Source: Bacteriovoracaceae bacterium (GTDB lineage Bacteria > Bdellovibrionota > Bacteriovoracia > Bacteriovoracales > Bacteriovoracaceae). From it: a stretch of DNA of 64,000 bases. The notes beneath the pieces are model-generated. The model worked only from the letters and a program-made list of their open reading frames with translations, did no database searches and was not told where the DNA came from. The translations under genes were made by a program, and so were the position numbers. How positions within the stretch are numbered: the first letter of the stretch is position 1; each line of letters opens with the position of its first letter. Shown in pieces: positions 1 to 64,000 of this stretch. The stretch covers positions 1 through 64,000 of the forward strand of contig CANFHC010000009.1 in NCBI GenBank assembly GCA_947446575.1, in the 5' to 3' direction.

Positions 1-24
1 AGGCCCTCGTCAGGGCCTTTTTTT
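1..24 (+). terminator. Intrinsic terminator of a gene left of the window
   Basis: AGGCCCT (1-7) and AGGGCCT (12-18) pair around a CGTC loop and are followed by a T run to 24. The T run is on the plus strand, so it would end a plus-strand gene lying left of the window. The minus-strand gene at 23-763 stops at its edge and may use the same hairpin in the other direction. Confidence 0.75.
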
Positions 25-763
25 ATTGAGCGTAGATTAACATTCCGCCTTTTATTCGATTGATCACCTCTACACTGTAGCGAGGATCAAGTGCGGGACA
101 TCCCCAACTCCGCCCAATTTTACTCCCCGGCTGGACATAATCCGCGGGGTGAATAACAATTTCTCTACTTCTGGCATTTGAGTTTGTAATTGAAAGACCG
201 TCAAGCTTAAGTGAGTATCCATGACTACCTTCATATGTCTCAGCGGTTAAATAAAAACCCTGAGAGCTCTTTTCTGATCCAGGTTCGTTTGAAAATATAG
301 TTGCATACCCATCATAATCTGGATCAGAGTTTTTTCCGTGCGCCACTAAATAGCGATCGACTTGTCCTGATAGCATATCTATAAGATAAAATCTTTCCTT
401 AGAGTTGTGTTGAGAGAAATCAATCACACCCAAAGTTGATTTATTTTTAATTCTTGCTTTATTGGCATCAAAATAATTTATGGCCTTCGTAAGCAATGCA
501 CTTGGTACTTCATGATTAGGATCCAAGTGCGAATAAGAACTAGCATTTGAAGATGGTGGTATCAGTGTGCTGGGATCGCTTGGCGAACTAGTAGTACCTC
601 CAGAAGTTCCATCTACCGCCGGTATATCAGTAACAGAAGGATCTGTTACTGTCGGCATTTTCGCACCCGAAGCGAAAGCTTGATTAAAACTTACGAGTAA
701 TAATGTTGAAAAAAGAAATAGGCGAAAGCTTGACGCTTTCGCCGTGATAGTATTTTGCCTCAT
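23..763 (-). CDS. Exported murein L,D-transpeptidase (YkuD_2 type)
   Basis: Probable L,D-transpeptidase-type catalytic protein acting on peptidoglycan in the periplasm. An N-terminal signal peptide (about residues 1-31, ending in AFASG) is followed by a Pro/Ser/Thr-rich linker (about 35-75) and then the catalytic domain. The C-terminal block contains HPADY and GRSWGCPAL, the His and Cys signature of the YkuD_2 family, with the presumed nucleophile at Cys222. At 246 residues it is a normal length for the family. An AGGAG ribosome binding site about 8 nt upstream supports the ATG at 763. Family membership is clear from the motif; whether it makes 3-3 crosslinks, attaches proteins or remodels prey wall is not visible. 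Confidence 0.85.
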   Translation of the reverse strand: MRQNTITAKASSFRLFLFSTLLLVSFNQAFASGAKMPTVTDPSVTDIPAVDGTSGGTTSSPSDPSTLIPPSSNASSYSHLDPNHEVPSALLTKAINYFDANKARIKNKSTLGVIDFSQHNSKERFYLIDMLSGQVDRYLVAHGKNSDPDYDGYATIFSNEPGSEKSSQGFYLTAETYEGSHGYSLKLDGLSITNSNARSREIVIHPADYVQPGSKIGRSWGCPALDPRYSVEVINRIKGGMLIYAQ

Positions 764-1019
764 CCTGAAGCTCCTTTATTAAATTTTTAGTTTAAAAGAA
801 ACCAATCATTGATTTCATGATTACTCTAATTGCAGGGTACGTACCAACACGAATAGGGGGTAATTTGGCTTAAGCCACTGAATGGGACTAGCAGTTAGGA
901 AACAAATATTTTATAAGCAGTATCATATTGACGATTTTTAACGTCACCGATTTTTTTGCTTCTGCATAATTCGGAGATAAAATTACACCGAGAGAAATCA
1001 TCACTGAAATGAATACGTA

Positions 1020-1883
1020 TTATTTATTTTTGCGATTATATTCGCGAGTCTTGTTTAAGATCTCAAGTTGTTCTTTTGTCGATTTAGAAGAGGGGGCACT
1101 TTTAAGATCTTCATAATTGTTTTGATTGGTATCAGACTTCAAATATGCAGTGTCTAATTTAGTAACGTTTTGAGCTTGAGTATTAGTAGCATCAAGTTTT
1201 ACAGGATCAAGTAAACGAATTATATCAGGTAACATAAACTCTTTATATGAGTTCATTTCGCTATCTTTAATCTTTCTATCTTTATGCTCCATTCCTTTAT
1301 CAGATTTTACAATCACTGCGTGATCGCCTGGAACCATATCTTGTGGATGATCTCCTTCAATATGAACAGCTCCCTCTAGAAGTGCTACTTGAGTAACATC
1401 TCTACCTTCAATATTTAAAACATTGACCATAAGTTCAGTTCCTCTAATACCCATACTAACAAGTGGTGTTTTAATTTTTAATTGATCGGCATCGACAGAT
1501 TTCGATTTAACAAATGCGCGCCACTGTCCTTTAATAATATTAAACTGTGCATTGCGATCGTTTTTGGTTCTGTATTCCCAGTTTTCAACTTTAAAATCTG
1601 AATTGGGGCCCAGGGTTACAATGGTAAGGTCTACCATTTCTAAAACGACAAAACTTTTTTCCGACGTTTGAATGAGGTCATTGTTATAAACTTTAGAACC
1701 TTTTTTTAATTCGCGATCACCGATATTAACTTTACCGGTAAGTGCTTTGATTTTCCCAAGGTATTTAGGAATTAGGGTGGATGTTTTTGGATCGAAGGTC
1801 CAATCTTTGTCGTTTTCAGCGGCAAAGGTAGTAGTGGCGAAACTTAAAATAAAACAAGACATAAAAATAATTAAATTCTTCAT
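1020..1883 (-). CDS. Exported FecR-domain protein
   Basis: Exported protein with a Sec signal peptide (about residues 1-21, ending TTFAAE) and a FecR-type domain (about 50-150), recognised by the pattern GKVNIGDRELKKGSKVYNND, then a stretch resembling the FecR core (TPLVSMGIRGTELMVNV) and a later GAVHIEG strand. No transmembrane anchor or sigma-factor gene is nearby, so a FecI/FecR regulatory role is not supported; FecR-fold proteins also occur as periplasmic structural or binding domains. The C-terminal 60 residues are polar and look disordered. The gene follows the 322-residue exported protein by 24 nt. There is no Shine-Dalgarno, but a TATCAT hexamer ends 6 nt before the ATG, so it may also be made as a leaderless mRNA. 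Confidence 0.75.
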   Translation of the reverse strand: MKNLIIFMSCFILSFATTTFAAENDKDWTFDPKTSTLIPKYLGKIKALTGKVNIGDRELKKGSKVYNNDLIQTSEKSFVVLEMVDLTIVTLGPNSDFKVENWEYRTKNDRNAQFNIIKGQWRAFVKSKSVDADQLKIKTPLVSMGIRGTELMVNVLNIEGRDVTQVALLEGAVHIEGDHPQDMVPGDHAVIVKSDKGMEHKDRKIKDSEMNSYKEFMLPDIIRLLDPVKLDATNTQAQNVTKLDTAYLKSDTNQNNYEDLKSAPSSKSTKEQLEILNKTREYNRKNK

Positions 1884-1907
1884 CTAATCATGATAGATGA
1901 AATCAAA

Positions 1908-2876
1908 TTAAAATTCATTAAAATAAGAAACTGTGTCATTTCCATCTTCATTAATTATAAAATGTTGAATATTTGATGGCTTATATTTGTTTTTCAGTTC
2001 AATAAGCTTGTCTGGGTTCACTGGGCATAGGGCGTTTCCTTCCGAATCGATAAAGTTTCTTTTGACTAAGGCAGCTTTAAACTTAGCCTCACCTGACTTA
2101 CTCGCAAACTTACTACAATTAATACTTTCATCCATTGAGGCGTCTATGTAATTTCTAAAATCGATTGGGTTTTTTTCTACAACTTGCCACTTAGAATTCT
2201 CACAAGCGACATAGGGACCTAAATTTTGATCGGCACCAAGAATATCGTCTGACTTTAAGAGCATATGATTCCAGAATCTCATTCCATTAAAATTGGCCGA
2301 TAGGTCACCATATGAAAAGACACCTGTTGCTAATATATTTCCACCCAAAGCTGTTTTCTCTAAAAAGATCCCTTTCTTTAAAATCTTTTTAATGTCTTTT
2401 TCTTTTGAGTAATGTTCTTTGAAATAGGTAAAGCCCATACCAAACATATGTTCAAATTTATCAACGCCTATGATCTGGTCACCGATTTGAATAAGTGGAC
2501 TTAAAGCTAGGGGACTATTGGCTGCTTTTTTTCTACCTAACAAATACCCATTAGTTACAGTCCATTCACTATAAATTGATTCTTTAATTGGAAGAGCGTT
2601 CTTTGCAATTGTTTCTTTGTAGAGGATTTCTTGAACTAATTGACCTTTACTGTGATTTGCAAAATATTTTCTTAGTTCTGTGTAAAGTGTCTCTTCATTA
2701 CAATTAGATATTCTATTGGATTCATCAACAGCTGATTTTAAATAGTTATTGGCCAAAGTATTTACCGCGAAACTCGCGTCTATTAGATTGAGTGTCCTTG
2801 CTGTAAAGTTATCAGCTTCAGCAGCAATAACGAATTGAGCAGCCAATAGTAGGGGAAGAATAATTAATTTTTTCAT
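1908..2876 (-). CDS. Exported protein of unknown function
   Basis: I do not recognise this family. The 322-residue protein begins with a clear signal peptide (about 1-18, ending FVIAAEA). The middle contains a DKFEHMFGMGF segment, a Lys-Phe-Glu-His pattern in a possibly amphipathic helix, and four cysteines (C59, and three in the C-terminal half) that could pair in the periplasm. No membrane segments beyond the signal peptide. It lies 24 nt upstream of the FecR-domain gene in the same direction, so the two may be co-transcribed. No Shine-Dalgarno is visible; TACTAT ends 6 nt before the ATG. Confidence 0.7.
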   Translation of the reverse strand: MKKLIILPLLLAAQFVIAAEADNFTARTLNLIDASFAVNTLANNYLKSAVDESNRISNCNEETLYTELRKYFANHSKGQLVQEILYKETIAKNALPIKESIYSEWTVTNGYLLGRKKAANSPLALSPLIQIGDQIIGVDKFEHMFGMGFTYFKEHYSKEKDIKKILKKGIFLEKTALGGNILATGVFSYGDLSANFNGMRFWNHMLLKSDDILGADQNLGPYVACENSKWQVVEKNPIDFRNYIDASMDESINCSKFASKSGEAKFKAALVKRNFIDSEGNALCPVNPDKLIELKNKYKPSNIQHFIINEDGNDTVSYFNEF

Positions 2877-3023
2877 AGAGCAATAGTAGCAGGTCCAGAG
2901 TATTCCACTAGAGAGGCTGTAGAATGTTCACAGTTTTTTCAATATTTTGCTAGACAGTTGTGAGGGGAAAACTGTAAACTTATTTAGATTAAAAACTTTT
3001 CTCATTAAGTATAGGAGGTTCTC

Positions 3024-3074
3024 ATGATTACAAATTCATCATCAATGACAATCTCTCCTTTCGTTTACGCTTAA
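3024..3074 (+). CDS. Possible 16-residue leader peptide upstream of the ABC exporter
   Basis: A perfect AGGAGG (3013-3018) sits 5 nt before an ATG that opens a 16-codon frame, MITNSSSMTISPFVYA, ending at TAA 3072-3074. It is rich in Ser codons, including three consecutive TCA. It lies about 110 nt before the ABC transporter gene, which itself has no good ribosome binding site, and a hairpin (3129-3147) lies between them. This is the arrangement of a regulatory leader peptide, but conservation cannot be judged here. Confidence 0.4.
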   Translation: MITNSSSMTISPFVYA

Positions 3075-3128
3075 AACAGCTCTAGAGATTATTAAACCCT
3101 TATACCATTTATGACTTACTAATTTTAC

Positions 3129-3147
3129 AATAATCAATCTGATTATT
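3129..3147 (+). promoter_or_regulatory. Hairpin just before the ABC exporter gene
   Basis: AATAATCA (3129-3136) and TGATTATT (3140-3147) form a perfect 8-bp inverted repeat with a 3-nt loop. There is no T run, so it is not a terminator. It lies immediately before all the candidate starts of the exporter (3151, 3160, 3187) and could control access to them, or be an operator. Confidence 0.35.
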
Positions 3148-3186
3148 TGCTTGGATTATATGATTTTTTTTAAACAATTTTTCTTC

Positions 3187-6100
3187 ATGGAGGCTTCTCC
3201 TCTTATAAAAAAAGGGAAGACTCAAGCAATAGTTGAGAGCGATATGCTCGCGTTGCCTGCTCACTTGGACCCACGATCTAAGACTTTTCCAGAAAGTGAG
3301 TTGGTCTGGAGTAGTCCTCGTGCGCACTTATGGTCGATAATAAAAATATCAAAATCAGAATTGCATCCGGCCTATAGTTGGTATTTTCTCTCCGCCCTAT
3401 TTTCGCTATCAACTCCAATTCTTGTTAATCGTTTTGTCACAATGATTAGTCATGGAATTACAAAAGTGAATTTAGTTGAATCACTTAGCACTGGTGTGCT
3501 GCTTGGATTTTGCGGCTTTATGACGGGCTTTTGTTTACAACATTATTTTGTACACGCTTTAGGTGCTTATCAGATAGTCACCAATATTTTAAACAAAATA
3601 CTTTTTTCCCACAGCTTGAAATTAAGCATGAAGGCCCGTGGAAGAAATCAAGTTGGAGATGTTGTAAATTATATGAGCAGTGATAGTGATGCTATCGCTG
3701 ATTTTACTTTTGTTTTTGGCGATCTAGCTTCCAATATATTTATGATTATTGGTGTTGTTAGTATGCTTTTTTATTTTCTAGGACTCTCTGCCCTTGCGGC
3801 CTTAATTGCTTTTTTCTCATTAGCACCGCTAACTCGTTATGTGGCCACACGTTTTACAACTCTTGAAGAAGAAATGATGTCTCACCGAGATAAAAGAATC
3901 ACTCTTATGACTCAGGCCTTGAATGCTATTCGATTGGTGAAGTATTTTGCTTGGGAGAAAAGTGTAGAAAAAGAAGTCATGGATATAAGAGATAAAGAAC
4001 TCTTAAGTCGAAAACGATTGGCCCGATCAGAAGTTCTCTCCGGTTTAGGTTACATGACGGTTTCGACAGTGGTGCTTTTTATTGCCTTAGCAACACACGC
4101 TCTTCGGCATAAACCAATTGACGCTGCTTTAATTTTTACCTGTGTTTCGCTTTTTGGATTAATTGAAGGTCCATTTGGTGATTTGTCCCATTTAATTTCT
4201 AGGTTTACTAATGGGTATGTTGGAGCGGGAAGACTTATAAAATTCTTAAAAGAAGAAACGAGAGACAATACGGATTTGCCAATTAATAAGAATGGGATAT
4301 CTGCAGGATTAGAACTCAAAAATGTGTCTGCTTATTTTTTGGAGCCAGAAAGTCCAGTATTAACCAATATTAATTTTAAAGTAAATCCTGGAGAGTCATT
4401 GGCCATTGTGGGTCCAGTGGGCAGTGGAAAAAGTGCACTTCTTTATACCATTTTGAATGAGATAAAACTCTCAGCTGGAAGTATTGTATTTAGCACTAAT
4501 CAAAGACCTAAAATGGCCTATCTTCCTCAAGAAGCCTATATCATTAATTCGACAATGCTCGAAAATATTGTTTTTGGTGAAGACGCTTCTTCTGACGAAA
4601 TCAATCAGGCCATTCTCATGTCTTGCATGGAAAAAGATTTATTAAATTTTAAAGGTGGACTAAAAACTGAAATTGGAGAAAAGGGAGTAAATCTCTCTGG
4701 TGGACAAAAACAACGAGTAGGTCTAGCAAGAGCATTCCTCAGCAACCCAGATCTCATATTATTAGATGATCCACTTTCAGCAGTTGATCACGATACTGAA
4801 AAAAGTTTATGTGAGCGATTAATTTTTGGAGGGTGGAGCCAAAAAACGAGAATCGTTGTTACTCACAGATTAGAGCATCTTCATCTTTTTGATAAAATAC
4901 TTTTTTTACAAGAAGGGAAAGTGTTAGCTCTCGGTAATTTTGGGGACGTTTTAAAATCTTCCAAAGAATTTAACGAGTTTTATGCCGAACATACTAGGAA
5001 TAATGGCCATGCCAAAAAAGATGAAATTCTTATCATTGAAAATACAGAAAAAGAAAAGGCTTCTCTTGTAGACGGTGGAAGAATTACTGAGGATGAAGAT
5101 CGAGAAGTTGGAGCCGTTAAAAAAACAATTTATTTTGATTATTTAAAATCACTCGGAGGATCTAATTCCAAAACAAGTCCGTGGATATTATTCCTTCTTA
5201 TTTTTGGTGCTCTCTTTGTTGCTGTTGCTCCTTTAATTCAAAGAGCGTGGCTTTCTTATTTTTCATCACATCAAGAAAGTTGGAAGTCGATTACGGCCAT
5301 TGGTATTTATGGAATTATTGGAATCGTGGTTTTAATTTTAAGTTTACTAAATAATTTTTTCTGGCTTGACCGAGGAATTAAAGCGGGAAAAAGCATGCAC
5401 GATAAAATGCTTAGAAGTGTTTTAAAGGCACCTGTACGCTTTTTTGATTCAACTCCTGTGGGACGAATTATTCAGCGGTTTTCAAGAGACGTTGAATCTG
5501 TAGATGTTTATTTACAATGGAGTTTTGTGAGTGTTGTGAATTGTCTTCTGCAAGTTGCGGTCTCGGTAATTCTTATTTTAACTTTAGTTCCTCTGATGAT
5601 CGTGATTATTGTCCCTGTTCTCTACGCTTATTTTGTGATTCAAAAAAATTACAGAAATCCAGCTCGAGAAGCCAAACGTTTTGATAGTGTCGCTCGCTCT
5701 CCACGTTACTCGCATTTTAAAGAAACACTACAAGGCTTAGTCGTCATTAGAAGTTTTTCTAAAGAAGCTTGGTTTGTAGAGAGCTTTTATGACAAGTTAA
5801 AAGAAAGTCAGAGAATGTTTTACTCCCACTATATGTTAAATAGATGGTTTTCATCTCGCATACCATTGATTGGGGGAATTATATCTATGGCAACAGCAGT
5901 TGGAATCACAATGTCTGCTTATTACGGATTAATGAATGCTGGGACTGCGGGACTAGTGACGTTGTACTCTCTTTCCTTCTGGGGATACCTTAATTGGGGA
6001 GTGCGTATGTTTGCTGATATTGAAACGCGTATGACTTCAATTGAGCGCTTAAAGTATTTTGCGAATATTCCACCAGAAATGGATGTGATAAAACCTTTGA

Positions 6101-6816
6101 TTCAAGCATTGCCTGTTGAATGGCCTTCAAAAGGTGATCTCGTCGCAAAAGATATAACAGTTCGTTATGCTCCTCATTTACCACTGGTTTTAAAGGGAAT
6201 AAGTTTTAGAATTCCTGCTGGCTCGAAAGTAGGAATAATTGGAAGAACAGGTTCAGGAAAAAGCACCCTTTTTCAAACGCTTTTTCGTTTTATTGAATTG
6301 GAGGCAGGTATTTTATTAATTGATGATATCGACATTGCCACAATTCCGCTTGAGCGCTTACGAAAAAGCATGGCCATTATTCCTCAAGATCCTACTCTCT
6401 TTATGGGAACGATTCGAAATAATCTTGACCGATACAATGAATATAGTGAGGAGCAAATCAATAAGGTTTTAAGGCAGTCGGGCCTTTGGAGTATGATTAG
6501 CTCAATTCCTGAAGGGATCAATGCAGAAGTTATTGAAGGTGGACATAATTTTAGCCAAGGACAAAGACAATTATTATGTTTGGCTCGCGCCCTTTTAATG
6601 AATGCAAAAATTATTATTTTGGATGAAGCAACGGCCAGTGTTGATGTACAAACAGATGCTCTTCTTCAAAAAGTCATTAGAAAAGAATTAAAAGGTGTAA
6701 CGATGTTAATCATTGCTCATCGTTTGGGAACAGTTAGTGATTGTGATCAAATTATAGAGATTGTTAATGGCGAATCAAAAGTTATAAAGGAATTTCATAT
6801 AGACCTCATTTCATAA
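3187..6816 (+). CDS. Full-length ABC exporter, ABCC/MRP-like (TMD-NBD-TMD-NBD)
   Basis: About 1209 residues carrying two membrane domains and two ATPase domains in one chain. NBD1 has Walker A GPVGSGKS, the signature LSGGQKQR and Walker B LLLDDPLSAVD, where Asp replaces the catalytic Glu. NBD2 has GRTGSGKST, a degenerate signature FSQGQRQL and a normal ILDEATASVD. This asymmetry, the GEKGVNLSGG block, FFDSTPVGR in TMD2 and IPQDPTLFMGTIR in NBD2 are hallmarks of the ABCC (MRP/CFTR) subfamily. There is no TMD0. It probably exports amphipathic or conjugated compounds across the inner membrane; the substrate is unknown. Start is uncertain: TTG 3151, ATG 3160 and ATG 3187 all lack a Shine-Dalgarno; 3187 is chosen because the residues before it are just a Phe-rich run. 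Its end overlaps the convergent gene by 11 nt. Confidence 0.9.
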   Translation: MEASPLIKKGKTQAIVESDMLALPAHLDPRSKTFPESELVWSSPRAHLWSIIKISKSELHPAYSWYFLSALFSLSTPILVNRFVTMISHGITKVNLVESLSTGVLLGFCGFMTGFCLQHYFVHALGAYQIVTNILNKILFSHSLKLSMKARGRNQVGDVVNYMSSDSDAIADFTFVFGDLASNIFMIIGVVSMLFYFLGLSALAALIAFFSLAPLTRYVATRFTTLEEEMMSHRDKRITLMTQALNAIRLVKYFAWEKSVEKEVMDIRDKELLSRKRLARSEVLSGLGYMTVSTVVLFIALATHALRHKPIDAALIFTCVSLFGLIEGPFGDLSHLISRFTNGYVGAGRLIKFLKEETRDNTDLPINKNGISAGLELKNVSAYFLEPESPVLTNINFKVNPGESLAIVGPVGSGKSALLYTILNEIKLSAGSIVFSTNQRPKMAYLPQEAYIINSTMLENIVFGEDASSDEINQAILMSCMEKDLLNFKGGLKTEIGEKGVNLSGGQKQRVGLARAFLSNPDLILLDDPLSAVDHDTEKSLCERLIFGGWSQKTRIVVTHRLEHLHLFDKILFLQEGKVLALGNFGDVLKSSKEFNEFYAEHTRNNGHAKKDEILIIENTEKEKASLVDGGRITEDEDREVGAVKKTIYFDYLKSLGGSNSKTSPWILFLLIFGALFVAVAPLIQRAWLSYFSSHQESWKSITAIGIYGIIGIVVLILSLLNNFFWLDRGIKAGKSMHDKMLRSVLKAPVRFFDSTPVGRIIQRFSRDVESVDVYLQWSFVSVVNCLLQVAVSVILILTLVPLMIVIIVPVLYAYFVIQKNYRNPAREAKRFDSVARSPRYSHFKETLQGLVVIRSFSKEAWFVESFYDKLKESQRMFYSHYMLNRWFSSRIPLIGGIISMATAVGITMSAYYGLMNAGTAGLVTLYSLSFWGYLNWGVRMFADIETRMTSIERLKYFANIPPEMDVIKPLIQALPVEWPSKGDLVAKDITVRYAPHLPLVLKGISFRIPAGSKVGIIGRTGSGKSTLFQTLFRFIELEAGILLIDDIDIATIPLERLRKSMAIIPQDPTLFMGTIRNNLDRYNEYSEEQINKVLRQSGLWSMISSIPEGINAEVIEGGHNFSQGQRQLLCLARALLMNAKIIILDEATASVDVQTDALLQKVIRKELKGVTMLIIAHRLGTVSDCDQIIEIVNGESKVIKEFHIDLIS

Positions 6817-7309
6817 TGAGTTCTTTTGCTCCAACAATTCCGAAAATGGGAACTTTATTTGCCACGGCCAAGATTTCTGAAATTTTTCTTCCATCTTTAA
6901 AAAATCCCCAATCGGATTTATCTTTTGCCAAATGCATTTCGTAACTTTTCCTTCTTCCAGTTAAAATATTGCTTAATGTTTCAATGGTAATCATTCCACC
7001 TAGGTCTTCATTAAAATTACTGGTTGAAATTTTAGCAAAGTTTTTAAAGCGGAAACCTTCTTGAATAAATGTATTCATGGCAAGTGCATCACGGTGGTCT
7101 AATTTTCCATTGGAGTAGGAATCTATAAAAAATGCAGTTAACGAATTTGTTTCATCATTGGCATCAACGACTAGATTGTATGTATTATTATCAACATCTG
7201 TTTTAACAGTTGCTAAAATAAACTCTGCCGCATTTGTCTTAGGAGCACAGAGAAACAGGAGGAAAGAAAGCAAAAACGAAAATGAAAGAAGCTTATTTTT
7301 GACAGACAT
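6806..7309 (-). CDS. Small exported protein of unknown function
   Basis: Unrecognised 167-residue protein with a signal peptide (about 1-28, KTNAAEF). The mature part contains an FIDSYSNGKLDHRDAL stretch that resembles an EF-hand-like or dockerin-like Asp/Asn/Gly loop (Asp-x-Tyr-x-Asn-Gly), but a single such loop does not prove calcium binding. An AGGAG 5 nt before the ATG supports the start. It converges on the ABC exporter with an 11-nt overlap of the two stop regions and has no same-strand neighbour, so it is probably a single-gene transcript. Confidence 0.65.
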   Translation of the reverse strand: MSVKNKLLSFSFLLSFLLFLCAPKTNAAEFILATVKTDVDNNTYNLVVDANDETNSLTAFFIDSYSNGKLDHRDALAMNTFIQEGFRFKNFAKISTSNFNEDLGGMITIETLSNILTGRRKSYEMHLAKDKSDWGFFKDGRKISEILAVANKVPIFGIVGAKELIMK

Positions 7310-7454
7310 TTATTCTCCTAGAGAAATGAAGAAGGCCTGTCAGGGTTTAACCAAATTTATCATTATTTGAATAATACATAAAAATTATTAGAAAAATAAC
7401 TTGAAAGAATGCCATAACACTTTGAAATGCTAATGAGAGAACTTTTTAGCTGAC

Positions 7455-7483
7455 TTGTAAACGATAGAAAATCCTTAAATAAT
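7455..7483 (+). promoter_or_regulatory. Promoter of the phospholipase D-like gene, leaderless
   Basis: TTGTAA (7455-7460) and AATAAT (7478-7483) are separated by 17 nt, matching 4/6 and 5/6 of the housekeeping consensus. The -10 box ends 6 nt before the ATG at 7490, so transcription would begin at the start codon itself. There is no Shine-Dalgarno. Confidence 0.55.
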
Positions 7484-7489
7484 AGAATG

Positions 7490-8992
7490 ATGAAAATATC
7501 AATTATATTATTGTTCACTCTAATATCATCCACAGTATTTGCTCAAGCAGAGTCAGATGTTTACCCATACCGGACGACAACGGTCGGCGATGATAATGCC
7601 ATGAGAGTTATCAATAATGGCAGTGCTGCCCTTTATGCTCGCATCGATATGATTAGAAGGGCAAAGTCCTCTATTGATATGGAATATTTTATTTTTAATC
7701 CAGACACCGCTGGAAAACTCGTAATGCAAGAATTAGCCGCAGCTGCCAAAAGAGGAGTCAAGGTACGAATCCTTGTTGATAAATCGATGGCCGTTTTTGC
7801 TCTCGATGAACATTACGCAAAAGTTTTAAAAGAAGTTGGAGTTGATGTAAAATATTATAATGCTTCACCTGCCGCTAAAATTTCTTCTGTTCAATTTCGC
7901 AATCACAGAAAACTCATTGTGCGTGATGGAGAAGAGGCGATTACTGGTGGCCGAAATATTGCGGATGAATATTTTAATTTATCAACGAGCTTTAATTTCC
8001 TAGATAGAGACGCTTCAGTTGAAGGCGCACCTGTTAAAGCAATGGCCGAAACTTTTGACCGATATTGGGGATCAGCAATTGTGGAAACTCCCGCAGTTGT
8101 AAGTCCACCAACTAAATCAATTTCCGGCGATGCAAAAATGGCCGGTCGAGATGAAGCTTATTACAAAACTCAGTTGAGTGAATACAATAAAAAATCTAAG
8201 CTTGCAGCAGATGCAATGATACAAACACCAGAGCAAAAAAAGGTCTTAGAATTTTTAACAAGCATTGGAGCACAAGAATTAGAAAAAAATAAAAAATATA
8301 ATTGTCCGGAAGTCTCGTTTGCAACTGATCGTGAAGGGGCAAGTTTTAAAGAGCGACTGCAGTCAAAAAATTATAATGAAAATTATCGATTACTAAGAAA
8401 AGAAATTGCTAAATGGATGGATACAAAAATTAAAGATGAAGTGATTTTGGATTCTCCTTATTTTTTAGATAATGCCAACAGTGAAGAAATGGCAGAAAAA
8501 TTATTGGCATCAAATAAAAAAATAAAAATTTTTACCAATAGTCTAGCTTCTACGGATGCCGTTTATGTTTCAACGGTATTTGCTGACACTGCCAAAAAAT
8601 ACACGCCGAATGATAATTTCAGTGCCAATATCTATAAGGGAAATTTTTCAGGTGAATCTGAACTTTATAGTGATGAAATAAGAAATTCAACATGGGGTAC
8701 ACATTCTAAGACGATAGTTTTTAGTAAAGATTCATTTATGATAGGAACTTATAATATCGATAACCGCTCTAATTTTTACAATACAGAAATGGCCATTTTT
8801 TGTAGTGGAAGTCCGGAATTGACTAAAGATGTAACTGATAATATTGATAAAAGAATGAGTAATAGTTTTCATTTAAATCACGAGGGCTTGCCTGATGATT
8901 GCTCTTCGATTTTAACAGGGGCCTCACCGATGAAGAAGGTGCTTTATTATTTAATAAAAATTCCTAGTCATCTTTTGCAATTTTTATTGTAG
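7490..8992 (+). CDS. Exported phospholipase D-like protein
   Basis: About 500 residues with a signal peptide (about 1-18, STVFAQAE) and two PLD-type HKD motifs. The first is canonical: H139-R-K141-L-I-V-R-D146 followed by GGRN. The second reads H405-S-K407 and then GTYN, but the Asp expected at position 412 is Ser; the nearest Asp is two residues later. Family members include cardiolipin synthases, phospholipases and nucleases; the ClsC-like spacing (NIDNRSNFYNTE after the second motif) suggests a phosphatidyl-transfer or phospholipase role in the periplasm, with reaction unproven. An Ala/Lys-rich insertion (about 205-290) separates the halves. Two adjacent ATGs exist (7487, 7490); the second is chosen because a -10 box ends 6 nt before it. 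Confidence 0.8.
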   Translation: MKISIILLFTLISSTVFAQAESDVYPYRTTTVGDDNAMRVINNGSAALYARIDMIRRAKSSIDMEYFIFNPDTAGKLVMQELAAAAKRGVKVRILVDKSMAVFALDEHYAKVLKEVGVDVKYYNASPAAKISSVQFRNHRKLIVRDGEEAITGGRNIADEYFNLSTSFNFLDRDASVEGAPVKAMAETFDRYWGSAIVETPAVVSPPTKSISGDAKMAGRDEAYYKTQLSEYNKKSKLAADAMIQTPEQKKVLEFLTSIGAQELEKNKKYNCPEVSFATDREGASFKERLQSKNYNENYRLLRKEIAKWMDTKIKDEVILDSPYFLDNANSEEMAEKLLASNKKIKIFTNSLASTDAVYVSTVFADTAKKYTPNDNFSANIYKGNFSGESELYSDEIRNSTWGTHSKTIVFSKDSFMIGTYNIDNRSNFYNTEMAIFCSGSPELTKDVTDNIDKRMSNSFHLNHEGLPDDCSSILTGASPMKKVLYYLIKIPSHLLQFLL

Positions 8993-8996
8993 TTCT

Positions 8997-9395
8997 TTAA
9001 TACCATCCTAAAACGCGATAACCTTTATCTGCCAAGCACTCATTGACGTATTGCTGCTTGAGCTGATCTGGACTAATGGCTCCAGATACTGCACCACCAG
9101 CTCCACCCATTGCGGCCCCTTGTGCAGCTCCTCGACCGATATCGCCAGTGAAAACTCCGGCCACTGCTCCAATGGCCCCACCAACTACGGCACCAAAGCC
9201 AGCTGACTTAACCATTTTTTTTCCTTCCGAAGATTCCAGATAAGTATCTGCTTGTTTCAAGCATAGATTTACATCGGCTTCGCTGGTCTCTTTGCCTTTC
9301 GCTTTCATTCTGTCGTTGGGATAAAGCTTGGGTCTGCTTGCACAAGCAGAAATAATAAGAAGGCATGAAAGTATTAAAATATTTTTTGTTTTCAT
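8997..9395 (-). CDS. Glycine-zipper lipoprotein
   Basis: A 132-residue lipoprotein. The start is set at 9395 because it gives a compact signal peptide (MKTKNILILS) ending in a lipobox I-S-A-C at residues about 15-18; a longer frame upstream would bury it. The centre is a Gly/Ala-rich double helix (GAVVGGAIGAVAGVF and GAAQGAAMGGAGGAV), the glycine-zipper pattern of YMGG/SlyB-like outer-membrane lipoproteins, followed by a short tail with one Cys (VNECLADKGYRV). Such proteins stabilise or span the envelope; the exact role is unknown. A promoter with -10 GATAAT ends 7 nt before the ATG, suggesting a leaderless mRNA. Confidence 0.75.
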   Translation of the reverse strand: MKTKNILILSCLLIISACASRPKLYPNDRMKAKGKETSEADVNLCLKQADTYLESSEGKKMVKSAGFGAVVGGAIGAVAGVFTGDIGRGAAQGAAMGGAGGAVSGAISPDQLKQQYVNECLADKGYRVLGWY

Positions 9396-9402
9396 ATAAT
9401 CT

Positions 9403-9431
9403 ATTATCCTCGTAATTTTTTCTGTAGGCAA
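9403..9431 (-). promoter_or_regulatory. Promoter of the glycine-zipper lipoprotein gene
   Basis: On the minus strand TTGCCT (9431-9426) is followed after exactly 17 nt by GATAAT (9408-9403), which ends 7 nt before the ATG at 9395. The hexamers match 4/6 and 5/6 of consensus. Confidence 0.5.
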
Positions 9432-9462
9432 ATGAGGCGAAAAAAGTGAAAATTTTCTCATT

Positions 9463-10677
9463 ATGAAAAATCATGTTACTCGGTCATTTATTGATTTCTT
9501 TAATAATCTATCTGTTTCGGCCATTATTGCTGGTACTGTCGTGACTCTAGTTGGCATGACTAGTTCCGCTGTTATTGTTTTTCAAGCAGCAAGCGCTCTA
9601 GGACTTACTCCACTTGAGGCAAGCTCATGGTTAGGCTCTCTTTGTATAGGAATGGGATTTCTCACAATTTTTTTATCTCTCTACTACAAATCTCCTGTTC
9701 TTATGGCGTGGTCAACTCCAGGAGCAGCCATTTTAGCGACCGGATTAATAGGAGTGTCTTACCCACAAGCTGTCGGTGCTTTTATTTTTTCAGCCTCGCT
9801 GATTTTTCTTTGTGGCGTTACTAAAATTTTTGAAAAACTTATGAACAAAATTCCTTTGGGACTCTCTAGTGCATTACTTGCAGGGGTGCTTTTACATTTT
9901 GCTCTTGATTCGTTCACCGCTTTTAAAACTCAGCCTTATTTAATTGGAGTTATGTTTTTATCTTATTTATTTAGTAAGAGATTATTTCCCAAAGCTACTA
10001 TGATGCTGGTTTTAGTAATGGGATTTATTGTTTCTTATTCATCTCAACTTCTGCATTTCAACCAAATTCATTTTTCATGGACACATTTTCAATTTATTCG
10101 TCCTGAATTTTCTTTGCCTGTACTTTTGAGTATTGGAATTCCACTTTTTATTGTGACAATGGCTTCCCAAAATTTAACTGGAATTGTTGTCATGCGTACG
10201 CATGATTTTCATGTTCCCATTTCTCCATTAATTTCGTGGAGTGGGTTGATGAATTTAATTACCGCCCCATTTGGAGGATTCGCCATAAATCTTGCGGCCA
10301 TTACTGCGGCGATAGCCATGGGAAAAGATGCCCATGCACTTTCTGAAAGACGATATCCAGCAGCTGTTTTTTCCGGAATTCTTTATTTAATGATCGGATT
10401 TTTTGCGGCAACAGTGACTTCATTATTTTCAGCATTTCCAAAAGAAATGATTGCTGGAATTGCAGGGATGGCACTGTTTGGAACAATTTCTTCATGTTTG
10501 CATAAAGCTTTGAGTCATGATCAAGATAGAGAAGCTTCATTTGTGACATTCGCTCTCACTGCTTCTGGATTATCTTTTTTTGGAATTGGTTCTGCTTTTT
10601 GGGGGCTAATAGCAGGGCTTTTAACTCAATTTTTGCTTGTCACTAATAAAGAAAAATTGCATGCTGTTCGTAAATAA
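9463..10677 (+). CDS. BenE-family (benzoate/H+ symporter-like) membrane transporter
   Basis: A 404-residue inner-membrane protein with about 12 hydrophobic segments. The N-terminal half carries the BenE-type blocks GTVVTLVGMTSSAVIVFQAA, a WLGSLCIGMG segment and AWSTPGAAIL, and the C-terminal half has GGFAINLAAITAAI. BenE proteins import aromatic carboxylates such as benzoate with protons, but no aromatic-degradation genes lie nearby, so the substrate is not settled. The gene is divergent from the lipoprotein gene across 67 nt. No Shine-Dalgarno is evident. The MFS gene follows after 37 nt in the same direction and may share the transcript. Confidence 0.85.
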   Translation: MKNHVTRSFIDFFNNLSVSAIIAGTVVTLVGMTSSAVIVFQAASALGLTPLEASSWLGSLCIGMGFLTIFLSLYYKSPVLMAWSTPGAAILATGLIGVSYPQAVGAFIFSASLIFLCGVTKIFEKLMNKIPLGLSSALLAGVLLHFALDSFTAFKTQPYLIGVMFLSYLFSKRLFPKATMMLVLVMGFIVSYSSQLLHFNQIHFSWTHFQFIRPEFSLPVLLSIGIPLFIVTMASQNLTGIVVMRTHDFHVPISPLISWSGLMNLITAPFGGFAINLAAITAAIAMGKDAHALSERRYPAAVFSGILYLMIGFFAATVTSLFSAFPKEMIAGIAGMALFGTISSCLHKALSHDQDREASFVTFALTASGLSFFGIGSAFWGLIAGLLTQFLLVTNKEKLHAVRK

Positions 10678-10714
10678 AATTTCATAGATTCAACTTACAT
10701 TCCTGGAGACCCTA

Positions 10715-11947
10715 ATGACCCAGTCACGATTTAAACGTATTGTTACGCCAACTGTTCTTATTGCGGCACTTGGATATTTTGTCGATCTTTTTGACATCAC
10801 TCTTTTCGGTGTTGTACGTGGTCCTTCAATGTATGCTTTGGGAATTACCAAAATGGAAGACCTTATTCAAGTTGGGGTTAAACTTTATAACTGCCAAATG
10901 GGTGGGATGCTACTGGGAGGAATTTTTTGGGGGATTCTCGGCGATAAAAAAGGTCGTCATACAGTTTTATATTCTTCAATTTTAATGTACTCACTCGCGA
11001 ACGTTTTAAATGCTTTTGTCGTAAACGTTTGGCAATATGAAATCTTACGCTTTTTAGCAGGCGTGGGCCTTGCTGGAGAACTTGGTGCAGCTGTTACAAT
11101 GGTTTCTGAATCTCTCGATAAAGAAGACAGAGGATATGCGACAACACTTGTAGCGACTCTTGGTATGATCGGAAGTTTATGTGCAGCCCTTGTCGGAAAA
11201 TACTTTGCTTGGAATCACGCCTATTTAATTGGTGGTGGTTTAGGACTTTTATTACTAGCGGCACGTTTAAAAAGTTTCGATTCAGATATGTTCAAAGCAC
11301 TTAAGCATAAACAAGTTGTCCGCGGAGATGTCAGAATATTATTTGCACCAAAACGTGCTATTCGTTATTTAAGTTCTGTCGCTGTTGGAGTTCCTATTTA
11401 TTTTATCACTGCCATCTTGTTAACACTCGCACCAGAAGTAACAAGTGAATTGCATTTAACAGGTCCCGTAACAGCTGCAGATGCTCTTATCTATGGCTCA
11501 ATTGGTCTTGCTGTTGGAGATTTACTTTCAGGTTTAGTTTCTCAATGGTTGAAAAGCAGAAAAAAAGCTATTTTTATTTTTCTTGCGATCGCTCTTTTAA
11601 CAATGGTTGTTTACATGCAGTCCGAAGGCAAAACACCAGGCTTTATTTATGGACTATGTTTTATTCTTGGAACTTGTGCTGGTTATTGGGCGGTTCTCGT
11701 TACAACAGCAGCAGAACAATTTGGTACAGAAATTAGATCGACTGTGGCGACAAGTGTACCAAACTTTGTACGCGGTTCAGGAATGTTAATTGCCACTTCA
11801 TTTTTAGTTCTAAAGCCGCATTTTACAATTGGTCAGACTGTTATGATTATTGGAGCAGTGGTTTTTGCTATGGCGTTCATAGCTCTTTTCATTCTCAAAG
11901 AGACCTACGGAAAAGATTTAGATTATTTAGAAGAATCACAAAATTAA
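10715..11947 (+). CDS. MFS transporter
   Basis: A 410-residue major facilitator superfamily permease with 12 predicted membrane helices. The first cytoplasmic loop shows the family motif GILGDKKGRHTVL (about residues 74-86), and helix 4-5 has RFLAGVGLAGELGAA, typical of the metabolite/H+ symporter and sugar-porter branches. Aspartates in the first helix (FVDLFDITL) could couple to protons. The substrate cannot be read from sequence. GGAG about 8 nt before the ATG supports the start, and a strong terminator follows 13 nt after the stop, so this gene ends the transcript that may begin with the BenE-type gene. Confidence 0.85.
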   Translation: MTQSRFKRIVTPTVLIAALGYFVDLFDITLFGVVRGPSMYALGITKMEDLIQVGVKLYNCQMGGMLLGGIFWGILGDKKGRHTVLYSSILMYSLANVLNAFVVNVWQYEILRFLAGVGLAGELGAAVTMVSESLDKEDRGYATTLVATLGMIGSLCAALVGKYFAWNHAYLIGGGLGLLLLAARLKSFDSDMFKALKHKQVVRGDVRILFAPKRAIRYLSSVAVGVPIYFITAILLTLAPEVTSELHLTGPVTAADALIYGSIGLAVGDLLSGLVSQWLKSRKKAIFIFLAIALLTMVVYMQSEGKTPGFIYGLCFILGTCAGYWAVLVTTAAEQFGTEIRSTVATSVPNFVRGSGMLIATSFLVLKPHFTIGQTVMIIGAVVFAMAFIALFILKETYGKDLDYLEESQN

Positions 11948-11960
11948 AAAGTTTTATAAA

Positions 11961-11988
11961 AAAGGGGGATTTTATCCCCCTTTTTTTT
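11961..11988 (+). terminator. Intrinsic terminator after the MFS gene
   Basis: AAAGGGGGAT (11961-11970) pairs with ATCCCCCTTT (11974-11983) around a TTT loop, and is followed by an uninterrupted T run (11981-11988). Confidence 0.9.
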
Positions 11989-12070
11989 GGGACAATTTGG
12001 ACGCTATTAAATGCAGTAAAAGAGGACTATAAAAATATTTGATTGTCTTAAATCCATTCTAGGAGTTTAT

Positions 12071-12901
12071 ATGCGATCAAATATTTGGAAAGGTGCTTTA
12101 AGTTTTGGACTGCTCAATATACCCATCAGTTTGATGAAAGCAGAAAATACCAAAGAAGAAACGCTTCATTTCTCTCTTTTGGATCAAAACGATCTTTCTC
12201 CCATTCAATATAAAAAAATAAATTCTAAAACCGGTAAAGAAGTTCCTTATAAACGCATTGTAAAAGGATATGAGTTTAAAAAAAATCAATATGTCGTTAT
12301 GGATGATAAAGATTTTAAAGCCGCCAATATCGAAGCTACAGGTACTATTGATATCGAAAGTTTTGTTAGCCTAGATGAAATTGATCTTATGTATTTGGAA
12401 AAACCATATTACGTTGTCCCAGAAAAAAATGGAGAAAAAGGTTATCTGCTTCTTTGCAAGGCCTTGAAAAAAAGTCACAAAGCTGCTTTAGGTAAAATGG
12501 TTTTAAGAACTAAGCAGCACTTGGCCCTAATTATCGAGAGAGACAATCACTTAGTCTTAGAGATGATGCGCTTTTCTCATGAGATAATTAAATCAGATGA
12601 GGTGAAATATTTTGATGAATTAAAAAAAAGTAAATGTAGTTCTAAAGAAATGTCCATGGCCCTGGACCTAATCGAAAATATGTCCGAGCCTTGGAAACCC
12701 AAGCAATATAAAGACACTTACTATGATGATTTGAAAAAGATAATTACAAAAAAAATTAATGCAGGGAAAAGAAAAACAATTGAATATGAAAAACCTCAAT
12801 TAGTTAAAACCTCCACCAGCAACGTCATTGATCTTATGCCATTACTTAAAAAAAGTTTAATGAAAGTTTCTAAAACGTCTAACAAACGAAAAAAAGCATG
12901 A
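12071..12901 (+). CDS. ku: Ku DNA end-binding protein
   Basis: Bacterial Ku, 276 residues, forms a homodimeric ring on broken DNA ends and recruits LigD for non-homologous end joining. The N-terminal signature (SNIWKGALSFGLLNIPISL) and the internal IKGYEF/MDDKDF-like region (VKGYEFKKNQYVVMDDKDF) are typical of the family, and the Lys-rich C-terminal tail (about 235-276) fits the DNA- or ligase-contacting extension seen in many bacterial Ku proteins. GGAG 6-7 nt before the ATG supports the start. The stop overlaps the ligD start as ATGA (12898-12901), so the two are translationally coupled. Confidence 0.95.
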   Translation: MRSNIWKGALSFGLLNIPISLMKAENTKEETLHFSLLDQNDLSPIQYKKINSKTGKEVPYKRIVKGYEFKKNQYVVMDDKDFKAANIEATGTIDIESFVSLDEIDLMYLEKPYYVVPEKNGEKGYLLLCKALKKSHKAALGKMVLRTKQHLALIIERDNHLVLEMMRFSHEIIKSDEVKYFDELKKSKCSSKEMSMALDLIENMSEPWKPKQYKDTYYDDLKKIITKKINAGKRKTIEYEKPQLVKTSTSNVIDLMPLLKKSLMKVSKTSNKRKKA

Positions 12902-15231
12902 AAAAAAATTTGAAAGATTATCATCAAAAAAGAAACTTTGAAAAAACACTTGAGCCAAGTGGAAAAAAGATAATTAAAAAAATAAAAAGCTCGAAAGCTC
13001 GTAAACTCCAATTTGTGGTCCAAGAACACCACGCGAGCCATCTGCATTTTGATTTTCGACTTGAGCTCGATGGCGTATTAAAAAGTTGGGCCATTCCCAA
13101 AGGTCCTTCGATGAATCCTGAAGATAAGCGTCTTGCAGTTGAAGTTGAAGATCATCCGCTTGAATATGTAAAATTTCATGGAACAATTCCAAAGGGAGAG
13201 TATGGAGCTGGCAAAGTCTATATATGGGATAAAGGAACATATGAAGTAAAAGGTGATCCACACGCAGGACTTAAAAATGGAAAATTAGAATTTTCACTTA
13301 AGGGTAAAAAACTAAAAGGATTTTTTGTCTTATTACGTCTACAAGATCAAAAAAAAGGAAAACACAATTGGTTGTTAATCAAAATGCATGATGAAAAAAA
13401 AACGACTGTTAAAAATTGGCCTGGATTTATAGAACCACAACTTGCTCTGCTGGTTGATCATCCTCCGACAGAGGCCCATTACGTGCATGAAATTAAGTTT
13501 GATGGATATAGATTACAGGCCCAAATAAGAAATGGAAGGACTAAATTGTTTACAAGAAACGGGCATGATTGGAGTGACAAATTTCCTAGTCTTATTAAAT
13601 CCTTTAATGAGCTTAATTTAGATAACGTTATTTTGGATGGGGAAGCTGTTGTTATAGATAAGAACGGAAAAACAGATTTTGGTTTATTGCATTTAGCTTT
13701 ATCAAATTCTACTGATGAAGAAATCAAAATATTTCTTTTCGATCTCTTTTATTACAACGGACAAGACCTACGCGACTTGAGTCTAAGAGAAAGAAAAGAC
13801 CAGTTGAAAACCATCATACCCAAAAAGCACCACAGTCTTTTTTATTCTGAAGATGTAGATCAAGAAGCGGAGAGTTTTTTTCAATTAAGCTGTAAGCATC
13901 ATTTAGAAGGAATTATTTCTAAAGATTCTTCTGCCCCTTATCAAAAAGGCAGAAGTAGAGTTTGGTGTAAATCTAAATGTTCTCAAAGACAAGAGATGGT
14001 TATCGGTGGTTATACTACCGGAAAAGGGAATCGTAGTGCTGAGCTCGGAGCCTTATTGCTGGGAGTTTATGATAAAAATAAATTTAGATATGTCGGAAAA
14101 GTTGGGACAGGGTTTAATCGACAGACACTGCGAGAATTAAAAGATTTGGTTAAAGAGTTGGAACAGAGTAAATCAGCGTTTGATCTCAATACTCCTACAG
14201 GTAAAGAAATTCATTGGCTCAAACCGAAATTAGTGGCAGAAGTAAATTTTTCAGAGTGGACGAGTGATAAGTCTTTAAGGCATCCAGTTTTCATAGGACT
14301 TAGGGATGATAAAGACAGTAAAGAGATTGTTGAAGAAGTTGAAGTTCATATTGAAAATGATGAGCAAAGTGTGAAATTCACACATCCAGAAAAAATAATA
14401 TATAAAAACGAAAAAATAACCAAATCGATAATTGTTGATTATTATAGAGAAGTTTCAGATTTATTTTTGCAATTTTCAAAAGATCGTCCGTTATCATTAG
14501 TTCGTTGTCCAAATGGTTCGAGTCAAAAATGTTTTTATCAAAAGCATCCGGGATTAGGACAAACACTTAATTTATTAAAAAAATTTAAAGTGAAAGAAAA
14601 GTCAAAGTCCACAACTTATACAGCATTGGAAAACTTTTTAGGACTCAAACAATTAGTGCAAATGAATGCACTTGAAATCCATGTTTGGAATACTCATTAC
14701 CAAAAATTAATGTCGCCAGATCAAGTCGTGTTGGATTTTGATCCGGACCCGAGTGTGAGTTTTAAAGCTGTCGTAAGTGCAGTGAAAGAGATGAAAAAAA
14801 TATTAGATAAATTAAAACTAAAGAGTTTCGTCAAAACAACTGGAGGGAAAGGGTTACATATTCATATTCCCATTGCCGCTATTTATACTTGGGATGAAGT
14901 CCGAGCTTTTGCAAGAGCTCTTGCTGATATCATGGTGGAGAATGCTCCGGACAAATATATTGCAACCATGTCCAAAGAAAAAAGGAAGGGAAAAATATTT
15001 ATCGATTATTTAAGAAATGGATTTGGAGCTACAGCAATTGCTCCCTATTCATTGCGAGCACGTGCTTTAAGCTCAGTGGCCATGCCTCTAGAGTGGAGTG
15101 AACTTGCAAGCTTAAAGAGTAGTGATTTTTTCACACTCAAAAAAGCCCTCTTAAAAATTAAGTCTCGAAAAAAAGATCCATGGGAAAAAATAAACTCACT
15201 TGAACAAAAAATTCCACTCTATTCGAAATAA
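12898..15231 (+). CDS. ligD: Multifunctional DNA ligase D
   Basis: LigD, 777 residues, with its three enzyme domains in the order phosphoesterase - ligase - polymerase. The N-terminal 3'-phosphoesterase domain (about 30-150) shows HHASHLHFDFRLE and the later GEYG block. The ATP-dependent ligase domain (about 175-480) has the adenylated lysine in the motif K200-F-D-G203 and a GEAVV motif; an OB-fold part follows. The primase-polymerase domain (about 500-770) has LDFDPDPS as the metal-binding site and TTGGKGLHIH. It trims, fills and seals DNA ends bound by Ku. The ATGA overlap with ku, with no other NHEJ genes near, makes this a two-gene operon. It abuts the convergent FAD/Rieske gene with no spacer. 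Confidence 0.95.
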   Translation: MKKNLKDYHQKRNFEKTLEPSGKKIIKKIKSSKARKLQFVVQEHHASHLHFDFRLELDGVLKSWAIPKGPSMNPEDKRLAVEVEDHPLEYVKFHGTIPKGEYGAGKVYIWDKGTYEVKGDPHAGLKNGKLEFSLKGKKLKGFFVLLRLQDQKKGKHNWLLIKMHDEKKTTVKNWPGFIEPQLALLVDHPPTEAHYVHEIKFDGYRLQAQIRNGRTKLFTRNGHDWSDKFPSLIKSFNELNLDNVILDGEAVVIDKNGKTDFGLLHLALSNSTDEEIKIFLFDLFYYNGQDLRDLSLRERKDQLKTIIPKKHHSLFYSEDVDQEAESFFQLSCKHHLEGIISKDSSAPYQKGRSRVWCKSKCSQRQEMVIGGYTTGKGNRSAELGALLLGVYDKNKFRYVGKVGTGFNRQTLRELKDLVKELEQSKSAFDLNTPTGKEIHWLKPKLVAEVNFSEWTSDKSLRHPVFIGLRDDKDSKEIVEEVEVHIENDEQSVKFTHPEKIIYKNEKITKSIIVDYYREVSDLFLQFSKDRPLSLVRCPNGSSQKCFYQKHPGLGQTLNLLKKFKVKEKSKSTTYTALENFLGLKQLVQMNALEIHVWNTHYQKLMSPDQVVLDFDPDPSVSFKAVVSAVKEMKKILDKLKLKSFVKTTGGKGLHIHIPIAAIYTWDEVRAFARALADIMVENAPDKYIATMSKEKRKGKIFIDYLRNGFGATAIAPYSLRARALSSVAMPLEWSELASLKSSDFFTLKKALLKIKSRKKDPWEKINSLEQKIPLYSK

Positions 15232-16866
15232 TTATAAAGCCGGATCAATTGTTGGAGTTTCCCAAACTTTAATTGTCTTTGGTGGATGAAGTGCACCTTC
15301 TTTAAACGGAGTTAAATCCATACATGCTGGACCTTCTATAACTTTACCAACACAATCAAATCGCGAACCATGACAAGGACAATCCCAAGATTTTTCAGCA
15401 GTATTCCAACGGACAATTCCTCCTAGATGAGGACAGACTGCTGAGTTTAAAGTTAAATTTCCAGTATTATCTTTATAAGCTGCTACGATGTGAAGGCCAT
15501 CGCGATAGACAATACCTTCACCAGTTTCTAATTCTTCAATTTCAAGAGATTTGCTTTCGATAAACCAATCTTTGTATTGAGCAAGAGTATTGGCATTTTC
15601 TTTTATATAATTGCCGACAGAACTCATACTTATCCGTGAAGGACTATAAAGGCTGGTCCATGGATTTTCTCGCTCTAAAATTAAATCAGAAAGCATCATT
15701 CCTGCAATCGCTGAGTAAGTCATACCATTTCCAGAGTGCCCAGTAACGACGTAGACATTATCTTTGTCCATTGGATTTTTGCCGATAAATGCCAAACCAT
15801 CAACTGTTTCCATTACATGACCTGACCATCGAAAAAGAATTCGGCCAGCATCTGGAAATCTTTTTCTCGTCCAGTTCTCCAATCGTGTATAGCAATGTTC
15901 AGGATTATCCTTTTGGCCTGTTTTGTGATCTTCACCACCAACTAGTAAAAGTTCGTGAGTTTCGGTGGCATCTTTTTGTAAGCGAATGTAGTGATAAGGA
16001 TCGTTGCTGTCCCAGTAGAGCCCCTTAATCATTTGCGACTTTGGAATTTCCAGGGCAATGACGTATGTGCGATAAGAAGCTTGTTTAGTATGAATCGCAA
16101 CTAAATCATTTATTGGACTATTAGTAGCAACAACAATTGAATCACAAGTAACGAGATGATCGTTTTGCAATCTTGCGTAGGCAGCTTCTCCACCAACGAC
16201 TTCAATTACATGTGAATTTGTATAAATTTTTCCCCCACGTGCAACAAAAATTTCGGCCATTGCTTTTAAATATTTTAAAGGATGGAGTTGTAATTGATTG
16301 GGATAGCAAAGTGCAGGGCCAGGGTCAAAAGAAGAGAGTGGAATTCTCTCAGTCATATAAACATCATTTAATCCTAATCGCTGCAACGACTCTAATTCTT
16401 TATTTAAATATTCTTGACTAATTTCTCGATTGCTTTGCAAAGTGTAATTAGGAATTTCATCTTCGGAGGCAGCAAATAAATACCCATTGATTCTCTCCAT
16501 GTCACAGTCTATTTTTTCTGATGTGATTATATCTGCAACTTTAGCTATGGCAGCGATATGACTTTCGGCCGCAAGTTTTGCACCTTTTTCCCCATGATAT
16601 TTTTCTAGGATATGATAGCGTTCATCTAGAGCGTAGGTGAATTGAGCCGTTGTTCTTCCACTTTGGCCACTGCCAATTTCAAATCCTTCCAAGATGCAAA
16701 CTTTTCTTCCTTCTTTTTGTAAAAGATAAGCAGTTGTTAATCCCGCAAGGCCAGCACCAATTATGCAGACTTCAGTGCTAATATCTTCTGTGAGAGTAGG
16801 GAAAATAGGCATTTTAATGGATTGATTCCATGTTGAAACGCTTTCTCCGTGATGTAATGCGATCAT
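15232..16866 (-). CDS. FAD-dependent oxidoreductase fused to a Rieske domain
   Basis: A 544-residue fusion. The N-terminal DAO-type FAD domain begins near residue 28 with the dinucleotide motif GAGLAGLTTAYLLQ and contains the second conserved block VVTGHSGNGMTYSA near 370-385. The C-terminal part (about 430-530) is a Rieske [2Fe-2S] domain with ligands C478-P-H480 and C496-P-C-H499. This architecture is known from proteins like Bacillus YhfW, whose substrate is not established. No signal peptide, so it is cytosolic. AAGGAA before the ATG supports the start. The gene converges on ligD with no gap and has no same-strand neighbour, so it is probably transcribed alone. Confidence 0.85.
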   Translation of the reverse strand: MIALHHGESVSTWNQSIKMPIFPTLTEDISTEVCIIGAGLAGLTTAYLLQKEGRKVCILEGFEIGSGQSGRTTAQFTYALDERYHILEKYHGEKGAKLAAESHIAAIAKVADIITSEKIDCDMERINGYLFAASEDEIPNYTLQSNREISQEYLNKELESLQRLGLNDVYMTERIPLSSFDPGPALCYPNQLQLHPLKYLKAMAEIFVARGGKIYTNSHVIEVVGGEAAYARLQNDHLVTCDSIVVATNSPINDLVAIHTKQASYRTYVIALEIPKSQMIKGLYWDSNDPYHYIRLQKDATETHELLLVGGEDHKTGQKDNPEHCYTRLENWTRKRFPDAGRILFRWSGHVMETVDGLAFIGKNPMDKDNVYVVTGHSGNGMTYSAIAGMMLSDLILERENPWTSLYSPSRISMSSVGNYIKENANTLAQYKDWFIESKSLEIEELETGEGIVYRDGLHIVAAYKDNTGNLTLNSAVCPHLGGIVRWNTAEKSWDCPCHGSRFDCVGKVIEGPACMDLTPFKEGALHPPKTIKVWETPTIDPAL

Positions 16867-17012
16867 GATAATTTCCTTTTTTACATGCGGTTAACGCTGA
16901 CCCTATAGGAGATTGCACTTACGCTTTGAAGAAGAAAAATATATAAAAAGTATGCAATGAATAGATTTATCAATGCTTTAGCAATCGATTAAAGCTAAAA
17001 ATGTAAAATAAC

Positions 17013-17041
17013 TTGTCTTATGAAAGAGCTCATTTAATAAT
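17013..17041 (+). promoter_or_regulatory. Promoter of the exported NADAR gene, leaderless
   Basis: TTGTCT (17013-17018) and AATAAT (17036-17041) are 17 nt apart, matching 4/6 and 5/6 of consensus. The -10 box ends 6 nt before the ATG at 17048 and there is no Shine-Dalgarno, so the transcript would start at or next to the ATG. Confidence 0.55.
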
Positions 17042-17047
17042 TTTGTC

Positions 17048-17620
17048 ATGAAAATTTTATTTTTTTTTGCCTTGATTGTGACTCATGTAACCCTCTGTTT
17101 GGCAGACATGAATGTGGAAGATATTCCTCATTACAAAATTTATCCACGTACACCACTAGCAGACTATAAAGCTGCAATTCTAGATTTTTATTCTGTTAAA
17201 AACCCTTATGGTGAATTTTCTAACTTTGCTTTATTTCCTATTACAATTGAAAATAGTATTTGGCCTTCCAGCGAACATTTTTATCAAGCCCAAAAATTTC
17301 TAGATCCAGAATTAAAAGAAAAAGTTAGAAATGCAGGAACTCCATTTTTAGCCGCCCAAATAGGTCGTGATCCAAATCTTCCAATGAGAGATGATTGGGA
17401 CAACGTAAAAGACGGGATTATGCTAATTGCCCTTAGAGCGAAGTTCTCCCAATATAAAATACTTCATGACCTATTACTTTCAACTAACAAAGCTCATATA
17501 TATGAACATACTAAAAATGATTGTTACTGGGCCGATTGTGAAGACCGAAGCGGAGAGAATCGTTTAGGAAAAGAGCTAATGCAAGTGCGTGATGAATTGA
17601 CTCAAGCCTCGACTCTCTAG
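17048..17620 (+). CDS. NADAR-domain protein with a signal peptide
   Basis: A 190-residue protein combining an N-terminal Sec signal peptide (about 1-19, hydrophobic core FFFALIVTHVTLC, cleavage near LCLA/D) with a full NADAR (YbiA-like) domain from about residue 45. Diagnostic blocks are YGEFSNFA, WPSSEHFYQAQKF, a region RAKFSQY and ENRLGKELM. Characterised NADAR proteins are cytosolic: YbiA-type enzymes cleave N-glycosidic bonds in riboflavin intermediates, and others remove ADP-ribose from DNA guanine. An exported copy is unexpected; it may act on ADP-ribose-like substrates in the periplasm or outside. No DarT-like toxin is beside it. The mature part has two Cys (CYWADC) that could form a disulfide. 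Confidence 0.8.
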   Translation: MKILFFFALIVTHVTLCLADMNVEDIPHYKIYPRTPLADYKAAILDFYSVKNPYGEFSNFALFPITIENSIWPSSEHFYQAQKFLDPELKEKVRNAGTPFLAAQIGRDPNLPMRDDWDNVKDGIMLIALRAKFSQYKILHDLLLSTNKAHIYEHTKNDCYWADCEDRSGENRLGKELMQVRDELTQASTL

Positions 17621-17700
17621 TTTTTCTACTCCCATATTTCATGGATCTCCTGTACCCTGAGCTTTTATAAATAAAAAAGTTATTCCACGATTGAAGATAG

Positions 17701-17817
17701 CACGCAGCTATTGAAGCTCACTGGAGAATTTTCAATACTAATGAATTCGATGATAGTATAGTTTCTTTTTATAAATATATTCAAAAGTTACCACCAAAAG
17801 AAAAGTGTTTTGATTAA
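17701..17817 (+). pseudogene. Possible 3' remnant of a lost gene before mtgA
   Basis: An open frame of 38 codons with no start codon, preceded directly by an in-frame TAG, reads HAAIEAHWRIFNTNEF and continues to SFYKYIQKLPPKEKCFD before its stop. The composition looks like a genuine protein C-terminus rather than random AT-rich translation. Another frame just upstream is also protein-like, as expected after a frameshift. I cannot name the parent family. It ends 1 nt before the mtgA ATG. Confidence 0.3.
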
Positions 17818-17818
17818 A

Positions 17819-18658
17819 ATGAATGAAGAATTAGCAGCACCAAAAAAGAGCGAACGAATTAAAAAATACCTCAAATTGTTTTTAACAATTATTTTAGGTT
17901 TTTTCATTTTAAGTGTTAGTAGTGTTATCATCTATCGCTTTGTTCCTGTTCCATACACACCTTTAATGTTTTGGAAAAGTGCCAGCTCTATTTTTCAGAA
18001 AGAGACAATTGGAATAGAAAAAAAATGGGTTCCGATTAAGAATATTTCAATGCAAATGCAGCGAGCAGTTATTAGAGCGGAAGACGCCAAGTTTTATATT
18101 CATCATGGTTTTGATATCGAAGCGATAGAAGCGGCCATTAAATATAATAAAACTCATAAAAAACAAAAAGGGGCGAGTACTATATCTCAACAAACAGCGA
18201 AGAATGTTTTTTTATGGCCTTCGCGTAGTTGGATTAGAAAAGGAATGGAAGTTTATTTTACGGTTCTAATAGAAGCACTGTGGTCAAAAGAGCGAATAAT
18301 CGAAGTTTATTTAAATGTCATTGAATTAGGCCCTGGTGTTTATGGAGTTGAAGCCGCCTCTCAAAAATATTTTCATAAAAAGGCTAAAAACTTGACTGGG
18401 CGAGAAGCAAGTTTGATGGCCGCTGTTTTGCCTAATCCCATTAAATTTAAAATTAATCACCCGTCAGCATATATTTTACGACGACAAAGAAAGATCATGG
18501 GGGGGGGTGCAATCGTCACTGTTGCCACTGCGCCAGAGATTAAACCAGAAACTAAATCTCAAGATTCAAAAGATTTTTTTGATATAAAGTTTGATGAAGA
18601 TGAAGATAAGGATTTAAATACTGGAGCTGATTCAAATGATTCAGCTCCAGATAATTAG
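17819..18658 (+). CDS. mtgA: Monofunctional peptidoglycan glycosyltransferase
   Basis: A GT51 enzyme that polymerises lipid II into glycan strands at the outer face of the inner membrane. About 279 residues: a membrane helix (about 20-45), then the catalytic domain with Glu88 in the motif R-A-E-D-A-K-F-Y-I-H-H-G, the GASTISQQTAKN block, the KERIIEVYLN block and GVYGVEAASQKYF. No transpeptidase domain follows, hence monofunctional. After about residue 225 comes a Gly-rich joint encoded by a G9 tract and an acidic tail (KFDEDEDKD) not usual in MtgA. The ATG at 17819 is preferred over a TTG 9 nt upstream; the ribosome binding site is weak. It converges on the subtilisin-like protease gene. Confidence 0.9.
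   Translation: MNEELAAPKKSERIKKYLKLFLTIILGFFILSVSSVIIYRFVPVPYTPLMFWKSASSIFQKETIGIEKKWVPIKNISMQMQRAVIRAEDAKFYIHHGFDIEAIEAAIKYNKTHKKQKGASTISQQTAKNVFLWPSRSWIRKGMEVYFTVLIEALWSKERIIEVYLNVIELGPGVYGVEAASQKYFHKKAKNLTGREASLMAAVLPNPIKFKINHPSAYILRRQRKIMGGGAIVTVATAPEIKPETKSQDSKDFFDIKFDEDEDKDLNTGADSNDSAPDN
18499..18507 (+). repeat. G9 homopolymer inside mtgA
   Basis: Nine consecutive G residues encode Gly-Gly-Gly just after the catalytic domain of mtgA. In this AT-rich sequence it is the longest G run I noticed. Slippage would change or truncate only the acidic C-terminal tail. Confidence 0.8.
18621..18650. terminator. Perfect inverted repeat between convergent mtgA and protease genes
   Basis: CTGGAGCTGA (18621-18630) and TCAGCTCCAG (18641-18650) are exact reverse complements around a 10-nt loop. 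It overlaps the last codons of mtgA and lies 13 nt beyond the stop of the convergent protease gene. Neither side has a strong T run, so a bidirectional transcription stop is likely but not certain. Confidence 0.5.
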
Positions 18659-18662
18659 AAAG

Positions 18663-19970
18663 TTAATGAATCGTACTAGCGTTTTCTAGTCCTTTTAGTA
18701 AATCAATTCTTCCACCCGAAAACATTTTGTTTTTAAAACTATCAACTTTTGTTACAGAATTAATTAACACATCTTTAAGTTGTTTATATGTCAGCTGCGG
18801 ATAATGAGAAAGAATTTCTGCTGCTACACCCACTGTCGTTGGAGTGGCCATAGATGTTCCAGACATAGATTCGTATTTGTTACCAGGTACGGTTGAAAAA
18901 ATATTTGATCCCGGAGCTGCGACGTCTACATTGATTTTTCCATAATTAGAAAAATAACTCATTCCACCTCCACTGCTACTTGCTGCAATGATAAGTAGAT
19001 TGGCATTATCAAAACTAGCAGGATACGTAGGATTTTTGTCAATATCAGATGATTCATTTCCAGCGGCTGCAATAACTAATACACCATAATTATCAGCAAT
19101 ATATTTTAGTGTATCAGGGATAAGTCTTTTTCCTTCATTATTACTTTTCCCAAAAGAGCAGTTAATAATTTTGGCTCCATTTTTAGCAGCGTATACAAAA
19201 GCTTCAGCTACATCAACATCGGTTTCATCACCATCATTTGGAACTGTTCTAATTCCCATGATTTTTACATTTGAAGCAATTCCTGCAATACCAATTCCAT
19301 TGTTTTGTTTTGCTGCAATCGTGCCTGAAACATGAGTTCCATGCGAGTGAGTGTCTTTGTTATTAACAGTCGCTTTTCCGTTTGCGTCTCTGATTAGAGT
19401 GTTAATACCGTATACATCATCGATGTATCCGTTATTGTCATCATCAATACCATTGCCCGGTATTTCACCTGGATTTTTCCAGATAACATCTTTTAAGTCT
19501 TCATGTTGAGTATCTACACCAGTATCGACCACGGCTACGATCACAGGAGATGTATTGCTTGTTCCGTAAAGTTTATAAGCGCTGTTAACTGATACGCCAT
19601 TTTGAGCAGCATCTAAAAAAGACCAAACTCGACTCACGAGTGGGTCGTTAAACTGAGAGTCCTGAGCGTTTAATTTATCAGAGGTAATTGTTGAGTTTTT
19701 ATCAGGCAATGGAAGTGTTCGTCTTTCAGAGCGGTGATTTCTCTCTGTGTACTCGATAGCAGGATTATTTTTTAATTGATTAAGAAGGGCCTTAATGTCA
19801 TTGGTTCTTAATACATAAGTAGTTCCGAAAAGATTTTGCACACTTTTAACATTTGTAAGAGTGGGTAAATTTGTTCCTGGTTTTAATTTTACAATCAGTT
19901 CAGTGGGAGTGTCGGAAGCAAGTGAGAGGTTGAGAGACAAAAGCATTGTAGTGACAAGTAGTAGTTTCAT
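18663..19970 (-). CDS. Exported subtilisin-like serine protease (S8 family)
   Basis: A 435-residue secreted protease. Signal peptide (about 1-17), an inhibitor-like propeptide (about 20-85, ELIVKLKPG to the NPAIEYTERNH region) and a peptidase S8 domain with the catalytic triad Asp149 (VAVVDTGVD), His210 (HGTHVSGT) and Ser373 (SGTSMATP). The oxyanion Asn is in AAAGNES. A DDDNNGYIDDVYG stretch is a likely calcium-binding insertion. It is probably self-activated after export and degrades proteins outside the cell. Two ATGs compete; the second (19970) is chosen because AGGA lies 8 nt before it, whereas the first ATG (19979) directly abuts the same sequence. Confidence 0.9.
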   Translation of the reverse strand: MKLLLVTTMLLSLNLSLASDTPTELIVKLKPGTNLPTLTNVKSVQNLFGTTYVLRTNDIKALLNQLKNNPAIEYTERNHRSERRTLPLPDKNSTITSDKLNAQDSQFNDPLVSRVWSFLDAAQNGVSVNSAYKLYGTSNTSPVIVAVVDTGVDTQHEDLKDVIWKNPGEIPGNGIDDDNNGYIDDVYGINTLIRDANGKATVNNKDTHSHGTHVSGTIAAKQNNGIGIAGIASNVKIMGIRTVPNDGDETDVDVAEAFVYAAKNGAKIINCSFGKSNNEGKRLIPDTLKYIADNYGVLVIAAAGNESSDIDKNPTYPASFDNANLLIIAASSSGGGMSYFSNYGKINVDVAAPGSNIFSTVPGNKYESMSGTSMATPTTVGVAAEILSHYPQLTYKQLKDVLINSVTKVDSFKNKMFSGGRIDLLKGLENASTIH

Positions 19971-20208
19971 TATATTCATCCTTGAAAATAATTTAAGTGT
20001 AGTTACTTGAATAATAATAAGAGACGAATTTTAAAAGTGGAATTTGATGTGAGGAGATGTTTGAAGATATTGACCGTGCGATTTTGTCAGAAAAATGGAT
20101 TAGTTAATTCTGGCCTAAAAAAGCTAAATCTGACTTGATTATGGTAGTGAATTGGTTGAGTATGAAAATTCTCTAAACGATAGGTAAAAAAATCCGAGAA
20201 GTCTGTTC

Positions 20209-21150
20209 ATGAAGAACGTACTTTTCATTTTGACCTTTTTTTGTTTAAGTCCTGCAGCTTACTCTGAACACAAAGTTTTCGATGTGGAAGAGGAGCTTAA
20301 TTTAAATGATCCTTGGTACCAAAAAAACCGCTCTGACGAAGAAAATTTTAAGCGATTGGTCAAAGGCTTGGAAAAAGTTCCAAGTGGAAAAAAAGTCATT
20401 GAGAAAGCGAGGGAAAAAGCTGCACAAAGAGGATTTACTCTTTACGATGTTGTGGCCATCGGTGATGGGTCGCTTACTGATACAACTCTAATTCGCAGGT
20501 TTTCTGCCTCAAACCCTGCTGAGGTTATGTATGAAACGAAATCCAAAGTTTATTTAAACCGTCATTTGCATACATTGGATGCTCTCTTAGATTTTGCTCA
20601 TGAGTTAACTCACTACACCTACCGAGAAGCTTTTAATCCCTATGATCACCATTTTGCCCTGAAGGATTTTATCAAAGGGACAGTTGAGGGACGAGGGGGA
20701 GAAGTTGACGCATACATGGTTGAATGCAAAGTTTTATTTGAACTTTTGCCCACAACTGGATCAGGCCGCTCGAATTGCTTGAAAGTTTTTGACAAAAAAA
20801 TAGGTGCCATCTCAAAAGAATTGGGTGTGCAAGAATTCTACAAAGTGGGAAATCACTATGGAGACTTTAAAAAAGATATCGAAAAATTTTCTTTAACTGA
20901 CAAAGATATGCCAAAGGCGACAGACGGCGAAGCTTTTTTTATTTCTTCAGCCTGGGGCCTTCCTTATCCTGTTGCAGCAGTTAAAGAGTATGCCAATATA
21001 ATGGATCGTGTCTGCAAGAACGATCAAAATCGGCTCACATTGATGCAAAATAAAATTACTCGTACTCCAGCCTCGAACGAAGCGCAAAGTGCCTATAAAA
21101 CTATGTTCGAAGATTTCAAAATCCGCTGCGATAAATTCACCCAAATTTAA
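20209..21150 (+). CDS. Exported protein with HExxH metallopeptidase motif
   Basis: A 313-residue protein with a signal peptide (about 1-19, PAAYSE) and a zinc-protease-like site: H131-E132-L-T-H135, followed about 30 residues later by E165 in the segment GRGGEVDAYMVE, the spacing expected of a gluzincin third ligand. A third histidine cluster, DHHF, lies between. Six Cys in the second half could form disulfides. I do not recognise a named family, and zinc binding is inferred only from the motif. The likely role is an exported peptidase. No same-strand neighbour is close; the nuo operon begins 119 nt downstream with its own promoter. Confidence 0.7.
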   Translation: MKNVLFILTFFCLSPAAYSEHKVFDVEEELNLNDPWYQKNRSDEENFKRLVKGLEKVPSGKKVIEKAREKAAQRGFTLYDVVAIGDGSLTDTTLIRRFSASNPAEVMYETKSKVYLNRHLHTLDALLDFAHELTHYTYREAFNPYDHHFALKDFIKGTVEGRGGEVDAYMVECKVLFELLPTTGSGRSNCLKVFDKKIGAISKELGVQEFYKVGNHYGDFKKDIEKFSLTDKDMPKATDGEAFFISSAWGLPYPVAAVKEYANIMDRVCKNDQNRLTLMQNKITRTPASNEAQSAYKTMFEDFKIRCDKFTQI

Positions 21151-21179
21151 CTATTGAAGAAAAGTCTCAAGCAATGTGA

Positions 21180-21208
21180 TTGACGATAACTAGTCGCCTC
21201 GGTAAATT
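21180..21208 (+). promoter_or_regulatory. Promoter of nuoBCDI
   Basis: TTGACG (21180-21185) and TAAATT (21203-21208) are 17 nt apart, matching 5/6 and 4/6 of the housekeeping consensus. The predicted transcript has a leader of about 55 nt before nuoB, which carries a GGGAG ribosome binding site. Confidence 0.6.
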
Positions 21209-21269
21209 TATGTAATAATTGTGAAGATTTAATTACCAGATTTTTGTGCATGAAAATAGGGAGCACTAG

Positions 21270-21752
21270 ATGCAAGACAGCGTTGTTTTGATGAAAGTTG
21301 ATGACTTTTTAAACTGGGGTCGAAAGAACTCTTTGTGGCCTATGACTTTTGGTCTCGCTTGTTGCGCGATTGAGATGATGGCAACTGGAGCTGCGAAATA
21401 CGATCTAGAGCGTTTTGGCTGTGGGGCCTTCATGGCGACGCCACGTCGAGCGGATTTAATGATTGTTGCTGGAACGGTAACGTTTAAAATGGCGACAAGA
21501 ATTAAAACTCTATATGAACAAATGCCAGAGCCTCGTTACGTTATCTCAATGGGATCTTGTGCGAATAAAGGTGGCCCTTACTGGCAACACGGATATCACG
21601 TTTTAAAAGGTGTGGATGAAGTTGTTCCGGTAGACGTTTACGTTCCAGGTTGTCCTCCAAGACCAGAAGCTTTAATCGAAGGGATCATGACTCTTCAAAA
21701 GAAAATCGCGAACGAGCGTCTTCTTCGTGATAAGTGGGTGAAACATGCCTAA
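21270..21752 (+). CDS. nuoB: NADH-quinone oxidoreductase subunit B
   Basis: NuoB (160 residues) carries the terminal iron-sulfur cluster N2 that passes electrons to quinone in the Q module of complex I. The adjacent-cysteine motif is present in [12 protein letters not shown], and the two distal Cys ligands in MGSCANKGG and [14 protein letters not shown] about 6 nt before the ATG supports the start. Its last 8 nt overlap nuoC, indicating coupling. It opens a four-gene operon that lacks nuoA, E-H and J-N. Confidence 0.97.
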
Positions 21753-22380
21753 TACAATACAAGGCCAAATCGTAGAATTTTTAAACAAGTCAGTTCCTGG
21801 TTGCAACGCTGTTATCAATGCACCTATTGCAGCTGTCGGGGATTCATCAATAACTGTTGAAGCGGCAAACATTCTTGAAGTTTGTAAGGCGCTTAAGTTT
21901 TCTGCTGAATTTAATTTTAACGTTCTTCAAGTAATCACGGGAACTGATTACGCTGATAGGATAGAGGTTAGCTATATTTTAGCGAGCTTCTCAAAAAATT
22001 TAGAATTAATTTTAAAAGCAAAACTTCCTCGTGGAGATAAATTTAATCTTCCAAAAATTAATTCAGTTGTCTCTGTTTGGAATGCTGCTAATTTTCAAGA
22101 GCGCGAAACTTACGACATGATTGGAATTGAATTTGTGGGCCATCCAGATTTTAGAAGAATTCTTTGTCCATATGATTGGGATGGGCATCCACTTCGCAAA
22201 GATTATGTCGTTCAAGAAAAATACCTTGATATGGTGGTTGATCCTCCTGGAAAAAATAATACTGCTGACCAAATGTTTGGAAAGCGTTTAAAAGAAGAAA
22301 TAGGCGATCCAAAACGCGTCTCTGCTAGCTGGAAAGACAGTACTGCCGGAGAAGAAGAAGTTGCAAAGGATGGTGAATAA
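21745..22380 (+). CDS. nuoC: NADH-quinone oxidoreductase subunit C
   Basis: NuoC (30-kDa subunit, 211 residues) is a structural part of the peripheral Q module. The family signature is visible in the [20 protein letters not shown] region (about 122-141) and the following [11 protein letters not shown]. The C-terminal tail after about residue 175 is polar and variable. It overlaps nuoB by 8 nt and is followed after 1 nt by the nuoD ATG. Confidence 0.96.
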
Positions 22381-22381
22381 G

Positions 22382-23548
22382 ATGTCATCTCATAACGAAA
22401 ATACTGAAGATAAAATCATATTAGGCGATCAAGAAGTTTTAAAATCAGATCTACTGACTTTGAACATGGGCCCTCAGCACCCTGCTACTCACGGAGTTCT
22501 TCGCGTAGAAATTAAAACTGATTCAGAAATTGTCGTCGATGCTATTCCTCATCTTGGTTACCTCCACAGATGTTTTGAAAAACACGCGGAGAATTTAGAT
22601 TACCGCGGAGTCATTCCTTTTGTTGACCGCATGGATTACCTAGCAGCAATGAATATGGAATGGGGATATGCTCTTACAATTGAAAAAATGCTGGGAACTG
22701 AAGTTCCAAAGCGTGCTGAATACATTCGCGTATTAGTAGCTGAACTTCAAAGAATTGCTTCTCATTTAGTTTTCTTTGGAACGTACGGGATTGACCTAGG
22801 TGCCTTTACTGTATTTCTTTATTGCTTTGAAGACCGCGAAGAAATTTTACGCTTATTTGAAGAACTCTCTGGTGCTCGAATGCTTTACAACTACATCTGG
22901 ATTGGTGGAGTTTGGAATGACATTACTGATGATCAATTAGCAAGAATCACAAAATTTGTTGATCGTTTTGAAGTTGAGCTTGCAAAATACCATTCACTTG
23001 TTGGAGAAAATAAAATCTTCATTGGAAGAACTGCAAATGTTGGTGTTGTAACTGCAGAGCAAGCACTCGACTATGGAGCAACTGGACCAGTACTTCGTGG
23101 ATCGGGAGTGAAGTGGGATTTAAGAAAAAATCGCACTTACGGAATTTATGATAAATTTGATTTCGATGTAGCTGTTGGAAAAGGAGAAAAAGGAACTGTA
23201 GGGGACTGTTGGGATAGATACCACGTTCGCATCCAAGAAATGTTCCAATCTATAAAAATCATTCGTCAAGCCCTTGATGGAATTGAAGAAGGCCCAGTGA
23301 TGGGAAAAGTTCCAAAAATCATTAAGGTTCCAGCAGGCGAAATCTATATGAGAACCGAATGTCCTCGCGGAGAGTTGGGATATCATTTAATTTCTGATGG
23401 TGGAAAAACTCCTTACAGATTAAAAGTTAAGTCTTCATGTTTTACTCACGTTTCAATGTTACCAATAATGGCACCAGGACAAATGGTGGCAGACTTTGTA
23501 GCGTCGATCGGAAGTATTGATATTGTTCTTGGCGAAGTCGACAGATAG
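22382..23548 (+). CDS. nuoD: NADH-quinone oxidoreductase subunit D
   Basis: NuoD (49-kDa subunit, about 388 residues) forms the quinone-binding chamber with NuoB. Recognised by LNMGPQHPATHGVLR near the N-terminus, HLGYLHRCFEKHAE and the C-terminal end GSIDIVLGEVDR. The family descends from the NiFe-hydrogenase large subunit; the hydrogenase cysteines are absent, so this is the respiratory complex and not a hydrogenase. Starts exist at 22361 (TTG), 22370 and 22382; the ATG at 22382, 1 nt after the nuoC stop, is chosen because it avoids overlap and matches typical NuoD length. Confidence 0.96.
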   Translation: MSSHNENTEDKIILGDQEVLKSDLLTLNMGPQHPATHGVLRVEIKTDSEIVVDAIPHLGYLHRCFEKHAENLDYRGVIPFVDRMDYLAAMNMEWGYALTIEKMLGTEVPKRAEYIRVLVAELQRIASHLVFFGTYGIDLGAFTVFLYCFEDREEILRLFEELSGARMLYNYIWIGGVWNDITDDQLARITKFVDRFEVELAKYHSLVGENKIFIGRTANVGVVTAEQALDYGATGPVLRGSGVKWDLRKNRTYGIYDKFDFDVAVGKGEKGTVGDCWDRYHVRIQEMFQSIKIIRQALDGIEEGPVMGKVPKIIKVPAGEIYMRTECPRGELGYHLISDGGKTPYRLKVKSSCFTHVSMLPIMAPGQMVADFVASIGSIDIVLGEVDR

Positions 23549-23569
23549 ACATTAATAGAAGGAATAATT

Positions 23570-24094
23570 ATGGAAACGATTCACCTTAAAAAAAATATTG
23601 AACCTGAACTAACTTTTACTGGTTGGTTTAAAAATATTTATACTGCCGTTAAAACAACTCTTATCGGTCTTGGAATTACTTTCAAATACGTATGGGGAAG
23701 AGATGTAGTTACAATTGAATATCCCGAAGTCAGAGAAGAGCTACCAAGCAATTCACGCTCACGTTTATTCAACGATGCTGAAAACTGTATTTCATGTCTT
23801 CAATGTGCAGTTGCTTGTCCAGTCGACTGTATCTATATTGCTGCTGTTAAAAGAGCTACAGATGCTCCAAAAATTAAAACTAAAGATGGGACACCAATTC
23901 GTCTTGATTTAAAACAATACACAATCGACACAGCACTTTGTTGTTATTGTGGACTTTGTACAACTGTTTGTCCGACTGAGTGTTTAACTCACACTACAGA
24001 TTATGAATTTGCTTCATACACACTTGCTTCTATGAAGTATGATTACCTCGCACCAGAAATTAGAGCTTGGCGAACAAGAATTGTTAAATCTTAA
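23570..24094 (+). CDS. nuoI: NADH-quinone oxidoreductase subunit I
   Basis: NuoI (174 residues) relays electrons through clusters N6a and N6b. Two 4Fe-4S ferredoxin motifs are present: CISCLQCAVACP starting at Cys73, and CCYCGLCTTVCP about 50 residues later. The N-terminal segment before them contains the amphipathic helix that contacts the membrane arm. AAGGAA precedes the ATG. A terminator follows 13 nt after the stop, so the operon ends here. Unusually, nuoI follows nuoD directly with no nuoEFGH between. Confidence 0.96.
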   Translation: METIHLKKNIEPELTFTGWFKNIYTAVKTTLIGLGITFKYVWGRDVVTIEYPEVREELPSNSRSRLFNDAENCISCLQCAVACPVDCIYIAAVKRATDAPKIKTKDGTPIRLDLKQYTIDTALCCYCGLCTTVCPTECLTHTTDYEFASYTLASMKYDYLAPEIRAWRTRIVKS

Positions 24095-24107
24095 TAATGA
24101 ATACAGG

Positions 24108-24134
24108 GCCCCTCGAAAGAGGGGCTTTTTTTTT
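24108..24134 (+). terminator. Intrinsic terminator after nuoBCDI
   Basis: GCCCCTC (24108-24114) and GAGGGGC (24119-24125) form a 7-bp stem with a GAAA tetraloop, followed by nine T residues (24126-24134). Confidence 0.95.
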
Positions 24135-24150
24135 GGGAGTTTAAATTTTT

Positions 24151-25269
24151 TTGAAATCTAAATATCGAGAAGTTTTTATTTATTTTATTAGGCTTGGTTG
24201 CCTTGGTTTTGGTGGGCCTTTGGCAGTTATAGGAACTATGCAAGCAGAGCTAATTGAAAAACGTCATTGGATGGAAATTTCAGATTTCAACGCTACTTTT
24301 TCATTAATCAAAGCAATGCCTGGGCCTATTGCTTTTCAGACAGCCGTTTTTTTAGGTCGTCACCGCGCTGGCTTCTGGGGGGGCTTGATTGCAGGATTTG
24401 GAATAGTTTTTCCGGCCTTTATTATGATGATTTTATTCTCTGTTTTTTTTAGCTCTATTGCTGATCTCGCCTTTACTCATGCTTTAATGTTAGGAATGCA
24501 AGTCGCAGCTTTAGGTGTAATTATGGGAAGCCTAAAAGGATTAGTAAAAAATAATTACAAAGAAATTTTCTTTTGGGTTCTCGTTACAATTTCTGGAGCA
24601 ATAAATTATTTTCATCCTGGCCTTGAACCCATTATCATTATTTCATTTGGAATTATGATGGTGCTGACAAAGTTATATCTTCGTCAGAAAAATATGATCA
24701 TGTTCAGTGTAGCCTCACTTTTTTATTTCTCTGATGATCTTAAAAATTTAGCACAGGTCTGTTTTAAAGCAGGGGCACTTGTCTTCGGTACGGGACTCGC
24801 TATCGTACCTATGCTACAACATGATGTCGTCGTGAGATATCACTGGTTAACCCAAAATGAATTTTTAGATGCACTAGCTTTTGGACAAATGACTCCAGGT
24901 CCAGTCGTTGTTACTGCGACCTATATTGGACATAAAATTGCGGGAATTCCAGGAGCGATAGTTGGAACAATTTGTATTTTTGCAGCTTCTTTTTTTCATA
25001 TGAGCACTTGGTTTCCATTAGTCGTCGAAAAACTTCGTGGAAAGAAATGGATTAATGATTTTGTTTTTGGTGCTATTGCGGCCGTTGTTGGTCCAATTAT
25101 AGTGACAGTCGCAAAGATGGGGATGGGGATAAATTTAAGTTTTTTTCTCATTGTTATGGGCGCCGTCTTTTTTGTACTTACTCTTTCAAATAAAATTCCA
25201 CTCTGGTTATTAATTCCTTGTGGGGGATTACTCAATTTTTTTTGGATGAGAATTGCTTATCAATCTTGA
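24151..25269 (+). CDS. chrA: Chromate efflux transporter (ChrA family)
   Basis: A 372-residue inner-membrane transporter made of two homologous CHR halves. The N-terminal half shows GFGGPLAVIGTMQ and AMPGPIAFQTA; the C-terminal half shows FGTGLAIVPMLQHDVV and MTPGPVVVTATYIG. About 10 membrane helices. ChrA exports chromate, probably in exchange for or resembling sulfate; some members have other anion substrates. The start is a TTG (24151), supported by GGGAGT about 10 nt upstream and by the immediate match of the following residues to the family N-terminus; no ATG is available until codon 30. The nuo terminator lies just upstream, so a separate promoter is needed. Confidence 0.85.
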   Translation: MKSKYREVFIYFIRLGCLGFGGPLAVIGTMQAELIEKRHWMEISDFNATFSLIKAMPGPIAFQTAVFLGRHRAGFWGGLIAGFGIVFPAFIMMILFSVFFSSIADLAFTHALMLGMQVAALGVIMGSLKGLVKNNYKEIFFWVLVTISGAINYFHPGLEPIIIISFGIMMVLTKLYLRQKNMIMFSVASLFYFSDDLKNLAQVCFKAGALVFGTGLAIVPMLQHDVVVRYHWLTQNEFLDALAFGQMTPGPVVVTATYIGHKIAGIPGAIVGTICIFAASFFHMSTWFPLVVEKLRGKKWINDFVFGAIAAVVGPIIVTVAKMGMGINLSFFLIVMGAVFFVLTLSNKIPLWLLIPCGGLLNFFWMRIAYQS

Positions 25270-25314
25270 TAAATTATTGAATTTTAGCTTCTATTAAAAA
25301 TTCCCAACATTCAG

Positions 25315-25587
25315 ATGGGGGTATTCCAAGTAGTGAAGGAGCATCATGGAGCAAAAAATGGAATTGGGTTTAATGATTCCCAAAGTATAAGTTTACAGTC
25401 TTTATCTATGTTTTATTTAATTGTTGAAGATTTTGTAGATGCTGTATTAAAAGTGGAAACTCCAGCACAAGAAGATATTCAAAAGATTTGCATGGAGCTT
25501 CAAAAAAAATATACAAAAGGTATTTATAAAAAAGCTGCAGATGCTTTAAGTAGTATATGTTTAACCAAGAAGATTTCTAAATTTTAG
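25315..25587 (+). CDS. Small hypothetical protein
   Basis: A 90-residue open frame I do not recognise. It has no signal peptide or membrane helix; the second half is helical and charged (EDIQKICMELQKKYTKGIYKK), the first half contains EHHGAKNGIGF. It lies 45 nt after chrA in the same direction. The start has neither a Shine-Dalgarno nor a convincing -10 box, so it could be a truncated gene or start elsewhere. Confidence 0.4.
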   Translation: MGVFQVVKEHHGAKNGIGFNDSQSISLQSLSMFYLIVEDFVDAVLKVETPAQEDIQKICMELQKKYTKGIYKKAADALSSICLTKKISKF

Positions 25588-25593
25588 AGAAAG

Positions 25594-25607
25594 TGGGAAA
25601 TTTCCCA
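25594..25607. promoter_or_regulatory. 14-bp palindrome
   Basis: TGGGAAATTTCCCA is a perfect palindrome in the 175-nt spacer between the small hypothetical gene and the histidine kinase. There is no T run. It could be an operator site; no matching regulator gene is visible. Confidence 0.3.
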
Positions 25608-25762
25608 TTAACATTGCTCCAGTTACACTTAGTAAAAGAGTTTACCAAAAATCAACGAGTACTATAAACACTTTAAAGCTATTTCTCCGACGAAGATAAG
25701 CTGACTATAACAGTATGTCTCAAATATTAGTTTAATATTTAAAATGTGTATATGATTGTGTA

Positions 25763-27736
25763 ATGAATGAAATTACAAACAAGATCACTGTTGAAGATGT
25801 TTTAGCTTTTATCGATTCTTCAAAAAATAATGAAGAATTACTTTTATTAAAATCCAAAGTAGACAATTTTTTCAACATCAATAGTAATGATAAAAAGAAA
25901 AGTAGTATTGAAAAGTTAATTGATAGTGTTCCCTTCATGATTGGTCAATGGGATAAACATTTATTTAATATTCACGCCAATAAAACCTATATTGAATATT
26001 TTGGGAAGTCAGCAGAGATCATAAAAGGAATGCATATAAAAGAAGTGCTTGGTGAATCATTGTTTATTGCCAATTTACCATATATCGAAAAAGTGTTAAA
26101 AGGAGAGTTTGTTTCTTTTGAGCGCGAGATAACTCTAGCAGATGGTGAGATTCGACATACCTTAGCTAGTTATATTCCGCATATTATTGATGGTTCTATT
26201 GAAGGCTTTATCGCAACTGTGTCTGATGTCACTGAAATAAAAATTTTAAGTAAATCCTTAATTGAACAAAAACAATTTTTTTCAGAAATTTTAAATTCAA
26301 TGCACGAGGCTTTTGTCATCCAAGATAAAGATGCAAATATAATATTTTACAATAGTCCAGCAGCAAAAATTTTAGGAATGTCTAACGATCAAATCTTAGG
26401 AAAAACTTCATTAGATCCAGGTTGGCAAGCCATTCGAGCTGATGGTTCAAGTTTTCCTAGAGACGAACATCCGGCAATGTATACTATTCGAACCGGTCTA
26501 GCTCAAACGAATGTTACAATGGGTATTAGAACAACAGGAAAAGAAACACATTGGATCAATGTGAACTCAGTTCCATTTTTGGGAAGCTTTGGAAATCAAA
26601 AAGCTTGTGTCTTGGTCACGTTTGATTATGTCACTGTCCAATATCAAAAAAGTAAGTTAATAGCTGGAGTCATTGAAAACTCGCCTGATATGATTTATCA
26701 ATTCAAACTTACTAAAAATGGAGAAATGTCTTTTCCATTTTCTAGTCCCAAGGTTTTTGAAATTTGTGATTTAACTCCTGAAGAATTTGAAAGTGATACT
26801 TCAATTCTATTGAAATTGGTAATTGAGGAAGATCGGGCCAACTTATTCAATCTTATTGCAAAGAGTGCTGAAAAGATCTCATTGTTTGAATGGAAAGGAA
26901 GACTTAGAACTAACAAAGGAGTCACTAAGTGGGTATATGCCAAAAGTCATCCTCGCAAGGATCATGATGGGAGTATAACTTGGGATGGGATTTTAACAGA
27001 TATTACCAGCGAAGTGAATTTACAAGATCAGCTGGTACTAGAAAGGGCCCGCGCAGTTCATACTGCCAAACTTGCTTCTCTCGGAGAACTATCAGCAAGT
27101 GTTGCTCATGAAATAAATAATCCTCTGGCAATAATTGTTGGATTAAGCAGCCAATTAAAGAAACATATTAGTGATCCTCAAAAATTTGATCATAAGGTTT
27201 CTGAAATTAGTAAATCGGTTGATCGTATTGCAAAAATCGTTAACGGGCTTAAACGATTTTCTCGTTATGATGAAAAAGTGCCAAAGGGCAGTTTTGATAT
27301 TCAATCTATCATTAGTAATTCAACGACCTATTTTGATATTAAGACTCGGCAAGACTATATCAATTTAAAATTTGACATTCAGTCAAATGCAACTATTTTT
27401 TGTGATCCATTAGAAATAGAGCAAGTTATTTTAAATTTAGTCAACAACGCTATTGATGCAGTCAAAAATTTAAAAGATAGATGGGTCAATGTATTAGTCA
27501 TTGAAGACAATGGTGAACTCATTTTGAGAGTTATAGACGCTGGAGCCGGAATCGAAGCGACCATCGTTGAAAAAATATTTGAGCCGTTTATTACGACTAA
27601 AGAATTAGGAAGAGGAACAGGATTAGGTTTAAGTATTTCCAGAGGAATTATTGAAGCTCATGGGGGATCTCTCCGGCTTGTGAAAGAGCACCCCAATACT
27701 TGTTTTGAGCTTCGATTACCTTTAGAACTTAAATGA
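25763..27736 (+). CDS. Cytosolic multi-PAS sensor histidine kinase
   Basis: A 657-residue soluble sensor kinase without membrane segments. After a short N-terminal helical region come three PAS domains (about 55-160, 175-285 and 300-425), then a HisKA dimerisation domain with His449 in SVAHEINNPLAII, and a HATPase domain with the N box (NLVNNAIDAV), G1 (VIDAGAGIE), F box (FEPFITTKELG) and G2 (GRGTGLGLSISRGII). It would sense an internal cue and phosphorylate a response regulator, but none is encoded nearby, so it is an orphan. No Shine-Dalgarno; TATGAT (25751-25756) ends 6 nt before the ATG, so the mRNA may be leaderless. Convergent, with no gap, to the next gene. Confidence 0.9.
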   Translation: MNEITNKITVEDVLAFIDSSKNNEELLLLKSKVDNFFNINSNDKKKSSIEKLIDSVPFMIGQWDKHLFNIHANKTYIEYFGKSAEIIKGMHIKEVLGESLFIANLPYIEKVLKGEFVSFEREITLADGEIRHTLASYIPHIIDGSIEGFIATVSDVTEIKILSKSLIEQKQFFSEILNSMHEAFVIQDKDANIIFYNSPAAKILGMSNDQILGKTSLDPGWQAIRADGSSFPRDEHPAMYTIRTGLAQTNVTMGIRTTGKETHWINVNSVPFLGSFGNQKACVLVTFDYVTVQYQKSKLIAGVIENSPDMIYQFKLTKNGEMSFPFSSPKVFEICDLTPEEFESDTSILLKLVIEEDRANLFNLIAKSAEKISLFEWKGRLRTNKGVTKWVYAKSHPRKDHDGSITWDGILTDITSEVNLQDQLVLERARAVHTAKLASLGELSASVAHEINNPLAIIVGLSSQLKKHISDPQKFDHKVSEISKSVDRIAKIVNGLKRFSRYDEKVPKGSFDIQSIISNSTTYFDIKTRQDYINLKFDIQSNATIFCDPLEIEQVILNLVNNAIDAVKNLKDRWVNVLVIEDNGELILRVIDAGAGIEATIVEKIFEPFITTKELGRGTGLGLSISRGIIEAHGGSLRLVKEHPNTCFELRLPLELK

Positions 27737-28753
27737 TTATTTTAAAACTTCTACGTTCACATCATCCAAAGAATGAATAATGATTTGAGGATTGGCTTGA
27801 CCAGCGTCAACCATATTGCTAATTCCTTTAGCAGTGACAACTAATTTACGATTAACTAATTTATTGCGGTTATTTTCCGCAACAGCAGCATTATCCATCC
27901 AAACTTTTTCTAATTTTTCTCTTACTTGTTTAAAGAGTATTGGGTCTTCTAAATTCGTAATTGTGTACTGGATTGTTGTTCCTTCAGCGTCTTCAACTAA
28001 CAAAGCATAGATGTTCGTATTAATTTGAGGGCTCTTTGGAAACATAATTAGGTTTCCTGTTTTTGTTATTGGTGATCCATGACTTTTAACTAACGATTCA
28101 ATTAATTCTACAGGCGTTGTTCCTGCTGGAAGGGTTGCAGCTCGAACTAGGGACAAGTGTACAGGAGCTTCAGGCTCTGTTCTCACTGCATAGTGTAGGC
28201 GAACTAAGTCTCCACGATAAAGTTGTTTTACTAGCGCTTGTGTAGAAGGTTCGACAACATAAATAGGAACAATGCGATCTATATATTCTGTAACTAACAT
28301 TTTTCCATCCATGCCAACAGCATGGACTCTGCCAATAAATTCTTTTTTAGCTTTTAAGTCCTCTATATTTCCTTTGTACAGGTATGGCATATGATCAAGA
28401 GTTGAAGCGTAATCTTTAACTAATTCTAGTGAAGTAATATTGATGTGTTTAATAGGAGAGCGATTTTCAACAAAATTACCTTTCACTAGATAGAATTGAT
28501 GTCTTTTAAGGGTTGGTAGAGAATTCAATATTTCAGTGCTTTCTGAAGTTAGCGGCAATTGAACATTGTCGAAGAAATTATCAGGATTCCTGTAGGTAAT
28601 GACAAAGAGGTGAGCATCAGCACTTGAGCCATGAATTTCTCCAGAAAGACCTGTCGTTTTTAACTTTAGTTCAAGCTCTTGCATATTAATTTCAGCATTG
28701 GCCATAAGCGAAAAAAGAGTGAGAATGACGATGATAATAGATTGAATTTTCAC
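27737..28753 (-). CDS. Exported protein of unknown function
   Basis: Unrecognised 338-residue protein with a signal peptide (about 1-20, SLMANAEI). The body contains two similar beta-rich stretches, one ending RHQFYLVKGNFVENRSP and one with EFIGRVHAVGMDGKML, each resembling an OB-fold strand pattern, but this is only an impression. The C-terminus is also beta-rich (NKLVNRKLVVTAKG). No Cys and no membrane helix after the signal peptide. The start is GTG (28753), supported by AAGGA 7 nt upstream. It is probably transcribed alone. Confidence 0.7.
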   Translation of the reverse strand: MKIQSIIIVILTLFSLMANAEINMQELELKLKTTGLSGEIHGSSADAHLFVITYRNPDNFFDNVQLPLTSESTEILNSLPTLKRHQFYLVKGNFVENRSPIKHINITSLELVKDYASTLDHMPYLYKGNIEDLKAKKEFIGRVHAVGMDGKMLVTEYIDRIVPIYVVEPSTQALVKQLYRGDLVRLHYAVRTEPEAPVHLSLVRAATLPAGTTPVELIESLVKSHGSPITKTGNLIMFPKSPQINTNIYALLVEDAEGTTIQYTITNLEDPILFKQVREKLEKVWMDNAAVAENNRNKLVNRKLVVTAKGISNMVDAGQANPQIIIHSLDDVNVEVLK

Positions 28754-28952
28754 AGGGCAATCCTTTTGTTGTTGAGGTGTAGTATCATACTCACGCTATT
28801 GATAATTGCTCAATATGCGATGCTTAAGAAGTAATAAAGCTATAATTCTTTACTGCGGGTTTGCTAAAATCAAAGGGTATGAAAAATTTAATAGCATAAT
28901 AAATGAAATGAAATGAAAAAAAAATTAATTAATTATCGAAACTCTTAAAGCC

Positions 28953-29120
28953 TTATAATCTTGAGCCTGCATTGTAAGTTATAATTTTTTTGAAATCAGC
29001 TCTGACTCTCGTCCTTTTTGCTAAGTCTTCATTGGCAATATCCAAATTGCAAATGTCGTCGAAAACTTCATCTGAAAGGAGTGTGAAGTGAGTTTCGGTG
29101 TAATTGTTTTTACAATGATT
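28953..29120 (-). pseudogene. Possible gene remnant without a start codon
   Basis: The 385-nt stretch 28754-29138 holds no complete gene. Within it, 28953-29120 on the minus strand is open for 55 codons and looks like real protein (FTLLSDEVFDDICNLDI, then LAKRTRVRADFKK, ending NAGSRL). An ATG lies just upstream but is separated by an in-frame TAA (29121-29123), so no product can be made as read. I cannot name the parent. The rest of the stretch shows nothing I can identify apart from the GTG gene's ribosome binding site at its left edge. Confidence 0.35.
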
Positions 29121-29138
29121 TTATAGCATTTATTTTTA

Positions 29139-30095
29139 TCAAGATTGATTAAAATTGTCTATAAACGTTCGGGCAAGAGCATTGGCACTTCTCATGGCAC
29201 CCAAAAGACTTGCTCCACCAAAGGCATCACCGATAATAAAGAGATTAGGTGTTAGTTCTAAAAACAATTCGTTATAAGTTGAGATAGGTCTGCAGTAACG
29301 CCACTTTTTCAATTCAGAGCCTGAAATTTTGGCAGCAGGAAATTTTTTCTGAAGTTCTGATAAAATTAATTCTAATATTATCTCATCAGATTCTTCAAAA
29401 TATTTTTCAGAAAAATTTTCAGACATTGTAATAGTGATTGCAGGTAGAGGACTTATTCCTTTTTGCTTTTGGTCACTCAATGAAAAAAAATCTTCCATTG
29501 GAAATTCTTCATATCCATTTTTATTTATTAAAATGTCTGCTTCTAATGTAACTAAAGCTATAAGCGCTTTTGAGTAATGAATGTTTTTTAGCTTTAATCC
29601 TTCCTCACTTTCAAGAAGCGAATTCAAGGCTGAACGCTCAAGAAGTTGAACGACCTGGGGAAGAGGAGCTGAGACAATTAATTTTCGGCAGGTCCAAACT
29701 TCACCTTTTTCGGAAAGAATTTTCCAATATGCATTTTCATATTTTATTGTATGGATCAAACTTTCTAATTGAACTTCTAAATGTGCTGCAATTGATTTCG
29801 TAAGCGCAGTCATTCCTATATTTGCACACCAATGCTCAACTTCATTATCAACAAACCATTGATGAGTGATTTTTTCAGCATCCCAAAGTTGATGGTAATC
29901 TTGACTATCGCTTTTTAGACGATAAAATTGAGCACCGTGATCAAATCGCGTATTAAGTGTCCTACGAGTGGCCACTCGACCACCAATTCCACGAGATTTT
30001 TCTAGAGTGAGAACACTGCCTAGTTTTGATTTAAAAATTTTATCTGCCAACACAAGACCGCTTAGGCCTGCGCCAATAATGATGTAATCTTTCAT
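29139..30095 (-). CDS. Renalase-like FAD/NAD(P) oxidoreductase
   Basis: A 318-residue flavoprotein. The N-terminus is a Rossmann dinucleotide fold (YIIIGAGLSGLVLAD), followed by the flavin-contacting GGRVATRR and RFDHGAQFY blocks that mark the renalase-like branch of the amine oxidase superfamily, and a C-terminal FAD block (LFIIGDAFGGASLLGAMRS). Renalases oxidise misreduced forms of NAD(P)H; whether this one does is not shown. No signal peptide. Start: ATG 30095, which places the first beta strand at residue 3 as in homologues; a TTG at 30140 would add 15 unlike residues. A -10 box ends 7 nt before this ATG. Confidence 0.8.
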   Translation of the reverse strand: MKDYIIIGAGLSGLVLADKIFKSKLGSVLTLEKSRGIGGRVATRRTLNTRFDHGAQFYRLKSDSQDYHQLWDAEKITHQWFVDNEVEHWCANIGMTALTKSIAAHLEVQLESLIHTIKYENAYWKILSEKGEVWTCRKLIVSAPLPQVVQLLERSALNSLLESEEGLKLKNIHYSKALIALVTLEADILINKNGYEEFPMEDFFSLSDQKQKGISPLPAITITMSENFSEKYFEESDEIILELILSELQKKFPAAKISGSELKKWRYCRPISTYNELFLELTPNLFIIGDAFGGASLLGAMRSANALARTFIDNFNQS

Positions 30096-30102
30096 ATCAA
30101 AA

Positions 30103-30131
30103 ATAATAAGGGTATTTTTTGTTATTGAAAA
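30103..30131 (-). promoter_or_regulatory. Promoter of the renalase-like gene, leaderless
   Basis: On the minus strand TTTTCA (30131-30126) precedes TATTAT (30108-30103) by 17 nt, matching 4/6 and 5/6 of consensus. The -10 box ends 7 nt before the ATG at 30095. No Shine-Dalgarno is present. Confidence 0.5.
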
Positions 30132-30175
30132 GTATTGCAATCAATATTCTTTGAAATTGTATAAAAAAATAATTT

Positions 30176-31555
30176 TTAATGAATTGGAAGTTCAACGACG
30201 AAGCAAGTATTAACAGAAGCTTTTTCATAATAAAAGAGTCCATTATGATTATCAATTATATTTTTTGAAATACTTAACCCTATACCAGTTCCTTTTCCAA
30301 CCTGCTTCGTGGTGAAAAATGGTTCCATTATTTTATCGATTAAATTATCTGGTATGCCTTTTCCACAGTCCGTAAATTTAATTAATAATCTATCTTTATT
30401 AACACTGACATTTATGATTACCCATTTATCTTCCATGTGTTCAATTGCATCAAAAGAATTGCTTAAGAGGTTTAAGAAAACTTGAGAGAGTTGAGTCGCA
30501 CTACAGTGAACCAAAACATTTTTTTCAGTTTGAATTATCAATTTAAGGTCAATTTTATTAAAAACAAAACGCTCTGAGCAAAGTGTAAGACTGTCTTCTA
30601 AAATTTTATTAATCTCTACATCTTCAAATGGATCATCTTCAGCATTCCTAGAAAATGTTTTTAAAGCACTTATTATTTTTGCTATTCGTTTAGCTGTGTT
30701 TTGAATTCTAACGATGCTTTTTTCAACAATCTCTTTATCTTTAAATTCTAAAGGTAACGACTGTGTCATACTAGAAGTGGTACCTAGAATAATAGTAAGG
30801 GGATTATTAATTTCATGAGCAATACTTGCAGCCATTTCACCAAGAGCAGCCATTTTATTACTATGGATATTTTGTAACCTTAACTCTTCTAATCTTTTTG
30901 TATTTTCATTTAGCCTAGACGTCATTAAATTAAATGCTGAAGCAATAATTCCAAATTCGTCATCTGTGATGTAGCTAAATTTAAAATCTGTTTCACCTGT
31001 CGCATATTTTTGCATTCCATCTATAATATAGTTTGATCTTTTATTTACATACCGCCCAAGGATGTAAGCTAAAATTGAAGCGAAAATAAGTTCAAGTAAA
31101 CAAATCATTGAAAGAGTGGAGTATATATTTTTTTTATTCGCACTTATACTATCAAGCGACATTGAATAGACAATTGCTCCTAAGTTAATTCCGCTAGAAG
31201 TTACATTCTTAGTAATAGTTAATTTATTTTTTGGACGAGCTTTATTCGATTTCTCGCTTATGATTAACTGATTACTTAAAAAGATATTGAATTCAGTGAT
31301 ATCAGGTAAGTTTATGGCGTGCATACCCACGGATCTAAGTGTTGCAAGGTCTCTTGAAATAAGTGCAGTTTTTATAGAGGATTCAAATTGAGAGCTAAAA
31401 GCAGCGACTCTTTTGTCTAATTGATCTTGAAGAGTGTAGTTAAAAAAGTAGAAACCAACAGTAACGATTGAAGCCAAAAAAATTATTTGGCATATACTTA
31501 AAATAATTATGATTTTTTTACCTAGAGTATTTTTAGAGAGTGTATTCATCAGCAT
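30176..31555 (-). CDS. Membrane sensor histidine kinase paired with a PhnD-like protein
   Basis: A 459-residue sensor kinase: membrane helix (about 15-38), periplasmic sensor region (about 40-145), second helix (about 148-170), HAMP-like linker (about 170-222), HisKA domain with His247 in SIAHEINNPLTII, and a HATPase domain with NLLSNSFDAI, FTDCGKGIPD, EPFFTTKQVGKG and GIGLSISKNII. It starts 3 nt after the stop of the PhnD-like binding-protein gene, so the two are co-translated; the binding protein is probably its ligand-sensing partner. No response regulator is adjacent. The start is ATG 31555 or the ATG two codons later. Confidence 0.9.
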   Translation of the reverse strand: MLMNTLSKNTLGKKIIIILSICQIIFLASIVTVGFYFFNYTLQDQLDKRVAAFSSQFESSIKTALISRDLATLRSVGMHAINLPDITEFNIFLSNQLIISEKSNKARPKNKLTITKNVTSSGINLGAIVYSMSLDSISANKKNIYSTLSMICLLELIFASILAYILGRYVNKRSNYIIDGMQKYATGETDFKFSYITDDEFGIIASAFNLMTSRLNENTKRLEELRLQNIHSNKMAALGEMAASIAHEINNPLTIILGTTSSMTQSLPLEFKDKEIVEKSIVRIQNTAKRIAKIISALKTFSRNAEDDPFEDVEINKILEDSLTLCSERFVFNKIDLKLIIQTEKNVLVHCSATQLSQVFLNLLSNSFDAIEHMEDKWVIINVSVNKDRLLIKFTDCGKGIPDNLIDKIMEPFFTTKQVGKGTGIGLSISKNIIDNHNGLFYYEKASVNTCFVVELPIH

Positions 31556-31558
31556 CTT

Positions 31559-32356
31559 TTAATTCGTAATTTCGATAATTTTTCTAACGTCATCCCAATC
31601 CGAGTTTTTTGCTTGAATTAAATATTTTAATTCAAGATTATCTAGCATTTGTTTGCCTTCAACTGAATTTTTTAAGTTTGTGAGTGTTTTAAGGAATAGA
31701 TTTTTAATTTCAGTATTAACTCTTTTATGAATGGCTATTGGATGAGGAGTCACTCCTTGGGTTGTTGCCAAAACTCTCAATTGGTTTTTATCGGCATCTG
31801 AGAGGGCGTCTAAGGTACGATTGACTCCTCCACCGGCCGCTGTAAGTCCCGAAATAACATTTAAGTAAACTGATTCATGGGATTTTACATAAAGGGGATC
31901 AAATGACACTTTTTTTGAATTTAATAATTTTGTCACAAGAATGCTTGCTGCAAATGCAGTAGGGCCAGGAAATGCAATTTGCTTTTTATTTAAATCTTCA
32001 AGTGTTTTAATAGGAGAATCCTTTTTGACGACTAGGACTCCTACGAGTTTGCGGTCTTCTTCACGAACAAGAGCATTGTATCCGATTGATTGGTTTTCAA
32101 CGAAGTGAAAGGGATTCAAATAGACGAGGTCGTATTCACCTTTTTTAATGTTGAGTTCAAATTGAGTAATATCAGAAGCCGTTTGAAATTCGATTTTGCA
32201 ACTGCAATCTTGAGACATTTTTTTTATGAGAGGCGCCCATTTCTCTAAAAGTATGGTTGCCGATTGTTGAGGAACAATTCCGAATTTATAAGTAACTTGT
32301 TCTGTGGCATAAGAATTTAAATGAAATAGAAGAAGAAATAGAAATATTGTCTTCAT
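31559..32356 (-). CDS. PhnD-like periplasmic binding protein
   Basis: A 265-residue substrate-binding protein of the phosphonate/phosphate/phosphite (PhnD) type, exported by a signal peptide (about 1-17, LNSYATEQ). Typical blocks are GEYDLVYLNPFHFVE, VLVVKKDSPIKTLEDLNKKQIAFPGP and the HESVYLNVISGLTAAGGGVNRT region. It would bind a small oxyanion or another ligand in the periplasm. No permease or ATPase gene accompanies it; instead a sensor histidine kinase follows 3 nt downstream, so it probably serves in sensing rather than import. A GGGA about 8 nt before the ATG is the only ribosome-binding candidate. Confidence 0.85.
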   Translation of the reverse strand: MKTIFLFLLLFHLNSYATEQVTYKFGIVPQQSATILLEKWAPLIKKMSQDCSCKIEFQTASDITQFELNIKKGEYDLVYLNPFHFVENQSIGYNALVREEDRKLVGVLVVKKDSPIKTLEDLNKKQIAFPGPTAFAASILVTKLLNSKKVSFDPLYVKSHESVYLNVISGLTAAGGGVNRTLDALSDADKNQLRVLATTQGVTPHPIAIHKRVNTEIKNLFLKTLTNLKNSVEGKQMLDNLELKYLIQAKNSDWDDVRKIIEITN

Positions 32357-32435
32357 TAATAAGATCCCATGTTTTGTATACTAAAGGAATTTTAGCATCT
32401 TCTAGGAAAATCTCAACGAGGATTATTTGGTCTGC

Positions 32436-33236
32436 TTAAATGGCCGCGCCGACTTCAACTTGAGCCATGTAGTTTTTTGGAGCAACTAAGTAAGGAACAC
32501 TCATGCAACAAGTTGATCCTAGTAAAAATAGACCGATTTCGTCGCCCATTTTAATTTGATTGCCAATGCTAATATTCTTGTGAAGTTCTATATTTCCAAC
32601 TCCCATTCCGGCCACAAAGCAAAGATGCCAAACAAGTTGATTTGAGTCTTTTAGTTTGATAATCACTCTTTCATTTAAAAATGAAGGGAAGGAGACTTGA
32701 TTCTTCTGGTAAAACCATGGTCTCAAAAAGAGAAGTTTCCCAGAAATAGCTTCGATATCCAAAACTTCTGCATCAACTGGAGAATGAAAGCGGTGATAGT
32801 TGTGATTGTGCAGGAATATATTAAAAAAACTTGATTCTGCTAAAATGTCTTGATGGAATTTACCGAATATTTTTGTAGCTTTAATTAAATTGCCTTTAAT
32901 GTTTACTAAATTAAGGTCGCTAAATTTTCCCGACTCACAAACATAACCTTCACAGGGCCATGACATTGAACCATTGGTCTTTAGTGGAATGGCAAGTTTT
33001 CTAGTAAAGAAATCTTGAAATGATTGAAAATCATTTTTACCAGAAGCTGGTTTATATTTTTGTAATAGATTTTGGGAAATGGAGTAACGTTTACAAAAAA
33101 ATGGAATTGCAAAACGTGATATTTTTGAATTATAAATCCTGGCTAAAAAATGGCAAAGTTTCTTTTGAGAAGAATCTGATAAATTTTCCCAAAATAATTG
33201 CGAAGTAATGATGTTGGCTTTAGTAATAAAGTACAT
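32436..33236 (-). CDS. psd: Phosphatidylserine decarboxylase
   Basis: Converts phosphatidylserine to phosphatidylethanolamine at the inner membrane. About 266 residues. The pyruvoyl-forming site is LLGSTCCM near the C-terminus (cleavage before Ser), and the conserved histidine block is NYHRFHSPVDAEV. In the region where the family has Pro-x-Asp-Gly, this protein has P-C-E-G, so the triad Asp is apparently Glu. The start is placed at ATG 33236, which has TAGGAA just upstream; a TTG at 33314 would add 26 hydrophobic residues. No neighbouring pssA is visible. Confidence 0.85.
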   Translation of the reverse strand: MYFITKANIITSQLFWENLSDSSQKKLCHFLARIYNSKISRFAIPFFCKRYSISQNLLQKYKPASGKNDFQSFQDFFTRKLAIPLKTNGSMSWPCEGYVCESGKFSDLNLVNIKGNLIKATKIFGKFHQDILAESSFFNIFLHNHNYHRFHSPVDAEVLDIEAISGKLLFLRPWFYQKNQVSFPSFLNERVIIKLKDSNQLVWHLCFVAGMGVGNIELHKNISIGNQIKMGDEIGLFLLGSTCCMSVPYLVAPKNYMAQVEVGAAI

Positions 33237-33404
33237 TGTTCCTAACTTAAAAAAATAGGATTTATAATCAAATAGTGTGTCACATATGCTAAATGAGTAA
33301 AAATTTATTCTCAACTCAGATGATTACAAAATCGTTACATGAAAAAAATCATCTTATTTTAAACCTCAAATATATTTAATTTCGATCAGACAAAAAAGAT
33401 TTAT

Positions 33405-33848
33405 TCAATGTTTTTTTTCTTTACGACTAAATAGAAATTTAATTGTGGCCCACCATTCATTCCACAGTCCATCGTTGTCATAAACTTTATCTACAACAAC
33501 TGTGTCGGCAAATATATCGTGTAGTGTTTGATGTTTTTTTGTAAAGAGCGCCATGAGAAAACCAATGCCTAAAGTAAGTCCGGAAACCCAAGAAGAGACG
33601 TAACGAATGTATGCGTCTTTTAATGTAAGTTGTCTTCCGTCTGATCTCTCAACAGAAATTTCAGCTAAGTATTTCCCTGGTGTCGCACGCACACGAGAGG
33701 CTTCAAATATTGGTTTGTAAAAAAAATGAAAAAAAAGTGAGACAGGCAAAAAGAAAATGACTCGCGCTAAAAGTACACTTATTGCACTTATAACGATGGT
33801 ATCAATAATGGCTGCAACTGCTCTTCTCCAAAAACTAGAGTATGTCAT
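33405..33848 (-). CDS. RDD-family membrane protein
   Basis: A 147-residue integral membrane protein with the RDD domain: an N-terminal WRRAVAAIIDT (Arg-Arg...Asp), a membrane helix, then a second and third helix with the RATPGKYLAEISVERSDG block (Gly-Lys) between. RDD proteins are poorly understood; some act as Na+/H+ antiporters or sit with secretion or stress genes. The start at 33848 is set by a strong AGAGGAG 6 nt upstream. It follows the DMT-type transporter after 11 nt, so it belongs to the same transcript as the RlmI-like gene. Confidence 0.85.
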   Translation of the reverse strand: MTYSSFWRRAVAAIIDTIVISAISVLLARVIFFLPVSLFFHFFYKPIFEASRVRATPGKYLAEISVERSDGRQLTLKDAYIRYVSSWVSGLTLGIGFLMALFTKKHQTLHDIFADTVVVDKVYDNDGLWNEWWATIKFLFSRKEKKH

Positions 33849-33859
33849 ATTATCTCCTC

Positions 33860-34309
33860 TTATTTGCCTAACGTAATAAATGTCACACTTAAAAAAGCAA
33901 AAAGTATTCCGATCACCTTCATGAGATTGAGAGTAATATCTTCTACAACTAAATCCCATATTACACTGGTGATCATTTGAGCGGCTATAAGGCCTACAGT
34001 AACTTTAACAGCGCCAAGTTTTGCAATTGCATAGGGTATACCAGCAATAATTATAAATCCAAAGATTGGAGGAAAAACAAACCACCATTTATATGTTAAT
34101 AGAGGAGCTTTTACTTGAAAAAATTCCGGAAAGTATTGTGAATAAGCTTTTACAAAAAAATAAAAAAAGAGACAAATAATCACTGAGCCAACGTTTGTTA
34201 AAAGTGCAGCTTGCGAGACACCTACATAGTTTGAAACAAGTCTATTGGTAGTCCCTTGAAGAATGCCAAAACAACCAATGAGTAATGGCAAACACATAGT
34301 CCAGTTCAT
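33860..34309 (-). CDS. DMT-type small membrane transporter (DUF606/YdcZ-like)
   Basis: A 149-residue inner-membrane protein with five hydrophobic helices and the DMT (EamA-like, DUF606) pattern: GCFGILQGTTNRLVSNYVG at the N-terminus and GLIAAQMITSVIWDLVV in the fourth helix. Single-domain members of this family usually dimerise and export small metabolites; no substrate can be assigned. Its ATG overlaps the stop of the RlmI-like methyltransferase gene as ATGA (34306-34309), so it is translated in coupling with it, and AGGGA lies 5 nt upstream. Confidence 0.8.
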   Translation of the reverse strand: MNWTMCLPLLIGCFGILQGTTNRLVSNYVGVSQAALLTNVGSVIICLFFYFFVKAYSQYFPEFFQVKAPLLTYKWWFVFPPIFGFIIIAGIPYAIAKLGAVKVTVGLIAAQMITSVIWDLVVEDITLNLMKVIGILFAFLSVTFITLGK

Positions 34310-35538
34310 GAATTCCCTTTATTTTTAAACTCGATGAGAAAACCTTTTAAATAATCGCCCTCATGAAAACCTTTTAAGGGAAGGCAGTCATCATTTAATT
34401 TAAAACGTTTTCCAACAATCATTTGATTTTTAAATTCGGACATCTCAATAATTTGATTCAGTTTTTCTTCAAATTTATTCCAACTTATGGTGTGAGTGTT
34501 TAGAAAAACAAACAGTGAACCATTTTGAGAAAGTACATTGAGCATAAGAGGGAGAAGTTTTTCATATGCCTTAAGTGCACTTGAAGTTGTATTTCCATCA
34601 CTTGAAGCACTTGGAGGATCACAAATAATGGCCTCGAATTTTACTTTTTCAAGAAAAAGTTTTTCCAATGCTTTGTCACTCGGCATGCATAATGTTGAAT
34701 GCAGATCAGCCTGCAAATCTGGATTAAGAGCAATATTGTCATCTAGCCAGTGCAAATACTTTGCAGATAAATCAACTGAGACAACATTGGTGGCACCAAG
34801 TTTTAAGCTAAATAATGAAAAAGCCCCAGTGTAGCTATATAGATTTAGCAATGATTTTGATTTCTCTAGATAGGGACGCATTAGTTTCCTAATAGCGCTC
34901 ATATCGGTGTAAATACCAAAGTCATAATGTTCATTTATTTTTATTTGATAATTGATACCATATTCTTTAAGTTTAAATTCACTAATAGACTTTCCACTTA
35001 TCGATCGAATTGATTTTGCCTGATTAAAATTTCTTTCTTGAATCCAAATGTCTTCGAGAGTTGTGTCTGGAAAAACCAACTTATATTCATACGTTAATAC
35101 TTCTAGCAATTCACTCTCAACTTTTTTCCAAAAGAGAGCGTAATATTGAATGAGAATTTGATTTTTTAATTTTAAAACCAGCAGCCCAGGTAAAAAATCA
35201 CTCTCGCCATTAACCAGGTAAAAATTTTCTCTTTCGTTGACGGTATTACTTTTGACTCTTCTTTGAAGTGAGTTTTTTAAGCGAATTTGCAATTCAGATT
35301 TAAAATCACAATCTTTTTTCCAGTCTTCGGAATTTAAACTCCAAAGTCGGGCCTTTACATTTTTATGTTCAGGATCATTTATTAATAGTGCAATTTCTTG
35401 GCGATTTTTTTCATCGACACCGACTAAGAAAAAATCATTTTTTGGGAAGCGTTTTGTATAGGTATCTTCCGTAATCCACGGATGCCCGAGCTTCAAGTAT
35501 TTACAAGAAGCGGGGTGAAGGTTAACTCTTGTGATCAT
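34306..35538 (-). CDS. RlmI-like class I rRNA methyltransferase
   Basis: A 410-residue SAM-dependent methyltransferase with an N-terminal PUA-like domain (HPASCKYLKLGHPWI) and a C-terminal Rossmann methyltransferase domain (LLNLYSYTGAFSLFSLKLGA for SAM binding, then IICDPPSASSDG as the catalytic loop). The closest named relative by architecture is RlmI, which makes m5C1962 in 23S rRNA, but a Cys nucleophile is not obvious, so the target is not certain. The start overlaps the stop of the upstream 100-residue gene by 4 nt (ATGA), and its stop overlaps the next gene in the same way: three coupled genes. Confidence 0.8.
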   Translation of the reverse strand: MITRVNLHPASCKYLKLGHPWITEDTYTKRFPKNDFFLVGVDEKNRQEIALLINDPEHKNVKARLWSLNSEDWKKDCDFKSELQIRLKNSLQRRVKSNTVNERENFYLVNGESDFLPGLLVLKLKNQILIQYYALFWKKVESELLEVLTYEYKLVFPDTTLEDIWIQERNFNQAKSIRSISGKSISEFKLKEYGINYQIKINEHYDFGIYTDMSAIRKLMRPYLEKSKSLLNLYSYTGAFSLFSLKLGATNVVSVDLSAKYLHWLDDNIALNPDLQADLHSTLCMPSDKALEKLFLEKVKFEAIICDPPSASSDGNTTSSALKAYEKLLPLMLNVLSQNGSLFVFLNTHTISWNKFEEKLNQIIEMSEFKNQMIVGKRFKLNDDCLPLKGFHEGDYLKGFLIEFKNKGNS

Positions 35539-35837
35539 CTCAGGCTTTCTTTTAGTTTTTCTTCGTCACTTAAAGGTTCCAAGACATGTAATTCGTCGAC
35601 AGAATCTTCCAAGAGCCTAAGAAGGGCATTAGTAATTTTAAAAGGGTCTTCAAATTCCATTATATTAAATTCGCGCAAACGCATTTTAAAAACTTCGGCA
35701 ACAGGGCCGTAAGGATTGAGTTCATTGCAAATATCACCGAGTTTTTGAATACGCGCTTTGAGGGCTTCTATTTTTTCCTGATTGGGAAGAAATTGACTTG
35801 GAGTGTGAAGATTCCCGTCAGTAATTTTGTTTTGCAT
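35535..35837 (-). CDS. Small cytosolic protein of unknown function
   Basis: A 100-residue, charged, helical protein with no signal peptide or membrane segment (KIEALKARIQKLGDICNEL and LLRLLEDSVDELHVL are probable amphipathic helices). I do not recognise it. It is the first gene of the minus-strand run with the RlmI-like methyltransferase, coupled by ATGA. Its ATG is only 18 nt from the ATG of the divergent TadB/C-like gene, and there is no Shine-Dalgarno, so it is likely leaderless. Confidence 0.65.
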   Translation of the reverse strand: MQNKITDGNLHTPSQFLPNQEKIEALKARIQKLGDICNELNPYGPVAEVFKMRLREFNIMEFEDPFKITNALLRLLEDSVDELHVLEPLSDEEKLKESLR

Positions 35838-35855
35838 GTATCTATAATTTCAAAT
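35838..35855. promoter_or_regulatory. 18-nt divergent promoter core
   Basis: Two start codons face away from each other across only 18 nt. A perfect TATAAT (35843-35848) ends 7 nt before the plus-strand ATG at 35856; its complement provides AATTAT/TTATAG on the minus strand, close to the ATG at 35837. Neither gene has a Shine-Dalgarno. Both transcripts would be nearly leaderless and the RNA polymerase sites overlap. Confidence 0.5.
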
Positions 35856-36866
35856 ATGGAAAGTGTAGTCAACAAAGAATTGGCTACCAAATTGCTAAGA
35901 CTTCTTAAATCTGCCTTGTTTGGGAATCATATTATGAATAATCTTTATCTCTCACTTTTGTCATATGGCCTATTAATCACTACTTTAGGGAAAATCCCTG
36001 AGCGCTTTTGGGATTTTTTGCTACGCTGCTTAGATAAATCAACCGGTATTTTTGTCCTTAGTAAAAAGAAAATTCCCTTGATTGGGGAAATAATCCACGG
36101 CGAAGAATTATTGCTCAATCTAGCGGTGGCAGAAGGTAGGATTACTCAAGGTATAAAAATCCTACCGAATCACCTGGCAAGATACAAATTTTATACCGAA
36201 CTTTTAGAGCAGCTTTTTGAATCTCAACGCAAGCTTGGAATTGGGATTAAAAAGTTTATTCCAGAAATAAGACTCGCAATAATTCGAGATTTGCGATTTG
36301 AGAAAAAAATTTTTGATGAATGCGTAGGAGCTTTTTTACAGTTTGTTGTGATCTCTGCGACAACATGGAGCTTTGTTTTCCTTTCTTCGATGCTTGTTAA
36401 TATTCCTTTAAATAAATTGATTCTTTTGTTTATGCTCTTGTTGCAAGTTTTGGGAGTTTTGGTTTTCTTTCAACTTTTAAGACTTCTGAAAAAAAAGACA
36501 TTTACTAAGTTTAGCGAGGCCATAAAGGAGCTTTATCTCTTTCATTCTTTAGTGGAAGTTGGTTTACCACTAAATGAGATTCTCGCTCGCTCGCGTCTTT
36601 TAAACGGAAGTTTGATGAACCACAAGCTCTTCAAGCCACTGGCATCAAGAGTTAAAAATCTCATTGATCGCCTCAAGGAGACTGGACTTTCTCCAAAGGA
36701 TGAGGCGCAGGAGATCATTCAGGGATTATGGCACTTGCAAGACGAAAATTTCACCAAATTCACTAAAAAAGTCCAAGCTCTAAAGTTTAGTATTCTGGCA
36801 TTTTTCTTTTTGCCCGCTTACTTTATGTATCTGTACTCAATTTTTCAATTTTTCATGGAACAATAG
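35856..36866 (+). CDS. TadB/TadC-like pilus platform protein
   Basis: A 336-residue protein with hydrophobic segments near residues 28-44, 158-180, 187-210 and a C-terminal helix (about 312-333, FFFLPAYFMYLYSIF), with an amphipathic domain between (FTKFSEAIKELYLFHSLVEVGLPLNEIL). This resembles one T2SSF repeat: cytosolic helical domains separated by membrane helices, as in TadB/TadC. It lies 3 kb from, and on the opposite strand to, the cpaF end of the Tad cluster, which otherwise lacks a platform protein. The assignment is by topology and context. The start is ATG 35856, as an earlier frame start would overlap the divergent gene; a perfect TATAAT ends 7 nt upstream. Confidence 0.6.
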   Translation: MESVVNKELATKLLRLLKSALFGNHIMNNLYLSLLSYGLLITTLGKIPERFWDFLLRCLDKSTGIFVLSKKKIPLIGEIIHGEELLLNLAVAEGRITQGIKILPNHLARYKFYTELLEQLFESQRKLGIGIKKFIPEIRLAIIRDLRFEKKIFDECVGAFLQFVVISATTWSFVFLSSMLVNIPLNKLILLFMLLLQVLGVLVFFQLLRLLKKKTFTKFSEAIKELYLFHSLVEVGLPLNEILARSRLLNGSLMNHKLFKPLASRVKNLIDRLKETGLSPKDEAQEIIQGLWHLQDENFTKFTKKVQALKFSILAFFFLPAYFMYLYSIFQFFMEQ

Positions 36867-36923
36867 TGAGTTTTTAGGTAGTTTAAATGAGGTTTAACGC
36901 AAAACTTTACGAAGGAAAATCTC

Positions 36924-38603
36924 ATGTCTTATGTGAATGACAAACAAATTATCTATTCGATGAACAAAGTAGGAAAGGTCTACAAACAAAAATATGTCTT
37001 AAAAGACATCAGACTTTCTTATTACTATGGAGCAAAAATTGGTGTTCTTGGTTTAAACGGATCAGGAAAATCGACTCTCTTAAAAATCATGGCAGGTCTT
37101 GATACAGATTATCTAGGCGAAACGACAATTTCTAAAAACTACACTGTTGGTTATTTAGAGCAAGATCCTCAATTAGATCCCGAGAAAACGGTACGAGAAA
37201 TAGTTCAAGAAGGTGCTCAAGCGGTTGTCGATCTTCTTAAAGATTTTGATGATGTAAATAATAAATTCGGCGAAGAATTATCAGATGCTGAAATGGAAAA
37301 GCTCTATGCAAAACAAGCTGACCTTCAAGATAAGCTCGACGCTTGCAATGCTTGGGATCTAGATTCGCGCCTAGATTTGGCAATGAGTTCATTGAGTTGC
37401 CCTCCTGCTGATCAAAAATGTGGAGTCCTCTCAGGTGGTGAAAAACGCCGAGTCGCACTTTGTAGACTACTTTTGCAAGAACCAGACATCCTTTTATTAG
37501 ATGAACCAACCAACCATCTAGATGCTGAAACTGTTTGGTGGTTAGAGCGCCATCTTCAAGCTTACAAGGGAACAGTTATTGCTGTTACCCACGATAGATA
37601 CTTTTTAGATAACGTTGCGGGATGGATTTTAGAACTCGACCGTGGACAAGGTATTCCTTATGAAGGAAATTACTCTGGATGGTTAGAGCAAAAATCAAAA
37701 CGATTAGCTAATGAAGAAAAACAAGAATCAAAAAGACAAAAGGCCATGAAAGAAGAGTTGGAGTGGATCAAATCCTCACCAAAAGCTCGCCAGGCAAAAT
37801 CAAAAGCTCGTATCAATGAATACGAAAAACGCCAACAAGTGCAATCAGAAGCTCGAAATGAAACAAATGAACTCTTCATTCCACCTGGACCTCGCTTGGG
37901 TCAACAGGTTGTAGAGTTTGATGAAGTCTCAAAAGCTTATGGCGATCGTCTTTTATATGAACACTTAAATTTCAAACTACCTCCTGGGGGAATTGTTGGT
38001 GTTATCGGACCCAACGGTGCTGGTAAGACAACACTTTTCAGAATGATTTCAGGAAAAGAGCAACCAACTTCTGGAACTATTAAAATCGGTGAATCAGTCC
38101 GCTTAGCCTACGTAGATCAAGATAGAGTACTCGATCCAGAAATTACTGTTATGCAAGCGATCTCTGGAGGCCTTGATCTCTTGAAGCTGGGTGGCCGAGA
38201 AGTAAATGCTCGCGCATATATTTCACGTTTCAATTTTGCAGGTGAAGATCAACAAAAAAGAATCAAAGAACTCTCAGGTGGAGAGAAAAACCGCGTGCAT
38301 TTAGCTGCGATGTTAAAAGAAGAAGGAAACGTTTTACTTTTGGATGAGCCTACCAACGACCTCGACGTAAACACACTTAGAGCGCTTGAAGAAGCTCTTA
38401 TGGAATACGCAGGATGTGCAGTGGTTATTTCCCATGATCGCTTCTTCCTCGACCGAATAGCGACTCATATGATCGCTTTTGAAGAAGAGCAAGTCGTGTT
38501 CTTTGATGGAAACTTTTCAGACTACGAAGAAGATAAGAAAAAGAGACTTGGAGATAAAGCACTTATCCCAAGTAAAACTCATCATAAAAAACTAACGAGA
38601 TAA
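36924..38603 (+). CDS. ettA: Energy-dependent translational throttle protein EttA
   Basis: An ABC-F protein of 559 residues that binds the ribosomal E site and gates the first elongation step according to ATP/ADP ratio. It has two soluble ATPase domains: Walker A GLNGSGKST and GPNGAGKTT, signatures LSGGEKRR and LSGGEKNR, and Walker B LLLDEPTNHLDA and LLLDEPTNDLDV. The intervening PtIM linker (about 235-305, Lys/Glu/Gln-rich KRQKAMKEELEWI) and the typical MSYVNDKQIIYSMNKV-type N-terminus match EttA rather than other ABC-F members. No membrane domain. AAGGAA lies 8 nt before the ATG. Aspartate kinase follows after 15 nt. Confidence 0.95.
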   Translation: MSYVNDKQIIYSMNKVGKVYKQKYVLKDIRLSYYYGAKIGVLGLNGSGKSTLLKIMAGLDTDYLGETTISKNYTVGYLEQDPQLDPEKTVREIVQEGAQAVVDLLKDFDDVNNKFGEELSDAEMEKLYAKQADLQDKLDACNAWDLDSRLDLAMSSLSCPPADQKCGVLSGGEKRRVALCRLLLQEPDILLLDEPTNHLDAETVWWLERHLQAYKGTVIAVTHDRYFLDNVAGWILELDRGQGIPYEGNYSGWLEQKSKRLANEEKQESKRQKAMKEELEWIKSSPKARQAKSKARINEYEKRQQVQSEARNETNELFIPPGPRLGQQVVEFDEVSKAYGDRLLYEHLNFKLPPGGIVGVIGPNGAGKTTLFRMISGKEQPTSGTIKIGESVRLAYVDQDRVLDPEITVMQAISGGLDLLKLGGREVNARAYISRFNFAGEDQQKRIKELSGGEKNRVHLAAMLKEEGNVLLLDEPTNDLDVNTLRALEEALMEYAGCAVVISHDRFFLDRIATHMIAFEEEQVVFFDGNFSDYEEDKKKRLGDKALIPSKTHHKKLTR

Positions 38604-38618
38604 CTTTGGAGGACTACG

Positions 38619-39779
38619 ATGGAGAGTAAATGGATTGTTGCTAAATTTGGTGGAAGTTCTGTTCGCGACGCTGTCGCAATGCTAAGATGCTCCCAGATTA
38701 TAGAGAATAATCCATTGATCAAGATCGTAGTCATTTCTGCGACTCAAAATACGACTAATCAATTAGAGTTTGTAGCGAAGGCCGCTGAAAAAAAAGACCA
38801 AGAGACCCTCGATAACGTAACGTCAGAAATTATCAACAAGCATGTCGCTATCGCAAAAGAGCTTTTCACTTCCCCCCAAGTGATGCTGGAGCTCGAAGAG
38901 ATTTGTGGTGAATTAAAAGCGCTAGGAAAAATTATTTTTGATGATGGAAAATACTCCGCTAAAACAATGGACGAGCTCTATAGTTTAGGTGAGCGTATGT
39001 CTTCTCTTTTAGTCTCGGATTTGCTTCGTTTGAGAATCCCTAAGAAGAAAATAATATTATTAGATGCAAAAAAAATAATTAAAACAAATTCAGATTACGG
39101 AAAAGCTGAACCTCAAATCAATTTGATTGCTGAGCACTTGGCTTTCGAATTTAAAAACTCATCAGTTGAAGAAACACTATTTGTCACTCAAGGCTTTATC
39201 GGCAGCGATTTAATGGGAAATACTACAACTCTTGGAAGAGAAGGATCTGATTATTCGGCAGCACTTTTAGGTGAGGCTATCGACGCGCAATTAGTGCAAA
39301 TTTGGACCGACGTGCCAGGTGTGGCAAGCTCTGATCCACGCATAGTAAAAGATGCAAAATTTATTAAAAATCTCTCTTATGACGAGGCTACGGCGTTGGC
39401 AACTCTTGGAGCTAAGGTTTTATTTCCCACAACACTACTACCAACCAAAAGAAAAAATATTCCAGTCTTCGTTGGTTCAAGTTTAAATCCCCATGCCACA
39501 GGAACTTTAGTGACTAGAGAGCAAGACGCAGGATTTAGCTTAAAAGGAGTCAGCCAAATGACTACTTCTGAAGGAAGCACTCTCATTTCATTTGTTGGAA
39601 CCCATCTTGATCAAAAGGAAGGACTACCTACATTACTGCAAAGTGATTTAGGCAAAGAATCCTTCGAATTTTTTGACCTCACTTCCGTTTCTGTGAGTTT
39701 TAAGGCCACTCATGTTGATGAAAAAAATGAAGCCCTCAAACATGCTCATAGTGTTTTAGTTAAATATTTTTTAACTTAA
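38619..39779 (+). CDS. Aspartate kinase
   Basis: Phosphorylates aspartate, the first step to lysine, threonine, methionine and diaminopimelate. 386 residues: an N-terminal KFGGSSV motif, the amino-acid kinase domain to about residue 290 (GREGSDYSAALLG as the aspartate and nucleotide region), then a C-terminal regulatory region (VSQMTTSEGSTLISFVG and following) matching an ACT pair shorter than usual; E. coli LysC has about 450 residues. GGAGG 6-8 nt before the ATG. It converges on cpaF with a 4-nt overlap of the stop codons. Confidence 0.9.
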   Translation: MESKWIVAKFGGSSVRDAVAMLRCSQIIENNPLIKIVVISATQNTTNQLEFVAKAAEKKDQETLDNVTSEIINKHVAIAKELFTSPQVMLELEEICGELKALGKIIFDDGKYSAKTMDELYSLGERMSSLLVSDLLRLRIPKKKIILLDAKKIIKTNSDYGKAEPQINLIAEHLAFEFKNSSVEETLFVTQGFIGSDLMGNTTTLGREGSDYSAALLGEAIDAQLVQIWTDVPGVASSDPRIVKDAKFIKNLSYDEATALATLGAKVLFPTTLLPTKRKNIPVFVGSSLNPHATGTLVTREQDAGFSLKGVSQMTTSEGSTLISFVGTHLDQKEGLPTLLQSDLGKESFEFFDLTSVSVSFKATHVDEKNEALKHAHSVLVKYFLT

Positions 39780-40894
39780 GATTCATTTGTATAAAGTAAT
39801 TCAAAATAAGGAGTCACGTCTTCAGAGCCTAAAACTCTTGCGAGCTCTTTTACTTTTTTATTTTCCATGTGAATAACGTAATCAATATTCTTACAAGCAA
39901 GTTTTGTAATAAGTGCAAAATCAATTTCTTTATTTTCAGCATAGAGAGAAAAGAGAAGAGCTATTCTTGATAAGGCGTCTCCACAAGAGTTTGCATGGAT
40001 TGTACTCATTAATCCTTTATGGCCAGTGTTCATTGCCAACATAAAGGGAACTACTTCTGTCGATCTCATTTCTCCTACAATTAAGCGGTCCGGGCTCATG
40101 CGAAGAGCGTAAGCACAGTAATCCTTTAATGATTTTTTTGCGAGTTCATGTTGCGACAAAAGCGAGGTTTGATGAGGAGAAAAAGTCATGATTTCATGTG
40201 TATCTTCCAAAACAATGACATGTTCTTCCTTTGGAATTTCATTCAAAAGAGCTCGCAGAAAAGTTGTTTTCCCAGAGCCCGTGCTGCCAGAGATAAGAAT
40301 ATTCTTTTTATCTTTTATTAATTTTTGAACGATGCTCACAAGTTCAGGAGTCTCATTCAATAAATTAAGACTCGGAGATGTTTTTTGAAGAGAGCGCAAA
40401 AATATTTTTGATTTCCGATTGGCCGAAGTTGAATGGTGAATTAAAGTCGCTCTAAATTCAAGACCTTGAATCTCAGCCTTAAAACTTGCAAAAGGCTCAG
40501 AGAAATTCCAAGAGATATTGTTTTTAAGAGCAAAGATTTCAAAACTCAATTGAAAATCTTCTGCAGATAAATCTAGGATTTCTACTCTTTCTTTTTGTAC
40601 ATGAAAGATTAGTTGTGCCGCCTCATGAGAATGAAAAATAATTTCATTTAATTTTTCATTCACAAGTAAAGTTTTGATGAATGCTTGATGATGAATATTA
40701 TTAAACCATTTCTCTAGAAATACGATCTCTTCATTTTTAAAAGTTGAAATTCCTAATTCATTTAAAACGTCAATTAAGACCGTTTTAAAGACCAAGTTTA
40801 TGTCTTTGGCACTGAGTTTTTTATAATGCTCCTTAAATAGAATTAAAACTTCTCGAGGGTATAATTGTAATACTTTTTCATTCATCGTTTTCAC
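39776..40894 (-). CDS. cpaF: Tad pilus secretion ATPase CpaF/TadA
   Basis: A 372-residue type II/IV secretion ATPase that powers Tad pilus assembly. The core has Walker A GSTGSGKTT (Lys near residue 209), Asp box (VIVLEDTHE), Walker B region (LIVGEMRSTE) and the His box STIHANSCGDALSRI. The N-terminal part (about 1-100) carries a divergent CpaF N-domain. It is the last gene of the minus-strand Tad set; its start overlaps the end of cpaC by 17 nt, so the two are coupled. The two pilus subunit and platform functions are supplied by flp (44245) and the plus-strand TadB/C-like gene. No TadZ/CpaE or prepilin peptidase gene is visible here. Confidence 0.85.
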   Translation of the reverse strand: MKTMNEKVLQLYPREVLILFKEHYKKLSAKDINLVFKTVLIDVLNELGISTFKNEEIVFLEKWFNNIHHQAFIKTLLVNEKLNEIIFHSHEAAQLIFHVQKERVEILDLSAEDFQLSFEIFALKNNISWNFSEPFASFKAEIQGLEFRATLIHHSTSANRKSKIFLRSLQKTSPSLNLLNETPELVSIVQKLIKDKKNILISGSTGSGKTTFLRALLNEIPKEEHVIVLEDTHEIMTFSPHQTSLLSQHELAKKSLKDYCAYALRMSPDRLIVGEMRSTEVVPFMLAMNTGHKGLMSTIHANSCGDALSRIALLFSLYAENKEIDFALITKLACKNIDYVIHMENKKVKELARVLGSEDVTPYFELLYTNES

Positions 40895-42206
40895 TCACTT
40901 CTATAATGCCGGTAATTGTTTTAAAATTGCTTTGATTGCTCTTTGATTTAAATAATTCTCCTAATAATGGAATAGCGTTTAGCAAAGGCATTTGATCGGT
41001 CGATTTTCCTTCTGTACGTAGTGATATTTGGAATATTTTCGTAGCCTCATTAAGGGTAATGACCACAGATGATTTTTCTTTATTGCCGCTAATGCTTTCA
41101 GCTCCATTAGCGTCACTCGTTGGCTGAGTAAGTTCAGTTTCAAAATTAATTTTAACTTTCTCTCCGTAATTTTCGAGCATCATTTTTATTTTAAGGCCTG
41201 CAAATTTCCAATCCGTGCTTTGAACATTATTGGTGTTGATATTTTTAAAAGGTATATCTGCGCCAATCTGTAATTCTGCAGGGGTCAGTGGTCTAATCAA
41301 AGTTTGTGGCTCAGCTAATGTACTCATGCGCACTTTTTTCTGGGAGAGCAAAAGTTGATTTTTTTTAACAATATTTTCAAGAGGAAGAGAGAGGAAATCG
41401 CCTAAACTTCCACTCATTTGCTCCAGTCCTAGTCTTAAGTCTTCACCATCAAGTTGCTCTAGCTGAATTAGCTTTAGCTTTAAGTGATAATTCTTTTTTA
41501 GTTGCTGGTTATTTTTTTGGATCAGATTAACTTTAAATTTTTCGATTAAATGTTTTTTCAATGCCTCACTTGGAGCTTCGTTTTCCGGAAAGAAACAATT
41601 AATTTCAGAAAATTCACTTTCACATTTAATGGAGTCTTTATAATCATCAAAAAAAGCAGAGTAGATATTGGCGATTATTTTATTTTTTAATTCTGGTAAA
41701 ATGCTGACTTCATCTAAGATTGAGTCTTTGTTTAAAACTTCAAGTTTTTTATAATCTAAGTATTGATTGAGAGATCTAAGGGTACCGGTAATTCGGATAT
41801 GGGGAATAAGGATTTGGGAATCTAGACCCAGGCTATTCGCTAGTTCTGCTAGGTGTAAAAACTTTGCTTCCTGAACTTTTGAGATAACAAAAATTTGGTA
41901 GGATTCAGTTGTCTTGTCTTTATTCCAGACAAGAATTTCCGAATGTCCAAGGCGCTCTCCACGTAAAAAAAGTTTTTTAGGTTGTTTATTTTTAGCTTCT
42001 ATTAGGTTGTATTTTAGAACTTCGTGGTTTCCAATATTAAATTTTTCCAGCTTTTCCAAAGTGATTTCAGTAGACTGTCCACGGGCAAGGATGATGTCTT
42101 TTGAAATGACTTGTGCGTTAAGAAGGTGGGGGACAGAAATTGCGCAAAGACTCAAAATTATTCCTTTGACACATAGGCTTTTGATAGGTAAAAAATACAG
42201 CTTCAA
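40878..42206 (-). CDS. cpaC: Tad pilus secretin CpaC/RcpA, with a revised start
   Basis: An outer-membrane secretin-like protein of the Tad system. The exported protein begins LYFLPIKSLCVKG and has a hydrophobic core and cleavage site VPHLLNA/Q; directly after it comes the T2SS/pilus N-domain (ISKDIILARGQSTEITL, ending GNHEVLKY), then a beta-rich body (KIMMLENYGEKVKINFETEL, QTLIRPLTPAELQIG) and a C-terminal secretin-like end (NAIPLLGELFKS). The reading frame remains open to an ATG at 42452, but the first 82 codons are the mirror of a separate plus-strand gene (42256-42384) and its terminator, so I set the start near a TTG at 42206; TTG 42155 with AAAGGA upstream is an alternative. The exact start is uncertain. 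Confidence 0.7.
   Translation of the reverse strand: MKLYFLPIKSLCVKGIILSLCAISVPHLLNAQVISKDIILARGQSTEITLEKLEKFNIGNHEVLKYNLIEAKNKQPKKLFLRGERLGHSEILVWNKDKTTESYQIFVISKVQEAKFLHLAELANSLGLDSQILIPHIRITGTLRSLNQYLDYKKLEVLNKDSILDEVSILPELKNKIIANIYSAFFDDYKDSIKCESEFSEINCFFPENEAPSEALKKHLIEKFKVNLIQKNNQQLKKNYHLKLKLIQLEQLDGEDLRLGLEQMSGSLGDFLSLPLENIVKKNQLLLSQKKVRMSTLAEPQTLIRPLTPAELQIGADIPFKNINTNNVQSTDWKFAGLKIKMMLENYGEKVKINFETELTQPTSDANGAESISGNKEKSSVVITLNEATKIFQISLRTEGKSTDQMPLLNAIPLLGELFKSKSNQSNFKTITGIIEVSENDE
42166..42194 (+). promoter_or_regulatory. Promoter of the small basic protein gene
   Basis: A perfect -35 TTGACA (42166-42171) is followed after 17 nt by TAAAAA (42189-42194), which matches 4/6 of the -10 consensus. 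The predicted start is near 42201, giving a leader of about 55 nt before the AGGAG of the 42-codon gene. Confidence 0.6.
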
Positions 42207-42255
42207 GTTTAAAAATGATGGTTGGTTAGATTTATATCTGAATAGGAGTTGTCGA

Positions 42256-42384
42256 ATGGTTTCAAGAACATGTGTTACGAATAACAAAAGATTAAGAAAG
42301 AAGAAAAATGCTGGAGCTAAGAGAAAAGCTGCTAATAAAAATAAAGGCACAACTCCTAAGTTTGCAATCCACGCAGCAAAATAG
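42256..42384 (+). CDS. Small very basic protein hidden opposite cpaC
   Basis: A 42-residue protein beginning MVSRTCVTNNKRLRKKKNAG and ending GTTPKFAIHAAK. Ten Lys and four Arg (a third of the residues) and no Asp or Glu. I do not recognise the family; its size and charge are those of small ribosome- or nucleic-acid-associated proteins. Evidence that it is real: TTGACA promoter upstream, AGGAG (42244-42248) with a 7-nt spacer to the ATG, and a strong terminator 25 nt after the stop. It is shorter than typical gene-calling limits and lies antisense to an open frame, so it is easily missed. Gene neighbours are the two ends of the Tad operon, whose mRNA would run opposite to it. Confidence 0.7.
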   Translation: MVSRTCVTNNKRLRKKKNAGAKRKAANKNKGTTPKFAIHAAK

Positions 42385-42408
42385 TTTTTAGCTAAATTTT
42401 TTATAATA

Positions 42409-42440
42409 AGGCCACCAATTTTTTGGTGGCTTTTTATTTT
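42409..42440 (+). terminator. Intrinsic terminator after the small basic protein gene
   Basis: GCCACCAA (42411-42418) pairs perfectly with TTGGTGGC (42423-42430) around a TTTT loop and is followed by TTTTTATTTTT (42431-42441). The T run is only on the plus-strand side, so it ends plus-strand transcription. Confidence 0.9.
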
Positions 42441-42448
42441 TAAGTCTC

Positions 42449-42775
42449 TCATTTTTCACCTTCCGTACTTTCTTTCTGGTTTAAAAACGCCCCCAAAGAA
42501 TTTTGCACAACGTATTGATTCATCTTTTTAATTTGTAAATCTCCAGATTGGAGTAAGCACAAATGAATAATAGCATCTGTCTTAGTCGCACAAGGTTTGT
42601 TGATGTTTTTTAATGTGATCAATACTTTTGGCAAGTGAAAATTTTTGATTAAAATTTTTTGTAATAAAACTCCTTCCTCCGTTGTCGCAAGATTTTCAAT
42701 GAGAATAATTTCTCGAGCATGCAAATTGTTGGTCCAAAGGATGGTGATGAAAATTAATTTAAAGACTGACTTCAT
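42449..42775 (-). CDS. Small exported protein in the Tad cluster
   Basis: A 108-residue protein with a signal peptide (about 1-20, TNNLHAREI). The mature part contains VLLQKILIKNFHLPK and two Cys (C62 and C73) that could form a disulfide. I do not recognise it. It sits inside the minus-strand Tad operon, overlapping the upstream anchored protein by 17 nt, and its stop lies 8 nt from the terminator of the plus-strand small gene. By size and place it recalls the small exported hit protein beside the pilus genes in Bdellovibrio, but I can claim no sequence similarity. Confidence 0.6.
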   Translation of the reverse strand: MKSVFKLIFITILWTNNLHAREIILIENLATTEEGVLLQKILIKNFHLPKVLITLKNINKPCATKTDAIIHLCLLQSGDLQIKKMNQYVVQNSLGAFLNQKESTEGEK

Positions 42776-43232
42776 ACTGTGACACTCTCTTAAAAATTGG
42801 TTTCTTCAGGGGGACTGGCATCTTTACTTCCGGAATAGCTATCATTAATTCTTCACTGTCGGCACTAAGCTTTAAGACTTCTTCTTCAGGTATTTCAATT
42901 TTGAAACGGGCCGGTGTTCCTCCTACATCCTCATGCAGATAAGCTTTTGTGATGAGTATTTTTTTGGACTTATTCATAAGCGTGACTGGAGTTTCAGGCG
43001 CATTGTGATCAATGTCAGCAATAACTGTTAATGGGGTAATGATCATTTTGAAATGTGGATGTAGGATACGATTATGAGGACTGGTCTTTACGGCGGCGCC
43101 TTCAGTCGTTAGGTTTAAGCATATTACCGCAACTAAGATATTAGTTGAGAGGATTGTTGCATAAAATTTAAATTTTTCTCTTCTTCTATTTTCTTCATTT
43201 TTTTTTAATTCATCGTAAATTGTCCCACTCAT
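42759..43232 (-). CDS. Membrane-anchored protein in the Tad cluster
   Basis: A 157-residue protein: a charged cytosolic N-terminus (about 1-22, KKNEENRRREKFKF), one membrane helix (about 23-45, ILSTNILVAVICLNL) and a periplasmic domain of about 110 residues with several beta strands (KMIITPLTVIADIDHNAPE, ILITKAYLHEDVGG). This could be a divergent CpaB/RcpC-type periplasmic subunit, but no SAF-domain signature is clear. AAGGA about 8 nt before the ATG supports the start. It overlaps the pseudopilin upstream by 23 nt and the small exported protein downstream by 17 nt, so all three are co-translated. Confidence 0.65.
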   Translation of the reverse strand: MSGTIYDELKKNEENRRREKFKFYATILSTNILVAVICLNLTTEGAAVKTSPHNRILHPHFKMIITPLTVIADIDHNAPETPVTLMNKSKKILITKAYLHEDVGGTPARFKIEIPEEEVLKLSADSEELMIAIPEVKMPVPLKKPIFKRVSQYEVSL

Positions 43233-43485
43233 TTTTAAAGTCCTTTTGTAATTGTAGATGCCGTTTGAAATACATTTGATGGATTTGTAAAAAGCCTCCT
43301 AGCATCGCTGTTATGACGAAGATCCATAGAAGCAACTCAATAGTGGTAGAGCCTCGATTGCCAATTCTTTGGAGGCTATTTTGGTGTTGGGAATAAAGGC
43401 ATCGGAGATCTGAAATTCTGCTTTTAAGCAAAAAGATTTTTTTAAACGTATTCCTAAGGGAATTTTTAAATATGAGTATGTCCAT
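43210..43485 (-). CDS. TadE-like pseudopilin with a long leader
   Basis: A 91-residue minor pilin-like protein. A type-IV prepilin-style site is present: NRG45/STTIE50, with Gly before the cut and Glu at mature position 5, followed by a hydrophobic helix (LLLWIFVITAMLGGFL). A 45-residue Lys/Arg/Ser-rich leader precedes it, much longer than usual for TadE/TadF. The ATG at 43485 is supported by GAGG 9 nt upstream, so the long leader may be genuine. It overlaps the end of the TadG-like gene by 175 nt in a different frame. Confidence 0.6.
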   Translation of the reverse strand: MDILIFKNSLRNTFKKIFLLKSRISDLRCLYSQHQNSLQRIGNRGSTTIELLLWIFVITAMLGGFLQIHQMYFKRHLQLQKDFKNEWDNLR

Positions 43486-44063
43486 TTTTTTTGCCTCACA
43501 ATCGTTGTCTCATCGATATTAGAATCAAGCACTCCTCCCGTTCTAATTTTAAAGGGAGGAGATTTTAAATAGGGGAGTGTTTCAGGAATTTTGCAAAAAC
43601 GATTTTGAGTTATATCTTTTAAATAAGCAAAATGGCGAATATTGCGGGCATATGTGAGTGCTCTGAAGATTATTTCACCACTGACTCCATTAACCACTGT
43701 ATCTTTGGCTAAAAATGCTGTCCGCAAAGACCAATTGAAGAAGGCCATCGCCTTAATATAATTTTTAGTTTCAGTGTTTAAGTACTTAAAGCACAAATAG
43801 CTCTCTTTCCTATAAACTGCCTCTTTATATTCTAATTTCATTTTTGAAACATAAAACATGAGCAGGGCCGAAAGCATTGTTGTCAGAACTGCCGCAGTTA
43901 ATGTAAGGCTGCCATTTTCATTTTTAAGTAAACTTTTTGTATTTTGAACAAATTCCTTTTCAATTTTATTCAGTGAATTATCTGATTGGATAAATAGGTC
44001 GGTCGTTTTTACGACCGACAATAAAATCAGAGTGAAACAAAGAATATATTCTAGAATCATCAT
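43311..44063 (-). CDS. TadG-like pseudopilin/envelope protein
   Basis: A 250-residue protein with an N-terminal membrane segment (about 2-22, EYILCFTLILLSVVKTTD) and a second pilin-like segment NG/SLTLTAAVLTTMLSALL (about 50-70) in which Thr occupies the usual +5 Glu position. The remaining part is extracellular-like with several Cys and Tyr residues. This order fits a TadG-like minor pilin or pilus-associated protein. It follows flp by 2 nt and shares its last 175 nt with the TadE-like gene in another frame. Confidence 0.6.
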   Translation of the reverse strand: MMILEYILCFTLILLSVVKTTDLFIQSDNSLNKIEKEFVQNTKSLLKNENGSLTLTAAVLTTMLSALLMFYVSKMKLEYKEAVYRKESYLCFKYLNTETKNYIKAMAFFNWSLRTAFLAKDTVVNGVSGEIIFRALTYARNIRHFAYLKDITQNRFCKIPETLPYLKSPPFKIRTGGVLDSNIDETTIVRQKKWTYSYLKIPLGIRLKKSFCLKAEFQISDAFIPNTKIASKELAIEALPLLSCFYGSSS

Positions 44064-44065
44064 AA

Positions 44066-44245
44066 TCAGGCTTTGATGTTATCTACGATTGAACTCTTCA
44101 TCGTTTCAACGCGCTTTTTTACGACATCCCCGAAGCCCTTAACCGCCACTATGCAAACAATGCCTACCAGGCTGGAGATGATGACGTACTCCATGACCCC
44201 CTGGCCTTTGTTATCTTTTAAAATTCTTGCCTTAAAAAAATTCAT
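44066..44245 (-). CDS. flp: Flp-type pilin subunit
   Basis: A 59-residue Flp prepilin, the main pilus subunit of the Tad system. Leader of 14 residues (MNFFKARILKDNKG) ends in Gly, then the mature N-terminus Q-G-V-M-E-Y with Glu at +5 and Tyr at +6, the defining Flp motif, followed by one hydrophobic helix (VIISSLVGIVCIVAV). The start is ATG 44245, set by GGAG with a 6-nt spacer; an earlier in-frame ATG (44383) would add 46 residues with no pilin features. A sigma-54-like element lies about 40-50 nt upstream. Confidence 0.9.
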   Translation of the reverse strand: MNFFKARILKDNKGQGVMEYVIISSLVGIVCIVAVKGFGDVVKKRVETMKSSIVDNIKA

Positions 44246-44281
44246 AAATATCTCCATTGTTATGCGGTTTTTCATTGGGAG

Positions 44282-44297
44282 TGCAGGAGATGGGCCA
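44282..44297 (-). promoter_or_regulatory. Possible sigma-54 promoter of flp
   Basis: On the minus strand TGGCCCATCTCCTGCA has the diagnostic GG-N10-GC spacing of -24/-12 promoters (TGGC at -24, TGCA at -12). The predicted start is near 44270, 25 nt before the flp ATG and just upstream of its GGAG. No sigma-70-type promoter with good spacing was found for flp. Confidence 0.45.
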
Positions 44298-44370
44298 TGA
44301 GAAATTGTGCAAAATCCGATTAGTTGAGGAAAATAAGTGGTTAAGACTTTGGACCTTGGTAAAAAGTTGA

Positions 44371-44399
44371 TTGCACGAACCAAGCTTCGCGTTTAAAAT
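44371..44399 (+). promoter_or_regulatory. Promoter of the SPOR gene, leaderless
   Basis: TTGCAC (44371-44376) and TAAAAT (44394-44399) are 17 nt apart. The -10 box (5/6 consensus) ends 6 nt before the ATG at 44406. No Shine-Dalgarno. Confidence 0.5.
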
Positions 44400-44405
44400 T
44401 TGATC

Positions 44406-45044
44406 ATGGACTCAAAAACAAAATTATATGTCTTTGCTAAAAAAGAAGTGGCCCTCATTTTTATCTTCATGATCCTGATAGCGATCACCTCATTTGTCTT
44501 AGGTGTGAAGATCGGAAAAAACTATTCGCTAGAAATGGCGGGAGTGACATCTGAAGATCAAAAGAAGGTTGTTGAACTGCTTTCTAAAAAAGAAGAGCAA
44601 TTAGAAGATATTAAAAAAAATGCAGAATCGCATACGATTGAAAGTAGTGATATTGAACATAAGCTGCAAGAAAAAATTTCAGCTGAATTCGGTTCAGATA
44701 AACATGGAGTAGAAGCAACTCATGCAGCACCTGCTGCTCATGGAGCTGCTGCAAATATGTCGACAGAGCCAAAGCATGAAACTGCCGGCAAAGATGCTTT
44801 AAGCGGAAAGTTTACGATTCAATTAGGTAGTCACAGAACTTTGAAAGAAGCAGAAGATTTCGCTGAAGGTTTTAAGGCCCGAGGATATGATCCCATCATT
44901 AACCAAATTGATATTAAAGGAAAAGGGACTTGGTACCGTGTAAGTCTTGGAGCCTTTGCCACAGGTGAAGAAGCAAAATCTTATATTGCACGCGAAAAAA
45001 CTCTTTTCATTGGCCAAGACTATACGATTGTGAAAATGCCATGA
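44406..45044 (+). CDS. Membrane-anchored SPOR-domain protein
   Basis: A 212-residue protein with one membrane helix (about 17-38, ALIFIFMILIAITSFVLG), a periplasmic coiled-coil and Ala/His-rich linker (about 45-125) and a C-terminal SPOR domain (about 133-210: FTIQLGSHRTLKEAEDFAEG ... GTWYRVSLGAFAT). SPOR domains bind denuded septal peptidoglycan, so it likely acts at the division site, but it has no FtsN-specific motif. The ATG at 44406 is preceded by a -10 box rather than a ribosome binding site. Its stop overlaps manC as ATGA (45041-45044). Confidence 0.85.
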   Translation: MDSKTKLYVFAKKEVALIFIFMILIAITSFVLGVKIGKNYSLEMAGVTSEDQKKVVELLSKKEEQLEDIKKNAESHTIESSDIEHKLQEKISAEFGSDKHGVEATHAAPAAHGAAANMSTEPKHETAGKDALSGKFTIQLGSHRTLKEAEDFAEGFKARGYDPIINQIDIKGKGTWYRVSLGAFATGEEAKSYIAREKTLFIGQDYTIVKMP

Positions 45045-46138
45045 GTAAAAATGGCAGCGGTAATATTACTTTGTTTAATTTCTATGCTCTTGTTATGGCC
45101 GGTGGGAAAGGAACTCGCTTTTGGCCAGAATCTACTGAAAAAAAACCCAAACAATATTTAAATTTAATAAGTTCAAAAACTTTATTGGAAGAAACTTTTG
45201 AGCGCTTCGATAAATTTGTTGATATAGAAAAGCGTTTTGTCATCACTGTAAAAGAGCAAGAAGAGCTTTGTAAGGCCAGTTCTGAGGGAAAAATTGCCAA
45301 AGATGGAATGATGTTTGAACCTTCAGGTAGAAATACTGGACCATGCATTCTTATGTCGCTGGCTTCTTTGTTAGTTCGTGGACTAAAAGAATCTGATGTC
45401 GTGGCCATTGTTCCTTCTGACCATGTCATTTTAAATCGCAAAGGCTTTCAAGACACACTTCGAAAAGCTGCTAACTTTTCACACCAAAAACAAAATATTG
45501 TCACGATTGGAATTACTCCACACTTTCCTCACACTGGTTTTGGTTATATTGAAAAAGGGGAAATGATTGATGGCGAAGCTTTTAAAGTTTCGCGCTTTAA
45601 AGAAAAGCCGCATTTTGAATTGGCCAAAGAATATGTGGCCAGCGGTAAATACCTCTGGAATGCCGGAATGTTTGTGGCACCAATTGGTGTTTTATTAGAA
45701 GAATTCAAATTACATGCACCAAAAATGTTTGTCTTTTTTGATGACTTGAAGAAATCGATTAATGATCCTGTGAAATTAAAAGAAGTTTATGAAAAAATTC
45801 CTTCTGATTCAATCGATTATTGTGTCATGGAAAAATCTAAACGCGTCTCTGTTGTACCCGCGACTTTTGATTGGAATGATATGGGATCTTGGGATGCGCT
45901 TTCTGCAGTAATCGATGAAACACACGGAAATACAATTGTGAAATCTGATGGGTCCTTCTTTTTAAATTCTGCAGATAATGTTGTCTTTGCACCTGGCAAA
46001 TTTGTGGCCCTTATTAATATGGATAAACATATTGTTGTCTCGAATGATAAAGTTGTTTTGGTAGCACCAGTTGCCGATGCACAAGACATTAAAAAAGTTG
46101 TTGAGCATTTAAAAACCTCACGGCCTGATCTTATTTAA
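45041..46138 (+). CDS. manC: Mannose-1-phosphate guanylyltransferase
   Basis: Makes GDP-mannose from mannose-1-phosphate and GTP for polysaccharide and glycolipid synthesis. 365 residues with the nucleotidyltransferase signature [13 protein letters not shown] and the QYLNL lysine-type region, then ALVPSDH-like AIVPSDHVI and the FKEKP motif ([10 protein letters not shown]). The C-terminal isomerase domain of bifunctional ManC/AlgA is absent, so it is monofunctional. Its start is coupled to the SPOR gene by ATGA; the functional link is unclear. It ends by overlapping the convergent purE by 8 nt. Confidence 0.9.
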
Positions 46139-46631
46139 CTCGCTTTAATTCTTTGTTCATCTTTTTAACTTCAAGACTTTGATTCTCTCGAAATTTTTCT
46201 ATTTTTAGAGCGAGCTGTTTATTTTCAATTGATAAAATTTGAATTGCTAAAAGAGCAGCATTGCTAGCGTTCCCAATAGCAACGGTGGCGACCGGAATTC
46301 CTTTGGGCATTTGAACAATCGAGTAAAGGCTATCGATTCCTTGAAGAGATTTAGAAAGAATAGGCACACCAATTACAGGTAGTGTTGTGTAAGCCGCCGT
46401 CATTCCCGGAAGATGAGCTGCCCCACCGGCACCAGCAATAATAATTTTAATTCCGTTGTCTCTCGCACTCATTGCAAAATCACGCATTTCATCGGGTGTT
46501 CTGTGAGCTGAGAGAATTTGATGCTCATAGGGAATACCAAAAGCTTTAAGCACGTCACAAGCTTCTTTCATAGTGGGCCAATCAGATAGACTACCCATAA
46601 TGACTGCGACTTGAGGTTTTGATTTTTTCAT
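46131..46631 (-). CDS. purE: N5-carboxyaminoimidazole ribonucleotide mutase
   Basis: PurE class I, 166 residues, moves the carboxylate from N5-CAIR to C4 giving CAIR in purine synthesis. Recognised by [14 protein letters not shown] at the N-terminus, SAHRTPDEM (active-site His) and the [11 protein letters not shown] loop. It is coupled to purK by a 4-nt overlap (46628-46631), the usual bacterial purK-purE pair, which together convert AIR to CAIR. It is read divergently from the purF operon. Confidence 0.97.
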
Positions 46632-47782
46632 AAGCTGTATTCCGATTTGAGTTTATTTAATTGAGAGAACATGACTGAATGATTTGATCCTAAAAGAGTG
46701 AAGTGCCCCATTTTTCTTCCCACTTTAGATATTTTTTTTCCGTAGAGGTGTAAATGCCCATCAGGAACATTTAAAAAATTACGGGCATTTTTTAATTCTG
46801 CAGGAGCATTTTGCGTGCCCAATAAATTGAGCATGAGAACATGAGGGGAACGCAGTGATGTATCTCCTAATGGGAGATTGAGAACGCTTCGAACGTGGTT
46901 TTCAAACTGGCTTGTTACACAGCCTTCCATACTATAATGACCACTGTTATGCGGTCGCGGTGCAGATTCATTTAAATAAATTTTTCCATCATTTGTTAGA
47001 AAAAATTCAAAGGCAAAAATTCCGACAGCGTCGATTGCTTTCATTGCAATTTGAACATTCACTTGGATTTCTTTTTCAACTGCAGGAGTTATATCGGCCG
47101 GAACGCTGACAAAATGACAAATATGATTTTCTTGCATGGTATGAGCAATTGGATAAACTTGTATTTCTCCTGCAAGATTGCGAGCAACCATGACGGCCAA
47201 TTCTTTTACATAAGGAATGAAGGCTTCAACTAAAAGCTCGCCTTTTAGAAGATTGAATTTTAATTCAATCTCTTCGACATTTTTTATAGTGACATTACCA
47301 TAGCCATCATAACCACCTTTCGCTGTTTTTAAAACAATGGGGAAACCATGAATGGCCGCAAATTTTTTAATATCTTCTTTTGAATCTATTTTTTTAAAAG
47401 GAGCGACTAATAATCCGGACTTTTGAAAAATTTCTTTTTCAGAAATTTTATCTCCGATTAATTTAAATGTTTTTGAATTAGGGAATATTCTATTTGGATA
47501 TTTTTTATCGATCGCCTCGAGAATTTTTTGATCAATGAATTCATTTTCTAATGTTATAAAATTGCATTGTGAGCAAAATTCTAAAATTGCTTCTAGATCG
47601 CTAAATTTTCCTTTACTGGTCTTGGCCGCTACGAGCTCAGCTGGACTAATCTCTGATTCATTACAATAAATATGCGTTTTGATACCTATGTTACTGGCGG
47701 CCAGTGTGGTCATACGCGCCAATTGGCCGCTACCAAGAATTCCAAGAACAGACTTTGACTCAAGTGAAAATAGTTGATCCAT
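46628..47782 (-). CDS. purK: N5-carboxyaminoimidazole ribonucleotide synthase
   Basis: PurK, 384 residues, uses ATP and bicarbonate to make N5-CAIR from AIR. ATP-grasp fold; landmarks are [12 protein letters not shown] at the N-terminus, [13 protein letters not shown] in the ATP-binding loop and [18 protein letters not shown] near the C-terminal site. Transcribed with purE and divergent from purF across about 120 nt. The ribosome binding site is weak (CTGGA). Confidence 0.97.
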
Positions 47783-47817
47783 AATTAATCCAGATTTTGC
47801 ATGGAAAAAATTAAAAG

Positions 47818-47836
47818 GGCCAAGATTTTATTGGCC
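47818..47836. promoter_or_regulatory. Inverted repeat between purK and purF
   Basis: GGCCAA (47818-47823) and TTGGCC (47831-47836) are an exact 6-bp inverted repeat with a 7-nt loop in the divergent purK/purF spacer. It could be an operator for both operons; it does not match the E. coli PurR box and I name no regulator. A TATAAG hexamer (47874-47879) is a possible -10 box for purF. Confidence 0.3.
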
Positions 47837-47904
47837 AATTCCCATTTATGTTATTAGTCTGCTTAATGTTAGCTATAAGTTTTCCTAATCTGAGGTGGGT
47901 GCCG

Positions 47905-49434
47905 ATGTGTGGAATTGTCGGGGTGTTTGGAACCCCTTATTCATTTCAAGAAGTCTATCAAGGTTTGCTTCTCTTGCAACACCGAGGTCAAGACGCCGCC
48001 GGAATTTTAAGCTTCGATTATGACTCCAAAGAATTTCACCATTATAAAGACCTAGGACTTATTAGTGATGTTTTCTCTCCGGAAATCCTAGCTGGCTTTA
48101 GTGGACATATGAGTATCGCTCACACTCGCTATTCAACTATTGGCCCAAACGAATCTAAGCAACCTAAAAATCAAATTGATAAAAAGCGCGATATCCAACC
48201 GATGATGATTAATTATCCGTTTGGTATTGGGATGGTTCACAATGGAAACATTGTTAATTATTACGAATTAAAAAAATATTTATCAGAAGAAAAAGACCGT
48301 CATCTTTTTACCCGCAATGATCTTGAAGCACTTATTAATCTTCTCTCTGATGGGTTGAGTGAGAGATCAAAGACCACTTTTAGTTTTGATCAATTACAAC
48401 TTTCTATTCTAAATATTTTTGAGCGCGCTCGTGGTGGCTTTTCTGTCCTTGGACTCTTAGCAGATAAAGGTTTGTTTGCTTTTAGAGATCCTCACGGATT
48501 AAGACCGCTTATTTTAGGTGAGAGAGTTTTAACTGAAGAAGAAAAAGTGGCCCATCCAAAACATTTTGGAAAAAGTTATTGTCTGGCTTCTGAATCGAAT
48601 GCGCTTAATTTTTTAGGTTATACTCCCGTTCGCGATTTAGAGCCTGGTGAAATTCTTTTTATTAGTGATATGGGGGAAATTTATTCTTCCGCAATCTATT
48701 CAAAATTAAAAAAGATTACTCCTAAGTCATGCATGTTCGAATGGGTTTATTTTGCCAATCCAGAAAGTGTTTTAGAAGAGCGTAGTGTTTATTCTGCTCG
48801 CTTAGATTTTGGAAAAAACCTGGCCCTTGAAGTTCAAGCGCTTATCGATAGCGGAGTTATTGCTCCAGATATTGTCGTGCCTATTCCAGAAACGAGCCGT
48901 GTGGCTGCGATTAGTTTAAGTGAGACACTTAAAATTCCTTATCGTGAAGTTCTCATTAAGAATCGTTATATTCAGAGAAGTTTTATTTTGAATACTCCCG
49001 AGAGTCGCAAGCGTGCTGTCCAGTTAAAACTCACAGCGATCGCAAGTGAGATTGAGGGAAAAAATATTTTGCTTTTAGATGATAGTATTGTTCGAGGAAC
49101 GACATCGAAACGAATTATTGAAATGGTCAAAGAAGCTGGGGCAAAAGAAGTTTATTTTGCGACGACTTGTCCACCTATTAAGTTTCCTTGCTACTACGGA
49201 GTGGATTTTCCAGATCCAAAAGAGTTGGTAGCGAGCTCAAGAACAATTGATGAAGTGGCAGAATACTTAGGAGCAGATAAATTAATCTATTTATCAGAAG
49301 AAGCTACTAAAAAAAGTATTGGAATAAAGGGTAATGGCGAAAATCTTTGCATGGCCTGTATTAATGGATGTTATCCAGTAGATGTAAGTTCAGCCAAGGT
49401 ATTTCAAGATATGAGAAGTTTTCATCGGGAGTGA
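47905..49434 (+). CDS. purF: Amidophosphoribosyltransferase
   Basis: First committed enzyme of purine synthesis, converting PRPP and glutamine to phosphoribosylamine. 509 residues: an N-terminal glutaminase domain whose Cys2 nucleophile follows the initiator Met (MCGIVGVFG), with HRGQDAAG and HNGNIVNY, and a C-terminal phosphoribosyltransferase domain with the PRPP motif LLLDDSIVRGTT. The start is ATG 47905, because Cys must become residue 1; the frame is open 57 nt farther upstream but that would bury it. GAGGTGG precedes the ATG. First gene of purF-C-D-N-L-Q-H-M. Confidence 0.97.
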   Translation: MCGIVGVFGTPYSFQEVYQGLLLLQHRGQDAAGILSFDYDSKEFHHYKDLGLISDVFSPEILAGFSGHMSIAHTRYSTIGPNESKQPKNQIDKKRDIQPMMINYPFGIGMVHNGNIVNYYELKKYLSEEKDRHLFTRNDLEALINLLSDGLSERSKTTFSFDQLQLSILNIFERARGGFSVLGLLADKGLFAFRDPHGLRPLILGERVLTEEEKVAHPKHFGKSYCLASESNALNFLGYTPVRDLEPGEILFISDMGEIYSSAIYSKLKKITPKSCMFEWVYFANPESVLEERSVYSARLDFGKNLALEVQALIDSGVIAPDIVVPIPETSRVAAISLSETLKIPYREVLIKNRYIQRSFILNTPESRKRAVQLKLTAIASEIEGKNILLLDDSIVRGTTSKRIIEMVKEAGAKEVYFATTCPPIKFPCYYGVDFPDPKELVASSRTIDEVAEYLGADKLIYLSEEATKKSIGIKGNGENLCMACINGCYPVDVSSAKVFQDMRSFHRE

Positions 49435-49438
49435 TTTT

Positions 49439-50590
49439 ATGACTAATCTGCCACCTCTTTTGTACCGTGGATCGGTGAAAAATATCAGGGGAGTAGTGTC
49501 AGCAGAAACGCTTCTTTTTGAATACTCTGATCGTTATTCTGTTTTTGATTGGGGAGAAATGCCTGATCAATTGGAAGGAAAAGGACAAGCGCTCTCAATA
49601 ATGGGCAAAGCTTTTTTTCTCTATCTCGAAAATCCCAAAAATTGGAGAGAACTTTTTAATCAAAAAATTATTCAGCTATCATTTTCTAGTGATTACTTAG
49701 AAGAATTACAGAATTCTAATCTTTTTAAAAAATACTGCGAATCCGGTCTTAATCATCATGCAGACTTAAGTGCAAAAGAAGTAGATTGGAATTCTCCATT
49801 TCTGAAAGTAAAAAACGTTTCTGTCTTAAGACCTCCTTTTGAAGGATCAAAGTATAATTATGAGCAATATACAAAAAGACCTCTCAATACATTAGTTCCA
49901 CTCGAAATCATTTTTAGGATAGGCTTGCCTGAAGGAAATTCACTTTCAAAAAGATTAGGAAGAGATTCAACATCATGGAAAAATTTTGGATTTAGTGAAG
50001 TTCCAACGAATGGCTCTCTACTAACAAAACCGATAATTGATTTCTCTACCAAGCTAGAGCGTGGCGACCGCTACCTCGACTATAGTGAAGCTCAATCAAT
50101 TGCTGGAATTAATAATGCTGAGTGGAGTGAGTTGCATGAGATGACTCATTTAATTGCGTTGAATCTCTTTTTTATTCATCATCAAATGGATTTAGAGCTC
50201 TGGGATGGAAAAATAGAAGTTGCCTTTATCGAAGGGGCCGATGGATTTCGCTCATTCATGCTGGTTGATTCGGTGGGAATTGATGAATTAAGACTTCTCT
50301 ATAGAGGGAAAAGTTTCTCTAAAGAGTTTTTACGTGAATCTTACAAAACATCACAATGGTATATGAACCTCGAAGCAGCTAAAAAAGATTCACTTGTTAG
50401 TGGTGAAGACTTTAAAAATATTTGTAAGAATAAGTATCATTCAAATCCATTGCCGCTTGCTCCAGAAATAAAACAGCGAGCACTCGCTGTTTATAAAAGT
50501 TATTGCAATACTCTGTGTGAAAAAACACAATTAGAAATTCCCTTTGAAAAAGATTTTACTTTAGAAAATTATCGTCAGAGGTTTTTATGA
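49439..50590 (+). CDS. purC: SAICAR synthase
   Basis: Phosphoribosylaminoimidazole-succinocarboxamide synthase joins aspartate to CAIR. Recognised by LYRGSVKNIRGV (equivalent of YEGKAK), DRYSVFDWGEMPD, TLVPLEIIFRIG and FIEGADGFRSFMLVDSVGIDE. At 383 residues it is longer than E. coli PurC (237), nearer the long form. It overlaps purD by 4 nt (ATGA, 50587-50590). GGGAG precedes the ATG. Its substrate CAIR comes from purE, encoded divergently. Confidence 0.9.
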   Translation: MTNLPPLLYRGSVKNIRGVVSAETLLFEYSDRYSVFDWGEMPDQLEGKGQALSIMGKAFFLYLENPKNWRELFNQKIIQLSFSSDYLEELQNSNLFKKYCESGLNHHADLSAKEVDWNSPFLKVKNVSVLRPPFEGSKYNYEQYTKRPLNTLVPLEIIFRIGLPEGNSLSKRLGRDSTSWKNFGFSEVPTNGSLLTKPIIDFSTKLERGDRYLDYSEAQSIAGINNAEWSELHEMTHLIALNLFFIHHQMDLELWDGKIEVAFIEGADGFRSFMLVDSVGIDELRLLYRGKSFSKEFLRESYKTSQWYMNLEAAKKDSLVSGEDFKNICKNKYHSNPLPLAPEIKQRALAVYKSYCNTLCEKTQLEIPFEKDFTLENYRQRFL

Positions 50591-51894
50591 AAATATTAAT
50601 TTTGGGTTCTGGCGGAAGAGAGCATGCGATTGCTTATAAACTAAGTCGATCTAGTTTGGTTTCTGATCTTATTGTGGCACCAGGAAATCCTGGAATGAAA
50701 GCGACATTGCCGGGACTTCGGACAAAAAATATTTCTGTCACGGATCTTGAAGGTCTCCTTGAATTTGCCCTATCAGAAAAGCCTGATCTCACTATCGTAG
50801 GACCTGAAGCGAGTTTATCAGTTGGAGTCGTGGATTTATTTCAGCAGAATAATTTATTAATTGTGGGGCCGACCAAAGCTGCAGGACAACTAGAAACGTC
50901 AAAAGCTTTTGCAAAAAAAATAATGTTCGCAGCAGGTGTTCCTACTGCAGACTATTCGGAATTTACTAACCAGCAAGCTGCCCTTGATTTTATAATTAAA
51001 AGTTCGCAAGAAAAAATGGTTGTAAAGTGTGATGGTTTAGCCGCTGGAAAGGGTGTCGTTGTTTGTCAGACGAAAGAAGAAGCTAAAAATGCAGTAAGTG
51101 CTTTAATGAGTGAAAAACTTTTAGGTGAAAATGTTGATCATCTTATAATTGAAGAATTTCTTGAAGGCACGGAAGTTTCGGCGTTTGCTCTTTGTGATGG
51201 AGAGCATTTCACGTTTCTAGGAACAGCTTGCGATCATAAAAGATTGCGCGATGGAAACCTTGGTCCAAATACTGGGGGAATGGGAGTCTTTGCACCAGCA
51301 AGATGCCTAGAAAACGGAGATCTGGAATGGATGGAGACTCATGTTTTTTCTCCCATGTTAAAAGCAATGAAAGAATTAGGTATGCCATTTTCAGGAATTT
51401 TATTTGCAGGGTTAATGAAAACTCACGATGGTTGGAAAGTTTTAGAATTTAATGTTCGTCTTGGAGATCCTGAAACTCAAGTGCTACTACCTTTAATTGA
51501 GGATGATTTAATTCCTTGGTTTAAAGCAAGTGCCATTGGTGAAATAAAAAAACATCAAGCAGAATGTGGACAAAAAAATCCAACACGCAAAAAAGAAAAT
51601 GGCGTGCATGTAGTGATGGCTGCCTCTGGATATCCTGGAACCGAAGGAGTGAGTGTTCGATTGGGGGATGAAATCTCATTTGATCCAACATTTGTCTTAT
51701 CTGATAGTGATTTTTTATTTTATGCTGGAGTAGATGCTGTTGAGAATATTTTTAAAACAAAAGGTGGACGAGTTTTAGGAATAACGAGTTTATCTGATTC
51801 GGCTGAGCTTGCTCGCGAGAGTGCGTATCATAAAATTTCACAAATTCATTTTTTTGGAGCTCAATTTAGAAAAGACATAGGAGCAAAAGCTTAG
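50587..51894 (+). CDS. purD: Phosphoribosylamine--glycine ligase
   Basis: PurD (GAR synthetase), 435 residues, an ATP-grasp enzyme adding glycine to phosphoribosylamine. Landmarks are ILGSGGREHAIAYKL at the N-terminus, VKCDGLAAGKGVVV, NLGPNTGGMGVF and LEFNVRLGDPETQVLLPL. Coupled to purC by ATGA and to purN by a 1-nt TAGTG overlap. Confidence 0.97.
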   Translation: MKILILGSGGREHAIAYKLSRSSLVSDLIVAPGNPGMKATLPGLRTKNISVTDLEGLLEFALSEKPDLTIVGPEASLSVGVVDLFQQNNLLIVGPTKAAGQLETSKAFAKKIMFAAGVPTADYSEFTNQQAALDFIIKSSQEKMVVKCDGLAAGKGVVVCQTKEEAKNAVSALMSEKLLGENVDHLIIEEFLEGTEVSAFALCDGEHFTFLGTACDHKRLRDGNLGPNTGGMGVFAPARCLENGDLEWMETHVFSPMLKAMKELGMPFSGILFAGLMKTHDGWKVLEFNVRLGDPETQVLLPLIEDDLIPWFKASAIGEIKKHQAECGQKNPTRKKENGVHVVMAASGYPGTEGVSVRLGDEISFDPTFVLSDSDFLFYAGVDAVENIFKTKGGRVLGITSLSDSAELARESAYHKISQIHFFGAQFRKDIGAKA

Positions 51895-52469
51895 TGAATA
51901 AAAAACGAATTGCTATTTTAGCTTCTGGGGCAGGCTCTAATGCGGAAGCCATTATGGCATGGGCACAATCATCAACGCTTGCTGAAGTTGTTTGTGTCGG
52001 AAGTAATGTGAAATCAGCTCTCGTTATAGAGCGAGCAAAATTTTTTGAAGTTCCAACAATCATCCATTTGAAAAAAAAGAATGAAAATAATCGAGATTAT
52101 GATCTTAGATTATGTGAGAAATTAAAAGCCTATTCCCCCGATTGGATAGTCTTAGCAGGATACATGAAACTCTTATCTCCAGAATTTTTGAAAAGATTTC
52201 AAGGGAGAGTCATTAATATTCATCCTTCATTGCTGCCGGCTTTTCCAGGACTTGATGGTTATGGAGATGCATATAAAGCGAATGTTGTTGAATCAGGTTG
52301 CACTATTCATTTTGTAGATGAAGGAATGGATACAGGCCCCATCATTGCTCAGCGAAAATTCTTACTCATTAAGGGAGAGAGCTTTGAGGACTTTAAAAAA
52401 CGCGGCCTTTTGATTGAAAATCAATTTTACCCAGAAGTATTAGAAAAATTGTTAAAGGATTATTTATGA
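51894..52469 (+). CDS. purN: Phosphoribosylglycinamide formyltransferase
   Basis: PurN, 191 residues, uses 10-formyltetrahydrofolate to formylate GAR. Visible motifs are AILASGAGSNAEAI at the N-terminus, AGYMKLLSPEFL, NIHPSLLPAFPG (active-site Asn-x-His) and CTIHFVDEGMDTGPIIAQ. The start is a GTG whose first base is the last base of the purD stop (TAGTG). It overlaps purL by 4 nt (52466-52469, ATGA). Confidence 0.96.
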   Translation: MNKKRIAILASGAGSNAEAIMAWAQSSTLAEVVCVGSNVKSALVIERAKFFEVPTIIHLKKKNENNRDYDLRLCEKLKAYSPDWIVLAGYMKLLSPEFLKRFQGRVINIHPSLLPAFPGLDGYGDAYKANVVESGCTIHFVDEGMDTGPIIAQRKFLLIKGESFEDFKKRGLLIENQFYPEVLEKLLKDYL

Positions 52470-55400
52470 GTCATGTTTATCGTATCGAAATTTTTCCCAA
52501 CTTAGATAATCTCTTTTTAAATACTCAGAACGAAGAGTCACTTAAAAATTGGTTTTTAAAATATATGGACGTGAAGATTACTGCTTTTTGGGAAGTTAAA
52601 ACGTTTTTAGTTGAAACGAATACTCCAATACCCCAAATTGCTGATCTGGCCGCTGAAGTTTTTACGGATACAGTGACTGAATGCTTGATGACTTCAATTG
52701 ATAAAAATCAAACTCGATTATTTCAATTTTTAAAAAGCAAAGGTTTCAATAAGCCTTCTTTGATAGATGTAGCTTTTAGACCAGGAGTAACTGATAACTC
52801 AGCTCATGCTGCCCTTGAAGCTTTAAAACTTCTTCCAGCACTTGCCAATATTGAATTAAAAGTTTCTTCAGGCGTTATGTACTTTGTTGAAGGAGAGAAT
52901 CTTAACTCCGATTTATTAGTTAAAATGGCCTATGAAAAATTAGCAAATTCATTACTGCACAAAGTGAGCATTGTTCCTGTCACAGCTCGCATGACTGATT
53001 TGCATTTTCCAAATGTAACAATTGAAGCGAATCCTTCGAAGACCATTGATTTAGATGTGGATTCGAAAATATTAATTAAAATGAATCAAGAAAACTGTTG
53101 GGCGTTAAGCTTAGCTGAAATTGAGCATATAAAAAAATATTTTATAGCACTAAAAAGAAATCCTACAGATGTGGAGATGGAAATCATCGCTCAAAGTTGG
53201 AGTGAGCATTGTAAACATAAGATTTTTTCTTCTGAGATTACTTACAGTGAATCAAAAAATATTCCTGCTGGAGTAAAGGCACTAGGAGACTTAAAAATTA
53301 ATGGAATTTTTAAATCTTATATCAGAGGGGCAACTCTAAAAATTCAAGAAGAAAGAAAAATTCCTTGGCTTATTTCTATATTCCACGACAACGCTGGAAT
53401 TGTTCGCTTCGACGACAATATTGATGTTTGTATCAAAGTAGAAACTCACAATTCTCCATCGGCCCTTGATCCATATGGTGGAGCTCTTACTGGAATTTTA
53501 GGAGTAAATCGCGATATCTTAGGCGTGGGACTAGGGGCAAAACCAATTGCTAATACGAACGTGTTTTGTTTGGCAGAAAATAATTATTTTGCTAACAACC
53601 AAATTTCGCTTCCTCTTCTTTTAAAAAATCCTGATCGCATTAAAGAAGGTGTGCACCAAGGTGTGCAAGATGGGGGAAATAAAAGTGGGATTCCTACTGT
53701 TAATGGAGCATTTGTTTTTGACCGCGATTACGTGGGAAAACCATTAGTTTACTGCGGAACAATTGGTGTTATGCCAAAGATTGAAAACAATCTTCCCACT
53801 TGCAATAAGGGACAGCGTCCAGGGGATTTGATCGTTATGGCCGGAGGGCGAATCGGTAAAGACGGAATCCATGGAGCGACATTTAGTTCGATGGAACTAG
53901 TTGATGGAGTTCCTTCTTCCGTAGTCCAAATTGGGGATCCCATTACTCAAAAAAGATTGGGAGATTTTTTAATCGAAGCAAGAACTTTGGGATTGTTTAA
54001 TAGTGTAACTGATAATGGCGCTGGAGGATTAAGTTCAAGCGTGGGGGAGATGGCCCAATTAACCGATGGGGCAATAGTTCATCTTGAAAAAGCACTAGTG
54101 AAATACCCAGGTCTTAGTCCCTTTGAATTAATGGTCAGTGAATCGCAAGAGCGAATGACTTTCTCAGTAGCAATTGAAAAAAGTTCTGCCTTTTTAGATT
54201 TAGCAAAAAGAAGAAGTGTGGAAGCTTCTATCATCGGAGAATTTACTGATAGTGGTGTGCTTGATATACGTTATGCAGGAATTCCTGTTGCCAATATCTC
54301 ATTATATTTTTTACATGAATCATTATTGCCTATGAAATTAGAAGCTCATTTTGATTTAGAAAAATCATCAAAGCACTGGGTAACTAAAAAAATAACGAAG
54401 CCCAAAATTCCTGTTCAGGATTGGGGGGCTATTCTTCTTACTATCTTAAGATCTCCAAACATAAGGAGTCACGAGCATCTCGTAAGAAGATATGATCATG
54501 AAGTAAAAGCAGCAACTATCGTGAAGCCGTACACCGGATCAAAAGAAATTGGATTTTCAGCTCCAAGTGATGCTGGAGTTATTTGGATGAAGCCTCATGG
54601 AGGTGGAGCAGACAATGCTCTTGCCATTTCTTGTGGAATTAATCCTAAAGTTTCTCGTTTCGATTCTTATCTCATGGCAGAGTACGCTGTTGATGAAGCC
54701 GTTCGAAATGCAGTGTGTGTTGGGGCCAACCCAGATGAAATGGTTTTAGTTGATAACTATTGCTGGCCGGATCCGATCCCTTCAGCGAAAAATCCAGATG
54801 CAGAATTGAAGCTTGCTCACTTGGTTCGCGCGTCAAAAGCTTTATACGATATAAGTCTAAGCTACGGCATGCCGTTTGTAAGCGGTAAAGACAGCATGAA
54901 AAATGATTTTATCGGTAAAACAAAAGAAGGTGAGACTGTTAAAATAAGTGTTCCTCCAACATTGCTTGTTACGGCAATGGGAAGAGTACCCTCACTTAAG
55001 TGCATAACTACTTCTGAAGTTAAAAATTCAGATAGTATAATGTATTTAATCGGTGAAGATCTAACTCAATACAAATGTGCTTTTGAGTTAGCTGAATTTT
55101 ATGAAGACTATGAAGTTACCTATCCATTTCCAAACCTAGATACTACAAAACAAATTGAACTTTATCGAAAAATGCATCAAGCATTTTGCCAAGAATTGAT
55201 TGAAAGTTCGCATGATATTTCAGATGGTGGATTATTATTAGCTGTTGCTGAAAAAATAATGGGAACTGTCTTTGGGGTGAATTTAGCATTGAGCGATATT
55301 CCTTTGGTTCAATTAAGAGAATTTTTCTTCAATGAAAGTGCTGGTCGATTTATTGTGACTGTTAATCCTAAAAATAAATTAAAATTTTTAGAAATACTGA

Positions 55401-55528
55401 AGGGATTTGCCGTTAGAGAATTAGGTGTCACTACATCTAGCGGAAATTTGCAGATGGGAGATACTCCGATTGCGACTGGAGCTGAGTGCTTGTCCAACTA
55501 TAAATACCTTGTGGAGGGACTTGTATGA
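52466..55528 (+). CDS. purL: FGAM synthase, large synthetase subunit (PurS and PurL regions fused)
   Basis: Phosphoribosylformylglycinamidine synthase, 1020 residues. The N-terminal about 180 residues resemble the PurS-like domain, followed by the two AIRS-like halves (SWSEHCKHKIF, ETHNSPSALDPYGGA, GGNKSGIPTVNGAF, DNGAGGLSSSVGEMA, SGKDSMKND, SSHDISDGGLL). There is no glutaminase domain; it is a separate gene, purQ, starting in a 4-nt overlap. The total length equals that of an E. coli-type fused PurL, so this is a split long form. It converts FGAR to FGAM. Confidence 0.95.
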   Translation: MSHVYRIEIFPNLDNLFLNTQNEESLKNWFLKYMDVKITAFWEVKTFLVETNTPIPQIADLAAEVFTDTVTECLMTSIDKNQTRLFQFLKSKGFNKPSLIDVAFRPGVTDNSAHAALEALKLLPALANIELKVSSGVMYFVEGENLNSDLLVKMAYEKLANSLLHKVSIVPVTARMTDLHFPNVTIEANPSKTIDLDVDSKILIKMNQENCWALSLAEIEHIKKYFIALKRNPTDVEMEIIAQSWSEHCKHKIFSSEITYSESKNIPAGVKALGDLKINGIFKSYIRGATLKIQEERKIPWLISIFHDNAGIVRFDDNIDVCIKVETHNSPSALDPYGGALTGILGVNRDILGVGLGAKPIANTNVFCLAENNYFANNQISLPLLLKNPDRIKEGVHQGVQDGGNKSGIPTVNGAFVFDRDYVGKPLVYCGTIGVMPKIENNLPTCNKGQRPGDLIVMAGGRIGKDGIHGATFSSMELVDGVPSSVVQIGDPITQKRLGDFLIEARTLGLFNSVTDNGAGGLSSSVGEMAQLTDGAIVHLEKALVKYPGLSPFELMVSESQERMTFSVAIEKSSAFLDLAKRRSVEASIIGEFTDSGVLDIRYAGIPVANISLYFLHESLLPMKLEAHFDLEKSSKHWVTKKITKPKIPVQDWGAILLTILRSPNIRSHEHLVRRYDHEVKAATIVKPYTGSKEIGFSAPSDAGVIWMKPHGGGADNALAISCGINPKVSRFDSYLMAEYAVDEAVRNAVCVGANPDEMVLVDNYCWPDPIPSAKNPDAELKLAHLVRASKALYDISLSYGMPFVSGKDSMKNDFIGKTKEGETVKISVPPTLLVTAMGRVPSLKCITTSEVKNSDSIMYLIGEDLTQYKCAFELAEFYEDYEVTYPFPNLDTTKQIELYRKMHQAFCQELIESSHDISDGGLLLAVAEKIMGTVFGVNLALSDIPLVQLREFFFNESAGRFIVTVNPKNKLKFLEILKGFAVRELGVTTSSGNLQMGDTPIATGAECLSNYKYLVEGLV

Positions 55529-56295
55529 AAAAATCAGAAATAAAAGTTATCGTCTTAACGGGGGACGGAATTAATTGTGAAACTGAAACTGCTGGAGCTT
55601 TTAGAGATGAAGGAGTCAGTGCGACTATAATGCATATTCAAGACCTCATTGATAATCCTAAAGTTTTAGAGACAGCTCATATCTTAGCATTGCCTGGGGG
55701 ATTTTCATTTGGTGATGAAATTGGTTCAGGGCAAATCTTAGCTTTGAAGTTGAAGTATTCACTAGGTGTTGAGCTGAAAAAATTTGTTGATGATAAAAAA
55801 TTAGTCATTGGTATTTGTAATGGCTTTCAGGCCCTGGTTCGCCTAGGTCTTTTGCCAAAACCTTTTGAAGCAAGAACCATGACATTAACTCATAATCGCC
55901 AAGGACATTTTATTGATCTCTGGGTGGAATTAAATGTTGGTGAATCTTGTTGTGTATGGACCAAAACTTTACAACAAAAGAGCATTTCTCTTCCGATCAG
56001 ACACGGAGAAGGAAAAATTGTTTTTGCTGGCAACAGCGCTAATCAAATGGCGATATATGAAACTATTTTGAGTGGAGGGCAAGTGGCCCTTACCTATAAC
56101 GAAGATGTAAATGGTTCATATCAAAAAATAGCTGGCGTTTGTGATCCAACTGGTCGCATTTTTGGTTTAATGCCTCATCCAGAAGCAGCAGTAAGTAATT
56201 GGCTAAATCCAGACGCTAAATCAAAAAATGGAAGTGCTGGAATAGGGGCAGAGTTTTTTAAAAACGGAATTAATTATTGTGAAGCACATTTTTAA
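55525..56295 (+). CDS. purQ: FGAM synthase, glutaminase subunit
   Basis: PurQ, 256 residues, class I glutamine amidotransferase that supplies ammonia to PurL. The nucleophile Cys is in IGICNGFQALVRLGLLP, and the catalytic His and Glu are in LMPHPEAAV. N-terminus VIVLTGDGINCETETAGAF is typical of the large form's glutaminase domain. Its start overlaps purL by 4 nt, so equal synthesis is likely. Confidence 0.96.
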   Translation: MKKSEIKVIVLTGDGINCETETAGAFRDEGVSATIMHIQDLIDNPKVLETAHILALPGGFSFGDEIGSGQILALKLKYSLGVELKKFVDDKKLVIGICNGFQALVRLGLLPKPFEARTMTLTHNRQGHFIDLWVELNVGESCCVWTKTLQQKSISLPIRHGEGKIVFAGNSANQMAIYETILSGGQVALTYNEDVNGSYQKIAGVCDPTGRIFGLMPHPEAAVSNWLNPDAKSKNGSAGIGAEFFKNGINYCEAHF

Positions 56296-56308
56296 ATACG
56301 AGGGGACT

Positions 56309-57913
56309 ATGAGACAAGAGGATCGTTTAATTAAACGTGCTTTAGTAAGTGTAACCGATAAAACAAACTTAGCAACTTTAGTGGAAACACTCAGAAGCTT
56401 TAATGTGGAAATTATTTCAACTGGCGGGACGAAAAAATTTATCGAAGACTTAGGTATTCCTGTTACTTCTATTGAAAAAGTAACCGGTAATCCTGAAGCT
56501 TTCGGTGGAAGAATGAAGTCTATTAGTTTTCCTGTAACGAGTGCTCTTTTGTACAGACGTCATCTTGAAACTGATCTAACTGAAGCCCGCGAACTCAATA
56601 TTGAAGCTATTGATTTAGTCGTCTGCAACCTTTATCCATTTGATAAATATGCTGGGACGAAGGCAGATGAAGACACTTTGATTGAAAATATTGATATCGG
56701 AGGTCCCTTGATGCTTCGTGCTTCTGCGAAAAATTATGAATCCGTAACAGTTTTATCGGATATCAGTGATTACGAAGCATTTCTCACAACCTTTAAAGCT
56801 TCTAGGGGAGCAACAAATTTTAAACTAAGGAGAGACTTAGCGATAAAAACTTTTACTCGTGTTGCTCAATACGATTGTTTAATCGCAGAAGAATTATCTG
56901 TGAGATTTTTAGAAGATCATAAGGCAGGAGACTTACCTTGGCTTTCGCTAAAACCTCTTGAGTCACTTCGATATGGAGAAAATCCTCATCAATGGGCAAA
57001 AGTTTTTAAATTTAAAAACACTAAATCGAATGCAAGTTTAGTAGATGCTGAAGTTTTACAAGGTAAAGAACTTTCTTATAATAATTGGATGGATTCAGAT
57101 GCTGCTTGGAGAGTCATGAGTGATGTGACAAATATCAATCCAGCTAAAAAAGTTGTCGCAATTATTAAACACGCTAATCCCTGTGGTTTAGCCGTTTCTG
57201 AGAATATTTTTTCTTCATTGGAAGAAGCTTGGAATGGAGATAGCGTAAGTAGTTTTGGTGGTATTATTGCTTTTTCTGAAATGGTTGATCTTGAATGTGC
57301 AAAATTTTTAAATGAACGATTTATCGAAGTTGTTATTGCTCCTGACTACAGTGCTGAGGCCCTTAAGCTATTTGGTAAAAAGAAAAATGTTCGAATACTA
57401 AAAGTTCCAGTAAGAGAAAAAAACGAATCAGAATTTATTGTCAAAAGTATTTCTGGTGGATTGTTGATGCAAAATGAAGATGAAATGAATGGGCAAAAAG
57501 AAGAAATCAAACTAGTGACAACAACAGCGATGAATAAAGATGCTATGGAGTTAGTTGATTTTGGTATTATTGCTTGCAAACATTTAAAGAGTAATGGAAT
57601 TGCACTCGTCTATAAAACTCCAGAAGGAAGATTGACTTTAGCAGGAGCGGGAATGGGGCAACCGAATCGTCTCGACTCACTTCGCTTGCTTGCTAAAACC
57701 AGAGCCGAACAAAAAGGATTGCCGTTAGATCAAATGGTTTTAATTTCAGATGCTTTTTTTCCCTTTGCTGATTCAGTAGAAGTTTGTAATGAAGTAGGGA
57801 TTCGCTCAATTGTTCAGCCAGGTGGAAGTATTCGCGATGATGAAGTCATTGAAGCGTGCAATCGATTTGGTATTGCAATGGTAACAACTGGAAAAAGACA
57901 CTTTAGACATTAG
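56309..57913 (+). CDS. purH: AICAR transformylase/IMP cyclohydrolase
   Basis: Bifunctional enzyme making IMP in the last two steps; 534 residues. The N-terminal cyclohydrolase domain has KRALVSVTDKTNL and STGGTKKFIEDLGI; in place of the common GRVKTLHPKVHGG stretch it has GGRMKSISFPVTSALL, a divergent version. The transformylase domain has IIKHANPCGLAV and the end QPGGSIRDDEVIEACN then TTGKRHFRH. The start is ATG 56309, with GAGGGG 5-6 nt upstream; a GTG at 56279 overlaps purQ. Confidence 0.93.
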   Translation: MRQEDRLIKRALVSVTDKTNLATLVETLRSFNVEIISTGGTKKFIEDLGIPVTSIEKVTGNPEAFGGRMKSISFPVTSALLYRRHLETDLTEARELNIEAIDLVVCNLYPFDKYAGTKADEDTLIENIDIGGPLMLRASAKNYESVTVLSDISDYEAFLTTFKASRGATNFKLRRDLAIKTFTRVAQYDCLIAEELSVRFLEDHKAGDLPWLSLKPLESLRYGENPHQWAKVFKFKNTKSNASLVDAEVLQGKELSYNNWMDSDAAWRVMSDVTNINPAKKVVAIIKHANPCGLAVSENIFSSLEEAWNGDSVSSFGGIIAFSEMVDLECAKFLNERFIEVVIAPDYSAEALKLFGKKKNVRILKVPVREKNESEFIVKSISGGLLMQNEDEMNGQKEEIKLVTTTAMNKDAMELVDFGIIACKHLKSNGIALVYKTPEGRLTLAGAGMGQPNRLDSLRLLAKTRAEQKGLPLDQMVLISDAFFPFADSVEVCNEVGIRSIVQPGGSIRDDEVIEACNRFGIAMVTTGKRHFRH

Positions 57914-57921
57914 GAATTTTT

Positions 57922-58911
57922 ATGGGAATTAGTTACAAAGATAGTGGCGTAGATATTGAAAAAGGTGATTTGTTTGTTGAGCGAATAACTAAAATGGTGC
58001 GTTCAACTTATGATAAACAAGTTGTCTCAGGTGTTGGTGGATTTTGTGCTCTTTATGCACTTGATCCAGATCGATATCTAGCATCTTCAACTGATGGAGT
58101 CGGAACAAAAATCAAGCTCGCTATTGAGTTGGGCCTACATGATACGATTGGAATTGATTTAGTTGCGATGTGTGTGAATGATTTAATTTGTTCAGGAGCA
58201 AGACCACTTTTTTTTCTCGATTACTTTGCTTCTAGTAAATTGGACTTAGAAGTTAGTGAATCAGTTTTAAAAGGAATTGTGGATGGATGTATTCAATCGA
58301 GCATGGCCCTTATTGGTGGGGAGACTGCTGAAATGCCAGGGATGTATCAAATTGGGGACTACGATCTTGCTGGATTTTCTGTTGGAGAAGTTAAAAAGAG
58401 TGAGCTTGTTGATGGACTTAGATTAAAAGATGGAGATACTCTAATTGCTCTTCCCAGTACTGGATTTCACTCCAACGGTTATTCTCTCGTTAGAAAAATT
58501 TTAGAATTAAAAAAATCAGACTTAGAATTAAAAAAAGCTTGTCTCACGCCGACCAAAATTTATGTCAAAACAATTTTAGCATTACTGCATTCACAAAAAG
58601 AATACATAAAAGGTATCGCCAATATTACAGGATCGGGATTTTTAAATATTCCAAGGATCAATGATAAATTTGATTATCATGTAAATGCGGTAGCTCCTCT
58701 GCCAGCTTTTATGCAAAATGTTTGCAAACTTAGCGGCCTAGACTCAGCGGAATTACATCGCACTTTTAATATGGGCGTTGGGATGGTGATAGCGACTGAT
58801 AATCCAGAGATCATCAGCCGCGAATTAGAAATGCTTGGTGAAAAGCCTTTTATTATAGGTAGTGTGAGTAGCGGTAGTGGAAAGATTTTTTTAGAAAAAT
58901 TTGAACTGTAG
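57922..58911 (+). CDS. purM: Phosphoribosylformylglycinamidine cyclo-ligase
   Basis: PurM (AIR synthetase), 329 residues, closes the imidazole ring. Visible: SYKDSGVDIEKGDLFVERI, the substrate loop STDGVGTKIKLAIE, ALIGGETAEMPGMY and FNMGVGMVIA. AGGA precedes the ATG. It is the last gene of the purF operon and converges on a small minus-strand gene 5 nt away. Confidence 0.97.
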   Translation: MGISYKDSGVDIEKGDLFVERITKMVRSTYDKQVVSGVGGFCALYALDPDRYLASSTDGVGTKIKLAIELGLHDTIGIDLVAMCVNDLICSGARPLFFLDYFASSKLDLEVSESVLKGIVDGCIQSSMALIGGETAEMPGMYQIGDYDLAGFSVGEVKKSELVDGLRLKDGDTLIALPSTGFHSNGYSLVRKILELKKSDLELKKACLTPTKIYVKTILALLHSQKEYIKGIANITGSGFLNIPRINDKFDYHVNAVAPLPAFMQNVCKLSGLDSAELHRTFNMGVGMVIATDNPEIISRELEMLGEKPFIIGSVSSGSGKIFLEKFEL

Positions 58912-58915
58912 TTAA

Positions 58916-59122
58916 TTATCTTCCCTGTGCGTTTCCGTTTCCGCCTTTTAACCTTGGTTGTGATGGGCCTGCGAAACAAGAGACTGACACGGAAAGAGTT
59001 AGAAAAATTAAAGAAATCAATCCCATGATTTTAACGTTGCTTACTTTTTTTTCTGTAAAAGATTTTGCAATTGATGACTTAGTAGTTCTTAGTGATTGAG
59101 CATTGTGAAATTGACCGTACAT
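58916..59122 (-). CDS. Small membrane protein of unknown function
   Basis: A 68-residue protein: a polar, basic N-terminus (about 1-30), one hydrophobic helix (about 31-50, VKIMGLISLIFLTLSVSVS) and a Gly/Asn-rich tail. I do not recognise it. AGGGG 6-7 nt before the ATG supports the start, and it is convergent with purM, so it is probably a single-gene transcript. The 510-nt stretch to its right (59123-59632) contains the decayed kinase remnant and otherwise nothing I can identify. Confidence 0.6.
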   Translation of the reverse strand: MYGQFHNAQSLRTTKSSIAKSFTEKKVSNVKIMGLISLIFLTLSVSVSCFAGPSQPRLKGGNGNAQGR

Positions 59123-59281
59123 TTTTTTCCCCTGAAAAATAGTTTTAGATTCGCTGAGGATCTCTAAAGCAAGGGGATGGCCAAGTCTTTAAGGCGCAAA
59201 ATATACATTATTTTAAGTACTAAGCAGCGATTGTTAAATATTTAAGAGTTAGCAGTGTTCTCAAATAGAAACAAACCGTGC

Positions 59282-59522
59282 TTATTTTTGATAGGACTTT
59301 GGGATATGAACCACAAAGCTGGTATTTATATTGGTTTGGTCTAGCCACAATCTTCCATTATGTTTTTTTAATTATTCCAGATGAAATGGATAGACCAAAA
59401 CGTGTTCCCTGATCAACTGGATTTTTTGTAAAAAAGGGTTCATTTAAAACTTGCTGATCAAGTTTTTTTGCCTGAACAGATAATCGAGTAATTCTTTTTA
59501 AAAATCCCCAGTACAATAAACC
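59282..59522 (-). pseudogene. Decayed sensor histidine kinase fragment
   Basis: Minus-strand translation gives a membrane-end-like start (LLYWGFLKRITRLSVQAKK), then jumps directly to the C-terminal kinase boxes: NEPFFTKNPVDQGTRFGL and SISSGIIKK, then a frameshift at an A run, after which the other frame continues HNGRLWLDQTNINTSFVVHI and PKS to a stop. The pattern matches the F/G2 and final strand of intact kinases in this window (for example EPFFTTKQVGKGTGIGLSIS at 30.2 kb). HisKA and most of the HATPase are deleted. Clearly non-functional. Confidence 0.75.
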
Positions 59523-59632
59523 CAAAGCGCGCTACTTAGTTTAATATCTGGAGCTAGTTGCACTAGCTAAATTTAAACATGCCACTCACAAGATTAAAAA
59601 AATCATTTCGTTGATAACACTATTTTTTTAAA

Positions 59633-60673
59633 TTAAACATCTTGTCTTCGAACTGACCAAATAAATCCATCAAACCAAAAATGTAGTAGAGATGTTAGAA
59701 GCCAAAAAGCAGCGAGATATTCTATATGTGCAGTCATTTGGCGTAGACCCGCGATCACAAACATAAAGGGGACGATGACTAAAAAATAAATGAGATTAAC
59801 ACCACTATTATTTTTTTGTTTTAAACCAGTAAGGGATGATAGGCTTGGTCTCTCTGTTATAAAAACAATAAAAACATATTGAAGTGCATGGTAAATATTT
59901 CCAAAAAAGATTCCATCGGCCACTGTAAAAAAACTAGCTGTTAAAACTGTAGCAGTTCCCGTCACAGCAAATAGTGCAAATTTTGCTTTCGAGTATTCGT
60001 ATCCCTGATCGATTAATTTTTTATATGAATAAATGTAAAATATTAAATATCCAGCAGCAAAAAGATATAGTGGCATGCGGGCAAATTCTAGTATCCAGCC
60101 AAAACGATTAACCATGCCTTCTGAGAGCTCTAAGTATTTTATTAATCCTTCATTGCGTTGAGAGTTGGGCAAATAAGTTAAGAGAATGAGATGAGGAAGT
60201 AGTCCCACCACAAAACATAACCCCATATCTAATTTTCGACCTGGCAAGGGACTATTTCCAACTCTGCCATCATAAATTCGTCCAAACCCAAAAGTTTGCA
60301 TTAGTGAGTGCCACTCATCCCAATAGAGTCCTAAAACACTGAGGGCGGCAAAAAAGAGAGGTGAAATCCACATGGATAATAAAATAATTAAGGGAATAAG
60401 TGTAAAGCGATATTTAAAACGCGAAAAGATTTCTTTATTCAAATGGCTACGAGTAAACACCAAAAGAACATGCATATGTGTTAGTAGTGTAGCTCCAATT
60501 GAAAACCAGTAGGGAGTGTCGTTACCATAAAGAAATGCACCGTTTTTTAATCGTGGTTCGCAAAAAAGAACAACGGCTAAAAGCGCGAGTAGAGGGCAAC
60601 AAATAATAAAAAGTAGATCTGTTAATTTACTATTTAAGTACCATGTCTTTTTTTTTGCTATTTCAGTACTCAT
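59633..60673 (-). CDS. Polytopic membrane protein with conserved-looking His residues
   Basis: A 346-residue integral membrane protein with about eight hydrophobic helices. Histidines sit at helix ends in patterns such as THMHVLLVFTRSH, WDEWHSLMQTFGFGR, GNIYHALQYV and LLHFWFDGFIW, which recall membrane-embedded di-metal or haem enzymes (desaturase- or Brp-like) but no known family is certain. It starts 2 nt before the end of the space after purB, so it is co-translated with purB; a functional link to purines is not apparent. It ends with a basic RRQDV tail. Confidence 0.6.
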   Translation of the reverse strand: MSTEIAKKKTWYLNSKLTDLLFIICCPLLALLAVVLFCEPRLKNGAFLYGNDTPYWFSIGATLLTHMHVLLVFTRSHLNKEIFSRFKYRFTLIPLIILLSMWISPLFFAALSVLGLYWDEWHSLMQTFGFGRIYDGRVGNSPLPGRKLDMGLCFVVGLLPHLILLTYLPNSQRNEGLIKYLELSEGMVNRFGWILEFARMPLYLFAAGYLIFYIYSYKKLIDQGYEYSKAKFALFAVTGTATVLTASFFTVADGIFFGNIYHALQYVFIVFITERPSLSSLTGLKQKNNSGVNLIYFLVIVPFMFVIAGLRQMTAHIEYLAAFWLLTSLLHFWFDGFIWSVRRQDV

Positions 60674-60675
60674 GC

Positions 60676-61980
60676 TTAGAGAATTCGCTTAAAAATATGA
60701 TCAACAGACTTAAGATAAATATCTTTTAGCCCAGCCGCATTGACAGCTGGAAGGATAACATTAATATTTTTTTTCTTAATTTCATTTTGAATAAAATCGC
60801 GAAATTTTGCTGGTTCAGATTTTGCTATCGGATCAAAGGAAGCGGCTTGAATAATTGTATAAAGTTCTTCTCTTGTGAGTGAGTCACAATTTGAAATAAG
60901 AAAGTGCAAGTAAAAGCTTGAGAGGTAATGGGTGTGCGCAAGAACTTTGCCTTCGACGACATCAACGTCAATTTCAAGCATATTCATTGTGGCCGTAAAT
61001 CGATCAAGAGCATAGACCAATATTCCAAAATGATCAGGAAGGTAAAGTCTTTCAGCACTAGAATGAGAGATATCTCGCTCGTGCCATAAAATAGAATTTT
61101 CAAGAGCAAGCGTTAAGTGTGATCGTAAGTATCGGGATAGCCCTGTTAAGTTTTCGGCGGAGATAGGATTTTTTTTGTGTGGCATTGTGCTTGAGCCTTT
61201 TTGGCCTTTTCTAAAGCCTTCAGCTACTTCTTTTACATCTGAGTGATGAAGATGACGAATTTCAACGGCCAGTCTTTCGATGGCATTAGCAAGTAAGCTT
61301 GTAATTGAAATTAATTTTGCCAGGCGATCGCGCGGAATGATTTGAGTTGAAACATCTTCTATTTTAACTCCTAATTTACGAGCTACACTTTCTTCAATAT
61401 CCGGAGTTAGGATTGTATAGTTACCTACAGCACCTGAGAGTTGGATAGTGAGTTCATTATTATAAAAATCATTAAGTTCCAGATGTCTGCGTTTAAATTC
61501 AGCGTAATGACCTAGTAGTTTTTGTCCAAAACTCATGGGCTCAGCATACATTCCATGTGAACGACCTAAAGTCATAAGAGATTTTGTTTCAATGGCTCTT
61601 GATTTTAGGGCTTCCATGAATTGTTCAAGGGATTGCATCACAACTTCAAGTGAAGCTTTAATTTGCAACGTCAGAGCGCTATCGATGACATCAGATGAAG
61701 TCACACCGTAGTGAAAATATTTTCCTACGTCGGCCGGTAGTTGTTCTGTAATTGAAGTGCAAAACGCAATGACATCGTGGCGAGTTGTGAGTTCAATCTC
61801 ATCAATTCGATCTGGTCGTATTTCAGCTTTTTGTTCGATCGTAGAGGCAATTCCAGCGGGAATCATTTTCTTTTCTTCTAAAGCGCGAAGAAGTTCCAAT
61901 TCAATTTTTAAAAATGTCAGGTATTTATTTTCATCACTCCAAATAGGAGTTATAGCGGGAGCTTCATAACGAGGAATCAT
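60676..61980 (-). CDS. purB: Adenylosuccinate lyase
   Basis: PurB, 434 residues, cleaves SAICAR to AICAR and adenylosuccinate to AMP. Signature GSSTMPHKKNPISAENLTG (mobile catalytic loop with Ser), TSSDVIDSALTLQ and HLHHSDVKEV are visible. It supplies the only PRPP-to-IMP activity not in the purF or purEK operons. AAGGA 7 nt before the ATG supports the start. It is followed after 2 nt by the gene for an unknown membrane protein. Confidence 0.97.
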   Translation of the reverse strand: MIPRYEAPAITPIWSDENKYLTFLKIELELLRALEEKKMIPAGIASTIEQKAEIRPDRIDEIELTTRHDVIAFCTSITEQLPADVGKYFHYGVTSSDVIDSALTLQIKASLEVVMQSLEQFMEALKSRAIETKSLMTLGRSHGMYAEPMSFGQKLLGHYAEFKRRHLELNDFYNNELTIQLSGAVGNYTILTPDIEESVARKLGVKIEDVSTQIIPRDRLAKLISITSLLANAIERLAVEIRHLHHSDVKEVAEGFRKGQKGSSTMPHKKNPISAENLTGLSRYLRSHLTLALENSILWHERDISHSSAERLYLPDHFGILVYALDRFTATMNMLEIDVDVVEGKVLAHTHYLSSFYLHFLISNCDSLTREELYTIIQAASFDPIAKSEPAKFRDFIQNEIKKKNINVILPAVNAAGLKDIYLKSVDHIFKRIL

Positions 61981-62006
61981 AATTCATCCTTTATATTAAA
62001 AAATAT

Positions 62007-62669
62007 TTAGAGAAAAAAGCAAAAATCAAAACCTACAGTCAAATAACTTATCGTAAGCGAGCGCACAGAGCTCGATTCAAGTTCATTGTCTTGAGCTCTT
62101 TTAACGACAGCTAGGTTGTAAGTAAATTGCGTACCTGCACTAAAATATTCTGAGAATTTTTTGTAAAGAGAAATCTTAGCAAGCATTCCCGGACCAGAAA
62201 AAGACTTGGCCGAAACACTTTCTTTAAAAAGGTTATAAGTAATATCGGCAGACATGTATTCGTATATATCAGAAATTGGGATAAGCGTTTGAGCGTAACG
62301 ACTTTCTCTTCCTAAACCAACACCAAAAGTTGTTAGAGTGCTTTTAGTAGCAAAAAGTTGATCACTAGTTAATCCTGTAGCTGAAGGATTATTAGTAGAG
62401 ATTTTGTTAAATACACCATTAGTAAGTACTAAACTGCTACTAAACCAGTAGTCTTCTAGTTTTTTTCCATAAGAAAAAGCAAAATTAGTTACGTCACCTG
62501 CTTTTGTAACACTGGGGTTAACTCCAATTAGGAATGAAAAACGATTTTCATAAGTTGGGTGAAATTTAGCCTCAGTATTGAGAACTAATTCCTCAATAGC
62601 AAAAGCTGAAGAGATGGATACAAGGCTTAAACTGAGAAAAATAAAGATGATCTTGCTAATTTTTTTCAT
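62007..62669 (-). CDS. Exported, probably beta-rich outer-membrane protein of unknown function
   Basis: A 220-residue protein with a signal peptide (about 1-24, SAFAIEEL). Alternating polar and hydrophobic residues, and a C-terminus ending in aromatic strands (TVGFDFCFFL), suggest an outer-membrane beta-barrel of about 8-10 strands. No family recognised. AAGGA precedes the ATG; it lies 2 nt downstream of the TolC-family gene, so the pair may be part of one envelope operon. Confidence 0.6.
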   Translation of the reverse strand: MKKISKIIFIFLSLSLVSISSAFAIEELVLNTEAKFHPTYENRFSFLIGVNPSVTKAGDVTNFAFSYGKKLEDYWFSSSLVLTNGVFNKISTNNPSATGLTSDQLFATKSTLTTFGVGLGRESRYAQTLIPISDIYEYMSADITYNLFKESVSAKSFSGPGMLAKISLYKKFSEYFSAGTQFTYNLAVVKRAQDNELESSSVRSLTISYLTVGFDFCFFL

Positions 62670-62671
62670 AT

Positions 62672-64000
62672 TTATTTTCCTTTAACTCTAGTTGCTAACT
62701 GTTCAAAGTTTTCACCTGGAAAATCTTCTAAACCTGAAATTTTTGCCAGAGTTAATTTTTCTTTTAAATGATTAAATTTTGTCTGTTCAAAAAGAATTTT
62801 TGTTTCGGTGAGTTCTATTAAAGATAAGTGGAAGTCATAGTATTTCGTTTTTCCACCTAAGTAATTCTCCAAAATAGTATCAAAAGATTTTTGTAAACTA
62901 GGGATACGTGCTTCTAGGATGACAATTTGGTTTTGCAAAGAAAGAATGTTTTTGTAAGTCTGTCTGACAAAAGATTGTGTGAAGTGCTTATTCTTATCTA
63001 ACTCTTTAAAGGCGATTTCTTTTTCAATTCGGCCAATGGCCAGTTTATTGGTATTAAAAAATCCATCTGCTCCTGTTAGACTCCATGTCGCATTAATTGA
63101 GGCGACCAGTTCCACATTTCCGCTTCCACTATAAGTTTCATAAACGGTTTGATTTTGTCCTGTTCCAAATTTTTTATTATAGGCACCGAGGTTGACGGTG
63201 AATTTCGGAAGAGGCAGATTTTCTTTTAAAGCTACATCATAAGATCTTTCAGCATTATCTAACTCCGTCTTATTTGTTAAAATTGTTGGGTTGTTTTGAG
63301 CTGAGAGGTTGAGAGATTCATCCAAGGTGATTTTTATACGACGGTAATCGAGCATTTCATTTAAAACATATTTTGTACCGATATCATCGGCAATTAGAAA
63401 GGCCATATTTTCATCAGCGATATCGGCCGTCAGCTTGGCATTATGATACTCATTTTGGGCCCTTAAATATTCACTACGAGCGAGGTAATATTCTTGTTTC
63501 GAAGTTTTACCAATCGTTATTTTTTCTTTGTTGAGGCGATAAAGAAAAGAGGCTTGCCGCAATTCATCTTGGCGAAAGCGCTCGATATTTTTTGTCGACA
63601 TCAAATTAAAATAACTTCCAATTAAATCTAGCTTTAATTCACGTCTTGATTCATCAAAAATTTGTTTGCTTCGCTCATAGAGTGACTTCTTATTTAAATA
63701 AAGTGCGTAGTCCTTACCCCAATTAAATACGGTGTAATCTCCCAATGATAAACCTAAAGTTCCACTTGGAGTTTGAGGATTTGGTGTCCCAGGCTCTCTC
63801 GAACTTGAGCGCAAGGTAGAGATGTGTTGATTGGACGTCGTTAAATTAATTTTTAATTCCGGCAACCAAAATGCATTTTTCACACCAGTAAAAACTAATT
63901 CATTTAAAGAATTTTTTTGTCCTCTAATATTTTGTTCGTAATTTTTTCTAAGCCCTTGTTCAATGACGTCATTGAGTTGAAGGTTTTTATAATTATCGAC
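62672..64000 (-). CDS. TolC-family outer-membrane channel, truncated at the window edge
   Basis: At least 443 codons of an outer-membrane efflux protein (OEP/TolC fold); the reading frame is open to the window end, so the true start lies to the right. The visible start of the mature region (LQLNDVIEQGLRKNYEQNI) and the repeated long helices (RQDELRQASFLYRLNKEKIT, AKLTADIADENMAF, QTKFNHLKEKLTLAKI) are typical. It forms the outer-membrane exit duct of a tripartite exporter; inner-membrane partners probably lie beyond the window. An ATG at 63883 is internal. Confidence 0.85.
   Translation of the reverse strand, partial: VDNYKNLQLNDVIEQGLRKNYEQNIRGQKNSLNELVFTGVKNAFWLPELKINLTTSNQHISTLRSSSREPGTPNPQTPSGTLGLSLGDYTVFNWGKDYALYLNKKSLYERSKQIFDESRRELKLDLIGSYFNLMSTKNIERFRQDELRQASFLYRLNKEKITIGKTSKQEYYLARSEYLRAQNEYHNAKLTADIADENMAFLIADDIGTKYVLNEMLDYRRIKITLDESLNLSAQNNPTILTNKTELDNAERSYDVALKENLPLPKFTVNLGAYNKKFGTGQNQTVYETYSGSGNVELVASINATWSLTGADGFFNTNKLAIGRIEKEIAFKELDKNKHFTQSFVRQTYKNILSLQNQIVILEARIPSLQKSFDTILENYLGGKTKYYDFHLSLIELTETKILFEQTKFNHLKEKLTLAKISGLEDFPGENFEQLATRVKGK

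Follow-up and report, generated by a model that had tools for sequence, protein, structure and literature searches.

A YbiA-type NADAR protein with a conserved export signal in Bacteriovoracaceae and other Bdellovibrionota

The window analysed here is a 64,000-nucleotide stretch from a member of the Bacteriovoracaceae. On its forward strand an open reading frame at 17048–17620, opening with ATG, encodes a protein of 190 amino acids that consists of a predicted signal peptide (residues 1–19, 17048–17104), an N-terminal extension (residues 20–46, 17105–17185) and a NADAR domain (residues 47–184, 17186–17599). It is the only NADAR gene in the 3.39 Mb assembly. A Rieske-FAD oxidoreductase gene lies beside it on the other strand (15232–16866, reverse; an FAD-dependent oxidoreductase with a Rieske domain fused at its C-terminus) and a transglycosylase gene on its other side. 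Across 26 loci compared no neighbour is conserved, and other lineages place the gene among unrelated genes. The original prediction had seen no DarT-type partner next to the gene; there is none, and DarT (PF14487) gave no match at an E-value of 0.01 in the whole assembly, which is 95.5% complete, so that identity as one half of a DarT–NADAR toxin-antitoxin pair was rejected. The genome does encode GTP cyclohydrolase II, and the cell therefore probably makes riboflavin without any cytosolic NADAR.

The NADAR domain is complete, as first read from the motifs SSEHFYQAQKF and ENRLGKEL; both are present, as is CYWADC. It matches PF08719 over profile positions 2–162 of 163 with 105.2 bits (E 5.6e-30, cut-off 35.1). 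The best NCBIfam model is TIGR02464, the riboflavin biosynthesis intermediates N-glycosidase (113.6 bits, cut-off 73.7); a score of 86.4 bits against a cut-off of 240 means that the protein is not a member of NF053876, the NADAR anti-phage protein DS32_2. The best solved relative is E. coli YbiA (2b3w, E 2.2e-45), with 44% identity over 159 aligned residues. The AF2 model has a pLDDT of 93, with only residues 1–20 of low confidence, and its fold matches YbiA with Z 21.2, the ADP-ribose-bound NADAR of Phytophthora nicotianae (8bau) with Z 18.1 and that of Geobacter lovleyi (8bat) with Z 8.9.

Alignment to the Phytophthora structure pairs Glu76 and Lys83 (17273–17296, forward strand) with E43 and K50, Arg107 with R79, Trp117 with W89, Lys121 with R93, and Glu153, Asp158 and Trp161 (17504–17530, forward strand) with E125, D130 and W133; PMC11543638 gives these eight as ADP-ribose contacts and catalytic residues. 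In an alignment of 67 proteins, 21 exported and 46 others, E76, K83, W117, E153, D158 and W161 are invariant in every sequence and R107 and K121 nearly so. A glutamate at the E125 position, rather than aspartate or histidine, is what defines the YbiA subfamily in the same source, and Glu153 is such a glutamate. With its mapped ADP-ribose pocket intact, the protein is very probably catalytically active.

The signal peptide has a single lysine and an uncharged hydrophobic core whose best 11-residue mean hydropathy is 2.64, and ends at a predicted signal peptidase I site after Ala19, between MKILFFFALIVTHVTLCLA and the next residue, Asp; the site reads CLA, with Cys at −3 and Ala at −1. As with all export signals described here it was assigned by simple rules and by eye, and it is conserved in every orthologue read. 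In the AF2 model this segment has a pLDDT of 52–57 against at least 93 for the remainder. The extension that follows (PHYxxYPxTP..Y...ILD) is confidently folded in the model and conserved in the exported clade; cytosolic relatives lack it, starting 2–10 residues ahead of the NADAR domain.

Immediately upstream, on the same strand, is a promoter-like element at 17013–17041: TTGTCT (17013–17018), a 17-base spacer and AATAAT (17036–17041), which ends 6 bases before the ATG. Taken alone, a single consensus match of this kind is not above chance, and the evidence for a promoter is therefore its positional conservation. The −35/−10 pair stands at a roughly constant distance before the ATG at all ten loci of the genus, where the −10 ends about six bases upstream of the start, and likewise at L018. 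This placement suggests a leaderless message. No clear ribosome-binding site was seen upstream of 17048, which is explained by the position of the promoter directly before the ATG. The conserved placement of the promoter supports the ATG at 17048 as the start. An internal start at Met21 (17108), the next ATG in the frame, was rejected, since Met21 is unconserved among orthologues, all of which keep the signal, and the promoter directly precedes 17048.

Within the genus the gene is present in 10 of 14 genomes and all ten carriers have the export signal. The hydrophobic signal is kept in all nine genus orthologues despite variation in its sequence and this, together with the constant promoter placement, puts the signal beyond chance. 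That the window protein is actually exported through the Sec pathway is, on these sequence features, highly likely.

In the family as a whole 24 matches exceed the Pfam cut-off; 21 are of YbiA type and every one of these is exported, several with a lipobox. Two different NADARs from the same family (L022 and L023) have no signal. L024, from a different genus of this family, is a fusion protein of 585 residues in which an N-terminal hydrophobic stretch is combined with a C-terminal divergent NADAR. The exported YbiA-type form occurs in 35 of the 369 genomes of the phylum and, in the genus Bdellovibrio, in 12 of 24. All orthologues read in Bacteriovoracaceae, Halobacteriovorax and Bdellovibrio begin with a signal peptide or a lipoprotein signal, and Bacteriovorax sp. 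DB6_IX is a carrier among these relatives. Those read from Bdellovibrio are mostly lipoprotein-like, with sites of the SC|AH type, some of which could alternatively be cut by signal peptidase I. Homologues beginning past the hydrophobic segment would have counted against the original prediction of export; no close homologue does so.

Outside the phylum the picture is different. Among the 80 best loci, read in the same way, the 59 NADARs that come from other phyla include none with a convincing signal; the hydropathy outliers L077 and L097 were set aside because the hydrophobic stretch lies far ahead of the probable start, and L087 because the start read was a GTG 205 codons upstream. No export signal was found in the six NADARs of a viral-contig scan, nor in the 26 Myxococcota NADARs that could be located, which look cytosolic by the same test. 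Export is therefore a trait of Bdellovibrionota NADARs and not of predators generally. Its relatives place the source organism in the Bacteriovoracaceae, which include known predators, and it may be a predator itself. Because the signal is conserved in Bdellovibrio-like, largely predatory bacteria, the YbiA-type NADAR probably works outside the cytoplasm in these organisms.

A tree was built from 138 columns, leaving out the cysteine loop and five long-branched rows. In it the 29 exported proteins form one side of one branch (support 81, which is not strong), and the addition of L042 to this group is not rejected (p-AU 0.665). The simplest reading of these 138 columns would be one early gain of export. 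An origin from phage was rejected, as the viral-contig scan yielded only distant NADARs lacking a signal; some viral NADARs are placed near, yet outside, the exported group. L042 (the same gene as L160) is an exported protein of 452 residues whose NADAR lies at the C-terminus; the N-terminal part, about 300 residues long, is of unassigned kind.

Cys159 and Cys164 (CYWADC; 17522–17539, forward strand) had been proposed to suit an oxidising compartment, and their distribution agrees with this. Both are present in 14 of the 21 exported proteins and neither in 7, and no cysteine occurs at either position in the 46 non-exported aligned proteins. The pair (CYWxDC, CX4C) brackets Trp161 and adjoins Asp158, whose counterparts both contact ADP-ribose in the Phytophthora enzyme (PMC11543638). 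Since the cysteines occur both or neither a disulfide is expected, and a C159–C164 bond across the active-site loop is likely. Three changes are required on the tree to explain the pair, and it cannot be essential, because a third of the exported proteins do without it.

Weak Pfam matches led to a distinct second family, of the pattern YPxxWWxPV...SKRNELGILSNF...PPAWxYxxIW. Its matches to NADAR and to gp30.3 (PF08010) are weak, below the Pfam cut-off where shown; hhalign against the NADAR profile gives a probability of 98.7. This gp30.3-like family is found in 111 of the 369 genomes, in some as two copies, and is absent from the genome of the window. All 30 members read begin with a signal peptide or lipobox (examples are L026:1366–1974, L027:1342–2007 and L177–L206). 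No member was found in viral contigs, and the 24 genomes reached via other loci gave nothing above 26 bits. The family resembles phage gp30.3 weakly but sits on the chromosome and is exported, and the window protein differs from gp30.3 in being of YbiA type. In the 24 genomes of the genus Bdellovibrio the YbiA-type form (12 genomes) and the second family (9) never occur together (hypergeometric 1.7e-4, without correction for phylogeny). A complementary distribution across the phylum was rejected, the two being independent there (odds ratio 0.79, p 0.70), and 137 of the 369 genomes have either or both.

The window protein clearly belongs to the NADAR family; what is new is its location. It has pocket residues and the YbiA-type glutamate in common with E. 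coli YbiA, which has neither an export signal nor the CX4C pair; the exported clade adds its conserved N-terminal extension. The Phytophthora enzyme has a like fold and like ADP-ribose contacts, and is also a stand-alone gene without DarT (PMC11543638), but is eukaryotic, is only 28% identical and has an insertion, and that paper describes no export. The DarT1-associated NADAR antitoxins (BC4488 subfamily, including the G. lovleyi protein) belong to the same superfamily; in contrast to them, the window protein is exported, comes from a genome without DarT, has Glu rather than Asp at the catalytic position and lacks their kind of DNA-binding extension. The YbiA–YarT pair of the myxobacterium Chondromyces crocatus likewise combines a YbiA-type NADAR with a predatory-bacteria context, and guanine de-ADP-ribosylation has been shown for it (PMC11125620). 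That YbiA is, however, encoded beside a toxic transferase and is apparently cytosolic, whereas no neighbour of the window gene is conserved. Searches of the open-licence literature, including passages of PMC11125620, PMC11543638, PMC11833690 and PMC9503650, gave no description of an exported NADAR, consistent with what was originally claimed. NADARs are usually regarded as intracellular, acting in riboflavin damage control or in reversing toxin marks. It is unusual that a family whose enzymes are otherwise cytosolic has been relocated in two lineages, in a conserved manner and with paired cysteines.

The best-supported reading is that the protein is an N-ribosidase outside the cytoplasm. Sec would carry the N-glycosidase over the inner membrane, the signal peptide would be removed, and the mature protein would fold in the periplasm, where the CX4C disulfide would hold the loop bearing Asp158 and Trp161. 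The enzyme would then hydrolyse N-ribosidic bonds in a substrate encountered either in its own envelope or in prey contents, so as to detoxify it or to liberate the base and ADP-ribose for uptake. The likeliest substrate class would be guanine-linked ADP-ribose, carried by nucleotides or nucleic acid, or else a ribosylated base of a related kind. We know of no source of extracellular guanine-ADP-ribose in these bacteria. This substrate is favoured because, once the riboflavin intermediates are set aside as cytosolic, it is the one on which activity is shown across the superfamily: all NADARs assayed in PMC11125620 and PMC11833690 strip ADP-ribose from guanine. The strong in-cell specificity of NADARs described in the first of these means, however, that such activity in vitro is not proof of the natural substrate. 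By analogy, guanine-ADP-ribose has a little short of an even chance of being the substrate, and export, activity and this substrate class taken jointly, leaving aside any step in predation, are put forward tentatively, at somewhat lower likelihood.

Alternatively, the protein could be an exported form of the YbiA activity on riboflavin intermediates, clearing reactive precursors that have leaked or come from prey. The TIGR02464 match, the YbiA-type glutamate, the core fold and the likely presence of the pathway all fit this. These intermediates are, however, produced and retained in the cytosol, where damage control needs no export, the export signal argues against cytosolic action, and the gene lies away from riboflavin genes in every lineage read; this reading is unlikely. 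Somewhat less likely again is the hydrolysis of small NAD-derived signals or cofactors, such as cyclic ADP-ribose, from prey defence or dying prey. The ADP-ribose pocket is complete, and phage NADARs have been proposed, from genomics only, to target low-molecular-weight ADP-ribose derivatives (PMC9503650), but no experiment was found that shows this for any NADAR, and such signals operate in the prey cytosol. It is also conceivable, at poor odds, that the enzyme protects the envelope of its own cell, or nucleic acids and nucleotides that the cell secretes, from the exported guanine-specific ADP-ribosyltransferases (ScARP-like) of competitors. Streptomyces secretes such transferases and NADARs reverse their mark (PMC11833690); against this, the known toxin targets (DNA, RNA and nucleotides) are intracellular, so that an eraser in the periplasm would encounter them only outside cells, and the search of its own genome for transferases covered DarT only. 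A cytosolic protein translated from Met21, with the hydrophobic stretch untranslated or non-functional, is very improbable: the missing ribosome-binding site that might favour it is accounted for by the promoter, and it cannot explain a signal in all orthologues or the lipoprotein signals of relatives.

Returning to an N-ribosidase outside the cytoplasm, its release into prey and its action on a substrate outside the cell, both raised in the original prediction, would go a step further. Free release does not hold for all relatives: many are lipoprotein-like, including most of those read from Bdellovibrio. Furthermore, a study cited in PMC7174725 predicts a secretome of 42.4% of the proteins of Bdellovibrio HD100, and with so large a secretome export alone speaks only weakly for a part in predation. 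The chance that the exported NADAR has a role in predation may be put at about even. It is doubtful that both lineages, YbiA-type and gp30.3-like, were recruited as envelope- or prey-directed hydrolases of ADP-ribosylated bases in predation; there the enzymes might, for example, remove the ADP-ribose that prey defences have put on bases, making the nucleic acids of the prey digestible and salvageable. If so, bacterial predation would include a counter-defence or salvage step that has gone unrecognised. That a phylum with well-known predators exports NADARs in two separate lineages suggests that ADP-ribosylated bases or similar N-ribosides occur beyond the cytoplasm, and bears on whether ADP-ribosylation chemistry matters for predation.

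Two other gene groups in the window may be recorded. At 12071–15231 a Ku gene immediately precedes the gene for a full LigD (3'-phosphoesterase, ligase and primase-polymerase), which makes up a bacterial end-joining pair with it. The gene at 20209–21150 encodes an N-terminal signal-like stretch and an HELTH motif and weakly matches DUF6782, a family of putative metallopeptidases, below the cut-off; its product is possibly an exported peptidase, and it lies beside the gene for an exported subtilase at 18663–19979.
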